A DNA stretch of 64,000 nucleotides from an uncultured Bacteroidales bacterium. Lineage in GTDB: Bacteria; Bacteroidota; Bacteroidia; Bacteroidales; UBA932. Positions 1 to 64,000 of the stretch are shown piece by piece. The stretch covers positions 1 through 64,000 of the forward strand of contig CALUSM010000012.1 in assembly GCA_944323445.1 (NCBI GenBank), read 5' to 3'. Numbering within the stretch: the first letter of the stretch is position 1; each line of letters opens with the position of its first letter. The notes below the pieces were generated by a model. The model made no database searches, had not been told where the DNA came from, and was given only the letters and a program-made list of their open reading frames with translations. Made by a program: the position numbers and the translations under genes.

Positions 1-76
1 ACGCCGCGACCACCAGAGCGCAGGAGATGATCACCCGCATCTGCTCACTGAGATTCAATAATGCTTCTTGTTCCAT
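1..76 (-). CDS. N-terminus of an unidentified protein, probably membrane (partial)
   Basis: Reading the minus strand from the ATG at 76 gives 25 open codons that run off the window edge. They begin MEQEALLNLSEQMRV and turn strongly hydrophobic (IISCALVVAA), as expected for a short cytoplasmic N-terminus before a first membrane helix. A second ATG lies at codon 13. A TAnnTTTG promoter box lies 7 nt upstream, so the start is well supported although the transcript leader would be nearly absent. Too little is visible to name a family; transporter families of the MATE or MFS type are possible but not shown. Confidence 0.55.
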   Translation of the reverse strand, partial: MEQEALLNLSEQMRVIISCALVVAA

Positions 77-83
77 ATCGCTG

Positions 84-91
84 CAAAGTTA
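84..91 (-). promoter_or_regulatory. -7 promoter box (TAACTTTG)
   Basis: On the minus strand the octamer matches the Bacteroidetes TAnnTTTG element. It sits directly before the ATG at 76. No convincing -33 box was seen. Confidence 0.5.
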
Positions 92-158
92 AACAAGAGA
101 TTGTATTTTTCAACGAAATCAGGTTATCTTCGCAACTGATTGAAAAGATATTCAGTTT

Positions 159-723
159 ATGACCGCACCGGATATTATAAAGTCTATCAGTCCGTTACCT
201 GACAGTTCCATGCTCCGTCTAGCCGGACAGCTGGAAGAGATCCATTGTCCTAAAGGAACATATATCCTGAAAGCAGGCAATGTGGAGCGCAGTGTATTCT
301 TCGTAAGAAAGGGGATTGTCCGTGCATTCATAGAGCACGGCGGCAGGGAAATTACATTCTGGTTCGGACTGGAGGGGTCAGCTGTGGTCTCGCTGAAAAG
401 CTATATCAACGGTCAGCCAGGCTATGAGACGGTGGAATGCCTCGAGGACACATCCCTGTATGTCCTGAGAAAGGATGCTTTGGAGAAGCTTTTCCTGGAG
501 GATATCAATATCGCCAACTGGGGCCGCAAGTTTGCCGAGATTGAGTTTCTGAGCACCGAGGAGAAATTCATCCCCATGCTGTTCACCACTGCCTCGGAAA
601 CGCTACAGAGACCTGCTCAAGAACCGTCCGGAGCTTCTGCAGAGAGTTTCCTTGGAATGTCTGGCCTCTTATCTCGGAATAACGGCTCAGAGTCTGAGCC
701 GCATACGGGCCGGAATCAGATAG
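159..723 (+). pseudogene. Crp/Fnr-family regulator, broken by a one-base frameshift
   Basis: Codons 1-147 encode a cyclic-nucleotide-binding-type sensory domain (motifs CPKGTYILKAGN, FFVRKGIVRAF, ITFWFGLEGSAV). At 597-603 the sequence reads GAAACGC. In the current frame the protein then becomes low-complexity, runs to a stop at 818 and overlaps the next gene. Removing one A of the run at 598-600 restores [16 protein letters not shown], followed by [16 protein letters not shown], the expected C-terminal winged-helix DNA-binding part, ending at the TAG at 721-723, eight bases before the convergent SMR stop. So the DNA-binding half is out of frame. Either this is a true pseudogene or an assembly error in an A-run. 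A weak promoter box (TATCTTCG, 125-132) precedes it. The regulator is convergent with the SMR gene, and a second truncated copy of the same pair lies at 12 kb. Confidence 0.85.
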
Positions 724-731
724 CGTCTTCC

Positions 732-1058
732 TCAGTGGGAAACCATCTTGAGTCCGATAATGGAGAGGATGAGGGTAGTGATGAAGAACAGACGCAGAAA
801 TGTCGCAGGCTCATGTAAAAATATGATGCCGAGAATCACCGTACACACTGCGCCTATGCCGGTCCATATCGGATATGCCGTACCGATGGGAATGGTCTGC
901 ACCGCCTTGGCCAGGAGGGTCATACTGGCAATAAGACACAGCAGGAAACCGGCTCCCCACAGCCACCACGCGGTGCCCGAAACCTCTTTCATCTTTCCCA
1001 AGCAGAAAGCGAATCCGGACTCGAAAAGTCCTGCAACGAAAAGAATAATCCAGTTCAT
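732..1058 (-). CDS. Small multidrug resistance (SMR) family membrane protein, copy A
   Basis: 108 residues, the usual SMR length, with four hydrophobic helices. Family signatures are visible: start MNWIILFVAGLFESGFAF, GTAWWLWG near residue 30, and the conserved loop TIPIGTAYPIWTGIGAV near 55-71 leading into helix 3. The glutamate in the first helix (FESGF, E13) is where the family keeps its ion-coupling acid. The ATG at 1058 is chosen over an upstream ATG at 1121 because the upstream codons overlay the promoter and palindrome. SMR proteins are inner-membrane proton-coupled exporters (cationic drugs, guanidinium); the substrate here is not known. It differs from copy B (12112-12435) at about 16 of 107 residues. 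Confidence 0.9.
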   Translation of the reverse strand: MNWIILFVAGLFESGFAFCLGKMKEVSGTAWWLWGAGFLLCLIASMTLLAKAVQTIPIGTAYPIWTGIGAVCTVILGIIFLHEPATFLRLFFITTLILSIIGLKMVSH

Positions 1059-1084
1059 ATATCCGTGAATTTTATTTTGCGGTG

Positions 1085-1129
1085 CAAAAGTACACTTTAT
1101 GCCGGAAACTTCTCTTACCATTTGGTAAG
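1085..1129 (-). promoter_or_regulatory. Promoter and palindromic operator of SMR copy A
   Basis: On the minus strand a -7 box TACTTTTG lies at 1085-1092. A perfect inverted repeat CTTACC-attt-GGTAAG lies at 1114-1129, over the expected -33 region. The same element with one arm weakened (CTTATCATTTGGTAAA) occurs at the same 22-nt distance from the -7 box of SMR copy B. The position suggests binding by the neighbouring Crp/Fnr-type regulator, which is inference. Confidence 0.65.
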
Positions 1130-1327
1130 ATCCTTAACGGTAAGTACGCGAGCGGTGTGTTTTTACAGTCTTGTGATAATCAGATAGTTGCAGACAGGCG
1201 GTGATCTTTTCGCGCTGTCACAACCAGCCGAAAAGCACGCATCATAATTATAATACATTGTAAATCAGTCCACTACGATTTTGAGGTGCTGCAGTACTTA
1301 CCGTTGCTGTCTTCCCAGAGCTGTCGC

Positions 1328-2347
1328 TTACTTTTTCAGCCGCTTGACTTCCTTTTCAAAACTCTCTATGAAATGGATTTCCACGGGAGAGAGCTCATAC
1401 TGTATCCGTTTGCTGTATTTGTCGTATTCGGAGTCTGCCTTATGTTTCGCGATTTCAGCAGAGACTGTCCCGGCATGGGTCAGGAGCTCTTTGCCGGAAA
1501 GTGACAGGAATTCGTCAAGTTTCTGAATCCAGTCCTTCATATACATCGGTTTGTGAGACTTGGCCTGGAGTTCTGCAAAATCAAGGTAAAGGCTGACGAT
1601 ACGGTTCAGGGTATCGAGTTCGTCGGGTGAAAGGTAGTTTTTGGCGATTCCGGCATCAGTTCGTTTCGGCAATGCTCCAGTCCATGATGTCAGCCCCATA
1701 AAGTCCTTGTCGGCATTGGCTCTGCTGTGAATGACTTCCGCCGCAGTATGTCCGTGAGCGGAGAAGTGCATCTTGTTCTGGACTGTCTTGAAGAACTTCT
1801 GCGTGGCTTCTGTTCTCGGGTCATAATCTATGCTGAGGGCATAGATTTCCAGAATCTTGCGATAGAATACCTTTTCCGAGGAGCGGATGTCCCGAATGCG
1901 TGCCAGGAGTTCGTCAAAGTAATTGCCTCCGCCGGCGCGTTTCAGAAGATCGTCGTTCATAGCAAAGCCTTTGACAAGGTACTCGCGCAGTACTTGCGTG
2001 GCCCAGATGCGGAACTGTACGCCACGGTGGGAATTGACCCTATAGCCGACACTGATGATTACATCGAGGTTGTAGTATGCTATGTTTCGTTCTACTTTCC
2101 TGTTTCCCTCGTTTTGAACTGTTGCAAAAAATGCAACAGTTGAATCCGGATTCAGTTCCCCAGATTCAAAGACATTGCGGATATGCCTTGAAATGGTGGA
2201 CTTGTTGCGCTGGAACAGTTCGGCCATCTGATCTGCGGTAAGCCACACTGTATCGCCTGATAGAGTGACATCTATCCGGCTTTGCCCATCTTCGGTCTGA
2301 TAAAGTATAATATTTCCCTGTGGTGTTCCGTCGGCCATGGCTTGCAT
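1328..2347 (-). CDS. RhuM-family protein (virulence/phage-associated)
   Basis: About 339 residues. The N-terminus after the start (GNIILYQTEDGQSRIDVTL, then VWLTADQMAELFQRNKSTISRHI) matches the RhuM family, whose first part resembles a helix-turn-helix: QMAELFQRNKSTISRHIRNV near residues 50-70. The middle (YNLDVIISVGYRVNSHRGVQFRIWAT) is also a family hallmark. The reading frame extends upstream to 2434 but there it would overlap the GNAT gene; ATGs at 2347 and 2338 are the plausible starts. RhuM-like genes are common accessory genes on islands of Bacteroidetes and enterobacteria. Their biochemical role is not established; a regulatory or toxin-like role is often suggested. It is not obviously in an operon with its neighbours. 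Confidence 0.8.
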   Translation of the reverse strand: MQAMADGTPQGNIILYQTEDGQSRIDVTLSGDTVWLTADQMAELFQRNKSTISRHIRNVFESGELNPDSTVAFFATVQNEGNRKVERNIAYYNLDVIISVGYRVNSHRGVQFRIWATQVLREYLVKGFAMNDDLLKRAGGGNYFDELLARIRDIRSSEKVFYRKILEIYALSIDYDPRTEATQKFFKTVQNKMHFSAHGHTAAEVIHSRANADKDFMGLTSWTGALPKRTDAGIAKNYLSPDELDTLNRIVSLYLDFAELQAKSHKPMYMKDWIQKLDEFLSLSGKELLTHAGTVSAEIAKHKADSEYDKYSKRIQYELSPVEIHFIESFEKEVKRLKK

Positions 2348-2396
2348 ATTTCCGTTCAATAAAATAACAAATGTAGGAAAAATTTGCAATTTATGT

Positions 2397-2897
2397 TTAC
2401 AGCAGCTTTTCGTAGGCCATGCGCTCGCCGGCATCGTAGCGGATGCGGCCGCAGTAGGTGAAGCCGAGGCGGGAGAAGACGCGCTGCATGTAGAAGTTGT
2501 CGTAGTTGGTGTCGACTTTGAAGCTGCGGATGCCGCGGGAGATGGCTAAGTCGCAGACTGCCTGCATGTAGCGGACGGCCATGCCATGACGTTTCCATGA
2601 GTCGGCGACCGCCAGCCGGTGCAGTACCACATAGGGCTGTCCGCTCAGCCATTTCCCGTCCCGCAGACCGTCATACGCAGGTTCTCCGTCAAAGACTACC
2701 GCTCCGTAGGCTATGATGTCCGGCTCCGGCTGTGTACTGCAGTTATCCGGTACGAGCACGTATCCCCAGCCGCGCCGCACGTCGTTCTCCAATATCGGCA
2801 CGGTAGGGTAGTTCTCGTCCCACTGGTGCTTGCCCTCGCGGTACATCTGGGCCTTGGCCTGCAGGATGATTTCCCAGATGGCCGGAACCTCTTCCAT
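2397..2897 (-). pseudogene. GNAT acetyltransferase, copy A, missing its N-terminal strand
   Basis: 166 residues starting MEEVPAIWEIIL. The GNAT core is visible: YVVLHRLAVADSWKRHGMAV is the acetyl-CoA loop region near 95-115, followed by KVDTNYDNFYMQRVFSRLGF. The intact copy at 14634-15206 begins about 24 residues earlier and contains YILRPAT, the first beta strand of the fold, which is absent here. Sequence identity with that copy stops exactly at this ATG, so copy A looks like the product of a duplication whose left end falls inside the gene. The last few codons also differ between copies. It might still be translated, but a GNAT domain without its first strand is probably non-functional. 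Confidence 0.7.
2441..2897. repeat. Direct repeat unit A (GNAT duplication)
   Basis: Shares a ~456 bp stretch with 14678-15134 (offset 12,237) in which I found no difference at the places compared; translated products agree in more than one frame. Identity ends sharply at 2897/15134 and fades into a diverged stretch below 2441/14678. Both copies have the same orientation. Confidence 0.85.
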
Positions 2898-2942
2898 AGC
2901 AGCCGGCGGCCGCCCCTGTGTTTTCCGGTAAGGCAGGGATAC

Positions 2943-3353
2943 TTAGAGCAGACTCTTGCATTCGCCTATCTCGGCGTCTTCAGCCGTGTACTTTTCAAGA
3001 CTGCCGCTCTTGGCCTGTATGCAGATATAGGTCATCGGCTCGGCAGAGGTGCATTTGAGGTTGCGGAAGCATCCAGGGGAGACGCGCACCACTGACCCTT
3101 CGGTGATGTCGAAAACATCATCATTTACCTGAAATTTTCCGGCACCTGAGAGGATGATATAGTTCTCCTCGTTGGCCTTGTGGCTGTGGAAGAACGGCAC
3201 TGCGGCTCCGGACGGCAACGAGCCGAAGGATATCTCGCAGGAGTCAGCTCCGGTTGCTTCCTTTACGAACTGCTTGCCTTCAAATGATTTCAATGTCCCT
3301 ACGGATGCGTGTGCCCAGGTCTTGCCTGTGTTCAGAATTTTAATGTCGCTCAT
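2943..3353 (-). CDS. Cupin-domain protein
   Basis: 136 residues. It contains the cupin beta-barrel motifs: motif 1 around PFFHSHKANEENYIILSGAG (near residues 52-72) with two histidines and a glutamate as metal ligands, and motif 2 around GSVVRVSPGCFRNLK (near 86-100). Single-domain cupins bind small ligands or act as isomerases/dioxygenases; the substrate cannot be read from sequence. It is a single gene with its own promoter box (3380-3387) and two tandem palindromes further upstream, so it is probably regulated individually. Confidence 0.85.
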   Translation of the reverse strand: MSDIKILNTGKTWAHASVGTLKSFEGKQFVKEATGADSCEISFGSLPSGAAVPFFHSHKANEENYIILSGAGKFQVNDDVFDITEGSVVRVSPGCFRNLKCTSAEPMTYICIQAKSGSLEKYTAEDAEIGECKSLL

Positions 3354-3379
3354 ATTGCAGATATTTATTTTTTACAACG

Positions 3380-3447
3380 CAAATGTAAGTCATTGCCTGA
3401 TGATAATCAAGAGGTTACAAGACGGTAAGTATCTTACGCCATGGTAA
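3380..3447 (-). promoter_or_regulatory. Cupin promoter with two TTAC-N6-GTAA sites
   Basis: A -7 box TACATTTG lies at 3380-3387 (minus strand). Upstream of the -33 position are two copies of the inverted repeat TTAC-N6-GTAA, at 3415-3428 (spacer AAGACG) and 3434-3447 (spacer GCCATG), 19 bp apart. The half-sites match those of the SMR copy A operator (TTAC-CATTTG-GTAA). Confidence 0.6.
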
Positions 3448-3503
3448 CTTTTGCTGGAAATGAGGCGGTTGGAGATTGAAAAAATTTGCCTGTAGGTGGA
3501 CTG

Positions 3504-4040
3504 TCAGACAGCCTTTCCCATCTGATATGCCGCTTCCACTTCCGCATGCCCCTTTATGTCTCCTGGGGCATTCACGCCACCGGCGAAAACGGACCCTGCC
3601 AACCGCGCGTTCTCAAAGCACTCGATCCATCCTCCGAGTCCGGTAACTGCGCGTTCCGGAGTCTGAGGGTCCTCTTCGGCCGCAGAACTGAGAAAATAAA
3701 TGTCCCTGAAATGATAATCCGTGGTAAACAGCGGATTGGCACGGTCGAGAAGAGTCTTCAACTGACCGCTCATCCCGTAATAGTAAATGGGGGTTGCAAA
3801 AGCGATGACATCCGCCGCATACATTTTATCCACGATGGCAGGCGCATCGTCAGCGATAACGCATTTCTGAGTTTTCTGGCAGGCCAGGCAGCCAGTGCAG
3901 AAATGCAGGTTCTTTCCTTTCAATGTGATGGATTCCACTTCATTGCCGGCCTCTGCCGCACCTTTGGCAAAGGCTTCGGCCAGTGCGTCAGAATTACTGT
4001 CGTGACGCAGGCTTGATGATATTACCAGTATCTTTTTCAT
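3504..4040 (-). CDS. NADPH-dependent FMN reductase / flavodoxin-like iron-sulfur flavoprotein
   Basis: 178 residues. The N-terminus MKKILVISSSLRHDSNSD is the phosphate-binding start of the flavodoxin-like fold. FCTGCLACQKTQKCVI (near 47-62) is the cysteine cluster of iron-sulfur flavoproteins of the ISF/NADPH-FMN-reductase group, and ATPIYYYGMSGQLKTLLDR (near 81-99) is the FMN-binding loop. Expected to be a cytosolic flavin-dependent electron-transfer or reductase protein. The -7 box TATTTTTG at 4045-4052 ends only four bases before the ATG. Confidence 0.85.
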   Translation of the reverse strand: MKKILVISSSLRHDSNSDALAEAFAKGAAEAGNEVESITLKGKNLHFCTGCLACQKTQKCVIADDAPAIVDKMYAADVIAFATPIYYYGMSGQLKTLLDRANPLFTTDYHFRDIYFLSSAAEEDPQTPERAVTGLGGWIECFENARLAGSVFAGGVNAPGDIKGHAEVEAAYQMGKAV

Positions 4041-4044
4041 ACTG

Positions 4045-4052
4045 CAAAAATA
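4045..4052 (-). promoter_or_regulatory. -7 box TATTTTTG before the FMN reductase
   Basis: Minus-strand match to TAnnTTTG immediately before the ATG at 4040. Transcription would begin at or within a few bases of the start codon, so the mRNA may be leaderless. Confidence 0.45.
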
Positions 4053-4157
4053 GCGCTTTATGACTGAGAACGGATACCTGTTTTACTGAGGAAGGTGAAG
4101 GTTTTACGGATAATCACTTTATTTGTTATTTTTGCAGCAGGAAATCAATTGTGTACA

Positions 4158-4679
4158 ATGAGAAAAGCCAGCAGGGAAATGCCCGCGGAATGGGCTCTGG
4201 AGGTCATGCGTAAGGCCCCGTACATCACAGTAAGTTTCACCCGGGAGGACGGTACTGCCTATGGTCTTCCGCTGTCGCTGGCTTCCGCCGGGGAGGACGG
4301 GCGGGTGTGGTATTTTCACTGCGCCCGGGAAGGGGAGAAGCTCGGGGCGATTGCAGCGCATCCTGAAGTCTGTCTTTCTGCGGTAAGCAAATGTTCTCCG
4401 ACCGTAGGGCCCAAGGACGGCTCATTCACCCTCCAGTACCATTCGGCAGTCGCTTTCGGAAGGGCGGAAACAGTAAAGGACGAAGCCGAGAAAATCCATG
4501 CTCTCCGCCTCATCTGCGAACGTTTCCTGCCCCGGCACATGGACGCATTCGACGAGTCGGTCCGCCGCAGCCTGTACCGTACTGCCGTGGTCCGCATAAC
4601 CCTTACCGCACCGCCTACGGGCAAGCGCAAGCAGTACGACAGGGAAGGGGAGGAGATGAAGTACGGGCGGATGGAGTAG
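4158..4679 (+). CDS. Pyridoxamine 5'-phosphate oxidase-family flavoprotein (NimA-like)
   Basis: 173 residues from the ATG at 4158; an in-frame ATG at 4095 lies before the TATTTTTG promoter box (4127-4134) and is rejected. The split beta-barrel FMN-binding fold is indicated by APYITVSFTREDGTAYGLPL near 20-40, VWYFHCAREGEKLGAI near 50-65 and a late VVRITL strand followed by a basic tail. This group includes 5-nitroimidazole-reductase-like proteins and heme or F420/FMN-binding oxidoreductases; the exact activity is unknown. It ends in a good terminator and is a single gene. Confidence 0.8.
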   Translation: MRKASREMPAEWALEVMRKAPYITVSFTREDGTAYGLPLSLASAGEDGRVWYFHCAREGEKLGAIAAHPEVCLSAVSKCSPTVGPKDGSFTLQYHSAVAFGRAETVKDEAEKIHALRLICERFLPRHMDAFDESVRRSLYRTAVVRITLTAPPTGKRKQYDREGEEMKYGRME

Positions 4680-4702
4680 GATTACGGTGTCCACTGCGCA
4701 CT

Positions 4703-4738
4703 GCCGGACCGGAAGCGTCCGGCAAGATTCTTTTTTTT
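4703..4738 (+). terminator. Rho-independent terminator after the pyridoxamine-oxidase-like gene
   Basis: A 7-bp stem GCCGGAC/GTCCGGC (4703-4709 and 4717-4723) with a 7-nt loop is followed by AAGATTC and a run of eight T. The T-run merges with the -33 box of the next promoter. Confidence 0.8.
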
Positions 4739-4766
4739 GGTTGGAACGGAAGTTTGTCTATATTTG
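4736..4766 (+). promoter_or_regulatory. Promoter of the corrinoid-uptake operon
   Basis: TTTG at 4736-4739 and TATATTTG at 4759-4766, separated by 19 bp, fit the Bacteroidetes -33/-7 consensus. The TTTG is the end of the upstream terminator's T-tract. Confidence 0.75.
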
Positions 4767-4771
4767 CGCCG

Positions 4772-4962
4772 CTGAAAGTTTCCTGTCCGCCGCTCTGCGG
4801 TGGAGGAATTAAAAGGGAACCGGGTGAGAATCCCGGACAGTTCCCGCTGCTGTAATTTCCACGTCCTTCGGGACGGAAGTCACGCGGTAATCTCTTTAGC
4901 CACTGCCTTATGAGGTGGGAAGGCTGCCGCGATGAGGAATAAGTCAGAAGACCTGCTTTCAA
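4772..4962 (+). ncRNA. Cobalamin riboswitch
   Basis: Conserved cobalamin-riboswitch elements occur in order: AGGGAACCGGGTGAGAATCC with CCGGACAGTTCCCGCTGCTG following (4814-4853), GCCACTG (4899-4905), GGGAAGGCTGCCGCG (4917-4931) and AAGTCAGAAGACCTGC (4941-4956). It lies between the promoter and btuB, where adenosylcobalamin or a related corrinoid would be expected to repress the operon. The ends are approximate. Confidence 0.95.
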
Positions 4963-5090
4963 CTTGGACTGTCTGCCCTGCGGGAGTACGGGTGCGGCAA
5001 TGCTGAATGGTTTTCTTCTTCAGGAACAGACAGTCTGCCCTTGTGCCGTATGGTACGGGGAAATCCCGGGAGTTGGAAAATTATTTGGCA

Positions 5091-7148
5091 ATGAATTATA
5101 AGAAAGCAGGTACAGTTTTACCTATCATCACGCTCATGCTGTCTCTGACAGCCGCGCTCCGGGCCCAGGACGGAATCCCGGAGACACCCGTCGATACCCT
5201 CGGCGAGGTGGTGGTCACAGCTGAGCGGATAAGAGAAATCGTGCCGGCACAGAGACTGTCCGGACAACAGCTCCAAAGGCTTAGTTCCAATTCGATAGCC
5301 GATGCCCTCCGCTATTTCTCAGGCGTGCAGATCAAGGACTATGGCGGCATAGGGGGCCTGAAGACGGTCAATGTCCGCAGTCTCGGCAGCCAGCACGTAG
5401 GGGTATTCTACGACGGTATACAGATATCCAATGCCCAGAACGGGACGGTGGATCTGGGCAAGTTCTCCATGGACAATATGGAGGTACTGTCGGTATATAA
5501 CGGGCAGAAGAGCGATATATTCCAATCTGCCAGGGACTATGCCTCTGCGGCAGCGCTGTATATGGTCTCGCGGAGGCCTAAATTCAGCGGAGACAGACGG
5601 AACAATCTGAATTTCAAGTTGCGCAGCGGCCCATTCGACCTCATCGACTTCTCGGGCCTGTGGGAGCACCGCCTGGGCCGGTATTTCAGCACCTCGGTCA
5701 ATGCGGAATTTCTCAGTACGTCAGGGCGCTACAAGTTCCGGTACCAGAGGGACGGAGGCTACGACACGACCGAGGTGCGCCGCAACGGGGACGTGATGTA
5801 TGTCAGGGCGGAAGCGGGCCTGTTCGGGCAGATGCCGGGGACGGACTTCATGCTCAAAGGCTATTTCTACTGGTCGGAGAGGGGCTACCCCGGGGCGGCG
5901 GTCAAGGAGGACTACGGCATATCGCTTCTGAACGAGGACCGGCAGAAGGACCGCAATATCTTCGTGCAGTCGGCGGTTACGCACCGGGCGGCGGATTTCT
6001 ACAGTTTCAAGCTACAGGCCAAATATGCCAATGATTACATGAACTACACAATGCCTCCGCACAGTACCCTCCAGCCGATGGACAATCATTACTGGCAGCA
6101 GGAGCTTTACCTGACCACCTCGCACCTTTTCTCGGCCGGTAGGATCTGGAGCGCCAATCTCTCCTGCGACCTTCAGTGGAACAGTCTGGAAGCAGACGGT
6201 ACGGAGATGTTCAATGCCAATTTCATCCGGCCGCGCAGGCTGACCGTCCTCTCGGCAGCGGCCACCTCGGTCAATTTCGGATTCGGTCTCAGCGCCCAGG
6301 CCAGCCTGCTCTACACCTGCGTCCATGATGTCAGCAAGCGTGGCATGGAGACGGCCGGGGACAAGAACGAGTGGACTCCCACGGTGATAGTCTCCTATAC
6401 TCCGTGGAAGAGGGCAGGCCTGAGCCTGAGGGCTTTCTACAAGAAAATCTTCCGCATGCCTACTTTCAACGACCTGTACTACGTCCAGCTGGGCAACCGC
6501 AACCTCAAGCCCGAATATACCACCCAGTACAACTTGGGCGCGGCTTATAAAAAGACCTGGCGCCACAACTGGTTCACCGGACTGCAGGCCAGTGTGGATG
6601 TGTACTACAACACCGTAAAAGACAAGATTATAGCCACCCCTACCTCGAATCAGCTTGTGTGGACTATGGTCAACCTGGGATACGTGGAGATCCGCGGTGT
6701 GGATGTCTCCGTGACTCCTTCGTTGCGCTTCGGACCGGTCAATGTATCGGCCAGGCTGAACTACACCTGCCAGAAGGCCCAGGACTTCACTGACAGTAGA
6801 AAAGAGGAAGGATATGAGGGAGTCATCAGCACATACGGCGACCAGATACCTTACGTGCCGCTGCACAGCGGATCGGCTGTGGTGAGCGTCAGTTACCGGA
6901 CCTGGGACTTCCACTACAGCTTCGTCTACACCGGTGAGAGATACATGCTGGGCGGCAATGTACCGGTCAACTACATCCAGCCCTGGTACACGAGCGACCT
7001 CTCAGTCTCAAAAATATTCCGCATAAAGAAGATGGACATAGGGGTGACTGCGGAGGTAAACAACATCTTCAACCAGCAGTACGAGGTGGTGAAGTGGTAT
7101 CCCATGCCGGGCACTAATTTCAGAATAACATTAAGTCTTGCAATATGA
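5091..7148 (+). CDS. btuB: BtuB-type TonB-dependent corrinoid receptor
   Basis: 685 residues from the ATG at 5091; an upstream in-frame ATG at 5007 lies in the riboswitch tail and is not preceded by a signal. A signal peptide is present (LPIITLMLSLTAALRAQ), then a TonB-box-like DTLGEVVVTAER near residues 36-47, a plug domain (SSNSIADALRYFSGVQIKDYGG, VNVRSLG, YDGIQISNAQNG), and a 22-strand-type barrel ending in an aromatic-rich terminal strand (NFRITLSLAI). Control by a cobalamin riboswitch and linkage to a BtuG-like lipoprotein identify the substrate as corrinoid. It would sit in the outer membrane and be powered by TonB; no BtuCDF inner-membrane transporter is in this window. The stop overlaps the next gene's ATG by 4 bp. 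Confidence 0.93.
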   Translation: MNYKKAGTVLPIITLMLSLTAALRAQDGIPETPVDTLGEVVVTAERIREIVPAQRLSGQQLQRLSSNSIADALRYFSGVQIKDYGGIGGLKTVNVRSLGSQHVGVFYDGIQISNAQNGTVDLGKFSMDNMEVLSVYNGQKSDIFQSARDYASAAALYMVSRRPKFSGDRRNNLNFKLRSGPFDLIDFSGLWEHRLGRYFSTSVNAEFLSTSGRYKFRYQRDGGYDTTEVRRNGDVMYVRAEAGLFGQMPGTDFMLKGYFYWSERGYPGAAVKEDYGISLLNEDRQKDRNIFVQSAVTHRAADFYSFKLQAKYANDYMNYTMPPHSTLQPMDNHYWQQELYLTTSHLFSAGRIWSANLSCDLQWNSLEADGTEMFNANFIRPRRLTVLSAAATSVNFGFGLSAQASLLYTCVHDVSKRGMETAGDKNEWTPTVIVSYTPWKRAGLSLRAFYKKIFRMPTFNDLYYVQLGNRNLKPEYTTQYNLGAAYKKTWRHNWFTGLQASVDVYYNTVKDKIIATPTSNQLVWTMVNLGYVEIRGVDVSVTPSLRFGPVNVSARLNYTCQKAQDFTDSRKEEGYEGVISTYGDQIPYVPLHSGSAVVSVSYRTWDFHYSFVYTGERYMLGGNVPVNYIQPWYTSDLSVSKIFRIKKMDIGVTAEVNNIFNQQYEVVKWYPMPGTNFRITLSLAI

Positions 7149-8293
7149 AAAAATGGTTTGTAATAATTACGGCAGCCGCAGTACTCTGCAGTTGCCGCGG
7201 CGACTGGCCAGTACTGTCCTCCGAGCCGGTGGAAGTCAATCCCGGGGATTCCGTCTCCGGCGATATCCGCGGTTTCTTCCTGCTCAATGAGGGCAATATG
7301 GGCAGCAACAAGGCTTCGTTGGACTACTACGACTACTCCTCGGGAGTGTACACGCGCAACATCTACGGAGAGCGCAATCCCGACGAGGTGAAGGATCTGG
7401 GAGATGTCGGCAACGACATCGGGATATACGGTGGAAAGTTGTGGGCGGTGATCAACTGCTCCAATTACGTGGAGGTTATGGATGTGCAGAGCATCAGGCA
7501 TATCACCAAGATAGCCGTGCCCAACTGCCGCTATCTGGCCTTCAAGGGCAGGTATGCGTATGTAAGTGCCTACGCCGGTCCTGTGAAGATTGACCCGGAT
7601 GCCCGCATAGGCATGGTGGTGAAGATTGACACTTCCAGCCTTCAGATAGTGGACTCATGCATAGTGGGCTACCAGCCGGAGGAGATGGCTGTAGTCGGCG
7701 ACAAGCTGTATGTGGCCAACTCCGGCGGCTACAGGGTGCCGGACTATGACAGCACTGTGTCTGTCATCGACCTGGCAAGTTTTAAGGAACTGTACAGGAT
7801 ACCCGTGGGCATCAACCTGCACCGTCTGGAGCCTGACCTCCACGGCAACCTGTATGTCTCCTCCAGAGGTGACTACTACAGCGTACCTTCCAGGACCTTT
7901 ATCATCGATACCAGGACGGACATCTGCACAGATACCCTGGACCTGCCCAACAGCAGCATGACCCTCCGCGGAGACTCTCTCTACGTATGCAGCAGCGGAT
8001 TCAACTACGGGACTCAGGACTGGAGTGTCTCATACGCAATATTCAACACAGTGACGCGGCAGACAGTCACCCGCAGCTTTATCGCAGACGACGTGAGGAT
8101 CAGTACCCCTTACAGCATAGCTGTCCATCCCGTGACCGGCGAGATCCTGATAACGGATGCCGGAGACTATGTCAGTCCGGGTACCCTGCACTGCTTCTCT
8201 TCTGACGGCAGGCGCAAGTGGTCAGTAACCACCGGAGATATCCCGGCACACATTGTATTCACACGTAAACCATTGCTTTATACGACACCATGA
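7145..8293 (+). CDS. btuG: BtuG-like surface lipoprotein, beta-propeller
   Basis: 382 residues. The lipoprotein signal ends AAAVLCSC, so the mature N-terminus would be lipidated Cys. The body is a series of propeller blades: GFFLLNEGNMGSNKASLDYYD near 43-63, DVGNDIGIYGGKLWAVINCS near 85-105, then repeats of the form VGDKLYVANSGG and RGDSLYVCSSGF. In Bacteroides a lipoprotein of this kind, BtuG, binds vitamin B12 very tightly and caps BtuB. The arrangement here (riboswitch, btuB, 4-bp overlap, propeller lipoprotein) matches that unit. The assignment as BtuG is by family and context; corrinoid contacts cannot be confirmed by eye. Confidence 0.85.
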   Translation: MKKWFVIITAAAVLCSCRGDWPVLSSEPVEVNPGDSVSGDIRGFFLLNEGNMGSNKASLDYYDYSSGVYTRNIYGERNPDEVKDLGDVGNDIGIYGGKLWAVINCSNYVEVMDVQSIRHITKIAVPNCRYLAFKGRYAYVSAYAGPVKIDPDARIGMVVKIDTSSLQIVDSCIVGYQPEEMAVVGDKLYVANSGGYRVPDYDSTVSVIDLASFKELYRIPVGINLHRLEPDLHGNLYVSSRGDYYSVPSRTFIIDTRTDICTDTLDLPNSSMTLRGDSLYVCSSGFNYGTQDWSVSYAIFNTVTRQTVTRSFIADDVRISTPYSIAVHPVTGEILITDAGDYVSPGTLHCFSSDGRRKWSVTTGDIPAHIVFTRKPLLYTTP

Positions 8294-9261
8294 GACATTC
8301 TGTAATTTATGCGACGTGGCTAGTGGCCATAGTTCTGACAGCCTGCAGTAAGGAAAAGGCCGGAAAGGACGCAACTCCCTACATCACCGAAGTATTCGAA
8401 TATATGCCGGCCCCCGGTCAGTTTGTCAATACTATGCCCCTCTATGAGGAAGGCGACACACAGGAGACAATGAACCGGAAAGTCCTGGAGGCCATCGGGA
8501 ACAACAACCGCGGGCTGATCTCCCTCGGCGGCTGGGGCGGATATGTGGTGGTGGGATTTGACCATACGATCGAGAACCGGGAGGGGCTGTGCGACTTCCG
8601 GGTGCTGGGCAATGCATTCGGGGACGAGGGGGGAAGCAGCGAGCCGGGTATCATCATGGTCTCCGTCGATGCCAACGGCAACGGGCTGCCCGACGACCCA
8701 TGGTATGAGATAGCCGGAAGTGCTCATATCGACCCTGCACAGGAAGCCTGGTATCAGGCTGCAAGGGACAACGGCAATGACGTGGCCCTTCACCCGGACT
8801 ACAGTATGACGTACCTGCGTCCGGAGCAGGAAGCGGCAGCCTCCGAAGAGGAGGAATACATCCTTTGGGAGGATATCCTGGGCCGTCGGGGCAGCATCCC
8901 GAAAAACAAGTATCACACCCAGCCCTATTTCCCGCAGTGGTACGGGGAGGACAGGCTCTCTTTCAGTGGCACCTGCCTGCCTCAGAACGGTATCGACGAG
9001 AGCGGGGAGGGGACATACTACGTCCTCTATAAGTTCCGCTACGGCTATGCGGACAATGACACCAATTCCGGTATCGGATCGGCCGTCGACATATCCTGGG
9101 CCGTGGACAGCAGGGGCCAAAGCGTGGACCTGCCTGGAGTGGATTTCATCCGGATCTATACCGGGGTCAATCAGGTAAACGGCTGGTTAGGCGAGTGCTC
9201 CACTGAGATAATGGGAGTGGAGGACCTCCATCTGCTTGGAGAAGAGATAGCAACTGATTAA
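8290..9261 (+). CDS. Cell-surface lipoprotein of the corrinoid-uptake locus
   Basis: 323 residues with a lipoprotein signal (VAIVLTACSKE). The body contains APGQFVNTMPLYEEGD, then LGGWGGYVVVGFDHTIENREG and DFRVLGNAFGDEGGSSEPGIIMVS, a pattern of secreted Bacteroidetes surface proteins with a beta-sandwich. VDANGNGLPDDPWYEIAGS contains a calcium-loop-like DANGNGLPDD. Later YVLYKFRYGYADNDTNSG and VDISWAVDSRGQ follow. It overlaps btuG by 4 bp and is therefore cotranscribed under the riboswitch. A role in corrinoid or protein capture on the cell surface is inferred from position only. Confidence 0.8.
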   Translation: MRHSVIYATWLVAIVLTACSKEKAGKDATPYITEVFEYMPAPGQFVNTMPLYEEGDTQETMNRKVLEAIGNNNRGLISLGGWGGYVVVGFDHTIENREGLCDFRVLGNAFGDEGGSSEPGIIMVSVDANGNGLPDDPWYEIAGSAHIDPAQEAWYQAARDNGNDVALHPDYSMTYLRPEQEAAASEEEEYILWEDILGRRGSIPKNKYHTQPYFPQWYGEDRLSFSGTCLPQNGIDESGEGTYYVLYKFRYGYADNDTNSGIGSAVDISWAVDSRGQSVDLPGVDFIRIYTGVNQVNGWLGECSTEIMGVEDLHLLGEEIATD

Positions 9262-9295
9262 ACACACATATCGTAACATTTTAACATTAAAGAAC

Positions 9296-10750
9296 ATGAA
9301 CAAAGGAATTTATTTGAAGAGCCTGGTCCTGGCTCTCGCCGCAGCAGGCTGTATTGCCGGCCTGACTTCATGCACTGGTAAAAACGGCCCTGTCTATGAG
9401 GATCCTGTATTCGAACTGGATACCTCTGCCGACAATCCGGTGCTGCTTGTATCTGAAGAAACGTATGTCCTGACCTATCATGCGGAGGGGATAAGCACCG
9501 TAACATTGGAAGACGTGCCGGAGGGTTGGCAGGCATCAGTGGACGGGGAGGCCGGCCGCATCTATGTCACAGCCCCTTCCGCCACTGCCGGTACTGCCGA
9601 TTATAACCTGAAACTGACTGTTACTGGAAACGACGGAGAGAGCACCACGGTCGGTGGCGTCAGTTTCCACCGGGTCACATTCGACGGGGCAGGGGGAACA
9701 TTTGTCCTGAATGAGGGAAACATGACCACTGAAAACGGCTCGCTCATCTACATCACTCCCGAGGGTTACGTCGTGGATACCGCCTACCGCCGCGTCAATG
9801 GCACTGACCTGGGCAATGTAGCGCAGGACATGTGTTTCCACGACGGGAAAATATACATAATCTCACAGAACGGGGATACCAACCCCGAGGGAACTTCATT
9901 CGAGAATGACGGAATGCTGGTAGTGGCTGACGCCGTGACTCTGAAGAAAGTGAGGAGTCTTACCAAAGAGCAGCTTCCGGGTCTGGACTGGCCGACGCAC
10001 ATAGCCGTGATAGACGAGCAGCATGTGTACATCAGGGACAACAAAGGGGTGTGGCGCCTGAATATGGACGATGTCTCGCTGACTTTCATATCGGGTACGG
10101 AAGGGGCACCGAAGTCCAGGTTTGCAGTAACCGGCGGCGAGGTATATTTTCCTCAGAACGGCCTGTTGTGCGCACTGAAGAAGATAGATCCGGCCACAGA
10201 CCAGGTTTCCTCAGTAGCGGAGTACGCCTTCTGGGCCACCCCGTACATGGTTAATTATTTCCTCGGCATAGCTCCGGCGGATGACGGATGTCTCTGGGCA
10301 ATATGCACTTCCGCAATGGATGGAGAAGGAGGGCAGATTACCCTGAACAAGGTTGATCCGGCGGCCTCCACCGTTACCCAGAACCTGCTCAGTGCCCAAC
10401 CTGATGCTGTCTACAGCTGCTGCATGGCTGCCAGCGGCAACACCGTCTACTATGCTTCCGGGACCATGGTGTACCGTGCTGTATTTGATCCGGAAGCCGG
10501 AGAAGGAGATGTGACTGACGAAGTCCTGACAGACCTCTTCAACCTTGACGGCAATGCGGTACAGCTGTACAACGGCCTTGGTGTCAATCCCATTACCGGC
10601 CACGTCTTCATCAACACGATAAAGGGTTTCGGCAATTTCTTCACCACCAACTCCATCTGGGAGTTCGACTTCAGCAGCAGCCTGGACATACCGGTGCGCA
10701 GGATAGACGACCTTACTCATTTTCCCGCAGGATTTTATTTTAATGAATAA
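9296..10750 (+). CDS. Propeller-type lipoprotein with N-terminal Ig-like domain (DUF5074-like, BtuG-related)
   Basis: 484 residues. The lipoprotein signal ends AGCIAGLTSCTG. Residues ~35-125 look like an immunoglobulin-type beta domain (YVLTYHAEGISTVTLEDVPEG). The rest repeats the propeller start seen in the btuG-like gene: GTFVLNEGNMTTENGSLIYI near 136-155 and TDLGNVAQDMCFHDGKIYI near 176-195. So it appears to be a paralogous propeller with an extra stalk domain. It follows the previous gene after 34 bp and is probably in the same riboswitch-controlled transcript. The ligand is unknown; a second corrinoid-binding or accessory surface protein is plausible. Confidence 0.8.
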   Translation: MNKGIYLKSLVLALAAAGCIAGLTSCTGKNGPVYEDPVFELDTSADNPVLLVSEETYVLTYHAEGISTVTLEDVPEGWQASVDGEAGRIYVTAPSATAGTADYNLKLTVTGNDGESTTVGGVSFHRVTFDGAGGTFVLNEGNMTTENGSLIYITPEGYVVDTAYRRVNGTDLGNVAQDMCFHDGKIYIISQNGDTNPEGTSFENDGMLVVADAVTLKKVRSLTKEQLPGLDWPTHIAVIDEQHVYIRDNKGVWRLNMDDVSLTFISGTEGAPKSRFAVTGGEVYFPQNGLLCALKKIDPATDQVSSVAEYAFWATPYMVNYFLGIAPADDGCLWAICTSAMDGEGGQITLNKVDPAASTVTQNLLSAQPDAVYSCCMAASGNTVYYASGTMVYRAVFDPEAGEGDVTDEVLTDLFNLDGNAVQLYNGLGVNPITGHVFINTIKGFGNFFTTNSIWEFDFSSSLDIPVRRIDDLTHFPAGFYFNE

Positions 10751-10752
10751 TC

Positions 10753-12021
10753 ATGAACAGCAGAAATTTACCTTATATCCTCATGACCGCCGCCATGCTG
10801 ATTGCGGCCTGCACTGACAATCCCTCTCCGGACACCCCGGAGGGGGAAGATCCCGACGTTCCCCCCGTCTCCGGACTTACCGGCTATGCCGATCCCGAAG
10901 GAGTCCTCCTGCTGAGCGGCGGTGAATACACTATGGAGAATGCCTTCCTCACCTTCATTGCACCCGACGGAACATTGGAAAACCGGGTGTATGCGTCTGC
11001 AAACGCTTCGGAACTGGGCAACGACGGGGTAGGAATGTCCATGAGCGAAGGGAAGCAGTATATCCAGTGCAATGACTGGCGCAGGGCGGAAGGAAAGGAG
11101 TACAACGGCCTTCTCATCGTGGCGGATGCGCAGACCCTCCGGAAGGAACAGTCTTTCTCCAGGGCACAAATGACATTCCGGCATCCCGTCAACGGCACTA
11201 TGGAGGAAGTGGACGAGAGTCTGGGCGGTATCGCTGTGCTGGACAGCCGCAATGTCTTCATATTTGCGCAGGGTGTGCTGCGCTTCGACTGTTCCACCGG
11301 CGGGCTGAGTCTCGTCGAAGGCTCCTATGAGATAGGCAATATGGGGACAGCCAATACGGTGGAATCTACAGTCTCGCCCAGAGGCGCGACTGTAGTCGAC
11401 GGACGTATGTATGCCCTGGCAGGAGGGTTCTGGTCTTCTACGGCCCTGCTGGAGTTTTCAAAGGGTGAGGATGCTGTCAGCCGCCGTCTGGAGCTGGGAA
11501 AGGGCGACCTGGTCAGCGGCATGTGCCGGACAGAGGACGGCACTCTCGTTGCTGCCACCTACTACCGTAGCCGTCCTAATTCAGGCTTCCTGTATTTTAT
11601 CGATGTGGAGAGTTGGAGCATAGTCGACCAGAAGACTGTCACAGCCAATATATCTCCCGGCACCCATTCCAACTCCGGTATCACCCGTATCGGTGATTAT
11701 ATCTATTTTACAGGGGCAGAGGAATCGGAGTTCTCCTCCAGTCTGAAGACCACCCTCAGCCGTTTTTCCCTCGGAACCGGGAGGACGGAGAAGGACATAG
11801 TGGATTTCAGGGCCGACGAGCCGGATGCCAATATCCTGGACTGCAATGTGACAGGCGACCCGGACTCAGGGCTTCTCTATGTAGCTGTATCCCAGGAGAA
11901 CATGGAGGGAGTCGTTCCCCAATCCCATATTCTGGTCTATGACTGCAGCGTGGATCCGCCGCAGCTTGTCAGAAAAATCAGCGGTCTCACTCATTATGTC
12001 ACGGGCATCTATCCGATGTGA
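10753..12021 (+). CDS. Third propeller-type lipoprotein of the corrinoid locus
   Basis: 422 residues with a lipoprotein signal (MTAAMLIAACTDN) and a proline/aspartate-rich linker. The propeller begins GVLLLSGGEYTMENAFLTFI near 49-68, aligned with FVLNEGNMTTENGSLIYI of the preceding protein but with NEG replaced by SGG. ASELGNDGVGMSMSEGKQYI near 84-103 corresponds to the LGNVAQDMCFHDGKIYI blade. The gene begins 2 bp after the previous stop. It is a diverged paralogue; the changed NEG motif may mean a different ligand. The remains of a Crp/Fnr gene begin 3 bp after its stop. Confidence 0.8.
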   Translation: MNSRNLPYILMTAAMLIAACTDNPSPDTPEGEDPDVPPVSGLTGYADPEGVLLLSGGEYTMENAFLTFIAPDGTLENRVYASANASELGNDGVGMSMSEGKQYIQCNDWRRAEGKEYNGLLIVADAQTLRKEQSFSRAQMTFRHPVNGTMEEVDESLGGIAVLDSRNVFIFAQGVLRFDCSTGGLSLVEGSYEIGNMGTANTVESTVSPRGATVVDGRMYALAGGFWSSTALLEFSKGEDAVSRRLELGKGDLVSGMCRTEDGTLVAATYYRSRPNSGFLYFIDVESWSIVDQKTVTANISPGTHSNSGITRIGDYIYFTGAEESEFSSSLKTTLSRFSLGTGRTEKDIVDFRADEPDANILDCNVTGDPDSGLLYVAVSQENMEGVVPQSHILVYDCSVDPPQLVRKISGLTHYVTGIYPM

Positions 12022-12024
12022 GGC

Positions 12025-12114
12025 ATGCCGGAAGCATCCCTGGATCTTCTTGCAGGGGAGATGGACGAGGTTTCATATCCGAGGGGAACGCAGATTCTCA
12101 AAGCAGGAAGCTCA
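12025..12114 (+). pseudogene. N-terminal remnant of a Crp/Fnr regulator
   Basis: From the ATG at 12025 the frame reads LAGEMDEVSYPRGTQILKAG, which aligns with LAGQLEEIHCPKGTYILKAG of the regulator at 159. After about 30 codons the homology stops, and the sequence continues directly into the 3' end of the convergent SMR gene. Everything from the sensory core through the DNA-binding domain is missing, so an internal deletion of roughly 500 bp relative to copy A is inferred. The frame runs on to a TGA at 12178-12180 antisense to the SMR gene. Confidence 0.75.
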
Positions 12115-12435
12115 GGATACCATCTTCAGTCCGATGATGGAGACGATGAGGGTGGTTATAAAGAGCAGGCGCAGGAATGAGGCGGACTCGTGAAAGAATA
12201 TGATACCGAGAATGACCGTGCAGACAGCTCCTATCCCGGTCCATACCGGATATGCCGTGCCTATCGGAATGGTCTTTACCGCCTTGGCAAGCAGTACCAT
12301 GCTCATTGTCAGACAGAACAGAAAGCCTCCTCCCCACAGCCACCATGCAGTGCCAGTGACTTCCTTCATCTTTCCCAGACAAAACGCAAATCCGGATTCA
12401 AAAAAACCGGCGATAATCAGGATAATCCAGTTCAT
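12112..12435 (-). CDS. SMR family membrane protein, copy B
   Basis: 107 residues from the ATG at 12435. Four helices, with MNWIILIIAGFFESGFAF, GTAWWLWGGGF and TIPIGTAYPVWTGIGAV, the same signatures as copy A at 732-1058. An upstream in-frame ATG at 12576 would place 47 unrelated residues in front and run through the promoter, so it is rejected. Its stop now overlaps the remains of the convergent Crp/Fnr gene. Inner-membrane exporter; the substrate is unknown. Adjacent differing SMR genes in one genome sometimes work as heterodimers; whether A and B do so is unknown. Confidence 0.9.
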   Translation of the reverse strand: MNWIILIIAGFFESGFAFCLGKMKEVTGTAWWLWGGGFLFCLTMSMVLLAKAVKTIPIGTAYPVWTGIGAVCTVILGIIFFHESASFLRLLFITTLIVSIIGLKMVS

Positions 12436-12464
12436 AAATCTAATTTTCAGAATTTTAAGGGCTG

Positions 12465-12509
12465 CAAAGATAGAGGATATTGAATTTGCGTAGCTTATCA
12501 TTTGGTAAA
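12465..12509 (-). promoter_or_regulatory. Promoter and operator of SMR copy B
   Basis: A minus-strand -7 box TATCTTTG lies at 12465-12472. CTTATCATTTGGTAAA lies at 12494-12509, 22 nt further upstream, the same spacing as in copy A. One half-site base is changed (TTAT instead of TTAC). Confidence 0.6.
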
Positions 12510-12558
12510 AACGTAGCAAAAAATGGATTGGAGGGAAGTCATACCGCAGTAGTTTTCG

Positions 12559-12566
12559 TATCTTTG
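12559..12566 (+). promoter_or_regulatory. -7 box TATCTTTG before the short NADAR gene
   Basis: Match to TAnnTTTG 25 bp upstream of the ATG at 12592. No clear -33 box. Confidence 0.5.
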
Positions 12567-12591
12567 TAGACAACATAGTAACAAAACCGAT

Positions 12592-13218
12592 ATGGAAATC
12601 ACCAGACCTTCATACACGCCTGAAAGAATGACCGGCCTGCAGCCTAATGAGACTTTTGTATTCGGAAGCAACCCGCAGGGTGGATTAAGGAAAGAAGACC
12701 TTTATGAGATTTCCAAACCGGATTTTTTGTTCTTTTGGGGACATCACGGCAAACCGGGTAAAACGACCAAAGCATGTCTCAGCCAATGGTATCCCTGCAA
12801 GTTTACAGTCAATGGCATCCATTATAACAGTGCGGAACAGTTCATGATGGCTGAGAAGGCGCGAATCATGGGAGATGAGGAAACAGGGAAAAAAATACTG
12901 GCATCTACAGACCCTAAGGAAATAAAGGCCTTAGGCAGAGAAGTGCGGAACTTTGACGAATCCATATGGCAAAATTACCGTATGGAAATAGTTATTACAG
13001 GCAATCTTCACAAATTCATGGGCAGCGAGGATCTGAGAGAATTTTTGCTCAGTACAGGAGACAAGATATTGGTGGAAGCCAGCCCTTACGATACAGTTTG
13101 GGGAATCGGCATGAAAGAAGATGATCCAGGCTGCCGGAATCCCCGTTTATGGAAAGGAGAAAACCTGCTTGGATTCGCTCTGATGGATGTGAGGGAAAAA
13201 CTCAGTAAGATGAAATAG
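12592..13218 (+). CDS. NADAR-domain protein, internally shortened paralogue
   Basis: 208 residues. The first ~28 (PSYTPERMTGLQPNETFVFG) match the start of the 499-residue protein at 27504. After FVFGSNPQG the sequence jumps to GGLRKEDLYEISKPDFLFFW, which matches residue ~320 onward of the larger protein. The rest is a complete NADAR (YbiA-like) domain: WYPCKFTVNGIHYNSAEQFM near 62-81, with the conserved AEQFMMAEKA, and a C-terminal YDTVWGIGMKEDDP and NLLGFALMDVRE. So a macro-like domain and a middle region have been lost in frame. NADAR domains act on N-glycosides linked to ADP-ribose; some reverse ADP-ribosylation of guanine. The shortened protein may retain that activity. Confidence 0.85.
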   Translation: MEITRPSYTPERMTGLQPNETFVFGSNPQGGLRKEDLYEISKPDFLFFWGHHGKPGKTTKACLSQWYPCKFTVNGIHYNSAEQFMMAEKARIMGDEETGKKILASTDPKEIKALGREVRNFDESIWQNYRMEIVITGNLHKFMGSEDLREFLLSTGDKILVEASPYDTVWGIGMKEDDPGCRNPRLWKGENLLGFALMDVREKLSKMK

Positions 13219-13223
13219 AACCC

Positions 13224-13353
13224 ATGGAAGCACCATACAGGCACCAATCCTTTTATCGGGCTCCCATTTTCGCCATAGACCGTTTACGAATTGGAACGGA
13301 TTGAGAACGCATTGGGCATTGAGATTATCAAAAACCTGAATGAAATTGAGTAG
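13224..13353 (+). pseudogene. Gene-remnant scar (two short unrelated coding fragments)
   Basis: 13224-13304 reads as 26 codons ending APIFAIDRLRIGTD then stop, which resembles the N-terminus of radical-SAM activating enzymes. In another frame 13279-13353 reads TVYELERIENALGIEIIK and a few more codons then stop, resembling the C-terminal end of small helix-turn-helix antitoxin-type proteins. Neither is complete. The resemblance is from memory of family patterns and is tentative. Confidence 0.35.
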
Positions 13354-14332
13354 TAAAAGAGGTATGGCTAAAGAAAGAGAAAAGATAGAAGACAAGGCAA
13401 ATGAACCGGTCGCAATTTGCGACCAGTTACCTATGGCTGCCGATATACAGTTGATGATTCGAGTAATCAGAGGCCAGCAAGTTATTATTGACAGGGATTT
13501 GGCTCTGCTCTATGGTGTAGAAACAAAACGTCTTAACGAGCAAGTAAAACGTAATATTGAGCGTTTCCCTGAAGACTTCATGTTTCAATTGAGCAAGGAG
13601 GAAGTAGAAATCTTGAAGTCGCAAAATGCGACTTCAAGTTGGGGTGGCGACAGAAGGTTGCCTTATGCTTTCACCGAACAAGGTATCGCCATGCTTAGTT
13701 CCGTCTTGAAATCACAGACTGCGGTGGAAGTGAACATCCGCATCATGAGAGCCTTTGTGTCCATGCGCCGTTTTATAGTTACCAATGCCCAACTGTTCCA
13801 ACGGCTTGAAACGATAGAATATCACCAGCTTGAAATGAAACGGCATCAGGAGGTGACGGACAAGCGCATCGACGAGGTGTTCAAACGGCTGGAAGCCAAT
13901 ATCCCTCCCATGCAGGGCATATTCTACGACGGGCAGGTGTTTGACGCTTACCGTTTTGTATCTGATTTGATACGAAAGGCAAAACGCACCATTGCACTGA
14001 TTGACAACTATGTGGATGATACGGTACTGACCCTGCTCGACAAAAGGGAAAAAGGAGTGACTGCCACTATCTACACACAACGTGTAAGCGACCGGTTCAA
14101 ACTGGATGTTGACCGTCACAATGCCCAATATCCGCCAGTCAGGATAGAGCGGTTCAACAAAGCACATGACCGTTTTCTGCTTATAGACGATGAAGTGTAC
14201 CACATCGGGGCATCTATTAAGGATTTAGGTAAAAAGTGGTTCGGGTTCACGCTTATGCGTGACATTCCGGCCTCAGAAATCATCAGTAGAATCATATTCC
14301 CCGATATTCAGAATAACGGAAAAACCTTGTAA
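13340..14332 (+). CDS. ORF6N-domain DNA-binding protein with C-terminal PLD-like region
   Basis: 330 residues from the first ATG; the ATG at 13364 is equally possible. ORF6N domain: [20 protein letters not shown] near residues 39-58, [20 protein letters not shown] and FMFQLSKEE, with [19 protein letters not shown] near 110-128. A coiled stretch with conserved [18 protein letters not shown] follows. The C-terminal third ([20 protein letters not shown], then [20 protein letters not shown] near 275-295) resembles the phospholipase-D-like half-site fold common in this Bacteroidetes group. Such proteins are frequent on phage-derived and accessory islands. Its bases are visibly more AT-rich than the btu genes, consistent with transfer. 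Confidence 0.85.
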
Positions 14333-14356
14333 TTTTGTACCCGGCAAGTGGGAAAG

Positions 14357-14437
14357 ATGGATTATACAATATACGAATTTTCGCTTTTTATCGCGTTGCT
14401 GTTGATGCTGTTCTTTGGCTACAGTTCTTCATATTGA
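14357..14437 (+). CDS. Possible 26-residue membrane peptide
   Basis: ATG at 14357 to TGA at 14435-14437 encodes MDYTIYEFSLFIALLLMLFF followed by GYSSSY. It is almost entirely hydrophobic. It could be a genuine small membrane peptide (toxin-like size and composition) or the remnant of a larger protein. There is no clear promoter or ribosome-binding site. The rest of the 14333-14633 gap shows nothing I can support. Confidence 0.25.
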   Translation: MDYTIYEFSLFIALLLMLFFGYSSSY

Positions 14438-14633
14438 CTTAGCGGCACGGGGCAAATAAGCATAGTATTGAGTATCATTACTTTACGAAGTTGCCATGTG
14501 CTTTCATCCTGATTCAGAAATGGACCAAAGCACACGGGTGTCTGACAAGGGAAAGATATTCAAGCACTTACAAACTTCACCCGTGCGGCTCGTTCAAAGG
14601 TATGTCCCGGACGGACTTCAGCTCAGCCGTCAG

Positions 14634-15206
14634 CTACAGCATTTTCTCATACGCCATGCGCTCGCCTGCCTCATACCGGATGCGGCCGCAGTAGGTGAAG
14701 CCGAGGCGGGAGAAGACGCGCTGCATGTAGAAGTTGTCGTAGTTGGTGTCGACTTTGAAGCTGCGGATGCCGCGGGAGATGGCTAAGTCGCAGACTGCCT
14801 GCATGTAGCGGACGGCCATGCCATGACGTTTCCATGAGTCGGCGACCGCCAGCCGGTGCAGTACCACATAGGGCTGTCCGCTCAGCCATTTCCCGTCCCG
14901 CAGACCGTCATACGCAGGTTCTCCGTCAAAGACTACCGCTCCGTAGGCTATGATGTCCGGCTCCGGCTGTGTACTGCAGTTATCCGGTACGAGCACGTAT
15001 CCCCAGCCGCGCCGCACGTCGTTCTCCAATATCGGCACGGTAGGGTAGTTCTCGTCCCACTGGTGCTTGCCCTCGCGGTACATCTGGGCCTTGGCCTGCA
15101 GGATGATTTCCCAGATGGCCGGAACCTCTTCCATCGTCGCCGGCCGCAGGATATATCCGTCACTGGCAGTCTGTGTATATACGTCAGCAGCTATTTTCTT
15201 GTTCAT
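14634..15206 (-). CDS. GNAT family N-acetyltransferase, copy B (intact)
   Basis: 190 residues from the ATG at 15206, which gives MNKKIAADVYTQTASDG and then YILRPATMEEVPAIWEII, a normal GNAT N-terminus with its first strand. The acetyl-CoA-binding part is VLHRLAVADSWKRHGMAV near 118-135, and the C-terminal NFYMQRVFSRLGFTYCGRI strands follow. An upstream ATG at 15311 is rejected because the added residues are unlike the family and run across repeats. It transfers an acetyl group from acetyl-CoA to an unknown small molecule or amine. Copy A at 2397 is its truncated duplicate. Confidence 0.88.
   Translation of the reverse strand: MNKKIAADVYTQTASDGYILRPATMEEVPAIWEIILQAKAQMYREGKHQWDENYPTVPILENDVRRGWGYVLVPDNCSTQPEPDIIAYGAVVFDGEPAYDGLRDGKWLSGQPYVVLHRLAVADSWKRHGMAVRYMQAVCDLAISRGIRSFKVDTNYDNFYMQRVFSRLGFTYCGRIRYEAGERMAYEKML
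14678..15134. repeat. Direct repeat unit B (GNAT duplication)
   Basis: Counterpart of 2441-2897, same orientation, offset 12,237. The right boundary at 15134 falls inside the intact gene. Confidence 0.85.
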
Positions 15207-15220
15207 ATCCTCACGTTGCT

Positions 15221-15369
15221 TTTTAGTTATGTCGTAAAATACAGATGCATAAATAGTTACAATATAACTAAAATGTATAGTGGCGCATGGTTGAAAGTGC
15301 AAGCCGCTCACAGGCCTCTCTGAGGCAGTTTTTCGAAGAGATGCTTATCACGTTATATTTTAGTTATAT
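15221..15369. repeat. Repeated ATAACTAAAA sites, two forming an inverted repeat
   Basis: ATATAACTAAAAT at 15262-15274 is the perfect inverse of ATTTTAGTTATAT at 15357-15369; with flanks the match extends to about 21 positions with two mismatches. A third copy of the core, TTTTAGTTAT, lies at 15221-15230, just upstream of the GNAT start. They may be protein-binding sites, or the ends of a lost element. The remainder of 15207-15480 holds no gene that I can support. Confidence 0.6.
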
Positions 15370-15480
15370 TTTAAAATGCTATAGTTCAGGCAATTGCTGT
15401 GTGACGAAAAGGCATAGTGGCATTCGGGGGCTGAACAGGCATTCACGCTATGTCAGTCCGGTGAGGTAAGTATCGGCGCA

Positions 15481-15714
15481 TCAGCAGTCCCCGCCGCTGC
15501 TGTCGGCTTCATCGCGGGTTGCCTTCTTCAGGCGTATATGTCGGAGGGCATAGAACCCTGCCATTATGAAGTCGATTACGGCTATGATAAAAGGTGCTGA
15601 AGTGAAAACTGCCGATCCACGGTATCCGAGCAGGGCCCATATCAAGAGTCCGCATCCTATCACTGCGTAAATTATTGCGTTGGTTTTATCCGAATATTGC
15701 TTTGCCATAATCAT
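15481..15714 (-). CDS. Small membrane protein, two helices
   Basis: 77 residues from the ATG at 15714, which overlaps the stop of the preceding gene as TAATG, a sign of translational coupling; the third codon is also ATG (15708). Two hydrophobic segments (NAIIYAVIGCGLLIWALLGY and PFIIAVIDFIMAGFYAL) are followed by a charged tail RHIRLKKATRDEADSSGGDC. The frame continues upstream but only as a shadow of the DUF486 gene. No family recognised. It is probably the last gene of the minus-strand series. Confidence 0.7.
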   Translation of the reverse strand: MIMAKQYSDKTNAIIYAVIGCGLLIWALLGYRGSAVFTSAPFIIAVIDFIMAGFYALRHIRLKKATRDEADSSGGDC

Positions 15715-16082
15715 TACTTCATGAATACGAAGTACACCGCCAGGATGAGGCAGACGAAGGCGGCGATATGGTTCCAGTGGAAGGTCTGGCCCTTGAAGAC
15801 CAGAATCGTGAACAGGGAGAAGACGGTCAGGGAGACTACTTCCTGTATTACCTTGAGCTGGACGAGGTTGAAGGGGCCGCCGTTGTCCACGAAGCCTATG
15901 CGGTTGGCGGGGACCTGGAAGGAATACTCGAAGAGGGCGATGCCCCACGAGAAGAGGATGACCCCGATCAGAGGCCAGTTGTCGATGAGCTTCATCTCCT
16001 GCAGCTTGAGGTGTCCGTACCATGCGAAAGTCATGAATACGTTGGACACCATCAGCAGCAGTACAGTATAGAATCCAGTCAT
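15714..16082 (-). CDS. DMT-superfamily protein, DUF486 type
   Basis: 122 residues with four hydrophobic helices. The family pattern is clear: FMTFAWYGHLKLQE near residues 16-29, WGIALFEYSFQVPANRIGF near 46-64 and FNLVQLKVIQEVVSLTVFS near 71-89. DUF486 proteins are small inner-membrane proteins related to drug/metabolite transporters; the substrate is unknown. It begins 24 bp after the nitroreductase-like gene stops and is coupled to the following small membrane protein. Confidence 0.88.
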   Translation of the reverse strand: MTGFYTVLLLMVSNVFMTFAWYGHLKLQEMKLIDNWPLIGVILFSWGIALFEYSFQVPANRIGFVDNGGPFNLVQLKVIQEVVSLTVFSLFTILVFKGQTFHWNHIAAFVCLILAVYFVFMK

Positions 16083-16106
16083 ATCGGAAACTGAATCAAA
16101 AGGAAG

Positions 16107-16748
16107 TTAGTCCACGAACTGAATCTTCGAGGCATCGCGGTCCTTGGCCGCAGGACTCTCGGCGGGATAGCCGAATCCGATGCAGTAAAGCAGCTCATAG
16201 CCCTCGGAGAAGCCCAGACGCTTCAGGTAATCAGCGGCCTCAGGCGACTTCATGAATCTTACCGGTCCGCCCAGGCAGCACGAGCCGATACCCATGGACC
16301 AGGCCGAGAGGATCATGTTCTCTCCGAGCAGTCCGCAGTCGATGGGCGACATGTCGTAGGAGGGGTCGTGGGCGATGAAGACCACGGTGGGCGCATTGCG
16401 GAACATATTCTTGAACGAAGGGTCCTCGGCTGCGCGGGGATTGGCCTTGACAAAGAGCTCGGTCACTCCGTCAATGAACTCGGGGGAGTCCACCACGCGG
16501 ATCTCCCAGGACTGGCGGTTCATTCCGTTGGGCGCGTTGATACCGCACTCGAGAATCGTCTTCATGGTATCGCGTCCCACAGCCACAGGCTGATACTGAC
16601 GCACACTGCGGCGGGTCATAATGTTCTCAATCACAATGTCGGAGACACTCTTTTCAGAAGCAGTGCTCCCGGTTCCTGAACCATTCCCGCAGGATGTCAG
16701 GGCCACGGCGCAGACTAAGGCCGCGGCAGATATTCTAAAAAGTTTCAT
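16107..16748 (-). CDS. Nitroreductase-family lipoprotein
   Basis: 213 residues from the ATG at 16748. Upstream in-frame codons only shadow the cysteate-synthase-like gene. A lipoprotein signal (AALVCAVALTSCGNG) precedes a nitroreductase fold: NIMTRRSVRQYQPVAVGRDT near 42-61 with the RRSxRxY FMN-phosphate contact, GINAPNGMNRQSWEIRVVD near 70-88, and GSCCLGGPVRF near 155. The family uses FMN and NAD(P)H; attachment to a membrane surface is unusual for it, although lipoprotein nitroreductases occur in Bacteroidetes. It lies 26 bp after the cysteate-synthase-like gene. Confidence 0.88.
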   Translation of the reverse strand: MKLFRISAAALVCAVALTSCGNGSGTGSTASEKSVSDIVIENIMTRRSVRQYQPVAVGRDTMKTILECGINAPNGMNRQSWEIRVVDSPEFIDGVTELFVKANPRAAEDPSFKNMFRNAPTVVFIAHDPSYDMSPIDCGLLGENMILSAWSMGIGSCCLGGPVRFMKSPEAADYLKRLGFSEGYELLYCIGFGYPAESPAAKDRDASKIQFVD

Positions 16749-16774
16749 AACCGGTTTATACTTAAAATTAAACA

Positions 16775-18067
16775 CTAAGCAAACAGTTTCTCTATCTCCC
16801 GCACGATCCGATCCTTGTCCTCCGAGGGAGAGATGACCAGCGAGGGCTTGAGCCAGTGCACCTTGCAGTCCTTCTTGAAGTGCTGCTCGCCGCCGCCTGT
16901 GATATTGAGCATTATCACGTCGTCGCGGCCCACGGCACCGGCCTTCACGGCCTGTTCTAAACCGGCCAGCGCGGCACCCGAAGCGGAGTAGATGTCCACT
17001 CCCTCCAGCTCCTTGAACATGGCGGCGCAATGGCGGATCTCGGCGTTTGTCACGGCGTACACATCTCCATGAGTATCGCACAGGCAGTCGTACACTCCTC
17101 CGGCGAGCGAATAGGGCGGGCGTCTGTTGGAGAGCACCTTGGCATCGATCATCGCGGCCTTCTGACGGGCCTCGTCGTCATCGAAGGGCAGCAGATCCCT
17201 CTGACCGGCCTTCCATGCGTCGTACATCGGCAGGAAAGGCACGTTCTGCACCGTATGCAGCTTCATCTGAGCCGTACCGAAGCGGCCGTCCTCCAGCAGA
17301 CGAAGATTGGCCTCACGGGCCGCAATGGCTCCTGTACCGCTGCCTATGGCCTGGAAGTATGCGTCGGGTATCCGGCCGATTTCCACAGTGGCCGAGAGCA
17401 CGGTCGTACCCATGCCGTCGCGGCGGGCCACATTCTTGGCGCCTCCCTCGTCGATGAACATTCCCGAACTGCAGGCAGCCTGCGACAGTGCGATGGCATC
17501 GAAATAGTCGCTGCCCTTGGGGGCGCAGACGAGCCTGACGCAGTCCTTGATGGGCTTCTCGAACCAGAGAGCGTCGATATTGTCCTCAGGCACGCAGAGC
17601 AGCAGGGGGATGTCGTTCTCCGAGCAGACCTTGGCGAAGGCCCTGGCCGTATTGCCGGCGGAAGCCACCGTCAGTATCTGCCTGCAGTCCTTGGGCAGAC
17701 GGCCGCATACGGAATAGGCCTCGGTCTCCTTGAACGAGCAGGTCTTCATCAGTGCCCCGCGCTCAGGCCAGTAGCCGGAAAATGCAATATAAAGGTTGCC
17801 CAGACCGAGGTGACGGGCCAGTCCCTCGCTTCTGTATGTCACGGTGGTGGCTGAGTCCTGCAGCAGGCGGTGTACCGGCAGCCAGTCGGCGAAGCGGTAG
17901 AATCCCCAGTCGCTGCCCTTGACATCTATCTGCTTCTTCTGATAGACCGTGCGCACCAGCGAGGGCTTAGGCGATTCGGGGTCAGCCAGCATCCAGCCGC
18001 TGTCCGGAAATATCCGTCCGGTAGCCACATTCATCAGTGAGTACACTGTAGGAGTAAAATTCTTCAT
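16775..18067 (-). CDS. PLP-dependent cysteate-synthase-like enzyme (threonine synthase fold)
   Basis: 430 residues. Fold-type-II PLP enzyme: TCSFKETEAYSV places the PLP-binding lysine at residue 113, and LTVASAGNTARAFAKV near 132-147 is the substrate/phosphate loop, matching cysteate synthase (SFKETEA, ASAGNTARAF) better than ordinary threonine synthase (SFKDR). LNITGGGEQHFKKD near the end is the PLP phosphate region. Cysteate synthase makes L-cysteate from phosphoserine and sulfite; in Alistipes-like Bacteroidales cysteate feeds sulfonolipids, and in methanogens coenzyme M. It lies 24 bp after an HdrD/E-like gene. Ordinary threonine synthase remains the alternative. Confidence 0.75.
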   Translation of the reverse strand: MKNFTPTVYSLMNVATGRIFPDSGWMLADPESPKPSLVRTVYQKKQIDVKGSDWGFYRFADWLPVHRLLQDSATTVTYRSEGLARHLGLGNLYIAFSGYWPERGALMKTCSFKETEAYSVCGRLPKDCRQILTVASAGNTARAFAKVCSENDIPLLLCVPEDNIDALWFEKPIKDCVRLVCAPKGSDYFDAIALSQAACSSGMFIDEGGAKNVARRDGMGTTVLSATVEIGRIPDAYFQAIGSGTGAIAAREANLRLLEDGRFGTAQMKLHTVQNVPFLPMYDAWKAGQRDLLPFDDDEARQKAAMIDAKVLSNRRPPYSLAGGVYDCLCDTHGDVYAVTNAEIRHCAAMFKELEGVDIYSASGAALAGLEQAVKAGAVGRDDVIMLNITGGGEQHFKKDCKVHWLKPSLVISPSEDKDRIVREIEKLFA

Positions 18068-18091
18068 GGCGTGTATATCGTTAAGTTGTTA

Positions 18092-19903
18092 TTAATTCAT
18101 ATTCTGAGCCACCACCTCGGCGAAGTCGCTCACCTTCCTGGGCGAATAGGGGGAGAATGTCTTCAGGCACAGGGGGCAGGCGGTGACAATCCTCTCGGGC
18201 GAGGCGTACATCAGGTTGTCCAGGGCCTTCAGGGTAATGTCCTTGCGGTCCTCGTATGACAATGTCAGGGAGCCCAGCGACCCTCCGCAGCAGATGCTCT
18301 CGTCGTGGTGCTTTTCCGCCTCCACCAGCTCTCCGGCCGCGCTCAGCACCCTCCTGGGCTGACGGTACACCTTGCAGCCGCGTCCCAGCTCGCAGGGGTC
18401 GTGGTAAACTATCTTCTCTCCCGAGTTCCTGAGGGTTATGCGTCCGAGCCGCACAAGCTCGTCGAAGTATTCGGTATAATGCACGATGCGGATGCCCTTG
18501 AGGTCGTAGTTCTCGCGGAAGACCTTATAGCAGATCGGGCAGGAGAGCAGCAGGGTAGTGGCTCCGCTCTGACGTATCAGCTCGGTGTTGCGCCGGATCA
18601 TTTCCTGAGCCCTTTCATCCCTTCCGGCTAATATCAGAGGCCGTCCGCAGCATATACCGCCGTCGCGGTCCATGAAGCTCCAGTCCACTCCGGCATGGTC
18701 CAGTACAGCTGCTACGGCCTTGGAAATGACGGGGGTGAGCTGGGTCATGCAGCCGGCGTAGTAGAGGACTTTCTCCTGGGAGTTCTCCACTCCCTCCGGC
18801 AGGCTATAGGAGGTAAAATAGCTGTAGTCCGCAGGGGCAGGAGCGGCCCTGAGTCCTCTCAGGCTCCGCTTGATGTTGCAGGAGTCCACGCCTACGGGGC
18901 AGACGGCGACGCACTTGCCGCACATCAGGCATTTGTCCGCGCTCTCCTCGCAGCGGGCCCAGTTGCGGCGCCTGAGCAGACGGTTGAAATATACCGTGGC
19001 GAAGCGCAGGTTCTTCTTCTGGCCCATCATCGGACATGCGTCGATGCACATTCCGCAGTTGGAGCAGGAGTATATCTGGGCGATGGAGTAGCCTTTGCGG
19101 GGATGGGAGACCTTGATGCCGGCATTGCGCAGCACTATCAGGAAGGCCTCCGTGGGGATGTGCATGTACCGGGTGAAGGGCAGCAGCACGAAGAAGGTGC
19201 CGAGGAGGGTGGAGTAGGCCCACCAGGTCGGCAGGATGTGGTAGGTATTGGTCAGGAAGTTGCTGAACAGCCAGTACATCGGACGGGTGAGGAAGCTGCC
19301 TCCGGCAATACCGGCGGTGAAGCTCTCAGCGAGGAGCCTGACGGGGAAAATGGCCCACAGGCAGTACATGGCCAGGCGGTCCGGTATCTGGTTCCTGGTG
19401 GTCCTGCGCATGCCGAACATCATCGAGCGGATGCGCTTGAACATGGCCAGGAAGACTCCGCTTAGCACCACGAGCAGGAAGAAGTCCATCAGGAAGAAGA
19501 AGAACGAGCCCTTGAGGGTGTGGTCGGTCTCCATCACGAAGAACCTGAAGAACACGGGGTAGTAGAAGGTAGAGAGACGGTCAGGCACGAAGAGCCAGGT
19601 CTCGATATGACCCAGCACTATCAGCATGAACCATCCGAAGGCGATGCTCGAGTGCATGTAGCCCAACAGCGGCTTGCGTTTCCATATCTTGGTGTGCAGG
19701 AGGACATCGCAGATGATGTCCTTGAGATTTATTACCCATAATTTGGGGTTGATCAGGGAGAGGAAGAACTTCTTTCTGTCCGCTGCGGGAAGCTGTATTA
19801 TGACCCGGATTATCCCTATCACCAGATAGATGAGTATGAAACTCATGCCTATCACGAAGGGGAGGACGAAATCGTTGTATCCTGATATGAACCTGTCTTT
19901 CAC
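18092..19903 (-). CDS. Membrane heterodisulfide-reductase-like protein (HdrE/HdrD-type fusion)
   Basis: 603 residues. The N-terminal ~270 hold about five to six membrane helices (FVIGMSFILIYLVIGIIRVI, then HSSIAFGWFMLIVLGHIETW and further segments) with histidines suitable for heme, like the cytochrome-type anchors of HdrE/DsrM proteins. Next come two 4Fe-4S motifs (CSNCGMCIDACP near 287, CLMCGKCVAVCPVGV near 328). Last are two CCG domains (GICCGRP then CPICYK; SICCGGS then CPLCLK) as in HdrD. So it could pass electrons between the quinone pool and a cytosolic thiol or disulfide partner. It overlaps the upstream HdrC-like gene by 4 bp. Confidence 0.85.
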   Translation of the reverse strand: MKDRFISGYNDFVLPFVIGMSFILIYLVIGIIRVIIQLPAADRKKFFLSLINPKLWVINLKDIICDVLLHTKIWKRKPLLGYMHSSIAFGWFMLIVLGHIETWLFVPDRLSTFYYPVFFRFFVMETDHTLKGSFFFFLMDFFLLVVLSGVFLAMFKRIRSMMFGMRRTTRNQIPDRLAMYCLWAIFPVRLLAESFTAGIAGGSFLTRPMYWLFSNFLTNTYHILPTWWAYSTLLGTFFVLLPFTRYMHIPTEAFLIVLRNAGIKVSHPRKGYSIAQIYSCSNCGMCIDACPMMGQKKNLRFATVYFNRLLRRRNWARCEESADKCLMCGKCVAVCPVGVDSCNIKRSLRGLRAAPAPADYSYFTSYSLPEGVENSQEKVLYYAGCMTQLTPVISKAVAAVLDHAGVDWSFMDRDGGICCGRPLILAGRDERAQEMIRRNTELIRQSGATTLLLSCPICYKVFRENYDLKGIRIVHYTEYFDELVRLGRITLRNSGEKIVYHDPCELGRGCKVYRQPRRVLSAAGELVEAEKHHDESICCGGSLGSLTLSYEDRKDITLKALDNLMYASPERIVTACPLCLKTFSPYSPRKVSDFAEVVAQNMN

Positions 19904-20229
19904 TTCTTTTGGTAGATTTTAGTTACACTTAGTATCAGATGCCTGGTGTTGATGCCGCGGGGGCAGACTATCAGGCATTTGCCGCAGAGCATACAGTGGG
20001 AGACCATCCTGAGGACCTCGTCCTCGCGGCCTCGTCCGAGCAGCAGGATCACCCTCCTGAGGTTCATGTCGCTGTGCCCGGCCGTGGGGCAGGAGGCCGC
20101 GCATGAGCCGCAGGCCATGCACTTGAGCACGTCCGGCTCCTCGCGGGCAAGTTCCTCGAATCTAGTCCTGTCGAACTTGTCCAGATTGATGGCGGAACTG
20201 GGTGATATGCCGTATCCGAAATCTATCAT
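19900..20229 (-). CDS. HdrC-like 4Fe-4S dicluster protein (second copy)
   Basis: 109 residues. Two 4Fe-4S motifs: CMACGSCAASCPTAGHSDMN near residue 38 and CMLCGKCLIVCPRGINTRHL near 82. Length and order match HdrC subunits, which wire HdrA to the CCG subunit. It overlaps both neighbours by 4 bp, so a complex with HdrA and the membrane protein is likely. Confidence 0.88.
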   Translation of the reverse strand: MIDFGYGISPSSAINLDKFDRTRFEELAREEPDVLKCMACGSCAASCPTAGHSDMNLRRVILLLGRGREDEVLRMVSHCMLCGKCLIVCPRGINTRHLILSVTKIYQKK

Positions 20230-21251
20230 TGCTCCTGGAGGTATTCGTGAATACTTGTAGCGGCGGCCCTTGCCTCTGCCATGGTCTCAGGCAGGGTCTT
20301 GGGGCCGGTGCATGCTCCGGCGTAGAAGACTCCCGTGCAGTATGACGCCTGTGCGGCCGTGAGGGAGTCCTTGGGCTTGAGGAAGCCGTCTTCCATGGTG
20401 GAGAGCGCGAGGGTACGTGCGATGGGATCCACGGCCCTGTTGTGGGACATTCCGGCCATCAGCACCAGCAGGTCGAGAGTGACCCTGAGCGGCTTGCCGG
20501 AGAGGGTGTCCTCGGCCTTGACGAAGAGATGCCCGTCCTTGTCCTCGGAGACCTCCGAGACGCGGCCCCGGACGAAGATCACGCCGTATTTCTTCTGGGC
20601 CTCGAGATACATGTCCTCGTATCCGCGGCCGAACATTCTCAGGTCCATGTAGAAGCAGTAGACCACCGCGTCGGGGAACTGCTGCTTGATCTCGCAGGCC
20701 TGCTTTACCGCAGTGGCGCAGCAGACCTTGGAGCAGTAACGGTTGCCCACCTTCTCGTCGCGGGAGCCCACGCAGTGCACGAAGCCTATGCGGCGGGGAT
20801 TGTCGACGGCAGGCACCGGTATACCGGAGAAATAATCCTCCAGGTCAGCGTTCGTGATGACCCGGTCGTAAATGCCGTAGCCGTATTCCTCCTTCTTGGA
20901 TGCGTTGAAAAGGGTGAAACCGGTGGTCAGCAGCAGGGCGTCGGCCAGGACTGAGAGACCGTTGGAGAGGATGACATTGTAGCCCCTCTCGAGCTTATTG
21001 ACCTGAGTCACCTCCGTGGAAGTAAACCACTTGATCCGTCCCATCGAGGCCGTCAGCTGACTCAGGACATCCTCCGCCGGTGTTCCGTAGGGGAAGAGCC
21101 TGTCCCAGCGGCACAGATGTCCGCCCAAGCGGCTATCCCTTTCCACGAGGAATACGGTATAGCCCATTGCGTCCAGGGCGCGGGATGCCTCTATTCCGGC
21201 CGGTCCTCCGCCGATTACCACTATATTGCGCTGTTGATTGCTTATTTCCAT
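20226..21251 (-). CDS. HdrA-like FAD protein
   Basis: 341 residues. Rossmann motif NIVVIGGGPAGIEASRALD near 9-27 and a second redox segment. The HdrA signature cysteine stretch is present: FVHCVGSRDEKVGNRYCSKV followed by CC, near residues 157-178. The C-terminus has GVFYAGACTGPKTLPETMAE, the flavin-binding end with a further cysteine. Unlike many HdrA proteins it carries no ferredoxin domains, so the clusters come from the two HdrC-like partners. HdrA can bifurcate electrons from NADH or hydrogenase; whether this one does is unknown. It sits 9 bp downstream of the HdrB-like gene. Confidence 0.87.
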   Translation of the reverse strand: MEISNQQRNIVVIGGGPAGIEASRALDAMGYTVFLVERDSRLGGHLCRWDRLFPYGTPAEDVLSQLTASMGRIKWFTSTEVTQVNKLERGYNVILSNGLSVLADALLLTTGFTLFNASKKEEYGYGIYDRVITNADLEDYFSGIPVPAVDNPRRIGFVHCVGSRDEKVGNRYCSKVCCATAVKQACEIKQQFPDAVVYCFYMDLRMFGRGYEDMYLEAQKKYGVIFVRGRVSEVSEDKDGHLFVKAEDTLSGKPLRVTLDLLVLMAGMSHNRAVDPIARTLALSTMEDGFLKPKDSLTAAQASYCTGVFYAGACTGPKTLPETMAEARAAATSIHEYLQEQ

Positions 21252-21260
21252 ATATGAAGA

Positions 21261-22334
21261 TTAGAAGATTCTGATATTGGCAGGGCTGACGGGGACTCCG
21301 AGGTCCTTGCCGCCCAGGCCCTTGTATTTACTGGATTTGTCGTACTGCACGCCCATTTTGTCCAGAAGCGGCTCGACCGCCACCTGATGCATCTGCAGTC
21401 CGAGGTCCCAGGGGTCGTAGCCCATGACCAGCGCGGCCACTTCCTCGGAGGACAGCACGGGGATGCCGTAGCCGGGTGTATCGCCGTAGGTCTTGCCGGT
21501 GGTCTCGGCGATGACGTACTGCCAGCGGTCCAGGAAGTAGTTGCAACCCGGGCAGTTGGTGATGATCAGGTCGGGATGGAAGGGTTCCATCGACTCGAAC
21601 TTCTTATAGGTGTTGGTCAGCGAGTAGCCTCTGTTGGCCTTGACCAGGTACTGCCGGAAACCGAAGCCGCAGCAGTGCCTCCGCTCGGGATAGTCCACCA
21701 CGCTGCCGCCCAGGGCCTCCACCAGTCCGGCCAGAACGCGGGGATACTCGGCTCCGCCCACGGACTTGGAGGGGAAAATCTTGGAATAATGGCAGCCGAT
21801 GTGCTCCACCACTTTCAGGGGCTCTCCGGTGCGGACATTTATCAGGGGATATTTGGCCTGCTCGGAGATCAGGAAGCGGTAGTGGTACATCATATCGCTG
21901 GAGTGCATCAGGAAGTCCGGCTTTACGAACTCCCTCTTACATGCCTTCCACAGCAGTTCGTGTATCTTCTCCTCGATCTCGGGATGCTCCTCCCAGGTCT
22001 GGAGTATCTCGCTGTGCAGACCGAAGGAGGTCACGCACGATACCACGAAATTCCTGTAGCCGGCCTGGTTCATCAGGGAGAACTGACGGGCGATGATGGT
22101 CATGGAGGTCTCCTCGGGGGTGGTGTCGCTGTGGTAGGCTATGCCGCCGCAGGTGGTGTGGAGGGGATCCTCGTAGAAGTCCTTGCCGAAACGGTTGCGC
22201 ACTATGTCTAAGAAGGCCTGCTCGGCACCCGGATTGAAGTTCTGGCGGATGCAGCTGCGGGCGTAGAAATACTTGTCATCGGGTATCTCTTTCTGGAACT
22301 CGGACCATATTTTTTTCTTTCCTTCGTAATTCAT
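21261..22334 (-). CDS. HdrB-like CCG-domain protein
   Basis: 357 residues. The second CCG domain is clear: RRHCCGFGFRQYLVKANRGY near 228-247, then NCPGCNYFLDRW near 270. The first half has GCHYSK and an earlier TTCGGIAYH motif near 60-68, suggesting a modified first domain. In HdrB the CCG cysteines bind the noncubane 4Fe-4S clusters that reduce a disulfide. There is no coenzyme M/B in Bacteroidales, so the native disulfide or other substrate is unknown. It follows the HdrC-like gene by 6 bp. Confidence 0.83.
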   Translation of the reverse strand: MNYEGKKKIWSEFQKEIPDDKYFYARSCIRQNFNPGAEQAFLDIVRNRFGKDFYEDPLHTTCGGIAYHSDTTPEETSMTIIARQFSLMNQAGYRNFVVSCVTSFGLHSEILQTWEEHPEIEEKIHELLWKACKREFVKPDFLMHSSDMMYHYRFLISEQAKYPLINVRTGEPLKVVEHIGCHYSKIFPSKSVGGAEYPRVLAGLVEALGGSVVDYPERRHCCGFGFRQYLVKANRGYSLTNTYKKFESMEPFHPDLIITNCPGCNYFLDRWQYVIAETTGKTYGDTPGYGIPVLSSEEVAALVMGYDPWDLGLQMHQVAVEPLLDKMGVQYDKSSKYKGLGGKDLGVPVSPANIRIF

Positions 22335-22340
22335 GCGGTA

Positions 22341-23045
22341 CTACTGATTCTGTTGGTTAAGGTGCTCACCATGAGTCTCATTGAACACTTCGTTGAAATA
22401 CTCTTCCTCGCTCAGTCCCATCTCCTGAGCCTTCTTGCGCGAGAGGTCCTTAATCTTCTCGACCCGGGCCGAGCCGCCTGTCACGTCGAATATCTTCTGC
22501 AGGTCGTCAAGGGATTCGCGGGCAATCTTGCGCAGGGGACCCGGGCCGCTCTTTCCATAGTTGGCGCCCACGCGGTCGTACACGTCCTGCAGATGGTCCT
22601 CGATCCACTTGCCGACCGTCCCGTATTCAGGATGATTCTCGTACTTGAAGGTCTCGGGATGGACGCAGTATCCGTAATTGAGGACATTGCCGCAGAGCAC
22701 CTTTGCCAAGGCATACTGCTGCCGGCCTTTCTCGGACTCCACGAAGTAGCCCAGCTCGACGGAAAGGGTGCGCAGGGCGATGATGACCTGTCCGGGGGCA
22801 TTGGTCCTGGGACAGCGGGTCACGCAGGACATGCACTCGCCGCAGTACCAGATAGTATCGCTCTTGAGCAGCTTGATAATCTCCTCGTCGTCCTGGGTCT
22901 GGACGATGTTGACGATGTTCTTGGGGTTGTAGCGGTAGAATTCGGCAGCCGGGCATACGGCGGTGCAGGTCCCGCAGTTGATGCAGGCCTTCAGTCCCTC
23001 CTGGAGCCGGACGTCGCTCATCAGCCGTTCGTATATCTTACCCAT
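22341..23045 (-). CDS. HdrC-like 4Fe-4S dicluster protein, longer form
   Basis: 234 residues. CINCGTCTAVCPAAEFYRYN near 20-39 and CGECMSCVTRCPRTNAPGQV near 72-91 bind two 4Fe-4S clusters. A helical C-terminal half (VGANYGKSGPGPLRKIARES onward) is longer than in minimal HdrC. It starts the hdr series 12 bp after carB stops. Confidence 0.87.
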   Translation of the reverse strand: MGKIYERLMSDVRLQEGLKACINCGTCTAVCPAAEFYRYNPKNIVNIVQTQDDEEIIKLLKSDTIWYCGECMSCVTRCPRTNAPGQVIIALRTLSVELGYFVESEKGRQQYALAKVLCGNVLNYGYCVHPETFKYENHPEYGTVGKWIEDHLQDVYDRVGANYGKSGPGPLRKIARESLDDLQKIFDVTGGSARVEKIKDLSRKKAQEMGLSEEEYFNEVFNETHGEHLNQQNQ

Positions 23046-23057
23046 AATGATTGTGGT

Positions 23058-26000
23058 CTATCTGTATTCGTCCCAGGACTTGATCTGGATATTGTCGAGG
23101 GGCATGTTGCAGAATGCCGTGATGAAAGCCGATGCAAGTCTGGTGTTGGTTATGATGGGGATGTTGAAGTCCACGGCGGCGCGGCGGATGCGGTAGCCGT
23201 TCTCCAACTCTTCCTGAGTCAGGTTCTTGGGGATGTTGATGACCAGGTCGATCTTGCGCTCGTGGAGCATCTCCAGGGCCTGAGGATGCTGGTCCGGCTG
23301 CGAGGGCCAGAAGACGAGGTTGGCGGGCACTCCGTTGTCCACCAAGAATTTGTAGCTGCCGCCGGTAGCATATATTGTGTAGTTGTGCTTGGCCAGCAGC
23401 CTGCAGGCGCTCAAGAGCTCGACTTTCTGCTTGGCATCGCCTGAGGATACCAGGATATTCTTGCCGGGGACGGTGTAGCCGACAGAGAGCATGGCCTTGA
23501 GCACAGCCTCGTTGGTGTCGTCTCCGATGCAGCCCACCTCTCCGGTGGAGGCCATGTCCACTCCGAGGACGGGGTCGGCCTTCTGCAGACGGGAGAATGA
23601 GAACTGAGAGGCCTTCACGCCCACGTAGTCGATATCGAAGGCGCTCTTCTCGGGAGGAGTGACCTTCTCGCCGGTCATGACCTTGGTGGCCAGCTCGATA
23701 AGGTTGATCTTAAGCACCTTGGACACGAAGGGGAAACTTCTCGAGGCCCTGAGGTTGCACTCGATGACCTTGATGTCGTTCTCCTTGGCCAGGAACTGGA
23801 TGTTGAAGGGGCCCGAAATCTTCAGGGCCTCGGCTATCTTGCGGGCTATCTTCTTGATCCTGCGGGCGGTCTCCACGTACATCTTCTGGGGCGGGAACTG
23901 AATCGTAGCGTCGCCCGAGTGCACGCCCGCGAACTCGATGTGCTCCGAGATGGCGTAGGCTATGACGGTGCCGTGGTCGGCCACTGCGTCGAACTCTATC
24001 TCCTTGGCGTGCTGGATAAACTCCGATACGACAACAGGGTGTTTCTTAGAAACTTCCGCCGCCAGTTTCAGGAACTGCTCGAGCTCGGTATCGTTGGAGC
24101 ATACGTTCATCGCCGCACCGGAGAGCACGTAGGAGGGACGCACCAGGACGGGGAATCCCACATCGCGGATAAAGCTGTGTATGTCGTTCATTGAGGTCAG
24201 CTCCCTCCAGCGGGGCTGGTCGATGCCGAGGCGGTCGAGCATGGCCGAGAAGCGGTTGCGGTCCTCGGCGTTGTCGATGCTGTCGGCGGTGGTGCCGAGG
24301 ATGGGCACCTTGGCGGCATCCAGGCGGGTAGCCAGGTTGTTGGGAATCTGTCCGCCCATGGATATGATGACTCCGTGCGGCTCCTCCAAGTCGCAGATGT
24401 CGAGCACCCTCTCGTAGGTAAGCTCGTCGAAGTAGAGGCGGTCGCACATATCGTAGTCGGTGGATACGGTCTCGGGGTTGTAGTTGATCATGATGCCCCT
24501 CCAGCCGCTCTTGCGGATGGTCTGCAGGGCATTGACGCTGCACCAGTCGAACTCCACGGAGCTGCCGATGCGGTAGGCACCCGATCCGAGCACGACAATT
24601 GATTTGCCGTCATGCTCATAGACTATGTCAGATGCAGTACCGTTGTAGGTCAGATAGAGGTAGTTGGTCTGGGCGGGGAACTCGGCTGCGAGGGTGTCGA
24701 TCTGCTTGACTACGGGCAACACCCCGAGTTTCTTGCGGTACTCGCGCACCTTGATCACCATCTCCTCGGAGTCGATGCGGTCCTTGAGAATGTGGCGTCC
24801 TATCTGGAAGTCGGAGAAGCCCTGGCGCTTGGCCTGACGCAGCAGGGGCTCGCCCAGTTCCTCGAGGGAGTTCAGGGCGGAGAGTTCTGCGGCAGTATTG
24901 ATGATGTTCATCAGCTTGTCGATGAACCAGCGGTCTATCTTGGTGAGCTCGTGTATCTTCTCGGGGGTGTAGCCGTGAGTCAGGGCCTTGGATATGACGA
25001 AGATGCGGTTGTCGGTGGGCTCGCGGAGGGCCTTGTCGATGTTCTCGATGGGGATCTCCTTGTTGCCGGTGAAGCCGTGGGCTCCCTGACCGATCATTCT
25101 CAGACCCTTCTGCAGGGCCTCCTCGAAGGTGCGGCCGATGGCCATCACCTCGCCGACGCTCTTCATGCTGCTGCCGATCTCACGGGATACGCCGTGGAAT
25201 TTGGAGAGGTCCCAGCGGGGAATCTTGCAGACCACGTAGTCCAGGGCGGGCTCGAAGAAAGCCGGAGTAGTCTTGGTAATGGAGTTCTTCAGCTCGAACA
25301 AGCCGTAGCCCAGACCGAGCTTGGCGGCCACGAAGGCGAGGGGATAACCCGTAGCCTTGGAGGCCAGGGCCGAGGAGCGGCTCAGACGGGCGTTGACCTC
25401 GATGACGCGGTAGTCCTCGGAGTTGGGGTCGAAGGCGAACTGCACGTTGCACTCGCCGACGATGCCCACGTGGCGGACGATGCGTATCGAGAGCTCGCGG
25501 AGCAGGTTGTACTCATGGTTGGTCAGGGTCTGGGACGGAGCGACCACGATGCTCTCGCCGGTATGGATTCCTAGCGGGTCGAAGTTCTCCATGTTGCAGA
25601 CCGTGATGCAGTTGTCGTAGCGGTCGCGCACCACCTCATACTCTATCTCCTTCCAGCCCTTCAGGGACTTCTCCACCAGCACTTGAGGTGAGTAGGAGAA
25701 GGCTTTCTCTCCCAACTTGATAAGTTCGTCCGGATTGTCGCAGAATCCGCTGCCGAGACCGCCGAGGGCGTAGGCCGCGCGGAGGATTACAGGATAGCCG
25801 AGCTCGGATGCTGCGGCGAGGGCATCCTCGATATTGTTGACCGCATGGCTCTTGATGGACTTGACATTGATCTCATCGAGCCTCTTGACGAAGAGCTCGC
25901 GGTCCTCTGTGTCCATGATCGCCTGGACGGGGGTACCGAGCACCTTCAGATTGTATTTATCTAAGATCCCTTCCCTGTACAGGGCCACTCCGCAGTTGAG

Positions 26001-26282
26001 CGCGGTCTGACCTCCGAATGCGAGGAGAATGCCCTGGGGCTGTTCCTTCTTGATGACCGCCTCCACGAAGAAGGGAGTCACGGGAAGGAAATATATTTTG
26101 TCGGCTATACCCTCCGATGTCTGGACGGTAGCGATGTTTGGATTGATCAGGATAGTCTCTATGCCTTCCTCGCGCATGGCCTTGAGGGCCTGGGAGCCGG
26201 AATAGTCGAACTCGCCGGCCTCGCCGATTTTGAGTGCTCCCGAACCTAAGAGCAGAACTTTCTTTATAGTGGTGTCGATCAT
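23058..26282 (-). CDS. carB: Carbamoyl-phosphate synthase large subunit
   Basis: 1074 residues, the family's normal length. Two ATP-grasp halves: the first starts VLLLGSGALKIGEAGEFDYS and includes GGLGSGFCDN and the EVNARLSRSSALASKATGYP stretch; the second starts IVVLGSGAYRIGSSVEFDWC and includes IECNLRASRSFPFVSK. The MGS-type allosteric domain is at the C-terminus (LLAKHNYTIYATGGSYKFLV). It makes carbamoyl phosphate for pyrimidines and arginine using ammonia from CarA. It starts 3 bp after carA and is followed at 12 bp by the hdr genes, an unexpected operon partner. Confidence 0.97.
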   Translation of the reverse strand: MIDTTIKKVLLLGSGALKIGEAGEFDYSGSQALKAMREEGIETILINPNIATVQTSEGIADKIYFLPVTPFFVEAVIKKEQPQGILLAFGGQTALNCGVALYREGILDKYNLKVLGTPVQAIMDTEDRELFVKRLDEINVKSIKSHAVNNIEDALAAASELGYPVILRAAYALGGLGSGFCDNPDELIKLGEKAFSYSPQVLVEKSLKGWKEIEYEVVRDRYDNCITVCNMENFDPLGIHTGESIVVAPSQTLTNHEYNLLRELSIRIVRHVGIVGECNVQFAFDPNSEDYRVIEVNARLSRSSALASKATGYPLAFVAAKLGLGYGLFELKNSITKTTPAFFEPALDYVVCKIPRWDLSKFHGVSREIGSSMKSVGEVMAIGRTFEEALQKGLRMIGQGAHGFTGNKEIPIENIDKALREPTDNRIFVISKALTHGYTPEKIHELTKIDRWFIDKLMNIINTAAELSALNSLEELGEPLLRQAKRQGFSDFQIGRHILKDRIDSEEMVIKVREYRKKLGVLPVVKQIDTLAAEFPAQTNYLYLTYNGTASDIVYEHDGKSIVVLGSGAYRIGSSVEFDWCSVNALQTIRKSGWRGIMINYNPETVSTDYDMCDRLYFDELTYERVLDICDLEEPHGVIISMGGQIPNNLATRLDAAKVPILGTTADSIDNAEDRNRFSAMLDRLGIDQPRWRELTSMNDIHSFIRDVGFPVLVRPSYVLSGAAMNVCSNDTELEQFLKLAAEVSKKHPVVVSEFIQHAKEIEFDAVADHGTVIAYAISEHIEFAGVHSGDATIQFPPQKMYVETARRIKKIARKIAEALKISGPFNIQFLAKENDIKVIECNLRASRSFPFVSKVLKINLIELATKVMTGEKVTPPEKSAFDIDYVGVKASQFSFSRLQKADPVLGVDMASTGEVGCIGDDTNEAVLKAMLSVGYTVPGKNILVSSGDAKQKVELLSACRLLAKHNYTIYATGGSYKFLVDNGVPANLVFWPSQPDQHPQALEMLHERKIDLVINIPKNLTQEELENGYRIRRAAVDFNIPIITNTRLASAFITAFCNMPLDNIQIKSWDEYR

Positions 26283-26285
26283 GGT

Positions 26286-27356
26286 CTACAGCATTTTAAT
26301 GAATTTGTCAAAGAGGAATTCGGTGTCGGTCGGACCGCTGGACGCCTCGGGATGGAACTGCACGGAGAAGAAGCGGCCGCTCCTGTGCCGCAGGCCCTCG
26401 TTGGTGCCGTCGTTCATATTGACGAAGAGGGGCTCCCAGTCAGCGCCGAGGGTGTCTCCGTCCACAGCGTAACCGTGGTTCTGGGAGGTGACGTAGCAGC
26501 GTTCGGTGCCTACGAGGCGGACCGGCTGGTTGTGGCTGCGGTGGCCGTATTTGAGCTTGAAGGTCGAAGCGCCTCCGGCCTTGGCCAGCAGCTGGTTGCC
26601 CATGCAGATACCGAATATGGGCTTCTCCGCCGCCATGGCTTTCTGAATGTTGCGGACGGCCTCGCCGCAGTACTCCGGGTTGCCGGGACCGTTGGAGATG
26701 AACAGACCGTCGTACTCCATGGTGTTGAAATCGTAGTCCCAGGGCACGCGGATGACCTCGATGTCGCCGGAGCGGAGGAGGCAGCGGAGGATGTTGTTCT
26801 TGACTCCGCAGTCGAGCAGCACTACTTTCTTGCCGGAGGGGTTGCCGTAGCGGATCACCTCCTTGCAGCTGACGATGGCCACCTGGTTCTCGGAACCCGG
26901 ATCGTAAAGCGTCTCCGGTACGTCGAAGCCCTCGGGCACGATGCAGCCGGGCATGGAGCCCTGCTCGCGGAGAATCTTGGTAATCTCCCTGGTATCCACT
27001 CCGAAGATGCCGGGGATGCGGTACTCCTTGAGCCACTCATCCAGGCTCTTGACCGCGCTCCAGTGGCTGTACTTGAAGGAGTAGTCGGAGATGATCAGGC
27101 CCCGGACGTGGATGCGCTCGGACTCGAAGTTGACGGATATACCGTCGGCCGTCTTCTCTTCAGGAACTCCGTAGTTGCCTACAAGAGGGTAGGTTACACA
27201 TAATATCTGACCCGAGTAGGAAGGGTCGGTGAGGGATTCGGGATAGCCGACCATGGCGGTGTTGAAGACCACCTCTCCGTCGGCACGGCCCTCATAGCCG
27301 AAGGAAAATCCTTTGACCGCAAAGTCTTTTCCGAGATGTAATAGTGCTTCTTTCAT
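26286..27356 (-). CDS. carA: Carbamoyl-phosphate synthase small subunit
   Basis: 356 residues from the ATG at 27356 (MKEALLHLGKDFAVKGFSF); an ATG at 27389 only adds 11 unusual residues. The class-I glutamine amidotransferase domain has the nucleophile in PIFGICMGNQLLAKAGGA near residue 250 and the His-Glu pair in FSVQFHPEASSGPTDTEFL near the end. It supplies ammonia to CarB. Confidence 0.96.
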   Translation of the reverse strand: MKEALLHLGKDFAVKGFSFGYEGRADGEVVFNTAMVGYPESLTDPSYSGQILCVTYPLVGNYGVPEEKTADGISVNFESERIHVRGLIISDYSFKYSHWSAVKSLDEWLKEYRIPGIFGVDTREITKILREQGSMPGCIVPEGFDVPETLYDPGSENQVAIVSCKEVIRYGNPSGKKVVLLDCGVKNNILRCLLRSGDIEVIRVPWDYDFNTMEYDGLFISNGPGNPEYCGEAVRNIQKAMAAEKPIFGICMGNQLLAKAGGASTFKLKYGHRSHNQPVRLVGTERCYVTSQNHGYAVDGDTLGADWEPLFVNMNDGTNEGLRHRSGRFFSVQFHPEASSGPTDTEFLFDKFIKML

Positions 27357-27427
27357 ATCTAAGAATGCAAAATTAGAAAAAATTGGCATTTGTGCAGAAC
27401 ATCGTCTTATGAATTTTACCTGATACT

Positions 27428-27467
27428 CGGTAAAAATTACCGAATACCCTAAAGTTCATTATCTTTG
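27428..27467 (+). promoter_or_regulatory. Promoter with palindrome upstream of the macro-like/NADAR gene
   Basis: The palindrome CGGTAAAAATTACCG (27428-27442) occupies the -33 region of a TATCTTTG -7 box (27460-27467). It sits in the intergenic region divergent from carA. It looks like a repressor site for the NADAR gene; no regulator is apparent nearby. Confidence 0.5.
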
Positions 27468-27503
27468 TTTCCGTATTTGCAGTATGGATAAAAATGAACA
27501 ATC

Positions 27504-29003
27504 ATGGAATACATAAGACCTAGATATACACCGGAAAAAATCACGAGTCTGCAACCCTGCGAGATATTCGTATTCGGCAGCAACCTGCAAGGAATGCACG
27601 GCGGAGGAGCTGCGCGTATGGCATACAGGAAATTCGGTGCAGCCTGGGGTAAGGGGACAGGCCTTCATGGGCAGTCATATGCCATACCGACCATGCAGGG
27701 CGGCGTAGAGACCATCCGCCCTTATGTGGAAGAGTTCATTGCCTTTGCCAGAACACATAAGGAGCTGACCTTCCTTGTAACTCCCATCGGTTGCGGAATC
27801 GCCGGTTTCAAGGCAGAGGATATCGCTCCTTTGTTCAAAGATGCCATAGCCGAAGAGAACATCATACTGCCTGAATCGTTTGAAAAGGTAATCATGCAAA
27901 TCCATCCGTTGAGTAATGCAGCCGCGGAGAACCCTTATCCGGTCGGTACGCTGTCCCACGGCATTTGGGAACATCAGAAATATTTTGAACTGCTGTGGGA
28001 CAGTTATGACCATTTTGACTGGCATGAGCATTTTGAGAAATATGGACTGCATGAGGACTTTGAACGCGGCGTAGTGCTTACCGATGACCTTATGCACCGA
28101 CCAGTCAATAAGGAATGGATATTCAGCATGTATATGTCGGCCGAGTTCCCGCCTCAAAAGCTCATGTTGCTGGAGCAATGCCACTACTATAAGGGGGAAC
28201 GGTCATGTCCGTTCCATTCACAACAGAAAGCCATGTTGTTTGATTATGAAAAAAGCTGGGTGAGGTTCCATCTATCCCCACGGGACCATCTTCACATAAA
28301 AAATGACTTGGATTATTACGTTAATCACGGACTTGCCGATCTGTGTCCCTATGACGGCGTACCTATGTCCATGAAAGCTTTGCTGCTCAACCGTTGGCTT
28401 CACTGGGGTGGCGATTGCTCGGATTTGGATAATTTCAGAGAGTGGTACCGTACTTTGGGCTATGTGAATGTTAGAGGAGGATTAAGAAGAGAAGACATCT
28501 ACGGAATATCTAATCCTGATTTTCTTTTCTTTTGGGGACATCATAGCAAACCTGGTAAAATAACCAAAGCCTGTCTCAGCCAATGGTATCCTTGCAAGTT
28601 TACCGTAAATGGTATCCATTACAACTGCGCGGAACAATTCATGATGGCAGAGAAAGCACGAATCATGGAAGACGAGGAAACCAGACAGAAGATATTAATT
28701 TCGACAGACCCACAAGAGATAAAAGCATTGGGCAGGCAGGTACGGCATTTCGATGAAAGCAGATGGCAAAAACACCGTATGAGTACTGTCATTACCGGCA
28801 ATTTTCATAAATTCATGGACAACGACGATCTAAAAGCGTTCTTGCTCAAGACAGGAGACAAAATATTAGTGGAAGCAAGTCCATACGATACAGTCTGGGG
28901 AATCGGCATGAAAGAAGACAATCCGGACTGCCATAACCCCCGTCTCTGGAAAGGTGAGAACCTGCTTGGATTCGCACTGATGGATGTAAGGGAAACTATC
29001 TGA
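27504..29003 (+). CDS. Macro-like / NADAR fusion protein (ADP-ribose-linked function)
   Basis: 499 residues in three parts. Residues 1-130 start PRYTPEKITSLQPCEIFVFG and continue GGGAARMAYRKFGAAWGKGT and TPIGCGIAGFKAEDIAPLF, resembling a macro-domain-like ADP-ribose-binding fold found in phage and island proteins. Residues ~140-315 (WDSYDHFDWHEHFEKYGLHE onward) are of unknown function. Residues ~320-499 are NADAR (FFWGHHSKPGK, YPCKFTVNGIHYNCAEQFMM, YDTVWGIGMKEDNPDC). A shortened paralogue is at 12592. Together the domains suggest removal of ADP-ribose from nucleic acid or NAD-related processing, possibly protective. Bases are more AT-rich than carA. NfeD follows after 30 bp. Confidence 0.82.
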   Translation: MEYIRPRYTPEKITSLQPCEIFVFGSNLQGMHGGGAARMAYRKFGAAWGKGTGLHGQSYAIPTMQGGVETIRPYVEEFIAFARTHKELTFLVTPIGCGIAGFKAEDIAPLFKDAIAEENIILPESFEKVIMQIHPLSNAAAENPYPVGTLSHGIWEHQKYFELLWDSYDHFDWHEHFEKYGLHEDFERGVVLTDDLMHRPVNKEWIFSMYMSAEFPPQKLMLLEQCHYYKGERSCPFHSQQKAMLFDYEKSWVRFHLSPRDHLHIKNDLDYYVNHGLADLCPYDGVPMSMKALLLNRWLHWGGDCSDLDNFREWYRTLGYVNVRGGLRREDIYGISNPDFLFFWGHHSKPGKITKACLSQWYPCKFTVNGIHYNCAEQFMMAEKARIMEDEETRQKILISTDPQEIKALGRQVRHFDESRWQKHRMSTVITGNFHKFMDNDDLKAFLLKTGDKILVEASPYDTVWGIGMKEDNPDCHNPRLWKGENLLGFALMDVRETI

Positions 29004-29033
29004 AATTTGAATAAATTCAACAAACTAAGAAAT

Positions 29034-30398
29034 ATGAGAAAAATACTTTCTGTCATAGCTGTTCTGACGGCATATTTCAGCTGCTTCTCAACTGTTTCGG
29101 CATATTCTCAGGAGAAACAGAACAGGGACACGGTCTACGTCATAGAGATCATGCAGAACATTGACAACTCCTCCATGCGCAGGCTCAGCCTCGGGATCGA
29201 GGACGCTCAGGCCAAGGGAGCGGACTACATAATCCTGCATCTGGACACCTACGGAGGGGCTGTGGACGCGGCAGACAGCATGCGCAAGGCCATCCTCCAT
29301 GCGCCTGTCCCGGTAGTGGCCTTCGTGGACCTGCAGGCCGCCTCCGCCGGAGCCCTGATATCCATTGCCTGCGACTCGATATACATGAGGCCCGGGGCAT
29401 CAATAGGGGCCGCTACGGTGGTCAATCAGAACGGGGAGGTGATGCCGGACAAATACCAGTCCTTCATGCGCGGGATGATGCGCTCCACCGCCGAAGCCCA
29501 CGGAAGGAGGGCAGACGGCACCTGGTTCAGGGATCCGGCCGTAGCTGAGAAAATGGTGGATACGGCGGGGGTCCTCAGCTTCACTCCGGACGAGGCGATA
29601 AAGGCCCGCTACTGCGAGGGCAAGGCCGAATCAATAGATGAGGTAGTGGAGCATATAGGGCTGGAAGAATGTGAGATAATCCATCAGGAGCTGTCTCCTC
29701 TCGAGAGGTTCATCCTCTTCATGATGTCCCCGGTCCTGCAGGGAATTTTCCTGATGATGATCATCGGAGGCATCTACTTCGAGGTGCAGTCCCCCGGACT
29801 AGGGCTGCCGTCCATCATAGCAATTCTCGGGGCAGTGCTCTATTTCTCGCCCCTGTACATCCACGGCCTGGCCATGAACTGGGAGATAGTGATGTTCGTA
29901 ATAGGACTGATCCTGCTCGGGGTGGAGATATTCGTCACGCCGGGATTCGGAGTGGCGGGCATCATCGGAGCCATCCTCTCCCTCGGGGCCCTCATCTTCG
30001 CAATGGTGGACAATGACCTCCTGTATTTCGAAGGGCACCTCAACCTTCAGGTCATCCTTACTCCCTGCGCAATAGTTTTAGTATCCACCGTCCTGGCCCT
30101 GATTCTGTCCATCTGGGGCGCCTCCAAACTCTTCCCCAAAAAGTCATTCTCCTACATCGCGCAGAAGACCGAGCTCAAGGGAGACGAAGGCTGGGTAGGT
30201 GTGGAGACCGGCTCCATCGCAGGATGTGTGGGACAGGAAGTTACGGCTGCCACCGAAATGTGTCCTTCAGGTAAGGTTGAATACGGCGGCAGGCAGTATG
30301 AGGCCGTGATGGAGTACGGTTCGGCAAGCACCGGAGACCGGCTGAAGGTTATCCGTGCAGAGGGCGGCCGTCTGTACTGCGTCCGTCTTTCTCAATAA
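29034..30398 (+). CDS. NfeD-family membrane serine protease-like protein
   Basis: 454 residues from the ATG at 29034. A signal peptide (SVIAVLTAYFSCFSTVSAYS) is followed by a ClpP/crotonase-like domain: ILHLDTYGGAVDAADSMRKA near 65-84 and DLQAASAGALISIACD near 100-115, whose ASAGALIS serine fits the family nucleophile. Next are about four membrane helices (residues ~220-385) and a C-terminal OB-fold NfeD domain (GWVGVETGSIAGCVGQEV). Family members act in membrane quality control with stomatin partners; none is adjacent. Its 3' end overlaps the convergent ispG by 50 bp. Confidence 0.9.
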   Translation: MRKILSVIAVLTAYFSCFSTVSAYSQEKQNRDTVYVIEIMQNIDNSSMRRLSLGIEDAQAKGADYIILHLDTYGGAVDAADSMRKAILHAPVPVVAFVDLQAASAGALISIACDSIYMRPGASIGAATVVNQNGEVMPDKYQSFMRGMMRSTAEAHGRRADGTWFRDPAVAEKMVDTAGVLSFTPDEAIKARYCEGKAESIDEVVEHIGLEECEIIHQELSPLERFILFMMSPVLQGIFLMMIIGGIYFEVQSPGLGLPSIIAILGAVLYFSPLYIHGLAMNWEIVMFVIGLILLGVEIFVTPGFGVAGIIGAILSLGALIFAMVDNDLLYFEGHLNLQVILTPCAIVLVSTVLALILSIWGASKLFPKKSFSYIAQKTELKGDEGWVGVETGSIAGCVGQEVTAATEMCPSGKVEYGGRQYEAVMEYGSASTGDRLKVIRAEGGRLYCVRLSQ

Positions 30399-31701
30399 GC
30401 TCCAGCAGCACGTCTATGGCCTTCTCCTGAGGTACGGAGCGCACTACTGCCTCCTTGCCCCGGTAGATGGACACCTTGCCGCGTCCCTCGCCGATATAGC
30501 CGTAATCGGCGTCGGCCATCTCGCCAGGGCCGTTGACGATGCAGCCCATGACCGCGATGGTCAGGCCGCGGAGATGGGAAGTGCGGCGCTTCACTTCATT
30601 GAAAGTGGACTCGATGTCGTAGAGGGTCCGGCCGCAGCTGGGGCAGGCGATGTACTCGCACTGGGTGATGCGGCGGCGGGTGGCCTGCATTATGTCGGAT
30701 TTAAACTGCTCTATCTCAGATTTATCCGCCTCCTTATCTCCATAGATGCAGCGGATGTCGAAATCGTCTATTTCCTTATTCACCAGCATGGGGCCGAGTA
30801 TGCATGAGGCCTTGACGATGAACTCCTCGTGGGAGACGCAGCGGAGCTCGAAGGAAGGGACTCCATCCCTGACGCCGGTCTGATAGTCAGAGGGCTTCTG
30901 AGCCGTGTCGAAGAACTCCGCTATGAGCCTTGCCGGGACAATCTCATTGACCGGGGGCTCTGTGAGGGATACCCGGATAGTATCCCCGATGCCGCGGGAG
31001 AGCAGGGTCGCCAGACCGGCCGCCGACTTGATGCGGCCCATGTCCCCGTTGCCGGCCTCGGTGACTCCGAGATGCAGGGGGAAGATGATGCCGCGCTCCT
31101 CCATCCACTGCTGAAGGAGGATATAGGCCTGGGTCATGACCGGGACGTTGCTGGCCTTGAGCGAGAGCACCACATTGTAGAAATCCTCGTCGATGCACAT
31201 CTGTACCCACTCCGACATGGCCTCCTGCATTCCTTTAGGTGTATTGCCGTAGAGTTCTGTTATACGGGAGCCTAAGGAGCCGTGATTGATGCCTATGCGG
31301 ACGGCCGTACCGTGCCTGCGGCATTCTTCCAGGAACCTGCGGAACTGGCTGCACGCCACCTCGTGGTCCTTGGCGAAATTGCCGGGATTGATGCGGACCT
31401 TGTCGGCCACTGCGGCTGCGGCGATGGCAACCTCCGAGGAGAAGTGGACGTCGGCCACCAGAGGGACGGGTATGCCCATTGCCCTGAGGCGGGCCTTGAT
31501 CTTCCCGAGAGACTCCACCTCGCGGAGGCCCTGGGTGGTGAGCCTGACCAACTGCGAGCCGGCCTCATACAGGCCGAGACACTGCTGTACGGCAGCGTCC
31601 AGGTCGTTGGTGTCGCAGTTGCACATGCTCTGCACGACAGTCCTGCGGGCATCGCGTCCTATGAGCAGGTTATCTCCAATACGGGCAGTTATATAACGCA
31701 T
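30349..31701 (-). CDS. ispG: 4-hydroxy-3-methylbut-2-enyl-diphosphate synthase (IspG/GcpE)
   Basis: 450 residues. TIM barrel with TVVQSMCNCDTNDLDAAVQQ near 21-40 and VPLVADVHFSSEVAIAAAAV near 78-97. The 4Fe-4S domain has CPSCGRT near residue 361 and MGCIVNGPGEMADADYGYIG near 395, giving the three cluster cysteines. Compared with the short E. coli type there are about 85 extra residues between the barrel (RVSLTEPP) and the cluster domain, far fewer than I recall for the long form usual in Bacteroidetes. It makes HMBDP in the MEP isoprenoid pathway. It follows the PorT-like gene by 2 bp. Confidence 0.95.
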   Translation of the reverse strand: MRYITARIGDNLLIGRDARRTVVQSMCNCDTNDLDAAVQQCLGLYEAGSQLVRLTTQGLREVESLGKIKARLRAMGIPVPLVADVHFSSEVAIAAAAVADKVRINPGNFAKDHEVACSQFRRFLEECRRHGTAVRIGINHGSLGSRITELYGNTPKGMQEAMSEWVQMCIDEDFYNVVLSLKASNVPVMTQAYILLQQWMEERGIIFPLHLGVTEAGNGDMGRIKSAAGLATLLSRGIGDTIRVSLTEPPVNEIVPARLIAEFFDTAQKPSDYQTGVRDGVPSFELRCVSHEEFIVKASCILGPMLVNKEIDDFDIRCIYGDKEADKSEIEQFKSDIMQATRRRITQCEYIACPSCGRTLYDIESTFNEVKRRTSHLRGLTIAVMGCIVNGPGEMADADYGYIGEGRGKVSIYRGKEAVVRSVPQEKAIDVLLELIEKDGRSTDGRPLHG

Positions 31702-31703
31702 AT

Positions 31704-32414
31704 CTATTTAAGTTTTACATGAAATCCCAGACTTATGCCTGCCTGCCAGGGATAGCTGTAAAGCCAAGAGACGCTGCTCATCTTTTCCGGGTGGTACAGC
31801 ATTGACAGCGAATAGTGGAACATGCCTTCCAGATGCAGCTCGAAGCGTTTGCCTATGATGTAGGCCAGACCGGCTCCTCCCTGCAGCCCGTAGTCGATAC
31901 GGTTGTCGAAACAGTCGAAACCATTTTCCTTGGTAGTGGCGAAACGGTATCCCAGGAACGGACCTATACTTATCAGTATTCTGAAATGCTCGCCGATATC
32001 AATATGAAATGCCGATATCAGCGGCAATTCCACGACCGATACTGTCTGCTCGAAATTCTCAAAGGCATATTCATCGTTCCTGAACCCGTATGTCGTGTAA
32101 CGGAAGCCAGTCTGTATGCCGAATAAGTCTATCACGCTCCACAGAGGATGATAGTAGGTATACAGCAAGGATACATTGACAGGGGAATTGATGGACTTGA
32201 TACCCATCTTAGGGGTCATGCTCACTCCCGTGAAGGCAAAGTCGTACTTGACGCCGATAAGATGCTCCGGGGCCTTGACCGGCTTTATGACTATAGCCGT
32301 ATCCCACTGCACTCCGGGCTGGATTTTGGGAATGGTGTCATTCTTCTGTGCATGTACCGACAGCGGTATGACGGACAGGAGTGCCGCCGCTAATATCCTC
32401 AATAGTGGTCTCAT
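31704..32414 (-). CDS. PorT-like outer-membrane beta-barrel protein
   Basis: 236 residues with a signal peptide (ILAAALLSVIPLSVHAQ). Alternating beta strands follow: EHLIGVKYDFAFTGVSMTP near 51-69, NVSLLYTYYHPLWSVID and GLQGGAGLAYIIGKRFELHL, ending in GISLGFHVKLK. The family includes PorT, a component linked to the type IX secretion system, but small barrels of this sort are broadly annotated; the link is not shown here. It overlaps the upstream lipoprotein gene by 4 bp. Confidence 0.78.
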   Translation of the reverse strand: MRPLLRILAAALLSVIPLSVHAQKNDTIPKIQPGVQWDTAIVIKPVKAPEHLIGVKYDFAFTGVSMTPKMGIKSINSPVNVSLLYTYYHPLWSVIDLFGIQTGFRYTTYGFRNDEYAFENFEQTVSVVELPLISAFHIDIGEHFRILISIGPFLGYRFATTKENGFDCFDNRIDYGLQGGAGLAYIIGKRFELHLEGMFHYSLSMLYHPEKMSSVSWLYSYPWQAGISLGFHVKLK

Positions 32415-34231
32415 CTGAACATCTCTCCGATATCTATGGTCTGTATGAGTTCTGTGCGTTCGGGAATCTCGATTATGTAGGCATTGTTGCCTACTACATC
32501 ATTGAATTTGAACATCATCACCTTTTCCGGCTGCCTGTGTTCCAGAAGGTCTCCGGTATCTATCTGTCCGTTGCCGTTCATGTCCTCGGTTATGCGGAGC
32601 GAATATTTTCCAGCCTTGAGGTAGGGGAATGCAAGCACGGCCGCCGTATCGATGTGGTATGTCCGGTAGACTTTGGTACGTTTCTCGTCCACCAGCTCCA
32701 CCATATATTTCTCATTGACGTTGGAAGCCTCCACAGTCAGGGAGCTGAGGTCCTCGTTCTGAGGCAAGCTGAACTTCTGCACCAGGCTGTCGCAGTATAT
32801 GCCGTCTATGTCCAAGAACAGGCTGTCGGGAATGCGGAGGGTATACTCGTATCCGGCAGTCAGCTTTTCCTGAAGACGGAGGATGAAACGGCGGATGTTC
32901 GCCGTATCACGTTCCACTGTAAAAGGTGCGGGGGCAATCTGTTCCCTTGTATTCTTGGAGGTTATGGTGATGGAGTCGAACGGGGTAAGGATCATGGGGG
33001 ACTCGAATAGTATCACGATACCGTCCTGATCTATTTTCTCGGGGGAAGCGTCCACCTCGTATGCGGCCAGGGTATCGGCTTCTTCGACCATCTCTCCCCA
33101 GCGGTTCTCTACCATCTTGCCTTTCGGGCGGATCATCCTGACTGTATCGGTTACTGGCACCAGGATGTTCAGCGAATCGTCCGTCCGCTGATATGAAAGC
33201 CTCATCTGCAGAGTGTCGGGAACAGGCCCCTGGTCATTGATCCAGACAGTAATGCTGTCGCGGTAGAAGTTGTATTCCAGAATCAGTTTTTCCTGGGGAA
33301 TGCCCTCTAGAATGAGAGAGTCTATCTGTGGATACGGAGCCGCGAACTTGAGATACATCTGTCTTCTGGAGACTCTTTCCCTTGCACGGAGGAACTGTCT
33401 CTGGGACACTTCCTTGAACATAGCCAGGGAAAGCTGGGCCGGACGGGCCAGACATGCAGCAGTATCAGTCATCGCCACTGTCACGAGCTCCGGTATTCCC
33501 GGCCTCATTACACTTGAAGGCAGCACGAGTGTATCCAGGAACGCCACCCGTTCCTGGTCAGGGTCGTAGAGGTTGTTATTGTTCAGGTCCTCGATGGCAA
33601 ATACCCTGTAGACGGTGTCCACCGGCAGGTTCCTTACCGTGAAATAGCCCCACAGGTCACTCTTGGCTGCGGCCTTCGGACGTACCTTGTATATTGCGGA
33701 GTCCGACTGGTCGGTATGGAAGAGGACCGTGATGTTGGACATCGGGAGCATTGTGGAGGCCTCTACGATGTTGCCCGAGACAAAGAGGGAATCCACGTGG
33801 TCTCCGGTCGAGAAGCTGTGGGTATATGGAGGGAAAGGGTTTCCTTCGTTATTGTCCTTTATCGCCTCTCCGAGGGACAGGGAATATGTCCGGTTGGAGT
33901 CCAGCGGCTCGGTGAACGACACCACCACCTTCTTTCCCTTGATCTTGGCGGTAGGGGGCTTTGACTGAGGAGGTGAAAGGAAAATGAACGAGTTCGGGTT
34001 GTTCAGGGCCACGTACTCATCGAACTCGAATGAGATCTGGCTGTGCTTGATGTCTATAGGATGGCCGGTGGTATTGTATGCCGGAATAATCTCCATCAGA
34101 ACCGGGGCCAGGGTATCTTTGGGACCGCCCTCGGGAGGGGTGGATGTATTGGCGCAAGAGGGGGGGAATACGAGGAATGTCACTATTCCCAATACTATCG
34201 CTGTGCTGAGTAGATTCTGACCTTTCTTCAT
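32411..34231 (-). CDS. Ig-like-domain lipoprotein of Bacteroidetes
   Basis: 606 residues. The hydrophobic N-terminus ends FPPSCANTSTPPEGGPKDT, a lipoprotein signal followed by the conserved PPEGGPKDTLAPV typical of this family. Then a bacterial Ig-like (SbsA-type) domain (ISFEFDEYVALNNPNSFIFL, GKKVVVSFTEPLDSNRTYSL) and several more beta domains. LNNNNLYDPDQE and DMNGNGQIDTGD are calcium-loop-like repeats. Function unknown, presumably a surface or periplasmic structural protein. It begins 6 bp after relA/spoT and overlaps the PorT-like gene, so these are one transcript. Confidence 0.82.
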   Translation of the reverse strand: MKKGQNLLSTAIVLGIVTFLVFPPSCANTSTPPEGGPKDTLAPVLMEIIPAYNTTGHPIDIKHSQISFEFDEYVALNNPNSFIFLSPPQSKPPTAKIKGKKVVVSFTEPLDSNRTYSLSLGEAIKDNNEGNPFPPYTHSFSTGDHVDSLFVSGNIVEASTMLPMSNITVLFHTDQSDSAIYKVRPKAAAKSDLWGYFTVRNLPVDTVYRVFAIEDLNNNNLYDPDQERVAFLDTLVLPSSVMRPGIPELVTVAMTDTAACLARPAQLSLAMFKEVSQRQFLRARERVSRRQMYLKFAAPYPQIDSLILEGIPQEKLILEYNFYRDSITVWINDQGPVPDTLQMRLSYQRTDDSLNILVPVTDTVRMIRPKGKMVENRWGEMVEEADTLAAYEVDASPEKIDQDGIVILFESPMILTPFDSITITSKNTREQIAPAPFTVERDTANIRRFILRLQEKLTAGYEYTLRIPDSLFLDIDGIYCDSLVQKFSLPQNEDLSSLTVEASNVNEKYMVELVDEKRTKVYRTYHIDTAAVLAFPYLKAGKYSLRITEDMNGNGQIDTGDLLEHRQPEKVMMFKFNDVVGNNAYIIEIPERTELIQTIDIGEMFR

Positions 34232-34237
34232 CTCGCT

Positions 34238-36562
34238 CTATTTGTCCTCCTTAATGTCTATACGGCTGACGTTCTCCACGCCTTTTATCTTCTTGATATG
34301 GTCCATGAGGGTGTCCAGGTCCCCTGTGCTCCGGACATAGCAGTCGATATAGCCCTCGAAGATGCTGTCGTGGGTGGCTATGTAGACTTTACGGATGTTT
34401 ATGTTCAGCACGAGGGTCGTGACCTTGGTCAGCTCGTTGAGTATGCCCATCCTGTCGGTTCCGAATATCTTGATACGGGCCAGGAATGAGGCTACGGTGT
34501 TCTTGCTCCACTTGGCGTTAACTATCCTGTCCCCGTGGATAGAGGCGAGGTTGACCGCCTCAGGACAGGTCTTCTTGTGCACCACCACCTCACCGTTGTC
34601 GGTTATGAAGCCGACTATGGTGTCTCCGGGTATGGGATAGCAGCAGTCCGCTATACGGTAGGTGATAGGGCTGTCAGGGTCCTTGCCCTGGGCCTCCTTG
34701 CCGGCCAGGATGAGATCCCTGTTCTTATCCAGTTTGTTTTTTATCAGACGGTCGCGTATCTCGGCGTTGGTCATCTCGTCTCCTGAGTCCTCTCCCTCGG
34801 CGCCGTCATCCTCCCCGCTGTTCTTCTTTCCGCTGCGGAAGAGACGCAGGGTCCAGTATATCACGTTCTTGTTCTCGGTATTCTTGCGCAGGATCTTCTC
34901 CAGGTCCTTGAGAGAGATGATGCCTGTCGATATCTTGTTATATAGCTCCTCCTTGGTATTGAGACCGTATTCGCGGAGCAGTTTCTTGAGGACATTGCCC
35001 TGAAGCTTGATGCCGTATCCTGCCAGCTCCTTCTCAAGCATCTGGCGTCCGCTCTTGATGCTGTCGTCGATATCGTCCTTGAGGGCCTCGTATACGTAGT
35101 TTTTGGCTTTGCCCGTGCGCAGGAAGTCCAGCCACTCGGGCTGGGGCTTCTGTGACTCGGCTGTGATGATCTCCACCTGGTCACCGTTGCGGAGGATGCT
35201 GGACAGCGGCGAGAGCTTGTAGTTGATTTTCGCCGCAATGGCCTTGTTGCCTATCTTGGAGTGGATGCTGTACGCGAAGTCCAGTGCGGTGGAGCCGCTG
35301 GGAAGGGACTTGGACTCTCCCTTTGGGGTGAACACGTAGATCTCCTGACCGAGCAGCGAGTCATGGAACTTGTCCAGAAACTCCAGGGCGTTGACATCCG
35401 GATTCTCCAGCACGTCGCGCACCATGTCCAGCCAGCGGTCCATCTCTTTCTCGGAGCTGGTCTCCTCACCTTTCTGCTTGTAGCTCCAGTGGGCGGCGAT
35501 GCCCTTTTCGGCTATTTCGTTCATCCTCTCGCTGCGGATCTGGACCTCGACCCAGCCGCCGCCGTTGCTCATGACGGTGCAGTGCAGGGCCTCGTAGCCG
35601 TTACTCTTGGGACGGGTCACCCAGTCGCGGATACGGTCTGTCTTGGAGGCGTAGATGCCGGATACAAGGGAGTAGATGTACCAGCACTGGGTTCTCTCGT
35701 CCTCATCGGGCTTGGGGGTGAAGATGATGCGGATGCCGTAGATGTCATATATGTCCTCAAACTCCACGTGCTTCTGCTGCATCTTGTGCCAGACAGAGTA
35801 GGGGGTCTTGGTCCTCTTGGTGATCTCAAACTGGTAGCCGGCATTCTCCAGAGCGTCGGCCACCGGCTTGATGAACTTGTCCATGGCCTCTCCCTTCTCC
35901 TTGATGACTCCGTCGATACGGGTGACTATATCATTGTACAGATTGGGATCACGGGTCCGCAGCCAGATGTTCTCCATCTCCGACTTGATGTTGTATAGAC
36001 CCAGGCGGTGTGCCAGAGGGACGAAAAGATACATGGTCTCGCTGAGTATCTTGTCCTTCTTGTAGTCAGGCATGGATGCTATGGTGCGGATATTGTGCAG
36101 GCGGTCAGCCAGCTTGATGAGCACTACGCGGACGTCATCGTTGAGTGTGAGGATGATGCGCTTGAAGTTTTCGGCCTGGAGATTGCCTCCCCCGTCGGTG
36201 TCCATGGCGGCCTTTATCTTGGTAAGGCCGTCGACCAGGGAGGCTATCTTCTCGCCGAAAAGCCGCTTGATGTCATCCACGGTGTATTCCGTGTCCTCCA
36301 CCACATCGTGCAGAAGAGCAGCGACTATCGACTTGTAGCCTAGGCCTATCTCGTTCACGACGATTTTGGCCACGGCTATCGGATGGATGATATACGGTTC
36401 TCCCGAGCGTCTTCTGACGCCCTTGTGGGCCTCGTTTGCAAACTCAAAAGCCTTGAGGACACCATCGTATTCCTCCTGCGAGGCACACCGCTTCAGAGCA
36501 GCCAGCCGGAGCTCCTCGAATTCTTTGTTGATCAGGTCGTAATCGCTTTTTGTAAAATCCAT
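34238..36562 (-). CDS. Bifunctional (p)ppGpp synthetase/hydrolase, RelA/SpoT
   Basis: 774 residues, full length. HD hydrolase domain with YIIHPIAVAKIV near 57 and ALLHDVVEDTEYT near 82; synthetase domain with HVEFEDIYDIYGIRIIF near 267 and NGYEALHCTVMSNGGGWVEV near 322; TGS domain around IYVFTPKGESKSLPSG; C-terminal ACT domain (FGTDRMGILNELTKV). Both catalytic motifs look intact, so it may both make and degrade the alarmone. It lies 21 bp after hydG. Confidence 0.95.
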   Translation of the reverse strand: MDFTKSDYDLINKEFEELRLAALKRCASQEEYDGVLKAFEFANEAHKGVRRRSGEPYIIHPIAVAKIVVNEIGLGYKSIVAALLHDVVEDTEYTVDDIKRLFGEKIASLVDGLTKIKAAMDTDGGGNLQAENFKRIILTLNDDVRVVLIKLADRLHNIRTIASMPDYKKDKILSETMYLFVPLAHRLGLYNIKSEMENIWLRTRDPNLYNDIVTRIDGVIKEKGEAMDKFIKPVADALENAGYQFEITKRTKTPYSVWHKMQQKHVEFEDIYDIYGIRIIFTPKPDEDERTQCWYIYSLVSGIYASKTDRIRDWVTRPKSNGYEALHCTVMSNGGGWVEVQIRSERMNEIAEKGIAAHWSYKQKGEETSSEKEMDRWLDMVRDVLENPDVNALEFLDKFHDSLLGQEIYVFTPKGESKSLPSGSTALDFAYSIHSKIGNKAIAAKINYKLSPLSSILRNGDQVEIITAESQKPQPEWLDFLRTGKAKNYVYEALKDDIDDSIKSGRQMLEKELAGYGIKLQGNVLKKLLREYGLNTKEELYNKISTGIISLKDLEKILRKNTENKNVIYWTLRLFRSGKKNSGEDDGAEGEDSGDEMTNAEIRDRLIKNKLDKNRDLILAGKEAQGKDPDSPITYRIADCCYPIPGDTIVGFITDNGEVVVHKKTCPEAVNLASIHGDRIVNAKWSKNTVASFLARIKIFGTDRMGILNELTKVTTLVLNINIRKVYIATHDSIFEGYIDCYVRSTGDLDTLMDHIKKIKGVENVSRIDIKEDK

Positions 36563-36583
36563 TCTGCAAATTTAAGCAAAAAT

Positions 36584-38002
36584 CTAATACAAGATGTCGC
36601 GGGTGCCGTCCTTGCGGATTTTTTCCAGTCTCTCTTTTAGAGATTTTTTCTCGTCGCCTTCGGGCATCTTCGCCAATTCCCTGTCTATCAGCTTGTACCC
36701 TTCATCCTTGGTCAGTTCCGAAGAATAGTCCTCAAGATACTCGGCTAAGGTCAGCAAGGCGTTGCGGGTGCAGAAGCGCTTTATGAATCCCGGTATCGCA
36801 AACTCCATAAAATGCTCGCCTGTGCGCCCTACACGGTAGCAGGCGGTGCAGAAGCTTGGGATGTAGTCCTGGGTCAGCAGCCAGCGGATGACCTCGTCAA
36901 GATTACGGGTGTCGCCCACCTGGAACTGCTCCTCGTCCAGAGCCTGCTCGTTGCCTTTGCGATCCTTGTTGTAGCCTCCGATCTCCAGCTTGGTGCCGGC
37001 GTCAATCTGCGATACCCCGAACTCCATGACCTCATCACGGATGGCCTTGGATTCGCGGGCTGTCATGATCAGACCGGTGTAGGGCACTGCAAGCCTGAGG
37101 ATTGCCACCAGTTTTTTGAAATCCGCATCGGACACCCTGTAGGGAAGGTCCAGCTCCATCCCGTTGGCCGGCTGTATCCTCGGGAAGCTGATGGTGTGCG
37201 GACCGACTCCGTAGGTTTTCTGCAGATGGATGGCGTGCGACACCAGTCCAAGCACCTCGAACCGCCAGTCATACAGTCCGAACAGTGCACCGATACCCAT
37301 GTCGTCGATACCGCCCTCGAAGGCCCGGTCCATGGCGTTCAGCCTCCAGAGATAGTTGCTCTTCTGGGTGTTGTGAGGATGATATTTGGCGTATGTTTCC
37401 TTATGATAGGTCTCCTGAAATACCTGGAAAGTGCCGATACCGGCAGCCTTGACCACCTTGTAGCCCTCGATGTCCAGAGGCGCAGCGTTGATATTTACCC
37501 TGCGGATTTCCCCTTTGCCGGATTTTGTAGCGTATGTCATTTTCACTGTATGCGCTATGAACTCCGGAGTGTACTTGGCATGCTCGCCGTAGACGAGAAT
37601 CAGTCTCTTGTGGCCCTCGTCCTCCAGCGAGCGGACCTCGCGTACCAGTTCCTCATCCGAGAGAGTGTGGCGCACGGTGGTGCGCAGGGAACGGCGGAAT
37701 CCGCAGTACTGGCAGTCATTGGTGCAATAGTTGCCGATGTAGAGGGGGGCGAAGAGCACTATGCGGTTGCCGTAGACCGAGCGCTTGAGCTCGCGGGCGG
37801 TCTCGAATATCTCGTGCAGGCCCTCCGGTGAGTTGACGGCTATGAGTGCCGCAGTCTCCTCAACGGTAAGGGGTTGTTTGGAAAGGGATTTCTTAAGTAT
37901 CTCCCGATATACTGCAGGGTCTTCTCCGGTATCTCGTATCAGGGACTGCAGTCTGTTGTCGTCAATAAAGTCGACAAAACCTTTAGTCAATTCTGTATTC
38001 AT
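36584..38002 (-). CDS. hydG: [FeFe]-hydrogenase maturase HydG
   Basis: 472 residues, the normal length. Radical-SAM motif GNYCTNDCQYCGF (CX3CX2C) near residues 90-102. The C-terminal CTACYRVGRTGEHFMEFAIP and continuing GFIKRFC gives the CX2CX22C signature of HydG, which holds the auxiliary cluster. It cleaves tyrosine to give CO and cyanide for the H-cluster. HydE, HydF and the hydrogenase itself are not in this window. It is embedded between a YihY/BrkB-like gene and relA/spoT. Confidence 0.95.
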   Translation of the reverse strand: MNTELTKGFVDFIDDNRLQSLIRDTGEDPAVYREILKKSLSKQPLTVEETAALIAVNSPEGLHEIFETARELKRSVYGNRIVLFAPLYIGNYCTNDCQYCGFRRSLRTTVRHTLSDEELVREVRSLEDEGHKRLILVYGEHAKYTPEFIAHTVKMTYATKSGKGEIRRVNINAAPLDIEGYKVVKAAGIGTFQVFQETYHKETYAKYHPHNTQKSNYLWRLNAMDRAFEGGIDDMGIGALFGLYDWRFEVLGLVSHAIHLQKTYGVGPHTISFPRIQPANGMELDLPYRVSDADFKKLVAILRLAVPYTGLIMTARESKAIRDEVMEFGVSQIDAGTKLEIGGYNKDRKGNEQALDEEQFQVGDTRNLDEVIRWLLTQDYIPSFCTACYRVGRTGEHFMEFAIPGFIKRFCTRNALLTLAEYLEDYSSELTKDEGYKLIDRELAKMPEGDEKKSLKERLEKIRKDGTRDILY

Positions 38003-38025
38003 TGCATATCAATCTTTTATAAGTA

Positions 38026-38952
38026 TCAATTCATATCTTCCAACGGGTAGTTGTCCACATTCTGGAAGACGTATGAGAGCTCGGACCCCAGGAGGACTAC
38101 AAACCACCCGATGTTGAGCCATACCATAAAAAGCGGTACTGCTGCGAACACTCCGTATACGGCATTCATTCTCGATACGAATACCTGAGTCTCCAGGTAG
38201 AGGTATTGGACTACCGTGAATGCCAGAGCAGATATTGCGGCGGCCGACAATGCAGGCAGCAGTCTTACCTTTGCATTCGGAATCAGCATGTACAGCACAG
38301 TAACACACAGCATCACGAAGACGTAGAACGTCAGCCATACCAGGAAGGTGCTCATCGACTCCAGCAGCGGAATCTCCACGCCCAGGGTATTGATTCCGTC
38401 CGTTATGGTCAGGGACACAGAAAGAAAGACAATTATCACGAAAGGAGAGGAGAGCATGACCGCTATATAGGACAGAACCCTCTTCCACAGAATCCTGTGA
38501 CGGCTTACCTTCCATATCCCGTTGAATGACTTCTCCACGCAGGAGAGCAGCCATATCACCATCCAGATGAACACCAGGAAGGAGATGATGCCGTAGATAC
38601 CCTGCCTGGAGGTTACAATGATGTTGTCGGCGAAGGACAGTATCTGCTCGACTATCATCTCGTGGCCGAAATTGTCGTAAATCAACCCCCGGAGGTACTC
38701 TCCAAGTCCTGCATAGTTGGATATGGCGAATGCTACGGCCAGGAAAGGGACAAAGGCCATGGTCGTGAAAAAGCTCAGGGCCACTGCCTGCCATCCTATA
38801 TTCTGACGGGTGAAATTCTTGGCCGTCAGGATAATGATTCTGATATAACGGAAGAACTTTGCCTTGACGCGTCCCAGTTCTCCCAAATCAGCCTTCCAGA
38901 TGCCTTCCCGGAAAAATTCGGTCAGCCTGCGTATATTATCCGCGCATCGCAT
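38026..38952 (-). CDS. YihY/virulence factor BrkB family membrane protein
   Basis: 308 residues with about six helices. Family pattern: ILTAKNFTRQNIGWQAVALS near 38-57, FFTTMAFVPFLAVAFAIS near 58-75, and AVYGVFAAVPLFMVWLNIGW near 262-281. RNase BN was once mis-assigned to this family; the present view is a membrane protein of unknown role. The start overlaps the end of the flavodiiron gene by 17 bp. Confidence 0.9.
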   Translation of the reverse strand: MRCADNIRRLTEFFREGIWKADLGELGRVKAKFFRYIRIIILTAKNFTRQNIGWQAVALSFFTTMAFVPFLAVAFAISNYAGLGEYLRGLIYDNFGHEMIVEQILSFADNIIVTSRQGIYGIISFLVFIWMVIWLLSCVEKSFNGIWKVSRHRILWKRVLSYIAVMLSSPFVIIVFLSVSLTITDGINTLGVEIPLLESMSTFLVWLTFYVFVMLCVTVLYMLIPNAKVRLLPALSAAAISALAFTVVQYLYLETQVFVSRMNAVYGVFAAVPLFMVWLNIGWFVVLLGSELSYVFQNVDNYPLEDMN

Positions 38953-40120
38953 CTACGAGCTTCTTTGCGAAATCCCCTATGCGGTCGAAGTCGGACTGAT
39001 AGGGACGTCCCAGGAACTCCACGGGATCTGCCGCCAGAGGCATCTTCGCTTTCTCCGCGAATTCCCTGAGCGCCTTCACACCGGCACCGTTCCAGCTCGA
39101 GCCGCCGAAGATACCGAGTGTCTTGTTCTGGGGAGCGGACACGCATATCTCGTGGGTCAGCAGGGCCATCATCGGGTGCATGCCGGTGTTGTAGGCGCAG
39201 CTGCCGAGCACGAGGCCCTTGTATTTCCATATGGAGGTCAGCAGGTAGGAGACATGGGTCTTGGACACGTCGTACACGCGGATATCCCTCACTCCCAGGG
39301 CTGAAATCTGACGGGCTATCTCATCGGCGAATTTCTCGGTGTTGCCGTACATCGAGGCATAGGCGATAACAAAACCGTCCTCTGCCTCGTATTTGCTCCA
39401 TTTGTCGTAAAGAGCCAGTACCTTGCCCGGATCCTTGCGCCATATCAGACCATGGGAGGGGCAGATGATGTTTACAGGCACGCCTTCCAACTTTTTGAAG
39501 GCCTTCTGCACCATTCCGCTCCACTTGCCCACTATGTTTGAGTAGTAGCGGAGCATGTCCTCCTCGTAGAAATCAAAATTGGCCGTGTCGTCGAAGATGC
39601 CTCCGTCCAGGGTTCCAAACGAGCCGAAAGCGTCGCAGGAGAAGAGAATCCGGTCCACGGTGTCATAAGTGACCATGGTCTCGGGCCAGTGCACCCACGG
39701 CACCATCACGAAGGTGAGCTTGTGATAGCCCAGTTCCAGGACGTCGCCCTCCTTTATCTCGAGGATATTCCCGGCAGGCATGGGATAGTAGGACTCCAGG
39801 ATCTTGAATGTCTTGCAGTTGGCCACTACCTTCACTCTTGGATAGCGGCGCAGGATTTCTCCGATCATGCTGGAATGATCCGGCTCCATGTGATTGACCA
39901 CCAGATATTCCAAATCCCTTCCGCCGAGAGCTGCGTCTATGTTGGAGAGGTAGTCCGGATCCGAGCCGTACTCGAGCGTGTCCACAAGTGCGGGATGCTC
40001 GTCAGCGATGATGTATGAGTTGTAGGCCACTCCGTTGGGCAGGGGCCAGTTGTTCTCGAACAGGTGTTTCTTTCTGTCGTTGGTTCCGATGTAGAACACT
40101 TTGTTGCTGATCTGAATCAT
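38936..40120 (-). CDS. Flavodiiron protein (FprA-type)
   Basis: 394 residues. Metallo-beta-lactamase-like diiron domain with NHMEPDHSSMIGEIL near residue 79 (HxExDH ligands) and a further HW motif at MVPWVHWPETMVTYD near 145. C-terminal flavodoxin domain begins GFVIAYASMYGNTEKFADEI near 250 and has SCAYNTGMHPMMALLTHEI. Reduces oxygen and/or nitric oxide in anaerobes, protecting oxygen-sensitive enzymes such as the hydrogenase system implied by hydG. No rubredoxin domain is fused. Confidence 0.93.
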   Translation of the reverse strand: MIQISNKVFYIGTNDRKKHLFENNWPLPNGVAYNSYIIADEHPALVDTLEYGSDPDYLSNIDAALGGRDLEYLVVNHMEPDHSSMIGEILRRYPRVKVVANCKTFKILESYYPMPAGNILEIKEGDVLELGYHKLTFVMVPWVHWPETMVTYDTVDRILFSCDAFGSFGTLDGGIFDDTANFDFYEEDMLRYYSNIVGKWSGMVQKAFKKLEGVPVNIICPSHGLIWRKDPGKVLALYDKWSKYEAEDGFVIAYASMYGNTEKFADEIARQISALGVRDIRVYDVSKTHVSYLLTSIWKYKGLVLGSCAYNTGMHPMMALLTHEICVSAPQNKTLGIFGGSSWNGAGVKALREFAEKAKMPLAADPVEFLGRPYQSDFDRIGDFAKKLVDAMRG

Positions 40121-40135
40121 ACTTTGTAGATAGGT

Positions 40136-43515
<3,380 letters not shown>

Positions 43516-43516
<1 letters not shown>

Positions 43517-44910
43517 TGAAGGGAAAGTTCGTGATATATCAGATGCTGCCGAGGGTATTCGGCAATACCCGCAGCGCGAACATCCCCGGAGGCACCCTTG
43601 CCGAGAACGGAACCGGAAAGTTCAAGGACATTACGGTATCCGTTCTTGGGGAACTCCGCAAGCTGAATGTCTCCTACGTGTGGTATACAGGAGTCATCCG
43701 GCATGCCTCCGCGGGGGACCCCGGTGTCAAGGGCGGTGCAGGATCTCCTTTTGCCATCACAGACTACTACGATGTGAATCCGTATCTGGCTACAAAGGAG
43801 AACAGCCGCATGCAGGAATTCGAGGCTCTGGTGGCCCGTACCCGCGACGCCGGAATGGGGACCGTAATCGACTTTGTTCCGAACCATGTATCCCCGGCTT
43901 ACAGCAGCGCTGTGAACAGTTTCGGAGAAAACAATTTCTATCCTGGACGCATCCACGACTGGGACTGGACCGATACGGTCAAGCTGAACTATTCTGAACG
44001 GGACACCTGGGAAAAGATGAGGGACATCCTCCTGTTCTGGGCTTCAAAAGGCGTAAGCGGATTCCGCTGCGATATGGTGGAGCTGGTGCCTGTGGAGTTC
44101 TGGCAGTGGTGCATATCGGCTGTCAAGAAGCTATATCCGAAACTTATATTTATAGGTGAGGCTTATGAGCCATCCGCCTATGCAGGTCTCTTCGAGACAG
44201 GCGGATTTGATTATCTTTACGACAAATCCGGCTTCTACGATGCTCTGAAGAGGGTGGTCAGGGGAGAGGCCCCTGCATCCAGCATCACCGCGGAGTGGCA
44301 GAAGCTAGGGAAGTACCAGGCGCGGATGCTCAATTTCCTAGAGAACCACGACGAGGACCGCATATCATCTCCGTATTTCGCCGGCAGTCCATTCGGAGGC
44401 CTGGCGGCACTCTTCGTGTCGCTGTTCTTCAACACGGCTCCGTTCATGCTCTACTTCGGACAGGAACTGGGAGAAGGCCCCGGGAAGACATCCATTTTCG
44501 ATTTCTGCTCGCTGCCGAAGGTACGCGCATGGTTGAGGGGTATCAAGGCCGGAGATCCCATGAAATACCTGGGTTATGAGGAGCAGGCTCTCTACGTGGT
44601 TTACAGGGAGTTCATGAAAAAAACAGCGGAACCGGCGATACGCCGGGGAGAGACCTTTGACCTGGAGTATGCCAATCCCCGTTCTGAGCATTTCGATCCA
44701 GACCGCCATTTCGTCTTTATGAGAAAATTCAACAACAGCGTATATCTCTGCGCCGCGAATTTCTCCAAGGACAGGGTCCGGATAAAGGTGAACATTCCCA
44801 GACACGCCTTCGAATACTTCGGAATACCGGAGACTGAGAGTCTCAACAGTTCGGAACCCGTGGACGTGAGGATAGCATCAGATGCCGGGACGTTACTTAA
44901 ATTGCAATAA
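43516..44910 (+). CDS. GH13-family glycosidase
   Basis: 464 residues. The four alpha-amylase-family regions are visible: GTVIDFVPNHVSP near 114-126, SGFRCDMVELVP near 182 with the nucleophile Asp, LIFIGEAYEPSA near 211 with the acid Glu, and MLNFLENHDEDR near 272 with the third acid. Start MKGKFVIYQMLPRVFGNT. No signal peptide, so probably cytosolic. Substrate unclear: alpha-1,4-glucan, maltooligosaccharide or trehalose-like. It is translationally coupled to the PPi phosphofructokinase, giving a link from glucan breakdown to glycolysis. Confidence 0.85.
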
Positions 44911-44927
44911 CATACAAAATTATAGAT

Positions 44928-45986
44928 ATGACAACAGGCGCACAGCTTCTGGACATCGCCCGCTGCTTTCAGCTCGAGGGCACTCCCATGCAGGTGGACA
45001 ATCTCGGAGACGGCTTTATCAACGATACGTATATCATCAGGCTTTCCGACAGTTCTGTCAAGTATATTCTGCAACGCAAGAACACCAACATATTCAAGGA
45101 TATACCTGGAATGATGAACAATATCCAGGCTATTACCGTCCATCTCAAGAAGAAGATTGCCGCAGCCGGTGGCGATCCTATGAGAGAGGCGCTTACTGTC
45201 GTTCCGGCCAAGGACGGCAGACTATTTTACGAACATGAGGGTGAATATTGGTGCGTTACCGTATTCATTGACAATTCGGTAAGTTACGACAAGGCAGACA
45301 CACCCTTGCTTGCTGAACGGGGAGGCCGTGGAATCGGCAGGTTCCAGGCCATGCTGTCGGATTTCGACCAGCCTCTGACCGACACTCTGCCCGGATTCCA
45401 CAATATCCGGTTCCGGTACGGACAGTGGGACGATACGCTTGCCAGGGATCCGGAGCACAGGGCTGCTTCCGTCCGCGGACTCATCGATGAGATTGAGTCC
45501 AGGAGATCCGAGATGCTGGACTTTTACCGGCTTATAGAAACCGGCAGGATTCCGCTTAGGGTCACGCACAACGATACCAAGATCGCCAACATGCTCTTTG
45601 ATCATGACGGCAACGTGCTGTGTGTGCTTGACCTGGACACTGTGCTGAAGGCTCCGTGCCTGTACGACTTCGGTGACTCCATACGGTCATATACCAACAC
45701 CGGCGCCGAGGATGACCCGAATACGGACAACGTATCCATGAGCCGCGGAATGTACGACGCATTCCTGCGCGGATATCTGTCAGAAGCCGGAAGTTTCCTG
45801 ACCGATATCGAGCGGCAGTATCTGCCGTTCTCAGCCCGGTACATCACGTACGAGCAGGTACTGCGTTTCCTCATGGACTATATCGACGGCGACAAGTATT
45901 ATAAGGTGAAATATCCTGAACACAATCTGGTACGCACACGCGCGCAGCTGAAGCTGCTACAGTCCATAGAAAGACAGTTGTTCTAA
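44928..45986 (+). CDS. Phosphotransferase-family sugar kinase (N-acetylhexosamine kinase-like)
   Basis: 352 residues with the aminoglycoside-phosphotransferase fold. NLGDGFINDTYIIRL near residues 25-39 is the nucleotide loop; PLRVTHNDTKIANMLFDHDG near 206-225 is the catalytic HxDxxxxN; and VLDLDTVLKAPCLYDFGDSI near 228-247 is the metal-binding part. HNDTKxxNxL followed by LDLDTV is as seen in N-acetylhexosamine 1-kinases. The substrate is not proven. It follows GH13 by 17 bp. Confidence 0.8.
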   Translation: MTTGAQLLDIARCFQLEGTPMQVDNLGDGFINDTYIIRLSDSSVKYILQRKNTNIFKDIPGMMNNIQAITVHLKKKIAAAGGDPMREALTVVPAKDGRLFYEHEGEYWCVTVFIDNSVSYDKADTPLLAERGGRGIGRFQAMLSDFDQPLTDTLPGFHNIRFRYGQWDDTLARDPEHRAASVRGLIDEIESRRSEMLDFYRLIETGRIPLRVTHNDTKIANMLFDHDGNVLCVLDLDTVLKAPCLYDFGDSIRSYTNTGAEDDPNTDNVSMSRGMYDAFLRGYLSEAGSFLTDIERQYLPFSARYITYEQVLRFLMDYIDGDKYYKVKYPEHNLVRTRAQLKLLQSIERQLF

Positions 45987-46013
45987 TACAATTTATATTA
46001 TGTTAAATAGGAT

Positions 46014-47312
46014 ATGACGGACTCTCCCAGCATCCCTTCCATACCCCTGCCGGAACGCATGCGCCCCGATTCCCTTGAAGGATTTGTCGGACAGCAGCAT
46101 CTGGTCGGTCCCGGAGCCGTTCTGCGCAAGATGATCGAGTCCGGCAACATATCCTCTTTCATACTCTGGGGACCTCCGGGTGTCGGCAAGACAACACTCG
46201 CACACATTGTCTCCAAAGAACTGAGACGGGATTTCTACACTCTTTCGGCGATAAGCTCCGGGGTCAAGGACCTGCGGGATGTTTTCACACGGGCCAAGGA
46301 CAACTCCATCTTCGCGAAAGGCTCTCCGATACTCTTCATCGACGAGATCCACCGCTTCTCGAAGTCGCAGCAGGATGCTCTGCTAGGGGCCGTCGAGACC
46401 GGCACTGTGACCCTCATCGGAGCCACTACCGAGAATCCGTCCTTCGAAGTCATCACTCCGCTGCTGTCCCGCTGTCAGGTATTCGTCATGAAACCGCTGG
46501 ACACGGCGGACCTGGACATACTGCTCGGCCGTGCTCTCACGCGGGACACATACCTCCGGAACCGTCAGATCGAGGTACGCGAGAAGGCCGCCCTGTTCAG
46601 ATTTTCAGGAGGTGATGCCCGCAAACTTCTGAATATTCTGGAGATAGTAGTCAATTCCTTTCCTCCCCAATCCCCGGTCATCATTGATGACGCCACCGTA
46701 GCCGACCGGCTGCAGGAAAATATCGCAGTATACGACAAAAACGGTGAGATGCACTACGATATCATCTCCGCTTTCATCAAGAGCCTGCGCGGCTCAGACC
46801 CCAACGGAGCCGTATACTGGATGGCCAGGATGCTTGCAGGCGGAGAGGATCCTCTCTTCATAGCCCGCAGGATGGTCATACTGGCGGCGGAGGACATCGG
46901 CCTGGCCAATCCGAACGCCCTGCTGCTGGCCCAGTCCACGTTCGACGCAGTGCATAAAATAGGCATGCCGGAAGCCAGGATTATCCTGTCGGAGTGCGCC
47001 GTCTATCTAGCCACATGCGCAAAGAGCAATTCTGCCTACATGGCTATAGACGCTGCCATGGCACTTGTCGGCAAAGGTGACAATGCCCCAGTGCCTCTCC
47101 ACCTGCGCAACGCCCCCACCAAGTTGATGAAGGACCTGGGATATCATGAAGGCTACCGTTATGCCCATGACTACGAGGGTAACTTCACCGATCAGGAATT
47201 CCTGCCGGAGGGACTTAGCGGAACCCGGTTCTATGAGCCGGGCAACAATGCCAGGGAAAACGAGATCCGTGCCAGGATGGACCGCATGTGGCCAAAATAC
47301 CGAAGTAAATAG
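46014..47312 (+). CDS. rarA: Replication-associated recombination protein A (RarA/MgsA)
   Basis: 432 residues. AAA+ core with WGPPGVGKTTLAHIV near 43-57, ILFIDEIHRFSKSQQDALLG near 105 and IGATTENPSFEV near 134. The C-terminal part (ISAFIKSLRGSDPNGAVYWM, ALLLAQSTFDAVHKIGMPEA) is the RarA tetramerisation/clamp domain. It acts at stalled replication forks. Confidence 0.94.
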   Translation: MTDSPSIPSIPLPERMRPDSLEGFVGQQHLVGPGAVLRKMIESGNISSFILWGPPGVGKTTLAHIVSKELRRDFYTLSAISSGVKDLRDVFTRAKDNSIFAKGSPILFIDEIHRFSKSQQDALLGAVETGTVTLIGATTENPSFEVITPLLSRCQVFVMKPLDTADLDILLGRALTRDTYLRNRQIEVREKAALFRFSGGDARKLLNILEIVVNSFPPQSPVIIDDATVADRLQENIAVYDKNGEMHYDIISAFIKSLRGSDPNGAVYWMARMLAGGEDPLFIARRMVILAAEDIGLANPNALLLAQSTFDAVHKIGMPEARIILSECAVYLATCAKSNSAYMAIDAAMALVGKGDNAPVPLHLRNAPTKLMKDLGYHEGYRYAHDYEGNFTDQEFLPEGLSGTRFYEPGNNARENEIRARMDRMWPKYRSK

Positions 47313-47320
47313 ACTTTGTC

Positions 47321-48130
47321 ATGATCAGGGAAATAACTTTCAAGGCACCGGTCTTCACTCTCATAGCAGGTCCATGCGTGGTCGAGGGACGCAACATGGC
47401 AAGAGTCGTTGCGCAGGAGCTGTGCGCCCTTTCTGAGAAATACGGAATACCTCTCGTATTCAAGGCATCTTTCAGAAAGGCCAACCGCTCAAGATACGAC
47501 TCCTTTACAGGTATCGGAGACCGGGAGGCACTGGAGATACTGGCCGGGGTACGGGAAGACTTCGGCGTACCGGTTGTTACCGACATCCACCTTCCGGAAG
47601 AGGCAGCCCTGGCGGCATCCTACGGCATAGACATGCTTCAGATTCCTGCTTTTCTGTGCCGTCAGACTGACCTGATAGAAGCGGCTGCGCGTACAGGCAA
47701 GTGGATCAACATCAAGAAAGGCCAGTTCCTCTCCCCCGCCGCAATGCGGTTTGCCGCAGAGAAGGCCATACATTCGGGAAATAGCAAGGTAGCTATAACT
47801 GAGCGCGGGACACAATTTGGTTACTCAGATTTGGTCGTGGACTTCCGCAGTATTCCGGTCATTCAATCCATGGGCTATCCGGCCGTCCTGGATGTAACAC
47901 ATTCGTTACAAGTACCTAACCAGGCTTCCGGTGTGACAGGAGGGCATCCGGAAATGATCTCGGTCATAGCCCGCGCAGGAGTAGCCGCAGGAGCAGACGC
48001 TCTCTTCATGGAGACCCATCCGGATCCCGCATCCGCCCTTTCTGACGGAGCGAACATGCTGCGGCTGTCGCTTCTGGAGCCACTGCTCAGGCAGCTGCTC
48101 TCCATAAGGAAAGCCGTAAGGGATTTCTAG
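47321..48130 (+). CDS. kdsA: 3-deoxy-8-phosphooctulonate synthase (KDO-8-P synthase)
   Basis: 269 residues. TIM-barrel KdsA motifs: FTLIAGPCVVEGRNMARV near 10-27, FKASFRKANRSRYDSFTGIG near 48-67, GTQFGYSDLVVDFRSIPVIQ and DALFMETHPDPASALSDGAN near 227-246. It makes KDO 8-phosphate for lipopolysaccharide. It lies 8 bp after rarA, and its stop shares bases with the convergent gene's stop. Confidence 0.95.
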   Translation: MIREITFKAPVFTLIAGPCVVEGRNMARVVAQELCALSEKYGIPLVFKASFRKANRSRYDSFTGIGDREALEILAGVREDFGVPVVTDIHLPEEAALAASYGIDMLQIPAFLCRQTDLIEAAARTGKWINIKKGQFLSPAAMRFAAEKAIHSGNSKVAITERGTQFGYSDLVVDFRSIPVIQSMGYPAVLDVTHSLQVPNQASGVTGGHPEMISVIARAGVAAGADALFMETHPDPASALSDGANMLRLSLLEPLLRQLLSIRKAVRDF

Positions 48131-50475
48131 AACGGATAACCGATACCGAACTGGAAGGCATAGCCTCCTCTCTGAAACCATTTCCGGATATTGGGCCATT
48201 CCTGCGTGGACGGGTCATATAGCTTGATTCCCAAATCAAACCGTACTACCACAAAATTAAGATCCAGCCTCAGACCGGCTCCTGCGCTGAATGCCGATGT
48301 CCGCAGCATATTCCTGAACGAGAAATACGAGAGCTGCTCCGCAGACTGTTCCTCGGTGCTGCTGCCGGCTACTGAATGATGGCTGTCTATGCGGGAGAGG
48401 TTCCAGACATTCCCCCAGTCCGCGAAGACGGCTCCACGGAAGATGGAGAAAAGGGGGAAACGGTATTCAACGTTGGCCTCCAGGCGCATGTCTCCGGTCT
48501 GGTTGGGAATGGAGAAAGTCTCGTCCATCTGCGAGGAGCCTGGACCTACGCTGCGGGCGGTCCAGCCCCTGAGGCTGTTGGACCCTCCGGCCCAGAAAAG
48601 ACGCTCGAAAGGCATTTTGACTGAGTTGCCGTAAGCATATCCGAGTCCGCCGAGACCGCGTATTGCTACCGCCTGCTTGTTGTCCCTTCCGAATTTCCAG
48701 GTATAGGCCAGTGACAGCTCTCCCCTGACAAACTGTGAGTACGGGGAGTTCCAGATGGTACGGAATCCGGAGCTGTCCACCGGCATGAAGCGGTTGAACG
48801 CCGAGAGAAGGTTGCCGGCTATGTCGAACTGGAAGTCGGCCTTGAAGAACGAATTCGCCGGATTCACACTCGGGTCGCTGCTGTACTGGATGTCCAGTCC
48901 GAGGCCGAACTCGAAATGATTCTTGTAGGCCTCGCGTACGAACGGATTGGTAAGGGACTCCATGAACGCGTCACTGTAGACAGGCAGATTGACGATATTG
49001 ATCTGCAGGGGAACTACCTTGAAATAGTACTTGTTGGACTGACTGCTCCAGCTCCAGCCGAAGTTGGCTCCAATCATGTTGCGGGTGTACTCCGGACGGC
49101 GCTGGTAGTTGTAGGAGAACTCCACATCCGTCCTTGGAATGATGTTCTTGAACATCCTGGCCGGCAGAAAGACGAATGTAGGGAAACTAAGCCCGGCATT
49201 GGCACCGAACTCCGTAGCTCTGGTCTCATTGCGCACAGAGAACTGGAAATTGCCCGAGACGGACAGCGAGAGCCATTCGCCACCATGGAATATGTTGCGG
49301 TTGTAATAAGATACGGTCGGCGAGATACCTATGAGACCGGTGGAGTTGGTGGATGCCTCCAGATTGACCTTGTATCCGTGGGCCTTGGACGGAATAAGAC
49401 GGATGCTGCAGTCCACTACATTGGTGTCTGTCTTGTTGAGCTCCACACTGACGCTGCTGTAAATCCGCAGGTTGGACATCCTCTGGTAAGTATTGTTCAC
49501 AATACTCGCGCTGTACACCGAGCCCGGTTCTATGCGGTTCATCTTGTAGAGGATGGAGGGACGTATCCTGCGCTTCTTGTCATAGAGAATCGTGAGGTTC
49601 TCGTATTGGACGGTGTCCAGTATCTGGGGAATCTTGCGGGACACTGAGGCCCGGTAGCGGAGATTGTCCGACACGGGGTAGATCAGCACGTTGCCGAAGT
49701 AAAAACGCCTGTGACGGACCGCATCGTCCGGACTGCCGCCACGCGGATAGTTGCGCACTGACACTTTCAGGAGAGCCGAATCCGGTACAGACACCGTATC
49801 TGCCGCGAAAAAATAGAAGTTCTTGGAAAACTCGTAGTAACCGTGATCGCGGAGATATTGTGCGGACCTGTCCGACTCCCTGTCCAGAAGTTCCTCGGAC
49901 AGAAAGATTCCGGGACGGATAAGAGAGTTTACGGTGTCTCTGTAGATTACCTCCGCAAGTGCCGGATCATCCACCTCATAGTAAATTCTCTTTATAGGAT
50001 ACAGCTTGCCCAGGGTCACGCGGTAGTCCACCACTGTCTGCTGCTTGTTGATCTCAGCGATAGCGTTGACCGATGAGCCGTAATATCCGATATATTTGAG
50101 GTGAGTCGTGATATTGTCCTTGCTGTCCACCATCAGGGCCGGATCAAAGACCACCGGAGCCTGCCCGAGCTTGGTGACGAAACGGTCCCATCCCCCGCCC
50201 TTCCCGTTGGTCCAGTTGGCCACATAGAGGAAGGGATTCCAGCCTCCACGGCGGGTCTTGATGAAATAGGTATTGGCTTTCTGACGGACGTAGTTGTCCA
50301 GATTGGAGTCTTGATATTCAGGATGATCCTTGCGGTTTACCACAGTGACCACATTACTTTTGAGGCGGGTCTGATCCTCGGACAGAATACGGGTCGTACT
50401 GCATGATCCCAGAAGGAACAGTACGGTCACAGATAAGCTGAGCAGGGGAATATTTAATGGTCCGCTGTAACGCAT
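48127..50475 (-). CDS. BamA/TamA-family outer-membrane lipoprotein
   Basis: 782 residues from the ATG at 50475 (LLSLSVTVLFLLGSCSTTRI): a lipoprotein-type signal with cysteine after LLGS. A longer frame to 50625 runs across the neighbouring promoter and is rejected. POTRA-like repeats (YYEVDDPALAEVIYRDTVNS near 165, then others) precede a C-terminal barrel: FWAGGSNSLRGWTARSVGPG near 655 carries the RGW signature of the Omp85 L6 loop, and the end is FQFGIGYPF. Such proteins insert or export proteins or lipids. A lipidated Omp85 form is common in Bacteroidetes. Confidence 0.87.
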   Translation of the reverse strand: MRYSGPLNIPLLSLSVTVLFLLGSCSTTRILSEDQTRLKSNVVTVVNRKDHPEYQDSNLDNYVRQKANTYFIKTRRGGWNPFLYVANWTNGKGGGWDRFVTKLGQAPVVFDPALMVDSKDNITTHLKYIGYYGSSVNAIAEINKQQTVVDYRVTLGKLYPIKRIYYEVDDPALAEVIYRDTVNSLIRPGIFLSEELLDRESDRSAQYLRDHGYYEFSKNFYFFAADTVSVPDSALLKVSVRNYPRGGSPDDAVRHRRFYFGNVLIYPVSDNLRYRASVSRKIPQILDTVQYENLTILYDKKRRIRPSILYKMNRIEPGSVYSASIVNNTYQRMSNLRIYSSVSVELNKTDTNVVDCSIRLIPSKAHGYKVNLEASTNSTGLIGISPTVSYYNRNIFHGGEWLSLSVSGNFQFSVRNETRATEFGANAGLSFPTFVFLPARMFKNIIPRTDVEFSYNYQRRPEYTRNMIGANFGWSWSSQSNKYYFKVVPLQINIVNLPVYSDAFMESLTNPFVREAYKNHFEFGLGLDIQYSSDPSVNPANSFFKADFQFDIAGNLLSAFNRFMPVDSSGFRTIWNSPYSQFVRGELSLAYTWKFGRDNKQAVAIRGLGGLGYAYGNSVKMPFERLFWAGGSNSLRGWTARSVGPGSSQMDETFSIPNQTGDMRLEANVEYRFPLFSIFRGAVFADWGNVWNLSRIDSHHSVAGSSTEEQSAEQLSYFSFRNMLRTSAFSAGAGLRLDLNFVVVRFDLGIKLYDPSTQEWPNIRKWFQRGGYAFQFGIGYPF

Positions 50476-50529
50476 CAAAATTAATTTGTGCAAATTTATA
50501 ATTTTTATGTGTAAATCAAAATACTTGGA

Positions 50530-50566
50530 TATATTTGCACAATGAAAAAATCCGGGTGAGCCGGAT
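50530..50566 (+). promoter_or_regulatory. Promoter and leader hairpin of the arginine-decarboxylase-like gene
   Basis: TATATTTG at 50530-50537. In the leader a perfect 6-bp stem ATCCGG/CCGGAT (50550-50555 and 50561-50566) has a 5-nt loop. It could influence translation or mRNA stability, but it is short. Confidence 0.5.
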
Positions 50567-50608
50567 GCTTTACTGAAATAGAAATGTAACTTAATTGGAT
50601 TACCCAGC

Positions 50609-52006
50609 ATGAAGAACAAGTACATCGATTTGATTGAGCAGTCCTTCGAGTTTCCGCAGGACGAATTCAGGGTAGAGGATGGAGCCCTCTATTTTCACGA
50701 CATCCCGATGATGGACGTTATCGAGCAGTACGGCACACCTCTCAAGATATCCTATCTGCCGAAGATCTCCTCCCAGATCCAGCGGGCCAAGAGGATGTTC
50801 AACGTGGCCATGGCCAAGGTGGACTATCAGGGCGACTACCACTACTGCTACTGTACCAAGAGCTCGCACTTCTCATTCGTGCTGGAGGAGGCCCTGAAGA
50901 ACGATATCCACATCGAGACCTCCTCGGCATTCGATTTCAACCTCATCGAGTCGCTGTACGACAGTAAGATCGTGGACAAGGACCTCTACATCATCTGCAA
51001 CGGTTACAAGAAAGACTCCTATATAACCAACATAGCCCAGTTCATCAACAACGGCTGGCACAACACCATACCTATCCTGGACAACATGCCGGAGCTGGAC
51101 CAGCTGGACGCAGCCATCAAGGTGCCTACCCGTATCGGCATACGCATCGCCGCCGAAGAGGAGCCCAAGTTCGAGTTCTACACATCGCGGCTCGGTATCC
51201 GCTACAAGGACATCATGCCCTTCTATCAGGAGCACCTGAGCAAGAACAGCAAGTTCAGCCTCAAGATGCTGCATTTCTTCATCAACACCGGCATCAAGGA
51301 CAACGCCTACTACTGGAACGAGCTGGGCAAGTGCGTCAACGTCTATTGCAACCTAAAGGCCGTCTGCCCTACCCTCGACTCCCTGAACATCGGTGGCGGA
51401 CTGCCTATCAAGAACTCCCTCGGCATGGACTACGACTACGAGTATATGATCGAGGAGGTCGTGGCCCAGATCAAGAGCATCTGCAACTCCCGCGGAGTCG
51501 AGGAACCCAACATCTTCACTGAGTTCGGCTCCTACACCGTCGGCGAGAGCGGAGCCACCATATTCTCCATCCTCGGAGTAAAGCAGCAGAACGACCGCGA
51601 GAAATGGTACATGGTCGACAGTTCCTTCATGACTACCCTCCCCGACATCTGGGGCATCAAGCAGAAATTCATCCTGCTGCCCATAAACAAGTGGGACAAG
51701 CCCTATGAGAGAGTATTCCTGGGAGGCCTGACCTGCGACAGCCAGGACTACTACAACGCCGAGGAGCACGCCAACGCCATCTTCCTCCCGAAGGTCACCG
51801 AGGACGACCCCGAGCCCCTGTACATCGGCTTCTTCCACACCGGAGCCTACCAGGAGTCCATCGCCGGCTACGGCGGCATCCAGCACTGCCTCCAGCCTGC
51901 CCCCAAGCACATCATCATCGACAAGACCCCCGACGGGGACTACACCACCAAGCTCTTCAGCAAGGAGCAGACCTACAAGTCGATGCTCAAGATACTCGGA
52001 TATTAA
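50609..52006 (+). CDS. Fold-III PLP decarboxylase, arginine-decarboxylase-like
   Basis: 465 residues. Barrel domain with YHYCYCTKSSHFSFVLEEAL near 74-93, where the PLP lysine is expected, and DSLNIGGGLPIKNSLG near 256-271, the glycine-rich PLP-phosphate site. The C-terminal domain has the GLTCDSQDYY catalytic motif near 375, in which the cysteine comes from the partner subunit. Length and start (MKNKYIDLIEQSFEFPQDEF) match the shorter arginine-decarboxylase group of Bacteroidetes rather than the ~630-residue SpeA. It would give agmatine for polyamine synthesis; substrate is by family only. Confidence 0.8.
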   Translation: MKNKYIDLIEQSFEFPQDEFRVEDGALYFHDIPMMDVIEQYGTPLKISYLPKISSQIQRAKRMFNVAMAKVDYQGDYHYCYCTKSSHFSFVLEEALKNDIHIETSSAFDFNLIESLYDSKIVDKDLYIICNGYKKDSYITNIAQFINNGWHNTIPILDNMPELDQLDAAIKVPTRIGIRIAAEEEPKFEFYTSRLGIRYKDIMPFYQEHLSKNSKFSLKMLHFFINTGIKDNAYYWNELGKCVNVYCNLKAVCPTLDSLNIGGGLPIKNSLGMDYDYEYMIEEVVAQIKSICNSRGVEEPNIFTEFGSYTVGESGATIFSILGVKQQNDREKWYMVDSSFMTTLPDIWGIKQKFILLPINKWDKPYERVFLGGLTCDSQDYYNAEEHANAIFLPKVTEDDPEPLYIGFFHTGAYQESIAGYGGIQHCLQPAPKHIIIDKTPDGDYTTKLFSKEQTYKSMLKILGY

Positions 52007-52024
52007 ACGCTTCAGCGCAGGACA

Positions 52025-52771
52025 ATGCTCAGCGACCGCATCCCCTCCAGGGCCGACATCAGGCTCATCCGCTCCCTCGGACAGAAAAAATTCCGGGAGG
52101 AGCTGGGGCTTTTTGTCGCCGAAGGGGAGAAAATGGTCGGGGAGGCCCTGACGCAGAAGCGCTTCCCCGTGGAGGCGGTCTACCGTCTCTCCGATGTCGG
52201 GGAGGAGGTCATGGGACGGATGAGCCATCTGTCGTCTCCCTCCCCTGCCCTCGCCGTGCTGCGCATCCCTCAGGAGGTGATGCAGGACAATGCCCCGGCC
52301 CCCTCATTGCCCTCAGGCCTCTGCCTCGGACTGGACTCCGTCCGCGACCCGGGGAACGCCGGCACCATCCTGCGCCTTGCCGACTGGTTCGGCATCGACA
52401 CCGTCTACCTCTCCCCCGACTGCGTCGACCTGTATAACCCCAAGACCGTCCAGGCCACCATGGGCTCCATCTTCCGCCAGCGGGCCGTCACCTGCGACCT
52501 TCATGCGCTTGTGCGCGGATGCACCGCCGCCGGAATCCCCGTCTACGCCACCGCCCTCGACGGAGAGGACATCCGCTCCGCCGCTCTGGACACCTCCCGG
52601 GCATTGATCCTGATGGGCAGCGAGAGAGACGGCCTCTCCCCCGCCCTCATGGCCGCCGCCACACGCAGGCTGCGCATCCCCTCATTCGCCTCCAACCCCG
52701 ACGGCGCCGCCGAATCCCTCAACGTGGCCATCGCCACCGCCGTCACCTGCTACGAGTTCCGCCGACGCTGA
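52025..52771 (+). CDS. TrmH/SpoU-family RNA 2'-O-methyltransferase
   Basis: 248 residues. An N-terminal substrate-binding region (ADIRLIRSLGQKKFREELGL) precedes the SPOUT knot: LGLDSVRDPGNAGTILRLAD near 99-118 (motif 1 with N and R), LILMGSERDGLSPAL near 196 and RRLRIPSFASNPDGAAESLN near 215-234 (motif 3). Methylates a ribose in tRNA or rRNA using AdoMet; the target is unknown. It starts 18 bp after the preceding gene. Confidence 0.9.
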   Translation: MLSDRIPSRADIRLIRSLGQKKFREELGLFVAEGEKMVGEALTQKRFPVEAVYRLSDVGEEVMGRMSHLSSPSPALAVLRIPQEVMQDNAPAPSLPSGLCLGLDSVRDPGNAGTILRLADWFGIDTVYLSPDCVDLYNPKTVQATMGSIFRQRAVTCDLHALVRGCTAAGIPVYATALDGEDIRSAALDTSRALILMGSERDGLSPALMAAATRRLRIPSFASNPDGAAESLNVAIATAVTCYEFRRR

Positions 52772-52780
52772 TATTTTCAT

Positions 52781-52848
52781 AAAATCGCCAGTTGAGAGTA
52801 CGATTTTTACGTAAAATTCGCCAGTAAGGATAATTATTTTTATATTTG
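52781..52848 (+). promoter_or_regulatory. Direct repeats and palindrome at the promoter of the AAA/DUF4143 gene
   Basis: AAAATCGCCAGT (52781-52792) and AAAATTCGCCAGT (52813-52825) are direct repeats about 33 bp apart. Overlapping the second is the perfect palindrome TTTTACGTAAAA (52805-52816). A -7 box TATATTTG is at 52841-52848. This layout suggests a cooperative operator over the -33 region. Confidence 0.6.
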
Positions 52849-52868
52849 CAGAGGAAAAAGATTAAATC

Positions 52869-53999
52869 ATGGAAACTGTAAATCGAATTCTTCAAGATCA
52901 AATTAAAGCGCGTATGGCCCCTAACAAAGCAGTGCTGATATTTGGTGCCCGCCGTGTCGGGAAAACGGTAATGATGCGTAAGATCGTGGAAGATTACCCA
53001 GGCCGGACAATGATGCTTAATGGGGAGGATTACGATACGCTGGTCCTGTTGGAGAACCGCTCCGTTGCCAACTACCGGCATCTGCTGGAGGGTATCGATC
53101 TGCTGGCAATCGATGAGGCGCAGAATATTCCGCAAATTGGCAGTGTTCTTAAACTGATTGTAGACGAGGTGCCTGGAATCAGCGTCCTTGCAAGCGGCTC
53201 ATCTTCATTCGACCTTTTAAACAAGGCCGGGGAACCGTTGGTCGGCCGGAGTACACAATTCCTCCTTACACCATTCTCGCAGCGGGAGATTGCACAGACG
53301 GAAACACCGATCGAGACTCGCAGGAAACTCGAAGCCCGACTGATTTACGGCTCTTACCCGGAAGTGGTGATGATGGACAGCTTCGAGCGCAAGACAGATT
53401 ACCTGCGTGACATAGTCGGTGCCTATCTCCTGAAGGATATTCTGGCTATCGACGGGTTGAAAAATTCAGGCAAGATGCGCGATTTACTGCGGTTGATAGC
53501 TTTTCAGCTGGGCAGCGAGGTATCATACGAAGAGTTAGGAAAACAACTTGGTATGAGCAAGACAACCGTTGAGAAATATCTGGATCTGTTGGAAAAGGTG
53601 TTTGTCGTCTACCGCATGGGGGCTTATTCCCGCAACCTGCGAAAGGAGGTGACAAAGGCCGGAAAATGGTACTTCTATGACAACGGCATACGCAATGCTG
53701 TCATCGGAGCCTTCTCACCGCTGGCCATCCGGCAGGATGTTGGTGCTCTATGGGAAAACTACATTATCGGAGAACGGCGCAAAACGAATTTTAACGATTT
53801 ACTCCACAAGGAATTCTACTTTTGGCGTACATACGATAAACAGGAGATTGACCTTATCGAGGAGTCTGCTGATAGTCTGACCGCATTGGAGTTCAAATGG
53901 GGCAACAGGACTCCGTCAGTGCCAAAAGTTTTTCAAGAAGCATATCCGCACGCTGAATTTCATGTGGTCAGCAGGGAAAATTATCTGGATTTCGTGTAA
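52869..53999 (+). CDS. AAA-family ATPase with DUF4143 C-terminus
   Basis: 376 residues. Walker A is AVLIFGARRVGKTVMMRK near 19-36 (GARRVGKT), with LLAIDEAQNIPQIGSVLKL near 77-95 as Walker B. The C-terminal DUF4143 domain begins with YGSYPEVVMM near 155, includes MSKTTVEKYLDLLEKVFVVY and ends with a nuclease-like EFYFWRTYDKQEIDLIEES and LTALEFKWG (D-x-ExK pattern). These ATPases are abundant accessory genes in Bacteroidales; function is not established. It ends 33 bp from the convergent prfH. Confidence 0.88.
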   Translation: METVNRILQDQIKARMAPNKAVLIFGARRVGKTVMMRKIVEDYPGRTMMLNGEDYDTLVLLENRSVANYRHLLEGIDLLAIDEAQNIPQIGSVLKLIVDEVPGISVLASGSSSFDLLNKAGEPLVGRSTQFLLTPFSQREIAQTETPIETRRKLEARLIYGSYPEVVMMDSFERKTDYLRDIVGAYLLKDILAIDGLKNSGKMRDLLRLIAFQLGSEVSYEELGKQLGMSKTTVEKYLDLLEKVFVVYRMGAYSRNLRKEVTKAGKWYFYDNGIRNAVIGAFSPLAIRQDVGALWENYIIGERRKTNFNDLLHKEFYFWRTYDKQEIDLIEESADSLTALEFKWGNRTPSVPKVFQEAYPHAEFHVVSRENYLDFV

Positions 54000-54032
54000 A
54001 TGACCTTAGGCTGTTGCCGCCCTTAGCATATT

Positions 54033-54632
54033 TTATAATGCTCCCGAGAATGTTTTCACGGGATTCCCGCGCATAAGTGCAGTATGCCGGCCCCATTTGG
54101 ACGCACGGAAAGATGCCGCAGCGGAGTCTTTTCTTTGCTGCAGTTTCAGAAGAAGCAGGCTGCGTGCCATTTCTTTGTTCTGCGACTGCGAGCGTTGGCT
54201 GCTGCACTTGACGGAAATTCCGGTCGGCAGATGGGTGGCCCGGACAGCCGTCTCCACTTTGTTTACGTTCTGTCCTCCGTGTCCTCCCGAGCGCATTGTT
54301 TCATACACAATGTCTTTATCCGACACATCCGGAAATGAGATGGGATCAATAAACTCCACGCCGACAAACCAGTTCCTGCGAGGATGGCCGGGACGGTAAG
54401 GGTTTGATGCCGCACGCCAGAGAACCGTTCCGCTCCACTCTTGTTCCTTGGCCGGATCTACTTCTGCAAGAAACAGCATCGACATGTAGCAGTCCGGCTC
54501 CGTGTTGTGAGGTTCGCTTTCCACGAGCTCCGCATCTGGAAAGTCCTTCAGCAGTTCACCGGCTACCAGCGTGACGGCACGGGCACATTCCACGGGGCCC
54601 CGTCCGGCTGTGAGCTGTATATACTTTTTCAT
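54033..54632 (-). CDS. prfH: Peptide chain release factor H (PrfH)
   Basis: 199 residues. The GGQ catalytic motif is at 119-121 in [20 protein letters not shown], with a basic tail ([20 protein letters not shown]). It lacks the codon-reading domain of RF1/RF2, as expected for PrfH. It hydrolyses peptidyl-tRNA on damaged or stalled ribosomes. PrfH is typically encoded next to RtcB and is thought to rescue ribosomes cut at the decoding centre. The start overlaps the rtcB stop by 4 bp. Confidence 0.92.
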
Positions 54633-55828
54633 TGGGGAATATCTTTAATGTTTAAGCGGGGTCTGACCATAGTGATGACTTCTGCAGTAGGTTCAATCAG
54701 GCGCAATATCTCTTCCGTCGGCTTATATGCCTGTGGCGACTCGTCGAGCGTACCGGAGCAGACGGAGGTGGAGAATATGCCGTTCATGGACTTTTCAAAC
54801 TCTGCTATCCCGATATTTTTCTTAGCGGCACTTCTCGACATGGCGCGTCCGGCTCCATGCGGAGCGGAACAATTCCATTCGGGATTGCCTTTGCCCACGC
54901 AGACAGCGATACCGTCGCGCATGTTGAAAGGCAGGCAGAAGCGTTCTCGTTCGGCGGCTTCAACTGCTCCTTTGCGCAGCATGGGATATTCCCCGCATAC
55001 GGAAATATAATTGTGCGTGGTGAATATAGACTCCAAGCATTTGGCCTTGCAGAGCTTTTTCAAGATTGCGAAAATACGGTCACGGATGATATGATGGTTG
55101 TAGTGGGCATACGCCTGCGCAATGACCATATCGGAGAGATAGCCGTTAAGTGCATCTCCCCACAGATAGCCGACGAATTGCGCACGCTTGGGATTCTGCG
55201 CGATGTTGTGCCAATGGTTTGCCACTTTTACCCCCACGTTCCGGGAGCCGCAATGGATAGTCAGCCATCCTTCATGCGTTTGCTCGTCCTCACCGTATTC
55301 AATGAAGTGGTTGCCTCCGCCGAGAGTGCCGAGACTTTTATAGAATATCGCTTCCTGCAACTTTATCCTGCGGCAGAAATCTGAAACGAAACGGGCATCT
55401 ATGCGCGGCGCTTCGTTAATCAGGTCAGGAGCGGATGACCGTGCTTTCCGGTATTGCGAGTCAAGAAAGCGGAACAGTTCCTTTTCATTCAGGCTGTTCT
55501 TCGCACAAATCTCCATGCCGGTCGGGATGGCCTCACGGATTCTGTGGTCAAGCAGGGCGAAATCTTCCGGAGCGACTGCGGAAGATAGCCTGTGCATGGA
55601 AATGGTACATCCGATGTCCACACCCACATGGTCGGGATTAAGATATGCCCCTATCCGGTACACCGTACCTACATTGCACGAATTTCCTGCATGAACATCA
55701 GGCATCTGCACTATCCTGACACCCTCGAATGCCGGATGGTCGCATTGCGCCTTCACCCACTGCAAAGCCGCATCCTCAATGTTCTCCGTGAATATCTCAG
55801 CCGAAGTGTATTGTCCTTTGATTATCAT
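54629..55828 (-). CDS. rtcB: RtcB RNA ligase, PrfH-linked type
   Basis: 399 residues. Metal and catalytic residues of RtcB are recognisable: D71 and C74 (GVDIGCTIS), H174 ([13 protein letters not shown]), H192 ([10 protein letters not shown]), H272 (TTHNYIS), and the guanylylated histidine at 324 in [17 protein letters not shown]. It joins 2',3'-cyclic-phosphate or 3'-phosphate RNA ends to 5'-OH ends. Coupled to PrfH, its likely target is cut rRNA or tRNA. It lies 42 bp after an unknown gene. Confidence 0.94.
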
Positions 55829-55870
55829 ATTGTAACTAGGCCTCCTCCATTTTGCAATTCCTGCCGGAAA

Positions 55871-56839
55871 TTATTTTCCGACAAATACAAACAAGGAGAT
55901 TCTACGGCTATTTATAATGTAATTACTCTTATATATCCCCTTCCTCACTATCAAGATCAAATCTCTGTCAAAGAAATCACTAAGGCTATCCACCTCATAC
56001 CCCATCAACGGAGATGACGGCTTATATGAAATCGACAGTAATATCGCAGCAATATTCTTTGTACAATGCTTTCTTATTTCTGCTAAGGCTGTTCTCATTT
56101 GATCGGAAAGCGTACACGGAGAATCAACAACCACCTCCATGGCAAGTTCATATTTGTTTGAAAACTTATAAAAATCATCCATGTCCATTTGAATCAGTCC
56201 TTTCGGCTGTGCTACATTGAAAAAGTAGTCGTTTTCTATTTTCTGTTTGTCCGTGGTGATGCGTACCGTTTCCTTTATATTTTTCAGAAAATCAAGAAGT
56301 TTCTCATCCTCGCAATTCCAACGGGAAGTGACGGAGATTATTTCTGAATCTGGTCCCGTGATTACGGCGATCAGGGACTTCCCGTACTCATCGTGCGGGA
56401 AGTCTTTTCCGGGGAAGGCCGGTATCTTCTCCATATCGTCCCGGATGTAGAACTCAATGCTGTTCTTTCCATAGTCGGAATGTCCGTCATAGGCGACCTC
56501 AGATTCCAGTATGCACCAGTCGGGAGCGTACTCCCTGTACTTGCGGGCCTGCACGAATGAGGCTATCCGCTCTATCCTGTACCTGTGAGGACCCTCTGAA
56601 TGGTATTCCTCCGCATCCAAATCTATATTGACACTGTTCTTCACAGCTTCAAACGACTGCCCGTTGAAGTCCCCGTCGTAAAAGTCGAATGCAGGAGAAT
56701 TGCAGATGACTTTCAGGAGGGCTATGACGCGGGCCTTCCCTTTCTCAGTGTCAAGGTCGATTTCTCCGTCGTGGCTCCACCTGAGGAGCCCGGGATAAAA
56801 GGTATTGTACGGATAATTTAGATTCAGTTTGTCTTTCAT
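55871..56839 (-). CDS. Unknown protein of the RNA-repair-type island
   Basis: 322 residues, no family recognised. The start is MKDKLNLNYPYNTFYPG and there are no membrane helices or signal. Visible features: EGPHRYRIERIASFVQARKY near 82-101, LESEVAYDGHSDYGKNSIEF and ISVTSRWNCEDEKLLDFLK near 170-188. The last part (FDRDLILIVRKGIYKSNYII, then RRISLFVFVGK) is basic and hydrophobic. The composition is of a soluble protein. It overlaps the metallohydrolase gene upstream by 4 bp (ATGA), so it is probably made stoichiometrically with it. Confidence 0.75.
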   Translation of the reverse strand: MKDKLNLNYPYNTFYPGLLRWSHDGEIDLDTEKGKARVIALLKVICNSPAFDFYDGDFNGQSFEAVKNSVNIDLDAEEYHSEGPHRYRIERIASFVQARKYREYAPDWCILESEVAYDGHSDYGKNSIEFYIRDDMEKIPAFPGKDFPHDEYGKSLIAVITGPDSEIISVTSRWNCEDEKLLDFLKNIKETVRITTDKQKIENDYFFNVAQPKGLIQMDMDDFYKFSNKYELAMEVVVDSPCTLSDQMRTALAEIRKHCTKNIAAILLSISYKPSSPLMGYEVDSLSDFFDRDLILIVRKGIYKSNYIINSRRISLFVFVGK

Positions 56840-58116
56840 TGGACTCGTATTTCAATATCATCTATAGTCGTGTCGCTTGTCACCACCCTGTCCTTCAATT
56901 CATCGGAAATGTCAAGGGACGTGAAGTCACTTCCTTTTTCCCGATGTATGGGAATAATGGCGGAAGTGGGATTCACTGTATTGCAAACCATTGCAAGAGC
57001 ATCCCGCGAGGCATGTCCGGATGTGTGCAGATACTCCAGGTTCCAGTCGTGCGAATGTACGAATGAGTCTGTCGAAGCGCTGTATGCGGTATGCTCCGTA
57101 AGGATATACCCCTTGAACTGGGAATATATGAAGACCGTCTCTTCTTTTGGCAGCAGAGGCATCAGCTCATCCAGCCATCCCCTGAATTTGTCGGAGTTAC
57201 GCACAACCATGGTAAACCCTGTGTCCATCAGGGGATGCCGCAGAGTCCCGTCGTATTCAACTGCATCTGTAAAATCATATATTCTGTGGTTGCGTTTTAA
57301 TTGCTTTGTGAATGTTTCCAACAACTTACACTGATACCCGTCCGCTATGAACGGTCGGCCTTGATGACGTGTCGCCTGATAGAACGATGCAAGCCTGTCC
57401 GGGTCGGTCGAAGAACATAGAACAAAAGTATATTTGTAACCGGACATCAGTTCATACGCCTTCTGCTGCAGTTCTTCTTCTGACATCATCCTCACATCAT
57501 TTCTGGAAAGCATTGTGCCCTCGGTGATTAGAACATCAATACTTTTCCTTGCAATAAATTTGCTCAATACGCCCTTCAGGTATTTACCCAGATAGCCGTG
57601 GTCCCTGAAATCCCCTGTGTGCAGGATTTTCTTGCCATCACACTCTATCACGAACATATAGGCATCGGCCGCCGAATGGCTTACATAGTATGGAGTAATC
57701 TTTATGTCGCCGACAGTTACAGGCATATCGGCTCCATATTCTTTGAACCCTCCTACAGCCTGGAATGTAGACTTGTACTTCTGCTTCAGGCTGTCCACGG
57801 GAATATTCTGCATGTGAGCATAGAATTTCTGTTTGACCCTCTTGGCCAGACGCCCCAGATATTGATCCACTCCTCTTTCGGCGACAGCTGCTTCAAATGC
57901 TAAATGATCCCCGTCATAGTGAGTATAGAACACCGCCGATACCCCGTCGAGCAGCCGGTCCAGATTCTCCGGGACATCATACTCGTCCTCGACCTGACCT
58001 TCCGTGTCCGGAAGATTGTGCCCCAGGTCGATGAGTATCTTCGTTCCGGATGCAGACTCTATCCCGGTGATGCAGCCTCCGATCTGGTTTATTCCGCGGT
58101 GGATGGTTATTTTCAT
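56836..58116 (-). CDS. Beta-CASP-like metallo-beta-lactamase-fold hydrolase
   Basis: 426 residues. MBL start KITIHRGINQIGGCITGIES near 2-21. The metal motif reads FYTHYDGDHLAF (H66, D68, D70, H71), i.e. HxDxDH in place of the usual HxHxDH. Other ligands: H147 (YYVSHSAADAYMF), D169 in ILHTGDFRDHGYLG and a late histidine in YLHTSGHASRDAL. The long middle insert with ITEGTMLSRND and VLCSSTDPDRLASFYQATR resembles the beta-CASP insert of RNase J/CPSF nucleases. Probably an RNA or DNA nuclease; the altered ligand may change metal use. It overlaps both neighbours by 4 bp. Confidence 0.82.
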   Translation of the reverse strand: MKITIHRGINQIGGCITGIESASGTKILIDLGHNLPDTEGQVEDEYDVPENLDRLLDGVSAVFYTHYDGDHLAFEAAVAERGVDQYLGRLAKRVKQKFYAHMQNIPVDSLKQKYKSTFQAVGGFKEYGADMPVTVGDIKITPYYVSHSAADAYMFVIECDGKKILHTGDFRDHGYLGKYLKGVLSKFIARKSIDVLITEGTMLSRNDVRMMSEEELQQKAYELMSGYKYTFVLCSSTDPDRLASFYQATRHQGRPFIADGYQCKLLETFTKQLKRNHRIYDFTDAVEYDGTLRHPLMDTGFTMVVRNSDKFRGWLDELMPLLPKEETVFIYSQFKGYILTEHTAYSASTDSFVHSHDWNLEYLHTSGHASRDALAMVCNTVNPTSAIIPIHREKGSDFTSLDISDELKDRVVTSDTTIDDIEIRVQ

Positions 58117-59132
58117 TCTCCTTTTCTATATAAATTATCTTTGAGTGTTCCATAAAATGAAGTTGGATTCCCGTTTTCATTTTCATCTTTATTGAAATAT
58201 AAAGTCCTAGGAATCAAGTTGACATTCAAACCATTAACAGGTATTTCGTCCAACTCTCCCTCCTCTGTTCCTTCCTGCCCACGCATTATAGGCATTATAG
58301 TCGCAACTATTATTTCGACAGGCTTATCTTTTAACAGAGACCCTTTTTTAAAACCAAATACTTTTTCCCACCAGAATGTACCAGATTTGCTTCTTAACAG
58401 GTATGCTATAAATGTTGCATAAGCAAGAGCCTGCCACATAACTTCTTTTTGGGGCTCACTTTGCTTGTTTTCATCTTTGAGCTCCATTATCGCCAATTTG
58501 GCATTGTTATTCTCATCTTTAATTCTAGCAAGGATATCAATTCCACCTCCGTATTGTTTTGAATAGTCAATGTCTTTGTTATGGTCGCTGGCTTTAATAG
58601 GGGTTGGCATCTGGAAAAATAAACCACCTAATCTTACAGGCTGAATACTACATAGTTTCTTTTTAGAAGCTCTCGTTCTCTTTGAGAATTCAGATAATAA
58701 AAACTGTTCAATCTTATGCTCTGGACTATGAGAACTACTTTTAACAGATTTGAAATGCTTTCTGAAATTCTTTGCATCGACGGAATCCCATTTCACTTCG
58801 TCGCTGTCCCAAGTTTTGTAATATTTAAAATATTTGGAATTACTTTCTTTTTTCCCCTTAGTATTCAAATACACTTCTCCGTTTTTTACTGTAATTTCCC
58901 CAATGCTTTGCCCCTGATGTCTAAGGTCGTAACTTGTTGTATATTTTGTGCATTTTTCTACTCGTGAAATACTGCTATATATGTTGAGCGGACTCGGTAT
59001 CCGGAACTTTTTTCTATCTCTAGCATATTGGTCCAAATCAATTTTTTTTGCATAATTTGCATATCTTTCGTCCCATTCAAGGTTCTCTTTTAAAAGTTCA
59101 CTTGCCTTTTTTACAATCTCAAAATTATTCAT
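58113..59132 (-). CDS. PD-(D/E)XK-like putative nuclease
   Basis: 339 residues, lysine-rich. A nuclease-type core is suggested by E142 in EHKIEQFLLSEF, D199 in GGGIDILARI, E217-L-K219 in AKLAIMELKDENK and Q235 in EVMWQALAYATFI, in the order E, D, ExK, QxxxY. A long N-terminal part with beta strands (SIGEITVKNGEVYLN) is of unknown role. Its bases are much more AT-rich than the core genes, suggesting recent acquisition. It starts 23 bp after the preceding gene and overlaps the metallohydrolase gene by 4 bp. Nuclease activity is inferred from these residues. Confidence 0.7.
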   Translation of the reverse strand: MNNFEIVKKASELLKENLEWDERYANYAKKIDLDQYARDRKKFRIPSPLNIYSSISRVEKCTKYTTSYDLRHQGQSIGEITVKNGEVYLNTKGKKESNSKYFKYYKTWDSDEVKWDSVDAKNFRKHFKSVKSSSHSPEHKIEQFLLSEFSKRTRASKKKLCSIQPVRLGGLFFQMPTPIKASDHNKDIDYSKQYGGGIDILARIKDENNNAKLAIMELKDENKQSEPQKEVMWQALAYATFIAYLLRSKSGTFWWEKVFGFKKGSLLKDKPVEIIVATIMPIMRGQEGTEEGELDEIPVNGLNVNLIPRTLYFNKDENENGNPTSFYGTLKDNLYRKGE

Positions 59133-59155
59133 AATGTATTAGTTTTAATGTGTCC

Positions 59156-59701
59156 CTAATTCTTAAGTAGTTTCTGATTTTTGATATAAGAAACTTCCTC
59201 CATCTCTTCGAGTATAGAACATCCAAAAAGTTCTATGCCATCTTCTGATTTACGTGATCTCGCAGGAGGACAAAGGAGGAGCGCCGGGCGTCCCTTTGCA
59301 TATGCGTGAAGCATAAACTTGATTTCGCTCCTCTTCGCGCGTATCCCTCCGTCTTTAAAATCCTTGATATCCAAGCCTTCAAGACAGTCGACGATGAATG
59401 ATTGTATCTGCCCCTCCTCTATCATTACAGCTATTCTGTCACATAGTTTTTTACAGTCACCATCCTCGAGATTCTCTGCATAAATTTTTCCTGTCCTGCC
59501 GTGAAATCCTTCAAAATAAAGGTACTCAAATTCTTTCGCCGTACCTCGCGTAGAGAAATAAGCAGTCGTCATGTTGTATTCACGACTGAGCTCTGCCGCA
59601 AGTTTCGCTGCGAATATCACTTTATCGCGGTTTGCACAGTTGATACAATTAAGTCCACGCTCAAAAACTCCGGGGATTTCTTTAAATTTCTGATATCTCA
59701 T
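59156..59701 (-). CDS. Degenerate RecA/DnaB-like ATPase-fold protein (unknown)
   Basis: 181 residues from the ATG at 59701; an ATG at 59761 would overlap the preceding gene. The start KFKEIPGVFERGLNCINCAN leads to RDKVIFAAKLAAELSREYNM and TTAYFSTRGTAKEFEYLYF, resembling the first strand-loop-helix and the FSxE strand of DnaB-C/RecA folds, but the loop reads INCANRDK and has no P-loop GKT. The end (RPALLLCPPARSRKSEDGIE, LFGCSILEEMEEVSYIKNQK) resembles the late DnaB strands. No ATP hydrolysis expected. The assignment is by pattern only. Confidence 0.5.
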   Translation of the reverse strand: MRYQKFKEIPGVFERGLNCINCANRDKVIFAAKLAAELSREYNMTTAYFSTRGTAKEFEYLYFEGFHGRTGKIYAENLEDGDCKKLCDRIAVMIEEGQIQSFIVDCLEGLDIKDFKDGGIRAKRSEIKFMLHAYAKGRPALLLCPPARSRKSEDGIELFGCSILEEMEEVSYIKNQKLLKN

Positions 59702-59753
59702 ATTTTTATTTTTATGCAAAGGTACGGGATGCTTCGGCAAAAAAATGGCAGAT

Positions 59754-60308
59754 TCAGACAAATGTTGAAATATTGATAAAGTTGACTGCGCCGATCTCCT
59801 TCATTCCACCAGTCCTGTGGATATGACCGAAGAGATGGTACTCCGGCCGCGCTTTCAGAACGAAGTTCAGTATCTCGGGGCTGCCGAATCCGTCGTCCAA
59901 TATGCCATAGGGAGGATAGTGAGTCACCAGTATGTCGATATCCGTCGGGATGTATTCGTCCGCTATCCGGCTGTTCCCGGATAGCGAGCCTATTACAACG
60001 CCGTCAAAATCGTCCACAGCATCTTCCATCAGGACGATTCCGTACTTTGCGAACAACGGTCGGACTCTGTCTGCCTGACAGATATCGAAAGACAGTTCGT
60101 GATTGCCGGGGATGAATATTCTGTAATCGCCAGGCTGTGCCGAGAACCAATCCAGAAAATCATCGTAATCACCTTCCCTAAGATTGTCCTCCACTGCATC
60201 ACCGGCGCAGATCAGAATGTCCGTGTCAGCCGGTATCGTAACTTGCCGGTGGGCACCGTGTGTATCCGCGAACGCAAATATCTTCTTTCCCTTATACGTC
60301 AGTTCCAT
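59754..60308 (-). CDS. Calcineurin-like metallophosphoesterase
   Basis: 184 residues. All five metal motifs are present: D15 and H17 (FAFADTHGAHR), D37 (ILICAGDAVEDN), N69-H70-E71 (FIPGNHELSFD), H130 (ILVTHYPPYG) and H162/H164 (LFGHIHRTGG). Small cytosolic two-metal phosphoesterase; possible substrates include cyclic phosphates at RNA ends or cyclic nucleotides, not determinable here. It overlaps the upstream WYL gene by 17 bp. Confidence 0.9.
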   Translation of the reverse strand: MELTYKGKKIFAFADTHGAHRQVTIPADTDILICAGDAVEDNLREGDYDDFLDWFSAQPGDYRIFIPGNHELSFDICQADRVRPLFAKYGIVLMEDAVDDFDGVVIGSLSGNSRIADEYIPTDIDILVTHYPPYGILDDGFGSPEILNFVLKARPEYHLFGHIHRTGGMKEIGAVNFINISTFV

Positions 60309-61206
60309 TGTATTGTTTATTGAGTCTTCTGACCATATCTCCGATTGCCTTTCTCACCTCCTGAGGCTCAAGCACCTCAACACTGTCCCCGAATGACAGG
60401 ATATCCTGCTTGAAATCATAGTCGGGAGTAATGAAATATCTGAAGACAGTGAACTCGGGGTTCTCTTCTACAATCTCCTGGGACTTATGAAGCGGCAGGG
60501 ACCTGAAGTATTTCGCCTGTCTGGCGGAAACCCTGAGAATGACTGTCTCCGGTTTCATGTCAGGATATACTCTTGTACCGTATATCCCTTCAAAATACTC
60601 ATGTGCATTGAAATTCTTGGGAAGCGTGAACTTCTCCGTCCCGATCTCCATACTCAGCATCCTGTCAAGTGCAAACATGTGCGGCTCGGCATCACCATTC
60701 TTATGAGCGTACAGATACCACCGTCTCTTGAATTCGCGGAGGCAGTACGGCTCCAGTACTAAACTCCTGGGGACAGGTCCGTCGTAACTGTGATAAGTGA
60801 CATTCAATACATTGTTGTTCCGGATAGCCTGGATAACCGTGGTTAGGTACTTTTGGCTTGAAGGCACATCCTCGAACAAAATCCGGTCCTTAAGTCCGGC
60901 ACTCCCGTCCAGGAGACTGTTCAGGCTCAATGCCGCGAGCATCCAGTTTCTCACGCTGTTGCCGCCAATCTCGCTTTCGTTGTCAATGTAATATGTATTG
61001 TCCCTGCGGTCACACGCAATGTCGATACCGAAGATATCGGCGATGGAGTGAATATGATTGTAAAATGTGCGTGCCGCCAATTCCTTGCCCTCATCATTCA
61101 CAGAACTGCGCAGCCATAGACTCTGAAGCTCTTTCAAAGTAAGACGTCCTCTGCTCTGCAGTATTTCCAGCAGCCAGATATAACTTTTGAAATAATTCTT
61201 TGCCAT
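60292..61206 (-). CDS. WYL-domain transcriptional regulator
   Basis: 304 residues. N-terminal winged helix-turn-helix (residues ~1-60, SRGRLTLKELQSLWLRSSVN). The WYL domain has W163-Y164-L165 in EFKRRWYLYAHKNGDAEPHM, and a WCX-type C-terminal extension runs from residue ~215 to the end. WYL regulators bind nucleic-acid or nucleotide ligands in several cases and often control defence or DNA/RNA-damage loci. It is the first gene of the eight-gene series, and a palindrome sits over its own promoter, consistent with autoregulation. Confidence 0.92.
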   Translation of the reverse strand: MAKNYFKSYIWLLEILQSRGRLTLKELQSLWLRSSVNDEGKELAARTFYNHIHSIADIFGIDIACDRRDNTYYIDNESEIGGNSVRNWMLAALSLNSLLDGSAGLKDRILFEDVPSSQKYLTTVIQAIRNNNVLNVTYHSYDGPVPRSLVLEPYCLREFKRRWYLYAHKNGDAEPHMFALDRMLSMEIGTEKFTLPKNFNAHEYFEGIYGTRVYPDMKPETVILRVSARQAKYFRSLPLHKSQEIVEENPEFTVFRYFITPDYDFKQDILSFGDSVEVLEPQEVRKAIGDMVRRLNKQYNGTDV

Positions 61207-61209
61207 ATT

Positions 61210-61236
61210 CCTTATATGTGCTTTGCAAATGTAAGG
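61210..61236 (-). promoter_or_regulatory. Palindromic operator/promoter of the WYL-led operon
   Basis: CCTTATATGTGC (61210-61221) and GCAAATGTAAGG (61225-61236) form an inverted repeat with 10 of 12 matching pairs and a 3-bp centre. A -7 box TACATTTG (minus strand, 61226-61233) lies inside the right arm, and the palindrome ends 4 bp before the WYL ATG. Confidence 0.6.
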
Positions 61237-61377
61237 AAAAACTTGATTGTTTGCAGCATAGAAGATGTAATCTTATGAAATTAGGATTTATCTGTCATAT
61301 GCAGACCGAGGATTCCCGTCAGTTGGTGTGTCAGACCCTCTTACTCATTTGTGCTTTTAAATTTGTTTCGAATTCTC

Positions 61378-62412
61378 TTAGGATTCACTACGAATAGGTA
61401 GTTCTTTGCCAAAAGCCTCCACTTCTTCAGCCACAACTTTCTTTAATTCTTCCTGCGGAACAATCAGTTGATAGTCTGCCACACCAATGGGCTTGCCCAT
61501 ATCTTCCAATGCCAGTTCCACTTCTACACGATCTTTCTCAGCACATAGAATTATGCCGATAGAACGGTTTTCATCATCCCTTCGCTCCAGACGGTCAAGC
61601 AATGATAAGTAGTAGTTCATCTTGCCTGCATATTCTGGCTTGAATTCGCCAATCTTCAAATCAATAGCTACAAGACAATGTAATCCGCGATGAAAGAAAA
61701 GCATATCTACCTTACTCCGTTTTCCATTGTATTCAAGTACATACTGATTGCCAATATAAGTGAAACCTCTGCCAAGTTCCAAAAGAAATTGCTTTACCTT
61801 CTCTACCAGTCGAGTTTCAAGTTCTGTTTCTAATATTGGGTCTTTGACGCCTAGGAATCCAAGGTTATAACCGCTTCTGAATACCTCATTGGCAAACATT
61901 GCCTGTGTGGCGGGCAGAGTTTGCTGGAAATTGTTATCAGAAGGATCAATCTTCATTATATGCATTTTCAGAGATATGGCACTGGATAGAAGTTCACGAT
62001 TCCAACCTTTTGAAATGATTTCCTGCGCATAGTATAAAATGGCATTGTCATCTTCTCCAAACTTCCGCATCAAAGTAAGTATATGCCCCCATGGTAAAAC
62101 TGCGACAGCCTGTCGCAGTTTTGGATCGCTATTACAGAAACGTTCATAGAATTTTTTCATATCCCACAGATTTCTTGGAGAAACACCCATCTGTGGATAC
62201 CGTTGCTTTAAGTCATAAGACAAACGATTGACCACACCACTTCCATGCTTGCTCTCGACTTTTCTATCGTGAAGCAATTTTCCGATTTCCCAATGAGCTG
62301 TACCAATGGCAGCACACATGGTTGTCGCCACCATAGATTTTGTCCTGTCAATAACTGCGACAGCCTGTCGCAGAATTGCATCGTACTCTGATTCTTGGAT
62401 TTTATCTGTCAT
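61378..62412 (-). CDS. DUF1016 PD-(D/E)XK nuclease-domain protein (YhcG-like)
   Basis: 344 residues. The N-terminal DUF1016 region (TTMCAAIGTAHWEIGKLLHD, then RLSYDLKQRYPQMGVSPRNL) is followed by a PD-(D/E)XK nuclease domain: FTYIGNQYVLEYNGKRSKVD near 216-235 and MLFFHRGLHCLVAIDLKIGE near 236-255 (D-LK pattern). It has markedly AT-rich bases relative to rlmD and recurs widely on restriction-type and phage islands. Role unknown, possibly Holliday-junction or restriction-associated. It has its own start and is not obviously joined to the WYL series. Confidence 0.9.
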   Translation of the reverse strand: MTDKIQESEYDAILRQAVAVIDRTKSMVATTMCAAIGTAHWEIGKLLHDRKVESKHGSGVVNRLSYDLKQRYPQMGVSPRNLWDMKKFYERFCNSDPKLRQAVAVLPWGHILTLMRKFGEDDNAILYYAQEIISKGWNRELLSSAISLKMHIMKIDPSDNNFQQTLPATQAMFANEVFRSGYNLGFLGVKDPILETELETRLVEKVKQFLLELGRGFTYIGNQYVLEYNGKRSKVDMLFFHRGLHCLVAIDLKIGEFKPEYAGKMNYYLSLLDRLERRDDENRSIGIILCAEKDRVEVELALEDMGKPIGVADYQLIVPQEELKKVVAEEVEAFGKELPIRSES

Positions 62413-62563
62413 GATCTCAATCTTTTCCAGTCAAAAGTTCACGCTTGTCAATGTAAACAATGTTGCTACTATGTCTAATGCGTACAAGTCTAACTGGGAT
62501 GCATTATACAACGATTGCAAAATTAGTAAATTCCTTTCGAAAAGTTTCCCTATTTTTGCGCCC

Positions 62564-64000
62564 ATGAGTAGAAAGAAAGAAAAGGAAATAGTCCGCGGCG
62601 TGACGGTGGAGTCCGTCGGTGCCGAGGGAAAGGCGGTGGCCCGTATTGACGGGAAGGTGGTATTCATGTCCAATGCCGTGCCGGGGGATGTCGTGGCCGT
62701 GCGGATCGATAAGCGCCGGGAGAAGTACTTCGAGGGTACGCTGGTCGAAATCGAGCGGCCCTCGCCTGACCGGGTGGAGCCATTCTGCGAACATTATAAG
62801 GACTGCGGGGGCTGCGCCTGGCAGGAACTCCCCTATCACCTGCAGCTCAAGTACAAGCAGCAGCAGGTCGTGGACCAGTTCTCCCGAATCGGGCATCTGC
62901 CCATGGATCAGGTGGAGGTGCTGCCCATCCTGCCCTCGGAGCGCACCACGGAATACCGCAACAAGCTGGAATTCACCTTCTCCGACCGGAGGTGGCTGCT
63001 CAGCGGCGAGGACCCCTCGACGGTGTTCGATCCCCCTGTCCCTCTCGACCCCTCGGAGTTCGAGGGAGGAGTATTCCCCCGGCACCTGCGCGGAGGATAC
63101 TCGTCCGTCAACGGCAATCCCGCCGGATTCGCCCTCGGATTCCACATTTCCAAGGCATTTGACAAGATACTGGACATCAGGCACTGCTGGCTGCAGCCGG
63201 AGCCTTCCAACGAGATACGCAACTTCATCCGGCAGTACGCCATCGTGCACGGGCTGCCATTCTTCAACATCCGGGAGCAGACCGGATTCCTGCGCAATAT
63301 CATCATCCGCACCAACCTGCGCGGGGAGGTCATGCTGACCGTCATGTTCGGGGCCCGTCCGCCGAAGCTCGGCAAACTGCGCTGCGGGTTCCGGCCGGAG
63401 GACTGCGACGCCGAGGCGGAGAAGCTCTTCGACGTGCTGATGGAGCGTTTTCCCCAGATCAAGTCGCTGAACTATCTGTACAACGGGAGGATGAACGACG
63501 CCATCAACGACCAGGAGATCCTGAATGCGCGGGGCGAGGACGCCATCTACGAGGAGATGGAGGGGCTGCGGTTCAAGATCGGGCCGAAATCCTTCTACCA
63601 GACCAATCCGCTGCAGGCCTACAGGCTCTACTCGACGGTGCGCGAATTTGCGGATTTCCAGGGCGGGGAGCACGTCTACGACCTCTACACCGGGACCGGG
63701 ACGATAGCCCTGTTCGTGGCCCGGAGCGTGGCTTCGGTGGTGGGCGTGGAATACGTGCCCGAGGCCATAGCCGACGCGAAGGTCAATGCGCGGATCAACG
63801 GGATAGACAATTGCCGGTTCTACGCCGGGGACATGAAGGACATCCTGACTCCGGAGTTCGTGGCCGCCCAGGGAGCCTCGCCGGACGTGGTGATACTCGA
63901 CCCGCCCAGGGCCGGGGTACACTCTTCGGTCATCGAGGTGCTGCTCGGAACCGGGGCGCGGAAGATCGTGTACGTAAGCTGCAATCCGGCCACACAGGCA
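62564..64000 (+). CDS. rlmD: 23S rRNA (uracil-5)-methyltransferase RlmD/RumA type, partial at the window end
   Basis: 479 open codons from the ATG at 62564 with no stop before the window ends. TRAM domain start (EIVRGVTVESVGAEGKAVAR). 4Fe-4S cysteines are CEHYKDCGGCAWQELPYHLQ near residues 76-95. The AdoMet methyltransferase part has KSFYQTNPLQAYRLY near 343, YDLYTGTGTIALFV near 372 and the DPPRAGVHS and YVSCNPATQA motifs with the catalytic cysteine. It methylates U1939 or U747-type positions in 23S rRNA. A -7 box TATTTTTG (62551-62558) ends five bases before the ATG, suggesting a near-leaderless transcript. Confidence 0.92.
   Translation, partial: MSRKKEKEIVRGVTVESVGAEGKAVARIDGKVVFMSNAVPGDVVAVRIDKRREKYFEGTLVEIERPSPDRVEPFCEHYKDCGGCAWQELPYHLQLKYKQQQVVDQFSRIGHLPMDQVEVLPILPSERTTEYRNKLEFTFSDRRWLLSGEDPSTVFDPPVPLDPSEFEGGVFPRHLRGGYSSVNGNPAGFALGFHISKAFDKILDIRHCWLQPEPSNEIRNFIRQYAIVHGLPFFNIREQTGFLRNIIIRTNLRGEVMLTVMFGARPPKLGKLRCGFRPEDCDAEAEKLFDVLMERFPQIKSLNYLYNGRMNDAINDQEILNARGEDAIYEEMEGLRFKIGPKSFYQTNPLQAYRLYSTVREFADFQGGEHVYDLYTGTGTIALFVARSVASVVGVEYVPEAIADAKVNARINGIDNCRFYAGDMKDILTPEFVAAQGASPDVVILDPPRAGVHSSVIEVLLGTGARKIVYVSCNPATQA

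What the first reader, a model, noticed from the sequence alone, without database searches (positions are those of the whole stretch)
4736..12021. Corrinoid-uptake locus with three propeller lipoproteins
Downstream of the riboswitch and btuB are a BtuG-like propeller, another lipoprotein and two further propeller proteins that share the NEGNMTxxNGSL-type first blade (one with SGG in place of NEG). The usual unit has one BtuG. Three related caps in one transcript could bind different corrinoids or exploit one receptor in different ways.
Basis: partly seen in the sequence, partly recalled or inferred. Interest (0 to 1): 0.7.

Follow-up and report, generated by a model that had tools for sequence, protein, structure and literature searches.

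The report
B12-uptake operon: one cap, two helpers
A gut bacterium's vitamin B12 uptake operon carries three related propeller-shaped surface lipoproteins, but only one looks like the lid of the B12 transporter; the other two resemble a recently described accessory pair (BtuK1/BtuK2), in which the first partner probably grabs B12 and the second has lost a residue that the known B12 binders keep.

Summary
A cobalamin riboswitch (4759-4974) is followed by btuB, a BtuG propeller, a BtuH lipoprotein (not a propeller) and two DUF5074 propellers, tightly packed, with one Bacteroidetes-type promoter match. The reading "three caps" does not hold. Only P0002 groups with BtuG. P0004 and P0005 fall on the BtuK side of the family tree. 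Their AlphaFold models (pLDDT 91/94) match solved BtuK1 best, clearly for P0004 and tied with BtuG1 for P0005. In B. theta the tandem partner BtuK1 binds cobalamin and BtuK2 did not (PMC12751083). The blade-1 Glu of NEG is kept in 35/35 BtuG-type and 54/54 P0004-type proteins but in 1/29 P0005-type proteins, as in non-binding BtuK2. The set recurs: 21 contigs carry btuB-btuG-btuH-K1-K2. P0005-type genes were never found without a P0004-type neighbour, and several K1(-K2) units sit behind their own riboswitch without btuB. In a sister species btuB-btuG is deleted while riboswitch-btuH-K1-K2 is 97% intact; in others the cassette after btuG is BtuJ-BtuH instead. So H-K1-K2 behaves as an exchangeable accessory corrinoid-capture cassette. 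No binding was tested.

The parts
4735..4766 (+). probable promoter: TTTG (-33 like, about 4735-4738) and TATATTTG (-7 type, TAnnTTTG) at 4759
   Evidence: Only TAnnTTTG match on the + strand in 4500-12100; one or two are expected by chance, so weak by itself; placed directly at the riboswitch start
4759..4974 (+). cobalamin riboswitch (RF00174), complete aptamer
   Evidence: cmscan 102.6 bits, E 1.5e-24
5091..7148 (+). btuB, TonB-dependent corrinoid transporter (P0001)
   Evidence: Pfam TonB barrel and plug; TIGR01779 E 2.5e-28 but below its cut-off; only full-length copy in the genome
7145..8293 (+). btuG, propeller lipoprotein, the cap of BtuB (P0002); Glu49 of NEG kept
   Evidence: E 9e-44 to BtuG1 8blw_B; groups with BtuG, one side of a branch at 97; overlaps btuB by 4 nt
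8290..9261 (+). btuH, B12-binding lipoprotein domain protein (P0003), not a propeller
   Evidence: E 3.6e-61 to BtuG1 H domain, 6.3e-41 to BtuH2 7biz; overlaps btuG by 4 nt
9296..10750 (+). BtuK1-like lipoprotein (P0004): Ig-like domain plus DUF5074 propeller; Glu140 of NEG kept
   Evidence: DUF5074 1.2e-50; AF2 pLDDT 91.4; best structure BtuK1 9s6c Z 32.3, rmsd 2.5, 308 aligned; 34 nt after btuH
10753..12021 (+). BtuK2-like lipoprotein (P0005): DUF5074 propeller without Ig domain; Glu of NEG replaced by Gly56
   Evidence: DUF5074 6.3e-17; AF2 pLDDT 93.6; BtuK1 Z 29.8, tied with BtuG1 28.9; 2 nt after P0004

Best explanation
This is a B12-repressed corrinoid-uptake operon with one transporter and one cap. 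BtuB is the outer-membrane transporter and P0002 (BtuG) its hinged lid. P0003 (BtuH), P0004 (BtuK1-like) and P0005 (BtuK2-like) form an exchangeable accessory cassette of surface lipoproteins. When corrinoid is scarce the riboswitch lets the whole unit be made. BtuH and P0004 most likely capture corrinoid on the cell surface (or on vesicles) and hand it to BtuG/BtuB. P0005 is a paired paralogue that has probably lost ordinary cobalamin binding at the BtuG-type site and serves P0004 in another role (handover, docking, vesicle loading, or a different ligand). Shown here: gene order, families, folds, recurrence, strict pairing, purifying selection, riboswitch linkage independent of btuB. Inferred: that P0004 binds corrinoid (about 0.65), that P0005 does not bind cobalamin in the usual way (about 0.55), and the order of handover.
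For: Riboswitch; BtuG; BtuH; DUF5074; models and structural matches to BtuK1/BtuG. The BtuK1/BtuK2 tandem in a B. theta-like locus was identified by 8e-188 to 9s6c 'BtuK1' and 3e-201 to 4r5o BT1487. Literature: BtuK1 binds with SPR Kd 8.9e-11 M, BtuK2 no binding (PMC12751083). Glu column: BtuG type 35/35, P0004 type 54/54, P0005 type 1/29. Recurrence: 59 loci with K1, 35 with K2, 0 K2 without K1, 21 complete B-G-H-K1-K2. In 201 Bacteroidaceae genomes 12 have K1 and 9 of these an adjacent K2. Own riboswitch directly before K1(-K2) without btuB: L052, L055, L063, L065, L077, L085. Deletion of btuB-btuG in L033 with riboswitch-H-K1-K2 kept at 97% and omega 0.19 / 0.24. Cassette swap after btuG in sister species.
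Against: No binding data for any protein here. P0004/P0005 are not shown to be orthologues of BtuK1/K2: the B. theta pair sat on long branches on the BtuG side, and the BtuK grouping comes from the smaller tree. By sequence profile P0004 scores slightly better to BtuG than to BtuK1. P0004 lacks the Trp194-equivalent of BtuG2 while P0005 keeps it, so the Glu rule may not be the whole story. The role of that Glu in contacting cobalamin was not checked on coordinates. Purified BtuK2 failed one column assay only. Siderophore-binding XusB is also a propeller lid (PMC13142918), so fold alone does not fix the ligand.
Confidence: 0.62

Rival explanations
1. One reading: all three propellers are corrinoid caps that compete for, or share, one BtuB, each tuned to different corrinoids.
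For: Three homologous propellers in one probable transcript; P0004 keeps the blade-1 Glu; strongly acidic proteins, charge -10.8, -37.6, -27.9, as for BtuG2 at -13.3.
Against: P0004/P0005 are split from BtuG at support 97; they recur without btuB behind their own riboswitch and survive loss of btuB-btuG; P0005 lacks the Glu. BtuG2 is reported to bind many corrinoids because the lower ligand does not contact it (PMC10404256), which removes much of the need for specialised caps.
Confidence: 0.13
2. P0004 and P0005 form a heteromeric two-propeller unit, one site made by both or a handover pair, in which the Glu-less P0005 is an obligate partner rather than a failed binder.
For: P0005 type never found without an adjacent P0004 type; both under purifying selection, omega 0.15-0.24; P0005 family keeps a Trp194-equivalent in 25/29 and conserved Cys at three sites.
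Against: P0004 type often occurs without P0005 type (24 of 59 loci), so it does not need the partner; adjacency may reflect only tandem duplication; no interaction test.
Confidence: 0.2
3. P0004/P0005 act on something other than corrinoids (siderophore or another ligand) and merely ride in the operon.
For: Propeller lids of other Bacteroidota systems bind siderophores (XusB, PMC13142918).
Against: Direct riboswitch control in several genomes without btuB and co-occurrence with BtuG/BtuH in most contigs; nearest solved structure is B12-binding BtuK1.
Confidence: 0.05

Closest known systems
BtuK1/BtuK2 of Bacteroides thetaiotaomicron (BT_1486/BT_1487; PDB 9s6c, 4r5o)
   Same: Tandem pair of DUF5074-type propeller lipoproteins in a cobalamin-riboswitch locus with btuH and btuB; first keeps NEG Glu and binds B12, second lost it and did not bind
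   Different: Here the pair follows btuH at the 3' end of a B-G-H operon rather than leading K1-K2-H1-B1-GH-J1; only about 20% and 12% identity in the structural alignments to BtuK1; P0005 has no Ig/PKD domain; a common clade of the second members (P0005 type plus BtuK2) is weakly rejected (AU p 0.0365)
BtuG1/BtuG2/BtuG3, caps of BtuB
   Same: P0002 is a BtuG; P0004/P0005 share the fold and blade-1 region
   Different: P0004/P0005 lie on the other side of the tree, P0004 has an Ig-like N-domain, and both occur without btuB
BtuH (BtuH2, H domain of BtuGH)
   Same: P0003 matches over nearly its whole length; P0002+P0003 equal BtuGH split in two genes (fused in L040-L042)
   Different: no PKD domains, unlike BtuH2
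BtuL (BT_1955), vesicle-promoting lipoprotein
   Same: lipoprotein in a B12 locus without cobalamin binding
   Different: the BtuL equivalent in the B. theta-like genome is a Receptor-L/LRR protein, not DUF5074
XusB, siderophore-binding propeller lid
   Same: propeller lipoprotein lid on a TonB-dependent transporter
   Different: DUF4374, iron system, not riboswitch-B12 linked

Membership tests
BtuG (P0002) | sequence homology to solved BtuG and BtuG-clade membership | tested here: met
   E 9e-44 to BtuG1; BtuG one side of a branch, support 97
BtuG (P0002) | lipoprotein encoded next to btuB under cobalamin riboswitch | tested here: met
   4-nt overlap with btuB, lipobox LCSC, riboswitch upstream
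BtuG (P0002) | stable complex with BtuB and femto- to picomolar corrinoid binding | not testable with these tools
   needs protein work
BtuG (P0004, P0005) | member of BtuG clade | tested here: not met
   with BtuK1/K2 on the other side of the branch, support 97
BtuH (P0003) | homology to the B12-binding BtuH domain | tested here: met
   E 3.6e-61 and 6.3e-41
BtuK (P0004) | Ig/PKD-like domain plus DUF5074 propeller lipoprotein in a cobalamin-riboswitch locus | tested here: met
   DUF5074 E 1.2e-50; N-terminal strand-rich domain, residues 20-109 of the model; VIA Z 32.3 to BtuK1. Pfam PKD itself was not hit
BtuK (P0004/P0005) | orthology to BtuK1/BtuK2 | tested here: inconclusive
   same side of the tree, long branches on the BtuG side; one clade of P0005 type plus BtuK2 rejected at p 0.0365
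BtuK1 | binds cobalamin | not testable with these tools
   indirect: NEG Glu 54/54
BtuK2 (P0005) | tandem partner lacking the NEG Glu | tested here: met
   1/29 keep Glu; always next to P0004 type
Cobalamin riboswitch RF00174 | score over gathering cut-off, full model | tested here: met
   102.6 vs 31.5 bits, 1-189/189
BtuL | Receptor-L/LRR architecture of the BT_1955 equivalent | tested here: not met
   for the equivalent; P0004/P0005 are DUF5074

The most novel reading that the evidence does not exclude
The K1-K2 pair is a genuine two-protein unit: a Glu-keeping propeller that binds corrinoid and a Glu-less, never-alone partner with its own conserved cavity that receives, releases or selects corrinoid. 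Such pairs may have arisen twice (P0004/P0005 type and BtuK1/BtuK2). This would make the 'inactive' second propeller a recurring functional partner in B12 scavenging and explain why it is kept.
Probability: 0.22. Interest if true: 0.62.

Novelty: new variant of a known kind. Interest (0 to 1): 0.42.

Why it matters
B12 competition shapes gut communities, and the many extra lipoproteins in Bacteroidota B12 loci are mostly unexplained. The locus shows a modular logic: a conserved riboswitch-BtuB-BtuG core with exchangeable capture cassettes (H-K1-K2 or J-H). It links an uncharacterised, widespread DUF5074 pair to the newly described BtuK proteins, and gives a simple residue-level hypothesis (Glu of NEG) for which propellers bind B12.

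Tried and rejected
(1) P0003 as a fourth propeller or unknown lipoprotein: it is BtuH. (2) P0004 as BtuL: the BtuL equivalent is a Receptor-L/LRR protein. (3) DUF4465/BtuJ for any gene here: no hit; BtuJ-type genes occur in the sister operons instead. (4) Aromatic cavity residues of BtuG2 (Trp194, Tyr239, Trp272, Tyr316, Tyr335; numbering fixed by an offset of 13) as a binding test: not informative, since BtuG1 itself lacks several and the alignment is gappy there. (6) Internal sigma-70-like promoters and terminators: counts equal shuffles. (7) The text of PMC10404256 does not name the hydrogen-bonding residues, so contact by the NEG Glu could not be checked. (8) The first ORF-based neighbourhood table missed genes hidden by antisense ORFs; it was replaced by tblastn.

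Full report
WHAT IS THERE. The window belongs to a Candidatus Coprenecus-like Rikenellaceae genome: its P0004 gene matches two named Coprenecus MAGs at 97-98%. A complete cobalamin riboswitch lies at 4759-4974, the only one in the held genome (89% complete). Behind it are btuB, P0002, P0003, P0004 and P0005, with 4-nt overlaps, then a 34-nt and a 2-nt gap. The only Bacteroidetes-type TAnnTTTG element on the + strand between 4500 and 12100 sits at the riboswitch start. One transcript is therefore likely but not shown. The genome has one full-length BtuB and one FecCD-type permease, on another contig, and two B12-binding-domain proteins, so this appears to be its only outer-membrane corrinoid route.

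WHAT EACH GENE IS. P0002 is BtuG (9e-44 to BtuG1). P0003 is BtuH (3.6e-61 to the H domain of BtuG1): P0002 and P0003 are the fused BtuGH of B. theta in two genes, and relatives L040-L042 have them fused. P0004 and P0005 are DUF5074 proteins. Their AlphaFold models are confident (pLDDT 91.4 and 93.6). P0004 carries an Ig-like domain before the propeller; P0005 does not.

NOT THREE CAPS. A B. theta-like genome (G066) was used to read the known loci. Its locus 1 has the order K1-K2-H1-B1-GH-J1, and K1 and K2 match 9s6c, deposited as BtuK1, at 8e-188 and 4r5o, BT1487 = BtuK2, at 3e-201. BtuK1 is PKD plus DUF5074; BtuK2 is PKD plus a diverged propeller. VIA-align puts BtuK1 first for P0004 (Z 32.3, rmsd 2.5, 308 aligned; BtuG1 29.4) and first but tied for P0005 (29.8 vs 28.9). 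In a 46-row tree the BtuG rows are one side of a branch and P0004, P0005, BtuK1, BtuK2 the other, support 97. In the larger quick tree the B. theta pair moved to the BtuG side on long branches, so orthology is left open. By sequence profile P0004 is about equally near BtuG and BtuK1.

BINDING CLUE. BtuK1 binds cobalamin (SPR Kd 8.9e-11 M) and BtuK2 did not in the same assay series (PMC12751083). The Glu of the blade-1 NEG/SEG motif (Glu55 in B. theta BtuG2 numbering, offset checked) is present in BtuG1, BtuG2, BtuG3 and BtuK1 and absent in BtuK2. Across relatives it is 35/35 in BtuG type, 54/54 in P0004 type and 1/29 in P0005 type. This predicts that P0004 binds and P0005 does not bind in the same way. 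It is a correlation; the contact was not inspected.

RECURRENCE AND PAIRING. tblastn of 59 contigs fetched with P0004 gives 35 with a P0005 type, 21 with complete btuB-btuG-btuH-K1-K2, 19 with btuB-btuG-btuH-K1 only, and none with K2 alone; the last is partly by construction. A search of 201 Bacteroidaceae genomes with the P0005 profile does not share that bias: 9 strong hits, each next to a P0004 type, while 12 genomes have a P0004 type. In L052, L055, L063, L065, L077 and L085 an Rfam-verified riboswitch stands directly before K1(-K2) with no btuB in the fetched stretch.

A NATURAL DELETION AND A CASSETTE SWAP. L033 (C. stercorigallinarum) is 97% identical to the window on both sides of btuB-btuG but has lost 5117-8239; scraps of btuB and the last bases of btuG remain, and riboswitch-btuH-K1-K2 is intact. 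K1 and K2 there are under purifying selection relative to the window (omega 0.19, 0.24); the same genome has two other btuB-btuG operons. Conversely L107, L109, L112 and L117 share the riboswitch/btuB/btuG block (79-85%; L117 from within btuB) up to 8274, close to the end of btuG, and then carry a DUF4465 (BtuJ-type) gene and a PKD-BtuH gene instead. btuB and btuG group with the genus or other Rikenellaceae and Dysgonomonas, while P0004/P0005 nest with Bacteroides and Phocaeicola. The simplest reading is an exchangeable accessory module behind a fixed core. In both settings the module's job is best explained as extra corrinoid capture rather than capping.

LIMITS. No binding, interaction or transcript data; MAG assemblies; sampling of contigs through six P0004 peptides; low sequence identity makes pocket alignment uncertain beyond blade 1. 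BtuK names come from one 2025 paper and PDB titles.

Noticed in passing
738-1063 and 12115-12440; 2398-2910 and 14635-15147: Direct repeats flank the operon: an SMR/EmrE-type gene (78% DNA identity) and a GNAT gene (97.5%) occur on both sides; they may have served recombination at this locus.
   Followed up: partly
L033 8875-8946 versus window 5117-8239: Deletion of btuB-btuG in C. stercorigallinarum with scraps of btuB left.
   Followed up: yes
L107, L109, L112, L117 downstream of btuG: Sister species carry DUF4988-DUF4465 (BtuJ-type with an added N-domain) and a PKD-BtuH gene at the same place.
   Followed up: partly
P0005 family, P0005 residues 258, 364, 398 (window 10753-12021): Cys conserved in 26 of 27 sequences; residue 364 appears to align with Tyr316 of BtuG2, which lines the upper-ligand cavity. 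Meaning unknown.
   Followed up: no
L060 4769-7067: Two consecutive BtuG-type genes, the second divergent (NEGTFG), before btuH-K1-K2: a possible true four-propeller operon.
   Followed up: no
L097 4391-6385: Orphan DUF5074 lipoprotein of 664 aa with a CEGNMSSANGT motif in a B. theta-like genome, outside the B12 loci; its ligand is unknown.
   Followed up: no

Follow-up and report, generated by a model that had tools for sequence, protein, structure and literature searches.

Bacterial immunity of the guard or decoy type is exemplified by PARIS, Ronin, EcoprrI-PrrC and Panoptes, which sense an attacker through its target and which guard anti-restriction proteins or use decoy nucleotides (PMC12409349). 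The island described here may share this way of sensing, whereas its candidate baits are truncated essential proteins. Nothing relevant to bacterial integrated decoys, or to FtsZ or replisome decoys in bacterial immunity, was found in the literature searched; integrated-decoy logic is known in plant immunity. Single genes of the island have described counterparts as well. Its central enzyme (MBL) shares the MBL core and the beta-CASP motifs HTSGHA and PIHxE with the beta-CASP ribonucleases, RNase J among them, and with the type VII CRISPR protein Cas14, its metallophosphoesterase belongs by score to the PADLOC candidate PDC-S10, and its last two genes encode RtcB and PrfH, a pair that repairs colicin E3-cut ribosomes (PMC9223846).

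The island lies in a 64-kb window (the whole stretch of DNA analysed), and the eight open reading frames of its operon are all on the minus strand:

52772 to about 62510, strand not applicable: insertion with the operon and two further genes (TrmH-type and RlmD-type neighbours adjacent in genome G296; GC dip)
52869-53999: DUF4143 ATPase, inside the insertion
54033..54632, minus: PrfH release-factor homologue, 199 aa (TIGR03072; GGQ at 119)
54629..55828, minus: RtcB-type RNA ligase, 399 aa (PF01139, 1.6e-54; motifs kept)
55871..56839, minus: 322-aa protein with two domains, A and B (ORF coordinates)
55871..56269, minus: domain B, residues about 191-322, GC about 0.37 (Foldseek, VIA-align, hhalign)
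56270..56839, minus: domain A, residues 1-190 (a separate gene elsewhere)
56836..58116, minus: RNase J-like MBL/beta-CASP enzyme, 426 aa (PF12706 and PF07521; alignment of 20)
58113..59132, minus: PD-(D/E)XK nuclease, 339 aa, GC 0.349 (invariant residues)
59156..59701, minus: putative DnaB/RecA-like protein without P-loop, 181 aa from its ATG (homologue in L053; hhalign)
59717..59745, minus: Bacteroidetes-type promoter-like site, TTTTTTGCC...TACCTTTG (pattern scan)
59754..60308, minus: calcineurin-like metallophosphoesterase, PDC-S10 family, 184 aa (PF00149, 1.6e-11; PADLOC PDC-S10, 1.7e-39)
60292..61206, minus: WYL-WCX transcriptional regulator, 304 aa (PF13280, 1.1e-14; PF25583, 5.4e-12)
61378-62412: YhcG nuclease, inside the insertion

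The sequence-only reading had placed eight genes on one strand with junctions of -17, +52, +23, -4, -4, +42 and -4 bp; the ORF coordinates agree on the strand, and all seven junctions are exact. Family searches back the WYL+WCX, Metallophos, MBL+RMMBL, RtcB and PrfH assignments. The single strand and the tight junctions also favour the operon that had been claimed, but two transcripts are possible because a promoter-like site sits inside the 52-bp gap, about 15 bp ahead of the ATG of the DnaB-like gene (the relaxed pattern gave only 21 matches on both strands of the 64 kb). The island is flanked by TrmH-type and RlmD-type genes, which are direct neighbours in G296 (locus L194), GC drops across it, and the island genes themselves form a GC mosaic. 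Gene order and base composition thus mark the stretch from 52772 to about 62510 as an insertion, predicted to be movable. For non-coding RNA, a search of the island against Rfam gave no match.

The last two genes resemble the RtcB2-PrfH operon, with rtcB directly 5' of prfH, a 4-bp overlap, the GGQ and RtcB motifs, and a PrfH score of 187.4 bits against TIGR03072, above the cut-off of 166.65. The pair differs from that operon in standing behind a nuclease operon, and its RtcB reaches 74.9 bits against TIGR03073, the model of PrfH-linked RtcB, far under the cut-off of 271.8. Of ten further PrfH loci in the order, nine have RtcB at most one gene away. The closest relatives of the island have either RtcB without PrfH (L054) or neither gene (L053), and the same 399/199-aa pair occurs away from MBL in three genomes (G028, G183, G292), so that, judged by gene content, RtcB-PrfH is an appended, separable cassette. 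A match that seemed to put MBL near PrfH in L121 was rejected because it covers a fragment of an ordinary release-factor gene, which is broken up into several ORFs.

This separability led us to reject a fixed RNA-repair operon and, together with the host-protein copies at other loci described below, it speaks against the self-contained eight-gene RNA-damage response proposed earlier. In such a response, the WYL protein would sense damage, the phosphoesterase and MBL would trim RNA ends, RtcB would religate them and PrfH would rescue ribosomes. Repair of cut ribosomes by RtcB-PrfH and the RNase J-like nature of MBL fit this explanation, as does the PDC-S10 phosphoesterase that is also found upstream of RtcB-PrfH in G028; the RNA-repair enzymes HAD_SAK_2 and KptA beside a few other MBL loci may likewise indicate an RNA theme. 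We nevertheless consider it unlikely, since RtcB or PrfH was seen at no more than two of the MBL loci that were read, both belonging to close relatives, and since copies of FtsZ, DnaE, GyrA, DnaA and sigma would be left unexplained.

The expectation that the gene order would recur in distant genomes is borne out for the WYL, metallophosphoesterase, nuclease and MBL genes, but not for RtcB-PrfH, which is not constant. Within the order, MBL has a patchy distribution (26 genomes out of 295), the genome-contig collection holds at least 576 MBL loci, and the core recurs in Bacteroidota, Bacillota and Proteobacteria. Among the 105 MBL loci that were read, to which all counts of neighbours refer, a PD-(D/E)XK homologue lies within two genes of MBL in 53, a WYL gene within six genes in 27 and a metallophosphoesterase beside it in 26. 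Nuclease homologues accompany MBL on plasmids of Ochrobactrum (1.5e-27), Rhizobium (5.8e-20) and Sphingomonas (1.6e-11), and a Butyrivibrio plasmid carries a WYL-278aa-MBL arrangement; no MBL was found in phage records. These neighbourhoods delineate a core of an RNase J-like MBL, its constant member, and a PD-(D/E)XK nuclease, often joined by a PDC-S10 metallophosphoesterase and WYL. As had been supposed, none of PADLOC, Pfam, NCBIfam and PHROGs lists the middle genes as a named system; for the core genes, PADLOC 2.0.0 returned strong matches to WYL models and candidate PDC-S10 only, a candidate that it lists on its own, whereas here it is part of a multi-gene system.

In the PDB, the profile of the hub enzyme, MBL, matches RNase J (5e-29) and Cas14 (2e-17), and the closest chain of known structure, E. 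faecalis EF2904 (2az4), was deposited as a hypothetical protein. Compared with RNase J, the island enzyme is shorter (about 426 aa) and far under the NCBIfam cut-offs (34.8 bits against 400 for the RNase J model), and it differs from both RNase J and Cas14 in its placement in variable operons with nucleases. The anti-phage 6A-MBL system, on which no paper was found in the literature, also has an MBL-fold protein, but the score against its model NF058524 is 18.8 bits with a cut-off of 220. Motif 4, SGHA and PIH are kept in the window enzyme; Asp68 (57913-57915), however, replaces the second His of HxHxDH, which is kept in 105 of 106 relatives in a motif survey, and this makes enzymatic activity uncertain.

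The partner protein has no Pfam support, and of 75 genes in the nuclease slot, 73 have no match to any Pfam family. The call as PD-(D/E)XK-like can still be upheld, as E142, D199, E217-x-K219 and Q234 are invariant across seven aligned homologues and correspond to the E...D...ExK...Q active-site pattern. Its structural model gave no significant Foldseek match and, among solved folds, HincII reached only Z 2.0-2.5, with HincII and the McrB DNA-binding domain both within Z 2-3. A candidate nuclease split over three ORFs (172+70+90 aa) was rejected, the 172-aa ORF being an MBL-linked family of its own.

Two exchangeable domains are fused in the 322-aa protein, which had previously been read as unknown. 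Its domain A, for which no known relative away from MBL loci and no PDB relative within E 5 were found, is a separate gene 3' of MBL in L053 and L054 and is fused to a phosphoesterase in G290. Domain B, in contrast to the earlier description, has a recognisable fold, that of the FtsZ C-terminal domain (VIA-align Z 11.9, rmsd 2.9 over 116 residues; the best 50 Foldseek matches are all FtsZ). It retains the T7-loop region and occurs as a stand-alone 140-aa gene in L054, the FtsZ GTPase domain being absent from both forms. The earlier description of the 181-aa protein as DnaB-like without a P-loop holds in part: Walker A is missing (NCINCANRDKV / YCVDCNYELTK at the P-loop place), and its hhalign score of 32.0 against DnaB exceeds the best of 400 own-side controls (27.2) but is surpassed by the best controls when scored from the DnaB profile, and the PDB yielded no match. 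The protein probably has a RecA-type fold, and a relation to DnaB is plausible but weak. No viral relatives of it were found.

Domain B is not the only truncated host protein associated with MBL. We counted 22 such copies in 15 of the 105 MBL loci and none in 20 control loci, a small set of 312 kb. At other MBL loci, the families comprise the DnaE palm or palm and finger (pieces in L089 and L119), FtsZ (an FtsZ-like copy in L125), a GyrA fragment of about 60 matched residues, the DnaA ATPase domain, and sigma-70 regions 2 and 4 (4e-12 and 2e-16). Most copies lack the catalytic part or have altered catalytic residues: the DnaE palm copy (2e-9 to DnaE) has lost PDIDIDF and the palm-and-finger copies have one catalytic Asp altered; in the DnaA copy (2.2e-35) the P-loop is present. 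The link of these copies with MBL loci is well supported by their genomic positions and, together with the FtsZ-fold domain, the dead DnaE, GyrA, DnaA and sigma copies suggest that essential host machinery is sensed or poisoned, more than that RNA ends are trimmed.

Proteins that bind such host proteins are known: lambda P for DnaB, AsiA for sigma region 4, SulA for FtsZ and CcdB for GyrA. Our tentative reading, with a probability of about 0.4, is a horizontally acquired and probably WYL-regulated conflict system, most likely anti-phage, that uses truncated essential host proteins as bait, a role which we infer. Phage or plasmid proteins whose target is FtsZ, the replisome, gyrase, DnaA or sigma would be caught by the copy as well; their binding would set free or switch on the MBL and the nuclease, and these two would then destroy nucleic acid. 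Exchange of copies would alter the range of attackers sensed. Processing of ends or of a nucleotide signal would fall to the phosphoesterase and control of expression to WYL, while the appended RtcB-PrfH would mend rRNA and rescue the ribosomes that were cut during the conflict. Somewhat more doubtful is the specific version in which interchangeable dead pieces (FtsZ, DnaE, DnaB-like, GyrA, DnaA, sigma-70) bait phage takeover proteins and are wired to the RNase J-like/PD-(D/E)XK pair.

Several observations count against the bait reading. About 90 of the 105 MBL loci have no recognised copy, and other accessories (the 172-aa, 180-aa and 134-aa families and domain A) show no resemblance to the six host proteins tested; the 172-aa and 180-aa families have no PDB relative within E 5, and the 129/134-aa family gave low-complexity-like PDB matches only. 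Asp68 in the window MBL, the weak DnaB link, and the DnaE, DnaB and sigma genes that phages and plasmids also carry point in the same direction. If the copies are bait, they would represent a decoy strategy resembling plant resistance genes, and each would name a host process hit by unstudied phages and predict phage targets in Bacteroidales.

The same copies could instead be poison subunits that, released on infection, enter the FtsZ filament, replisome, RNA polymerase or gyrase and block them, so that the infected cell ceases division and replication while the nucleases add to the arrest. Loss of catalytic parts with interaction parts kept (FtsZ C-terminal domain, sigma regions 2 and 4, DnaA ATPase domain) would suit such a role, as would WYL control of an effector that needs silence. 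On its own, however, a dead DnaE palm of 170 aa would probably be a poor dominant-negative, as would a GyrA piece with some 60 matched residues, and we regard poisoning as improbable; it would imply a new kind of effector derived from the host's own machinery. Either reading involves a widespread MBL/nuclease core, present in at least three phyla, with partner nucleases almost without family annotation.

Less probable again is a hotspot in which MBL/nuclease genes gathered unrelated cargo, either captured host-gene fragments or plasmid and phage replication genes. The region is mosaic and mobile, phages carry DnaE relatives, and L134 is a viral contig with DnaB and DnaE genes. Against this, the copies lie within the gene run, in most cases on the strand of MBL and no more than 3 kb from it, and FtsZ, GyrA and DnaA pieces are, to our knowledge, not usual plasmid cargo. 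Five copy pairs are under purifying selection (pN/pS 0.23-0.45). In genome-wide searches, the 172-aa family adjoins MBL, and the matches listed for the 295 genomes include a single palm-only DnaE, at a distance of 36 bp from its own MBL.

All eight genes lie on the minus strand, and the ORF list reproduces their junctions exactly as the sequence-only reading had described them. Its identification of the WYL regulator, the metallophosphoesterase (MPE), the MBL enzyme, RtcB and PrfH agreed with family searches, which returned WYL-WCX, a calcineurin-like phosphoesterase, an MBL with RMMBL motif, RtcB and PrfH, the last scoring above its curated cut-off. Pfam offered no family for the 322-aa and DnaB-like proteins, and nothing above chance for the PD-(D/E)XK-like one. 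The proposal of a single operon holds for strand and junctions; since the 52-bp gap ahead of the DnaB-like ATG contains a promoter-like site of Bacteroidetes type, WYL-MPE and the remaining genes may be two separate transcripts. The core falls under no named system of PADLOC, NCBIfam, Pfam or PHROGs, as the claim of an unnamed system had it.

In genome G296 of the same family, TrmH-type and RlmD-type genes are directly adjacent (locus L194). Since their counterparts in the window lie apart, one ending at 52771 and the other starting near 62510, this comparison identifies the block between them as a variable insertion, which contains:

52869-53999, DUF4143 ATPase beside the operon (PADLOC candidate PDC-S01)
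54033-61206, minus strand, the eight-gene operon candidate
61378-62412, YhcG nuclease on the other side of the operon (PADLOC candidate PDC-S02)

GC content drops to 0.40 within the insertion, and the individual genes form a mosaic (nuclease 0.349, domain B of the 322-aa protein 0.366, its domain A 0.492, RtcB 0.515, PrfH 0.550; window 0.532).

The hub of the system is the MBL, whose profile is RNase J-like, yet well under the RNase J cut-off. It occurs patchily in 26 of the 295 genomes of the order and at no fewer than 576 loci in the genome collection, Bacillota among them, as well as in nine viral contigs and on twelve plasmids. Across 105 surveyed MBL loci, a PD-(D/E)XK homologue lies at most two genes from the MBL in 53, and at most six genes away are WYL in 27 and the phosphoesterase in 26; 73 of 75 nuclease-slot genes had no Pfam family match. 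Recurrence in distant genomes, which the earlier reading had suggested looking for, was seen on plasmids too: the nuclease profile detected partners adjoining the MBL in Ochrobactrum, Rhizobium and Sphingomonas, and on a Butyrivibrio plasmid WYL and the MBL directly flank a 278-aa protein bearing a D...ELKK motif. In the window's nuclease family, E142, D199, E217-x-K219 and Q234 are invariant, and the predicted fold gave weak HincII-like matches only. The window's MBL may itself be altered or impaired, since codon 68 (57913-57915) encodes Asp where the HxHxDH metal motif, kept in 105/106 relatives, has its second His; one base change suffices for this, reflecting either a real alteration or an assembly error. 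The nearest solved MBL relative, PDB 2az4 (E. faecalis EF2904), was deposited as a hypothetical protein.

Judged by gene content, RtcB-PrfH is an add-on to this core, and the self-contained eight-gene unit proposed earlier is not supported. In the closest relatives by MBL identity, L053 (72%) and L054 (69%), WYL and MPE are accompanied by one or two accessories, a 129/134-aa gene, a nuclease-slot gene of 268 aa, the MBL and a free-standing domain A; downstream, L054 has RtcB without PrfH, and L053 has neither. The 129/134-aa proteins (L053 6701-7087, L054 6753-7154) share 71% identity; their gene precedes the nuclease-slot gene and is missing from the window. PrfH exceeds its cut-off in 10/295 genomes, and the same short RtcB with PrfH occurs MBL-free in G028, G183 and G292 (RtcB truncated in G292). 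The motifs of both proteins are kept in the window; RtcB2-PrfH is known to protect from colicin E3, which cuts 16S rRNA (PMC9223846). Within the 295 genomes, five of 24 loci of the PDC-S10 phosphoesterase adjoin an MBL and a sixth lies upstream of RtcB-PrfH in G028; chance would give roughly 0.01 among the eight genomes holding both (rough estimate). This second operon (L178, 6997-13998) starts with the phosphoesterase and continues with a uracil-glycosylase-like protein, a GNAT-AAA+ fusion, DprA and an unknown 252-aa protein before ending in RtcB-PrfH.

By sequence comparison, the 322-aa protein consists of two domains that can be exchanged. In L053 and L054, domain A has a gene of its own 3' of the MBL, and in G290 it is joined to a phosphoesterase; domain B forms a separate gene of 140 aa in L054. 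Confidence in the structure model extends to domain B only, whose best 50 Foldseek matches were FtsZ without exception (VIA-align Z 11.9 over 116 residues against S. aureus FtsZ 192-315). The FtsZ profile scored 31.5 on domain B; among 250 control ORFs, one scored higher (102.5), itself an FtsZ-like gene beside the MBL of L125, and the best remaining ORF reached 29.9. Domain B lacks the GTPase domain. The DnaB-like protein can be aligned with the C-terminal domain of DnaB and has no P-loop; this link is weaker than that to FtsZ. Full-length FtsZ and DnaB of the host are encoded elsewhere in the genome.

Truncated relatives of essential proteins recur at other MBL loci. Accessories of 165-177 aa correspond to the palm of DNA polymerase III alpha (2e-9 to DnaE) with the catalytic PDIDIDF lost (L054, L040, L120, L131, L118, L129), and palm+finger copies of 476-545 aa have one catalytic Asp changed (L055, L096, L060). 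Behind MBL-MPE-WYL, L089 encodes a sigma-70 protein that has regions 2 and 4 and is missing region 3, along with a piece of DnaE and one resembling FtsZ; L125 pairs its FtsZ-like protein with a DnaE palm. A GyrA piece that lies around model positions 391-450 and lacks the catalytic part is found in L057, L060 and, more weakly, L130. L119 holds an FtsZ fragment, a DnaA ATPase domain and a DnaE piece; there, at 3858-6618 adjoining the MBL/nuclease locus, these run consecutively with a zinc-ribbon protein before the DnaE piece and SLOG after it. In total, 22 copies occur in 15 loci (the loci add up to 1.31 Mb), plus two in the window; usual gene numbers would give an estimated ~3 such genes, full length, per 1.31 Mb, and 20 control loci of the order (312 kb) contained none. 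The sole palm-only DnaE among the matches listed for the 295 genomes lies 36 bp from the MBL of G258, the remainder being long DnaE frames or contig-end pieces. Comparable pairs of copies show purifying selection (pN/pS 0.23-0.45), so these are maintained genes rather than decaying fragments.

These comparisons show, at the sequence level, a nuclease-type core to which part of the loci add copies of essential host proteins that are exchangeable, truncated and in many cases inactive. The favoured reading is that the copies may serve as bait for phage or plasmid proteins attacking cell division, replication, supercoiling or transcription, and capture of an attacker would trigger the MBL/nuclease pair; the phosphoesterase might process ends or a signal, WYL would regulate, and RtcB-PrfH would repair ribosomes. 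The chief alternative casts the copies as poison subunits. A third reading, the RNA-damage response proposed earlier, stays alive because HAD_SAK_2 and KptA adjoin some other MBL loci, but it leaves the FtsZ, DnaE, GyrA, DnaA and sigma copies unexplained. The bacterial decoys mentioned in the consulted passages of a 2025 review on viral-effector-triggered immunity are restriction-type proteins and nucleotides only (PMC12409349). The open-access literature, to which the search was limited, yielded no account of truncated essential proteins serving as baits, so an earlier description is possible.

Further accessories were observed. In other MBL loci (L088 1031-1531; L130 6352-6852), the accessory slot is taken by HAD_SAK_2, a phosphatase domain of RNA repair, and by a protein resembling low-molecular-weight phosphatases. 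A 172-aa family without PDB relatives (alignment A9) occurs in L085, L039, L066, L068, L078, L098 and others, and both of its strong matches in the 295 genomes adjoin an MBL. Finally, a conserved family of 166-186 aa without known relatives (alignment A10) lies 5' of the nuclease in L055, L057, L058, L059, L060 and L096, and is duplicated in L059.
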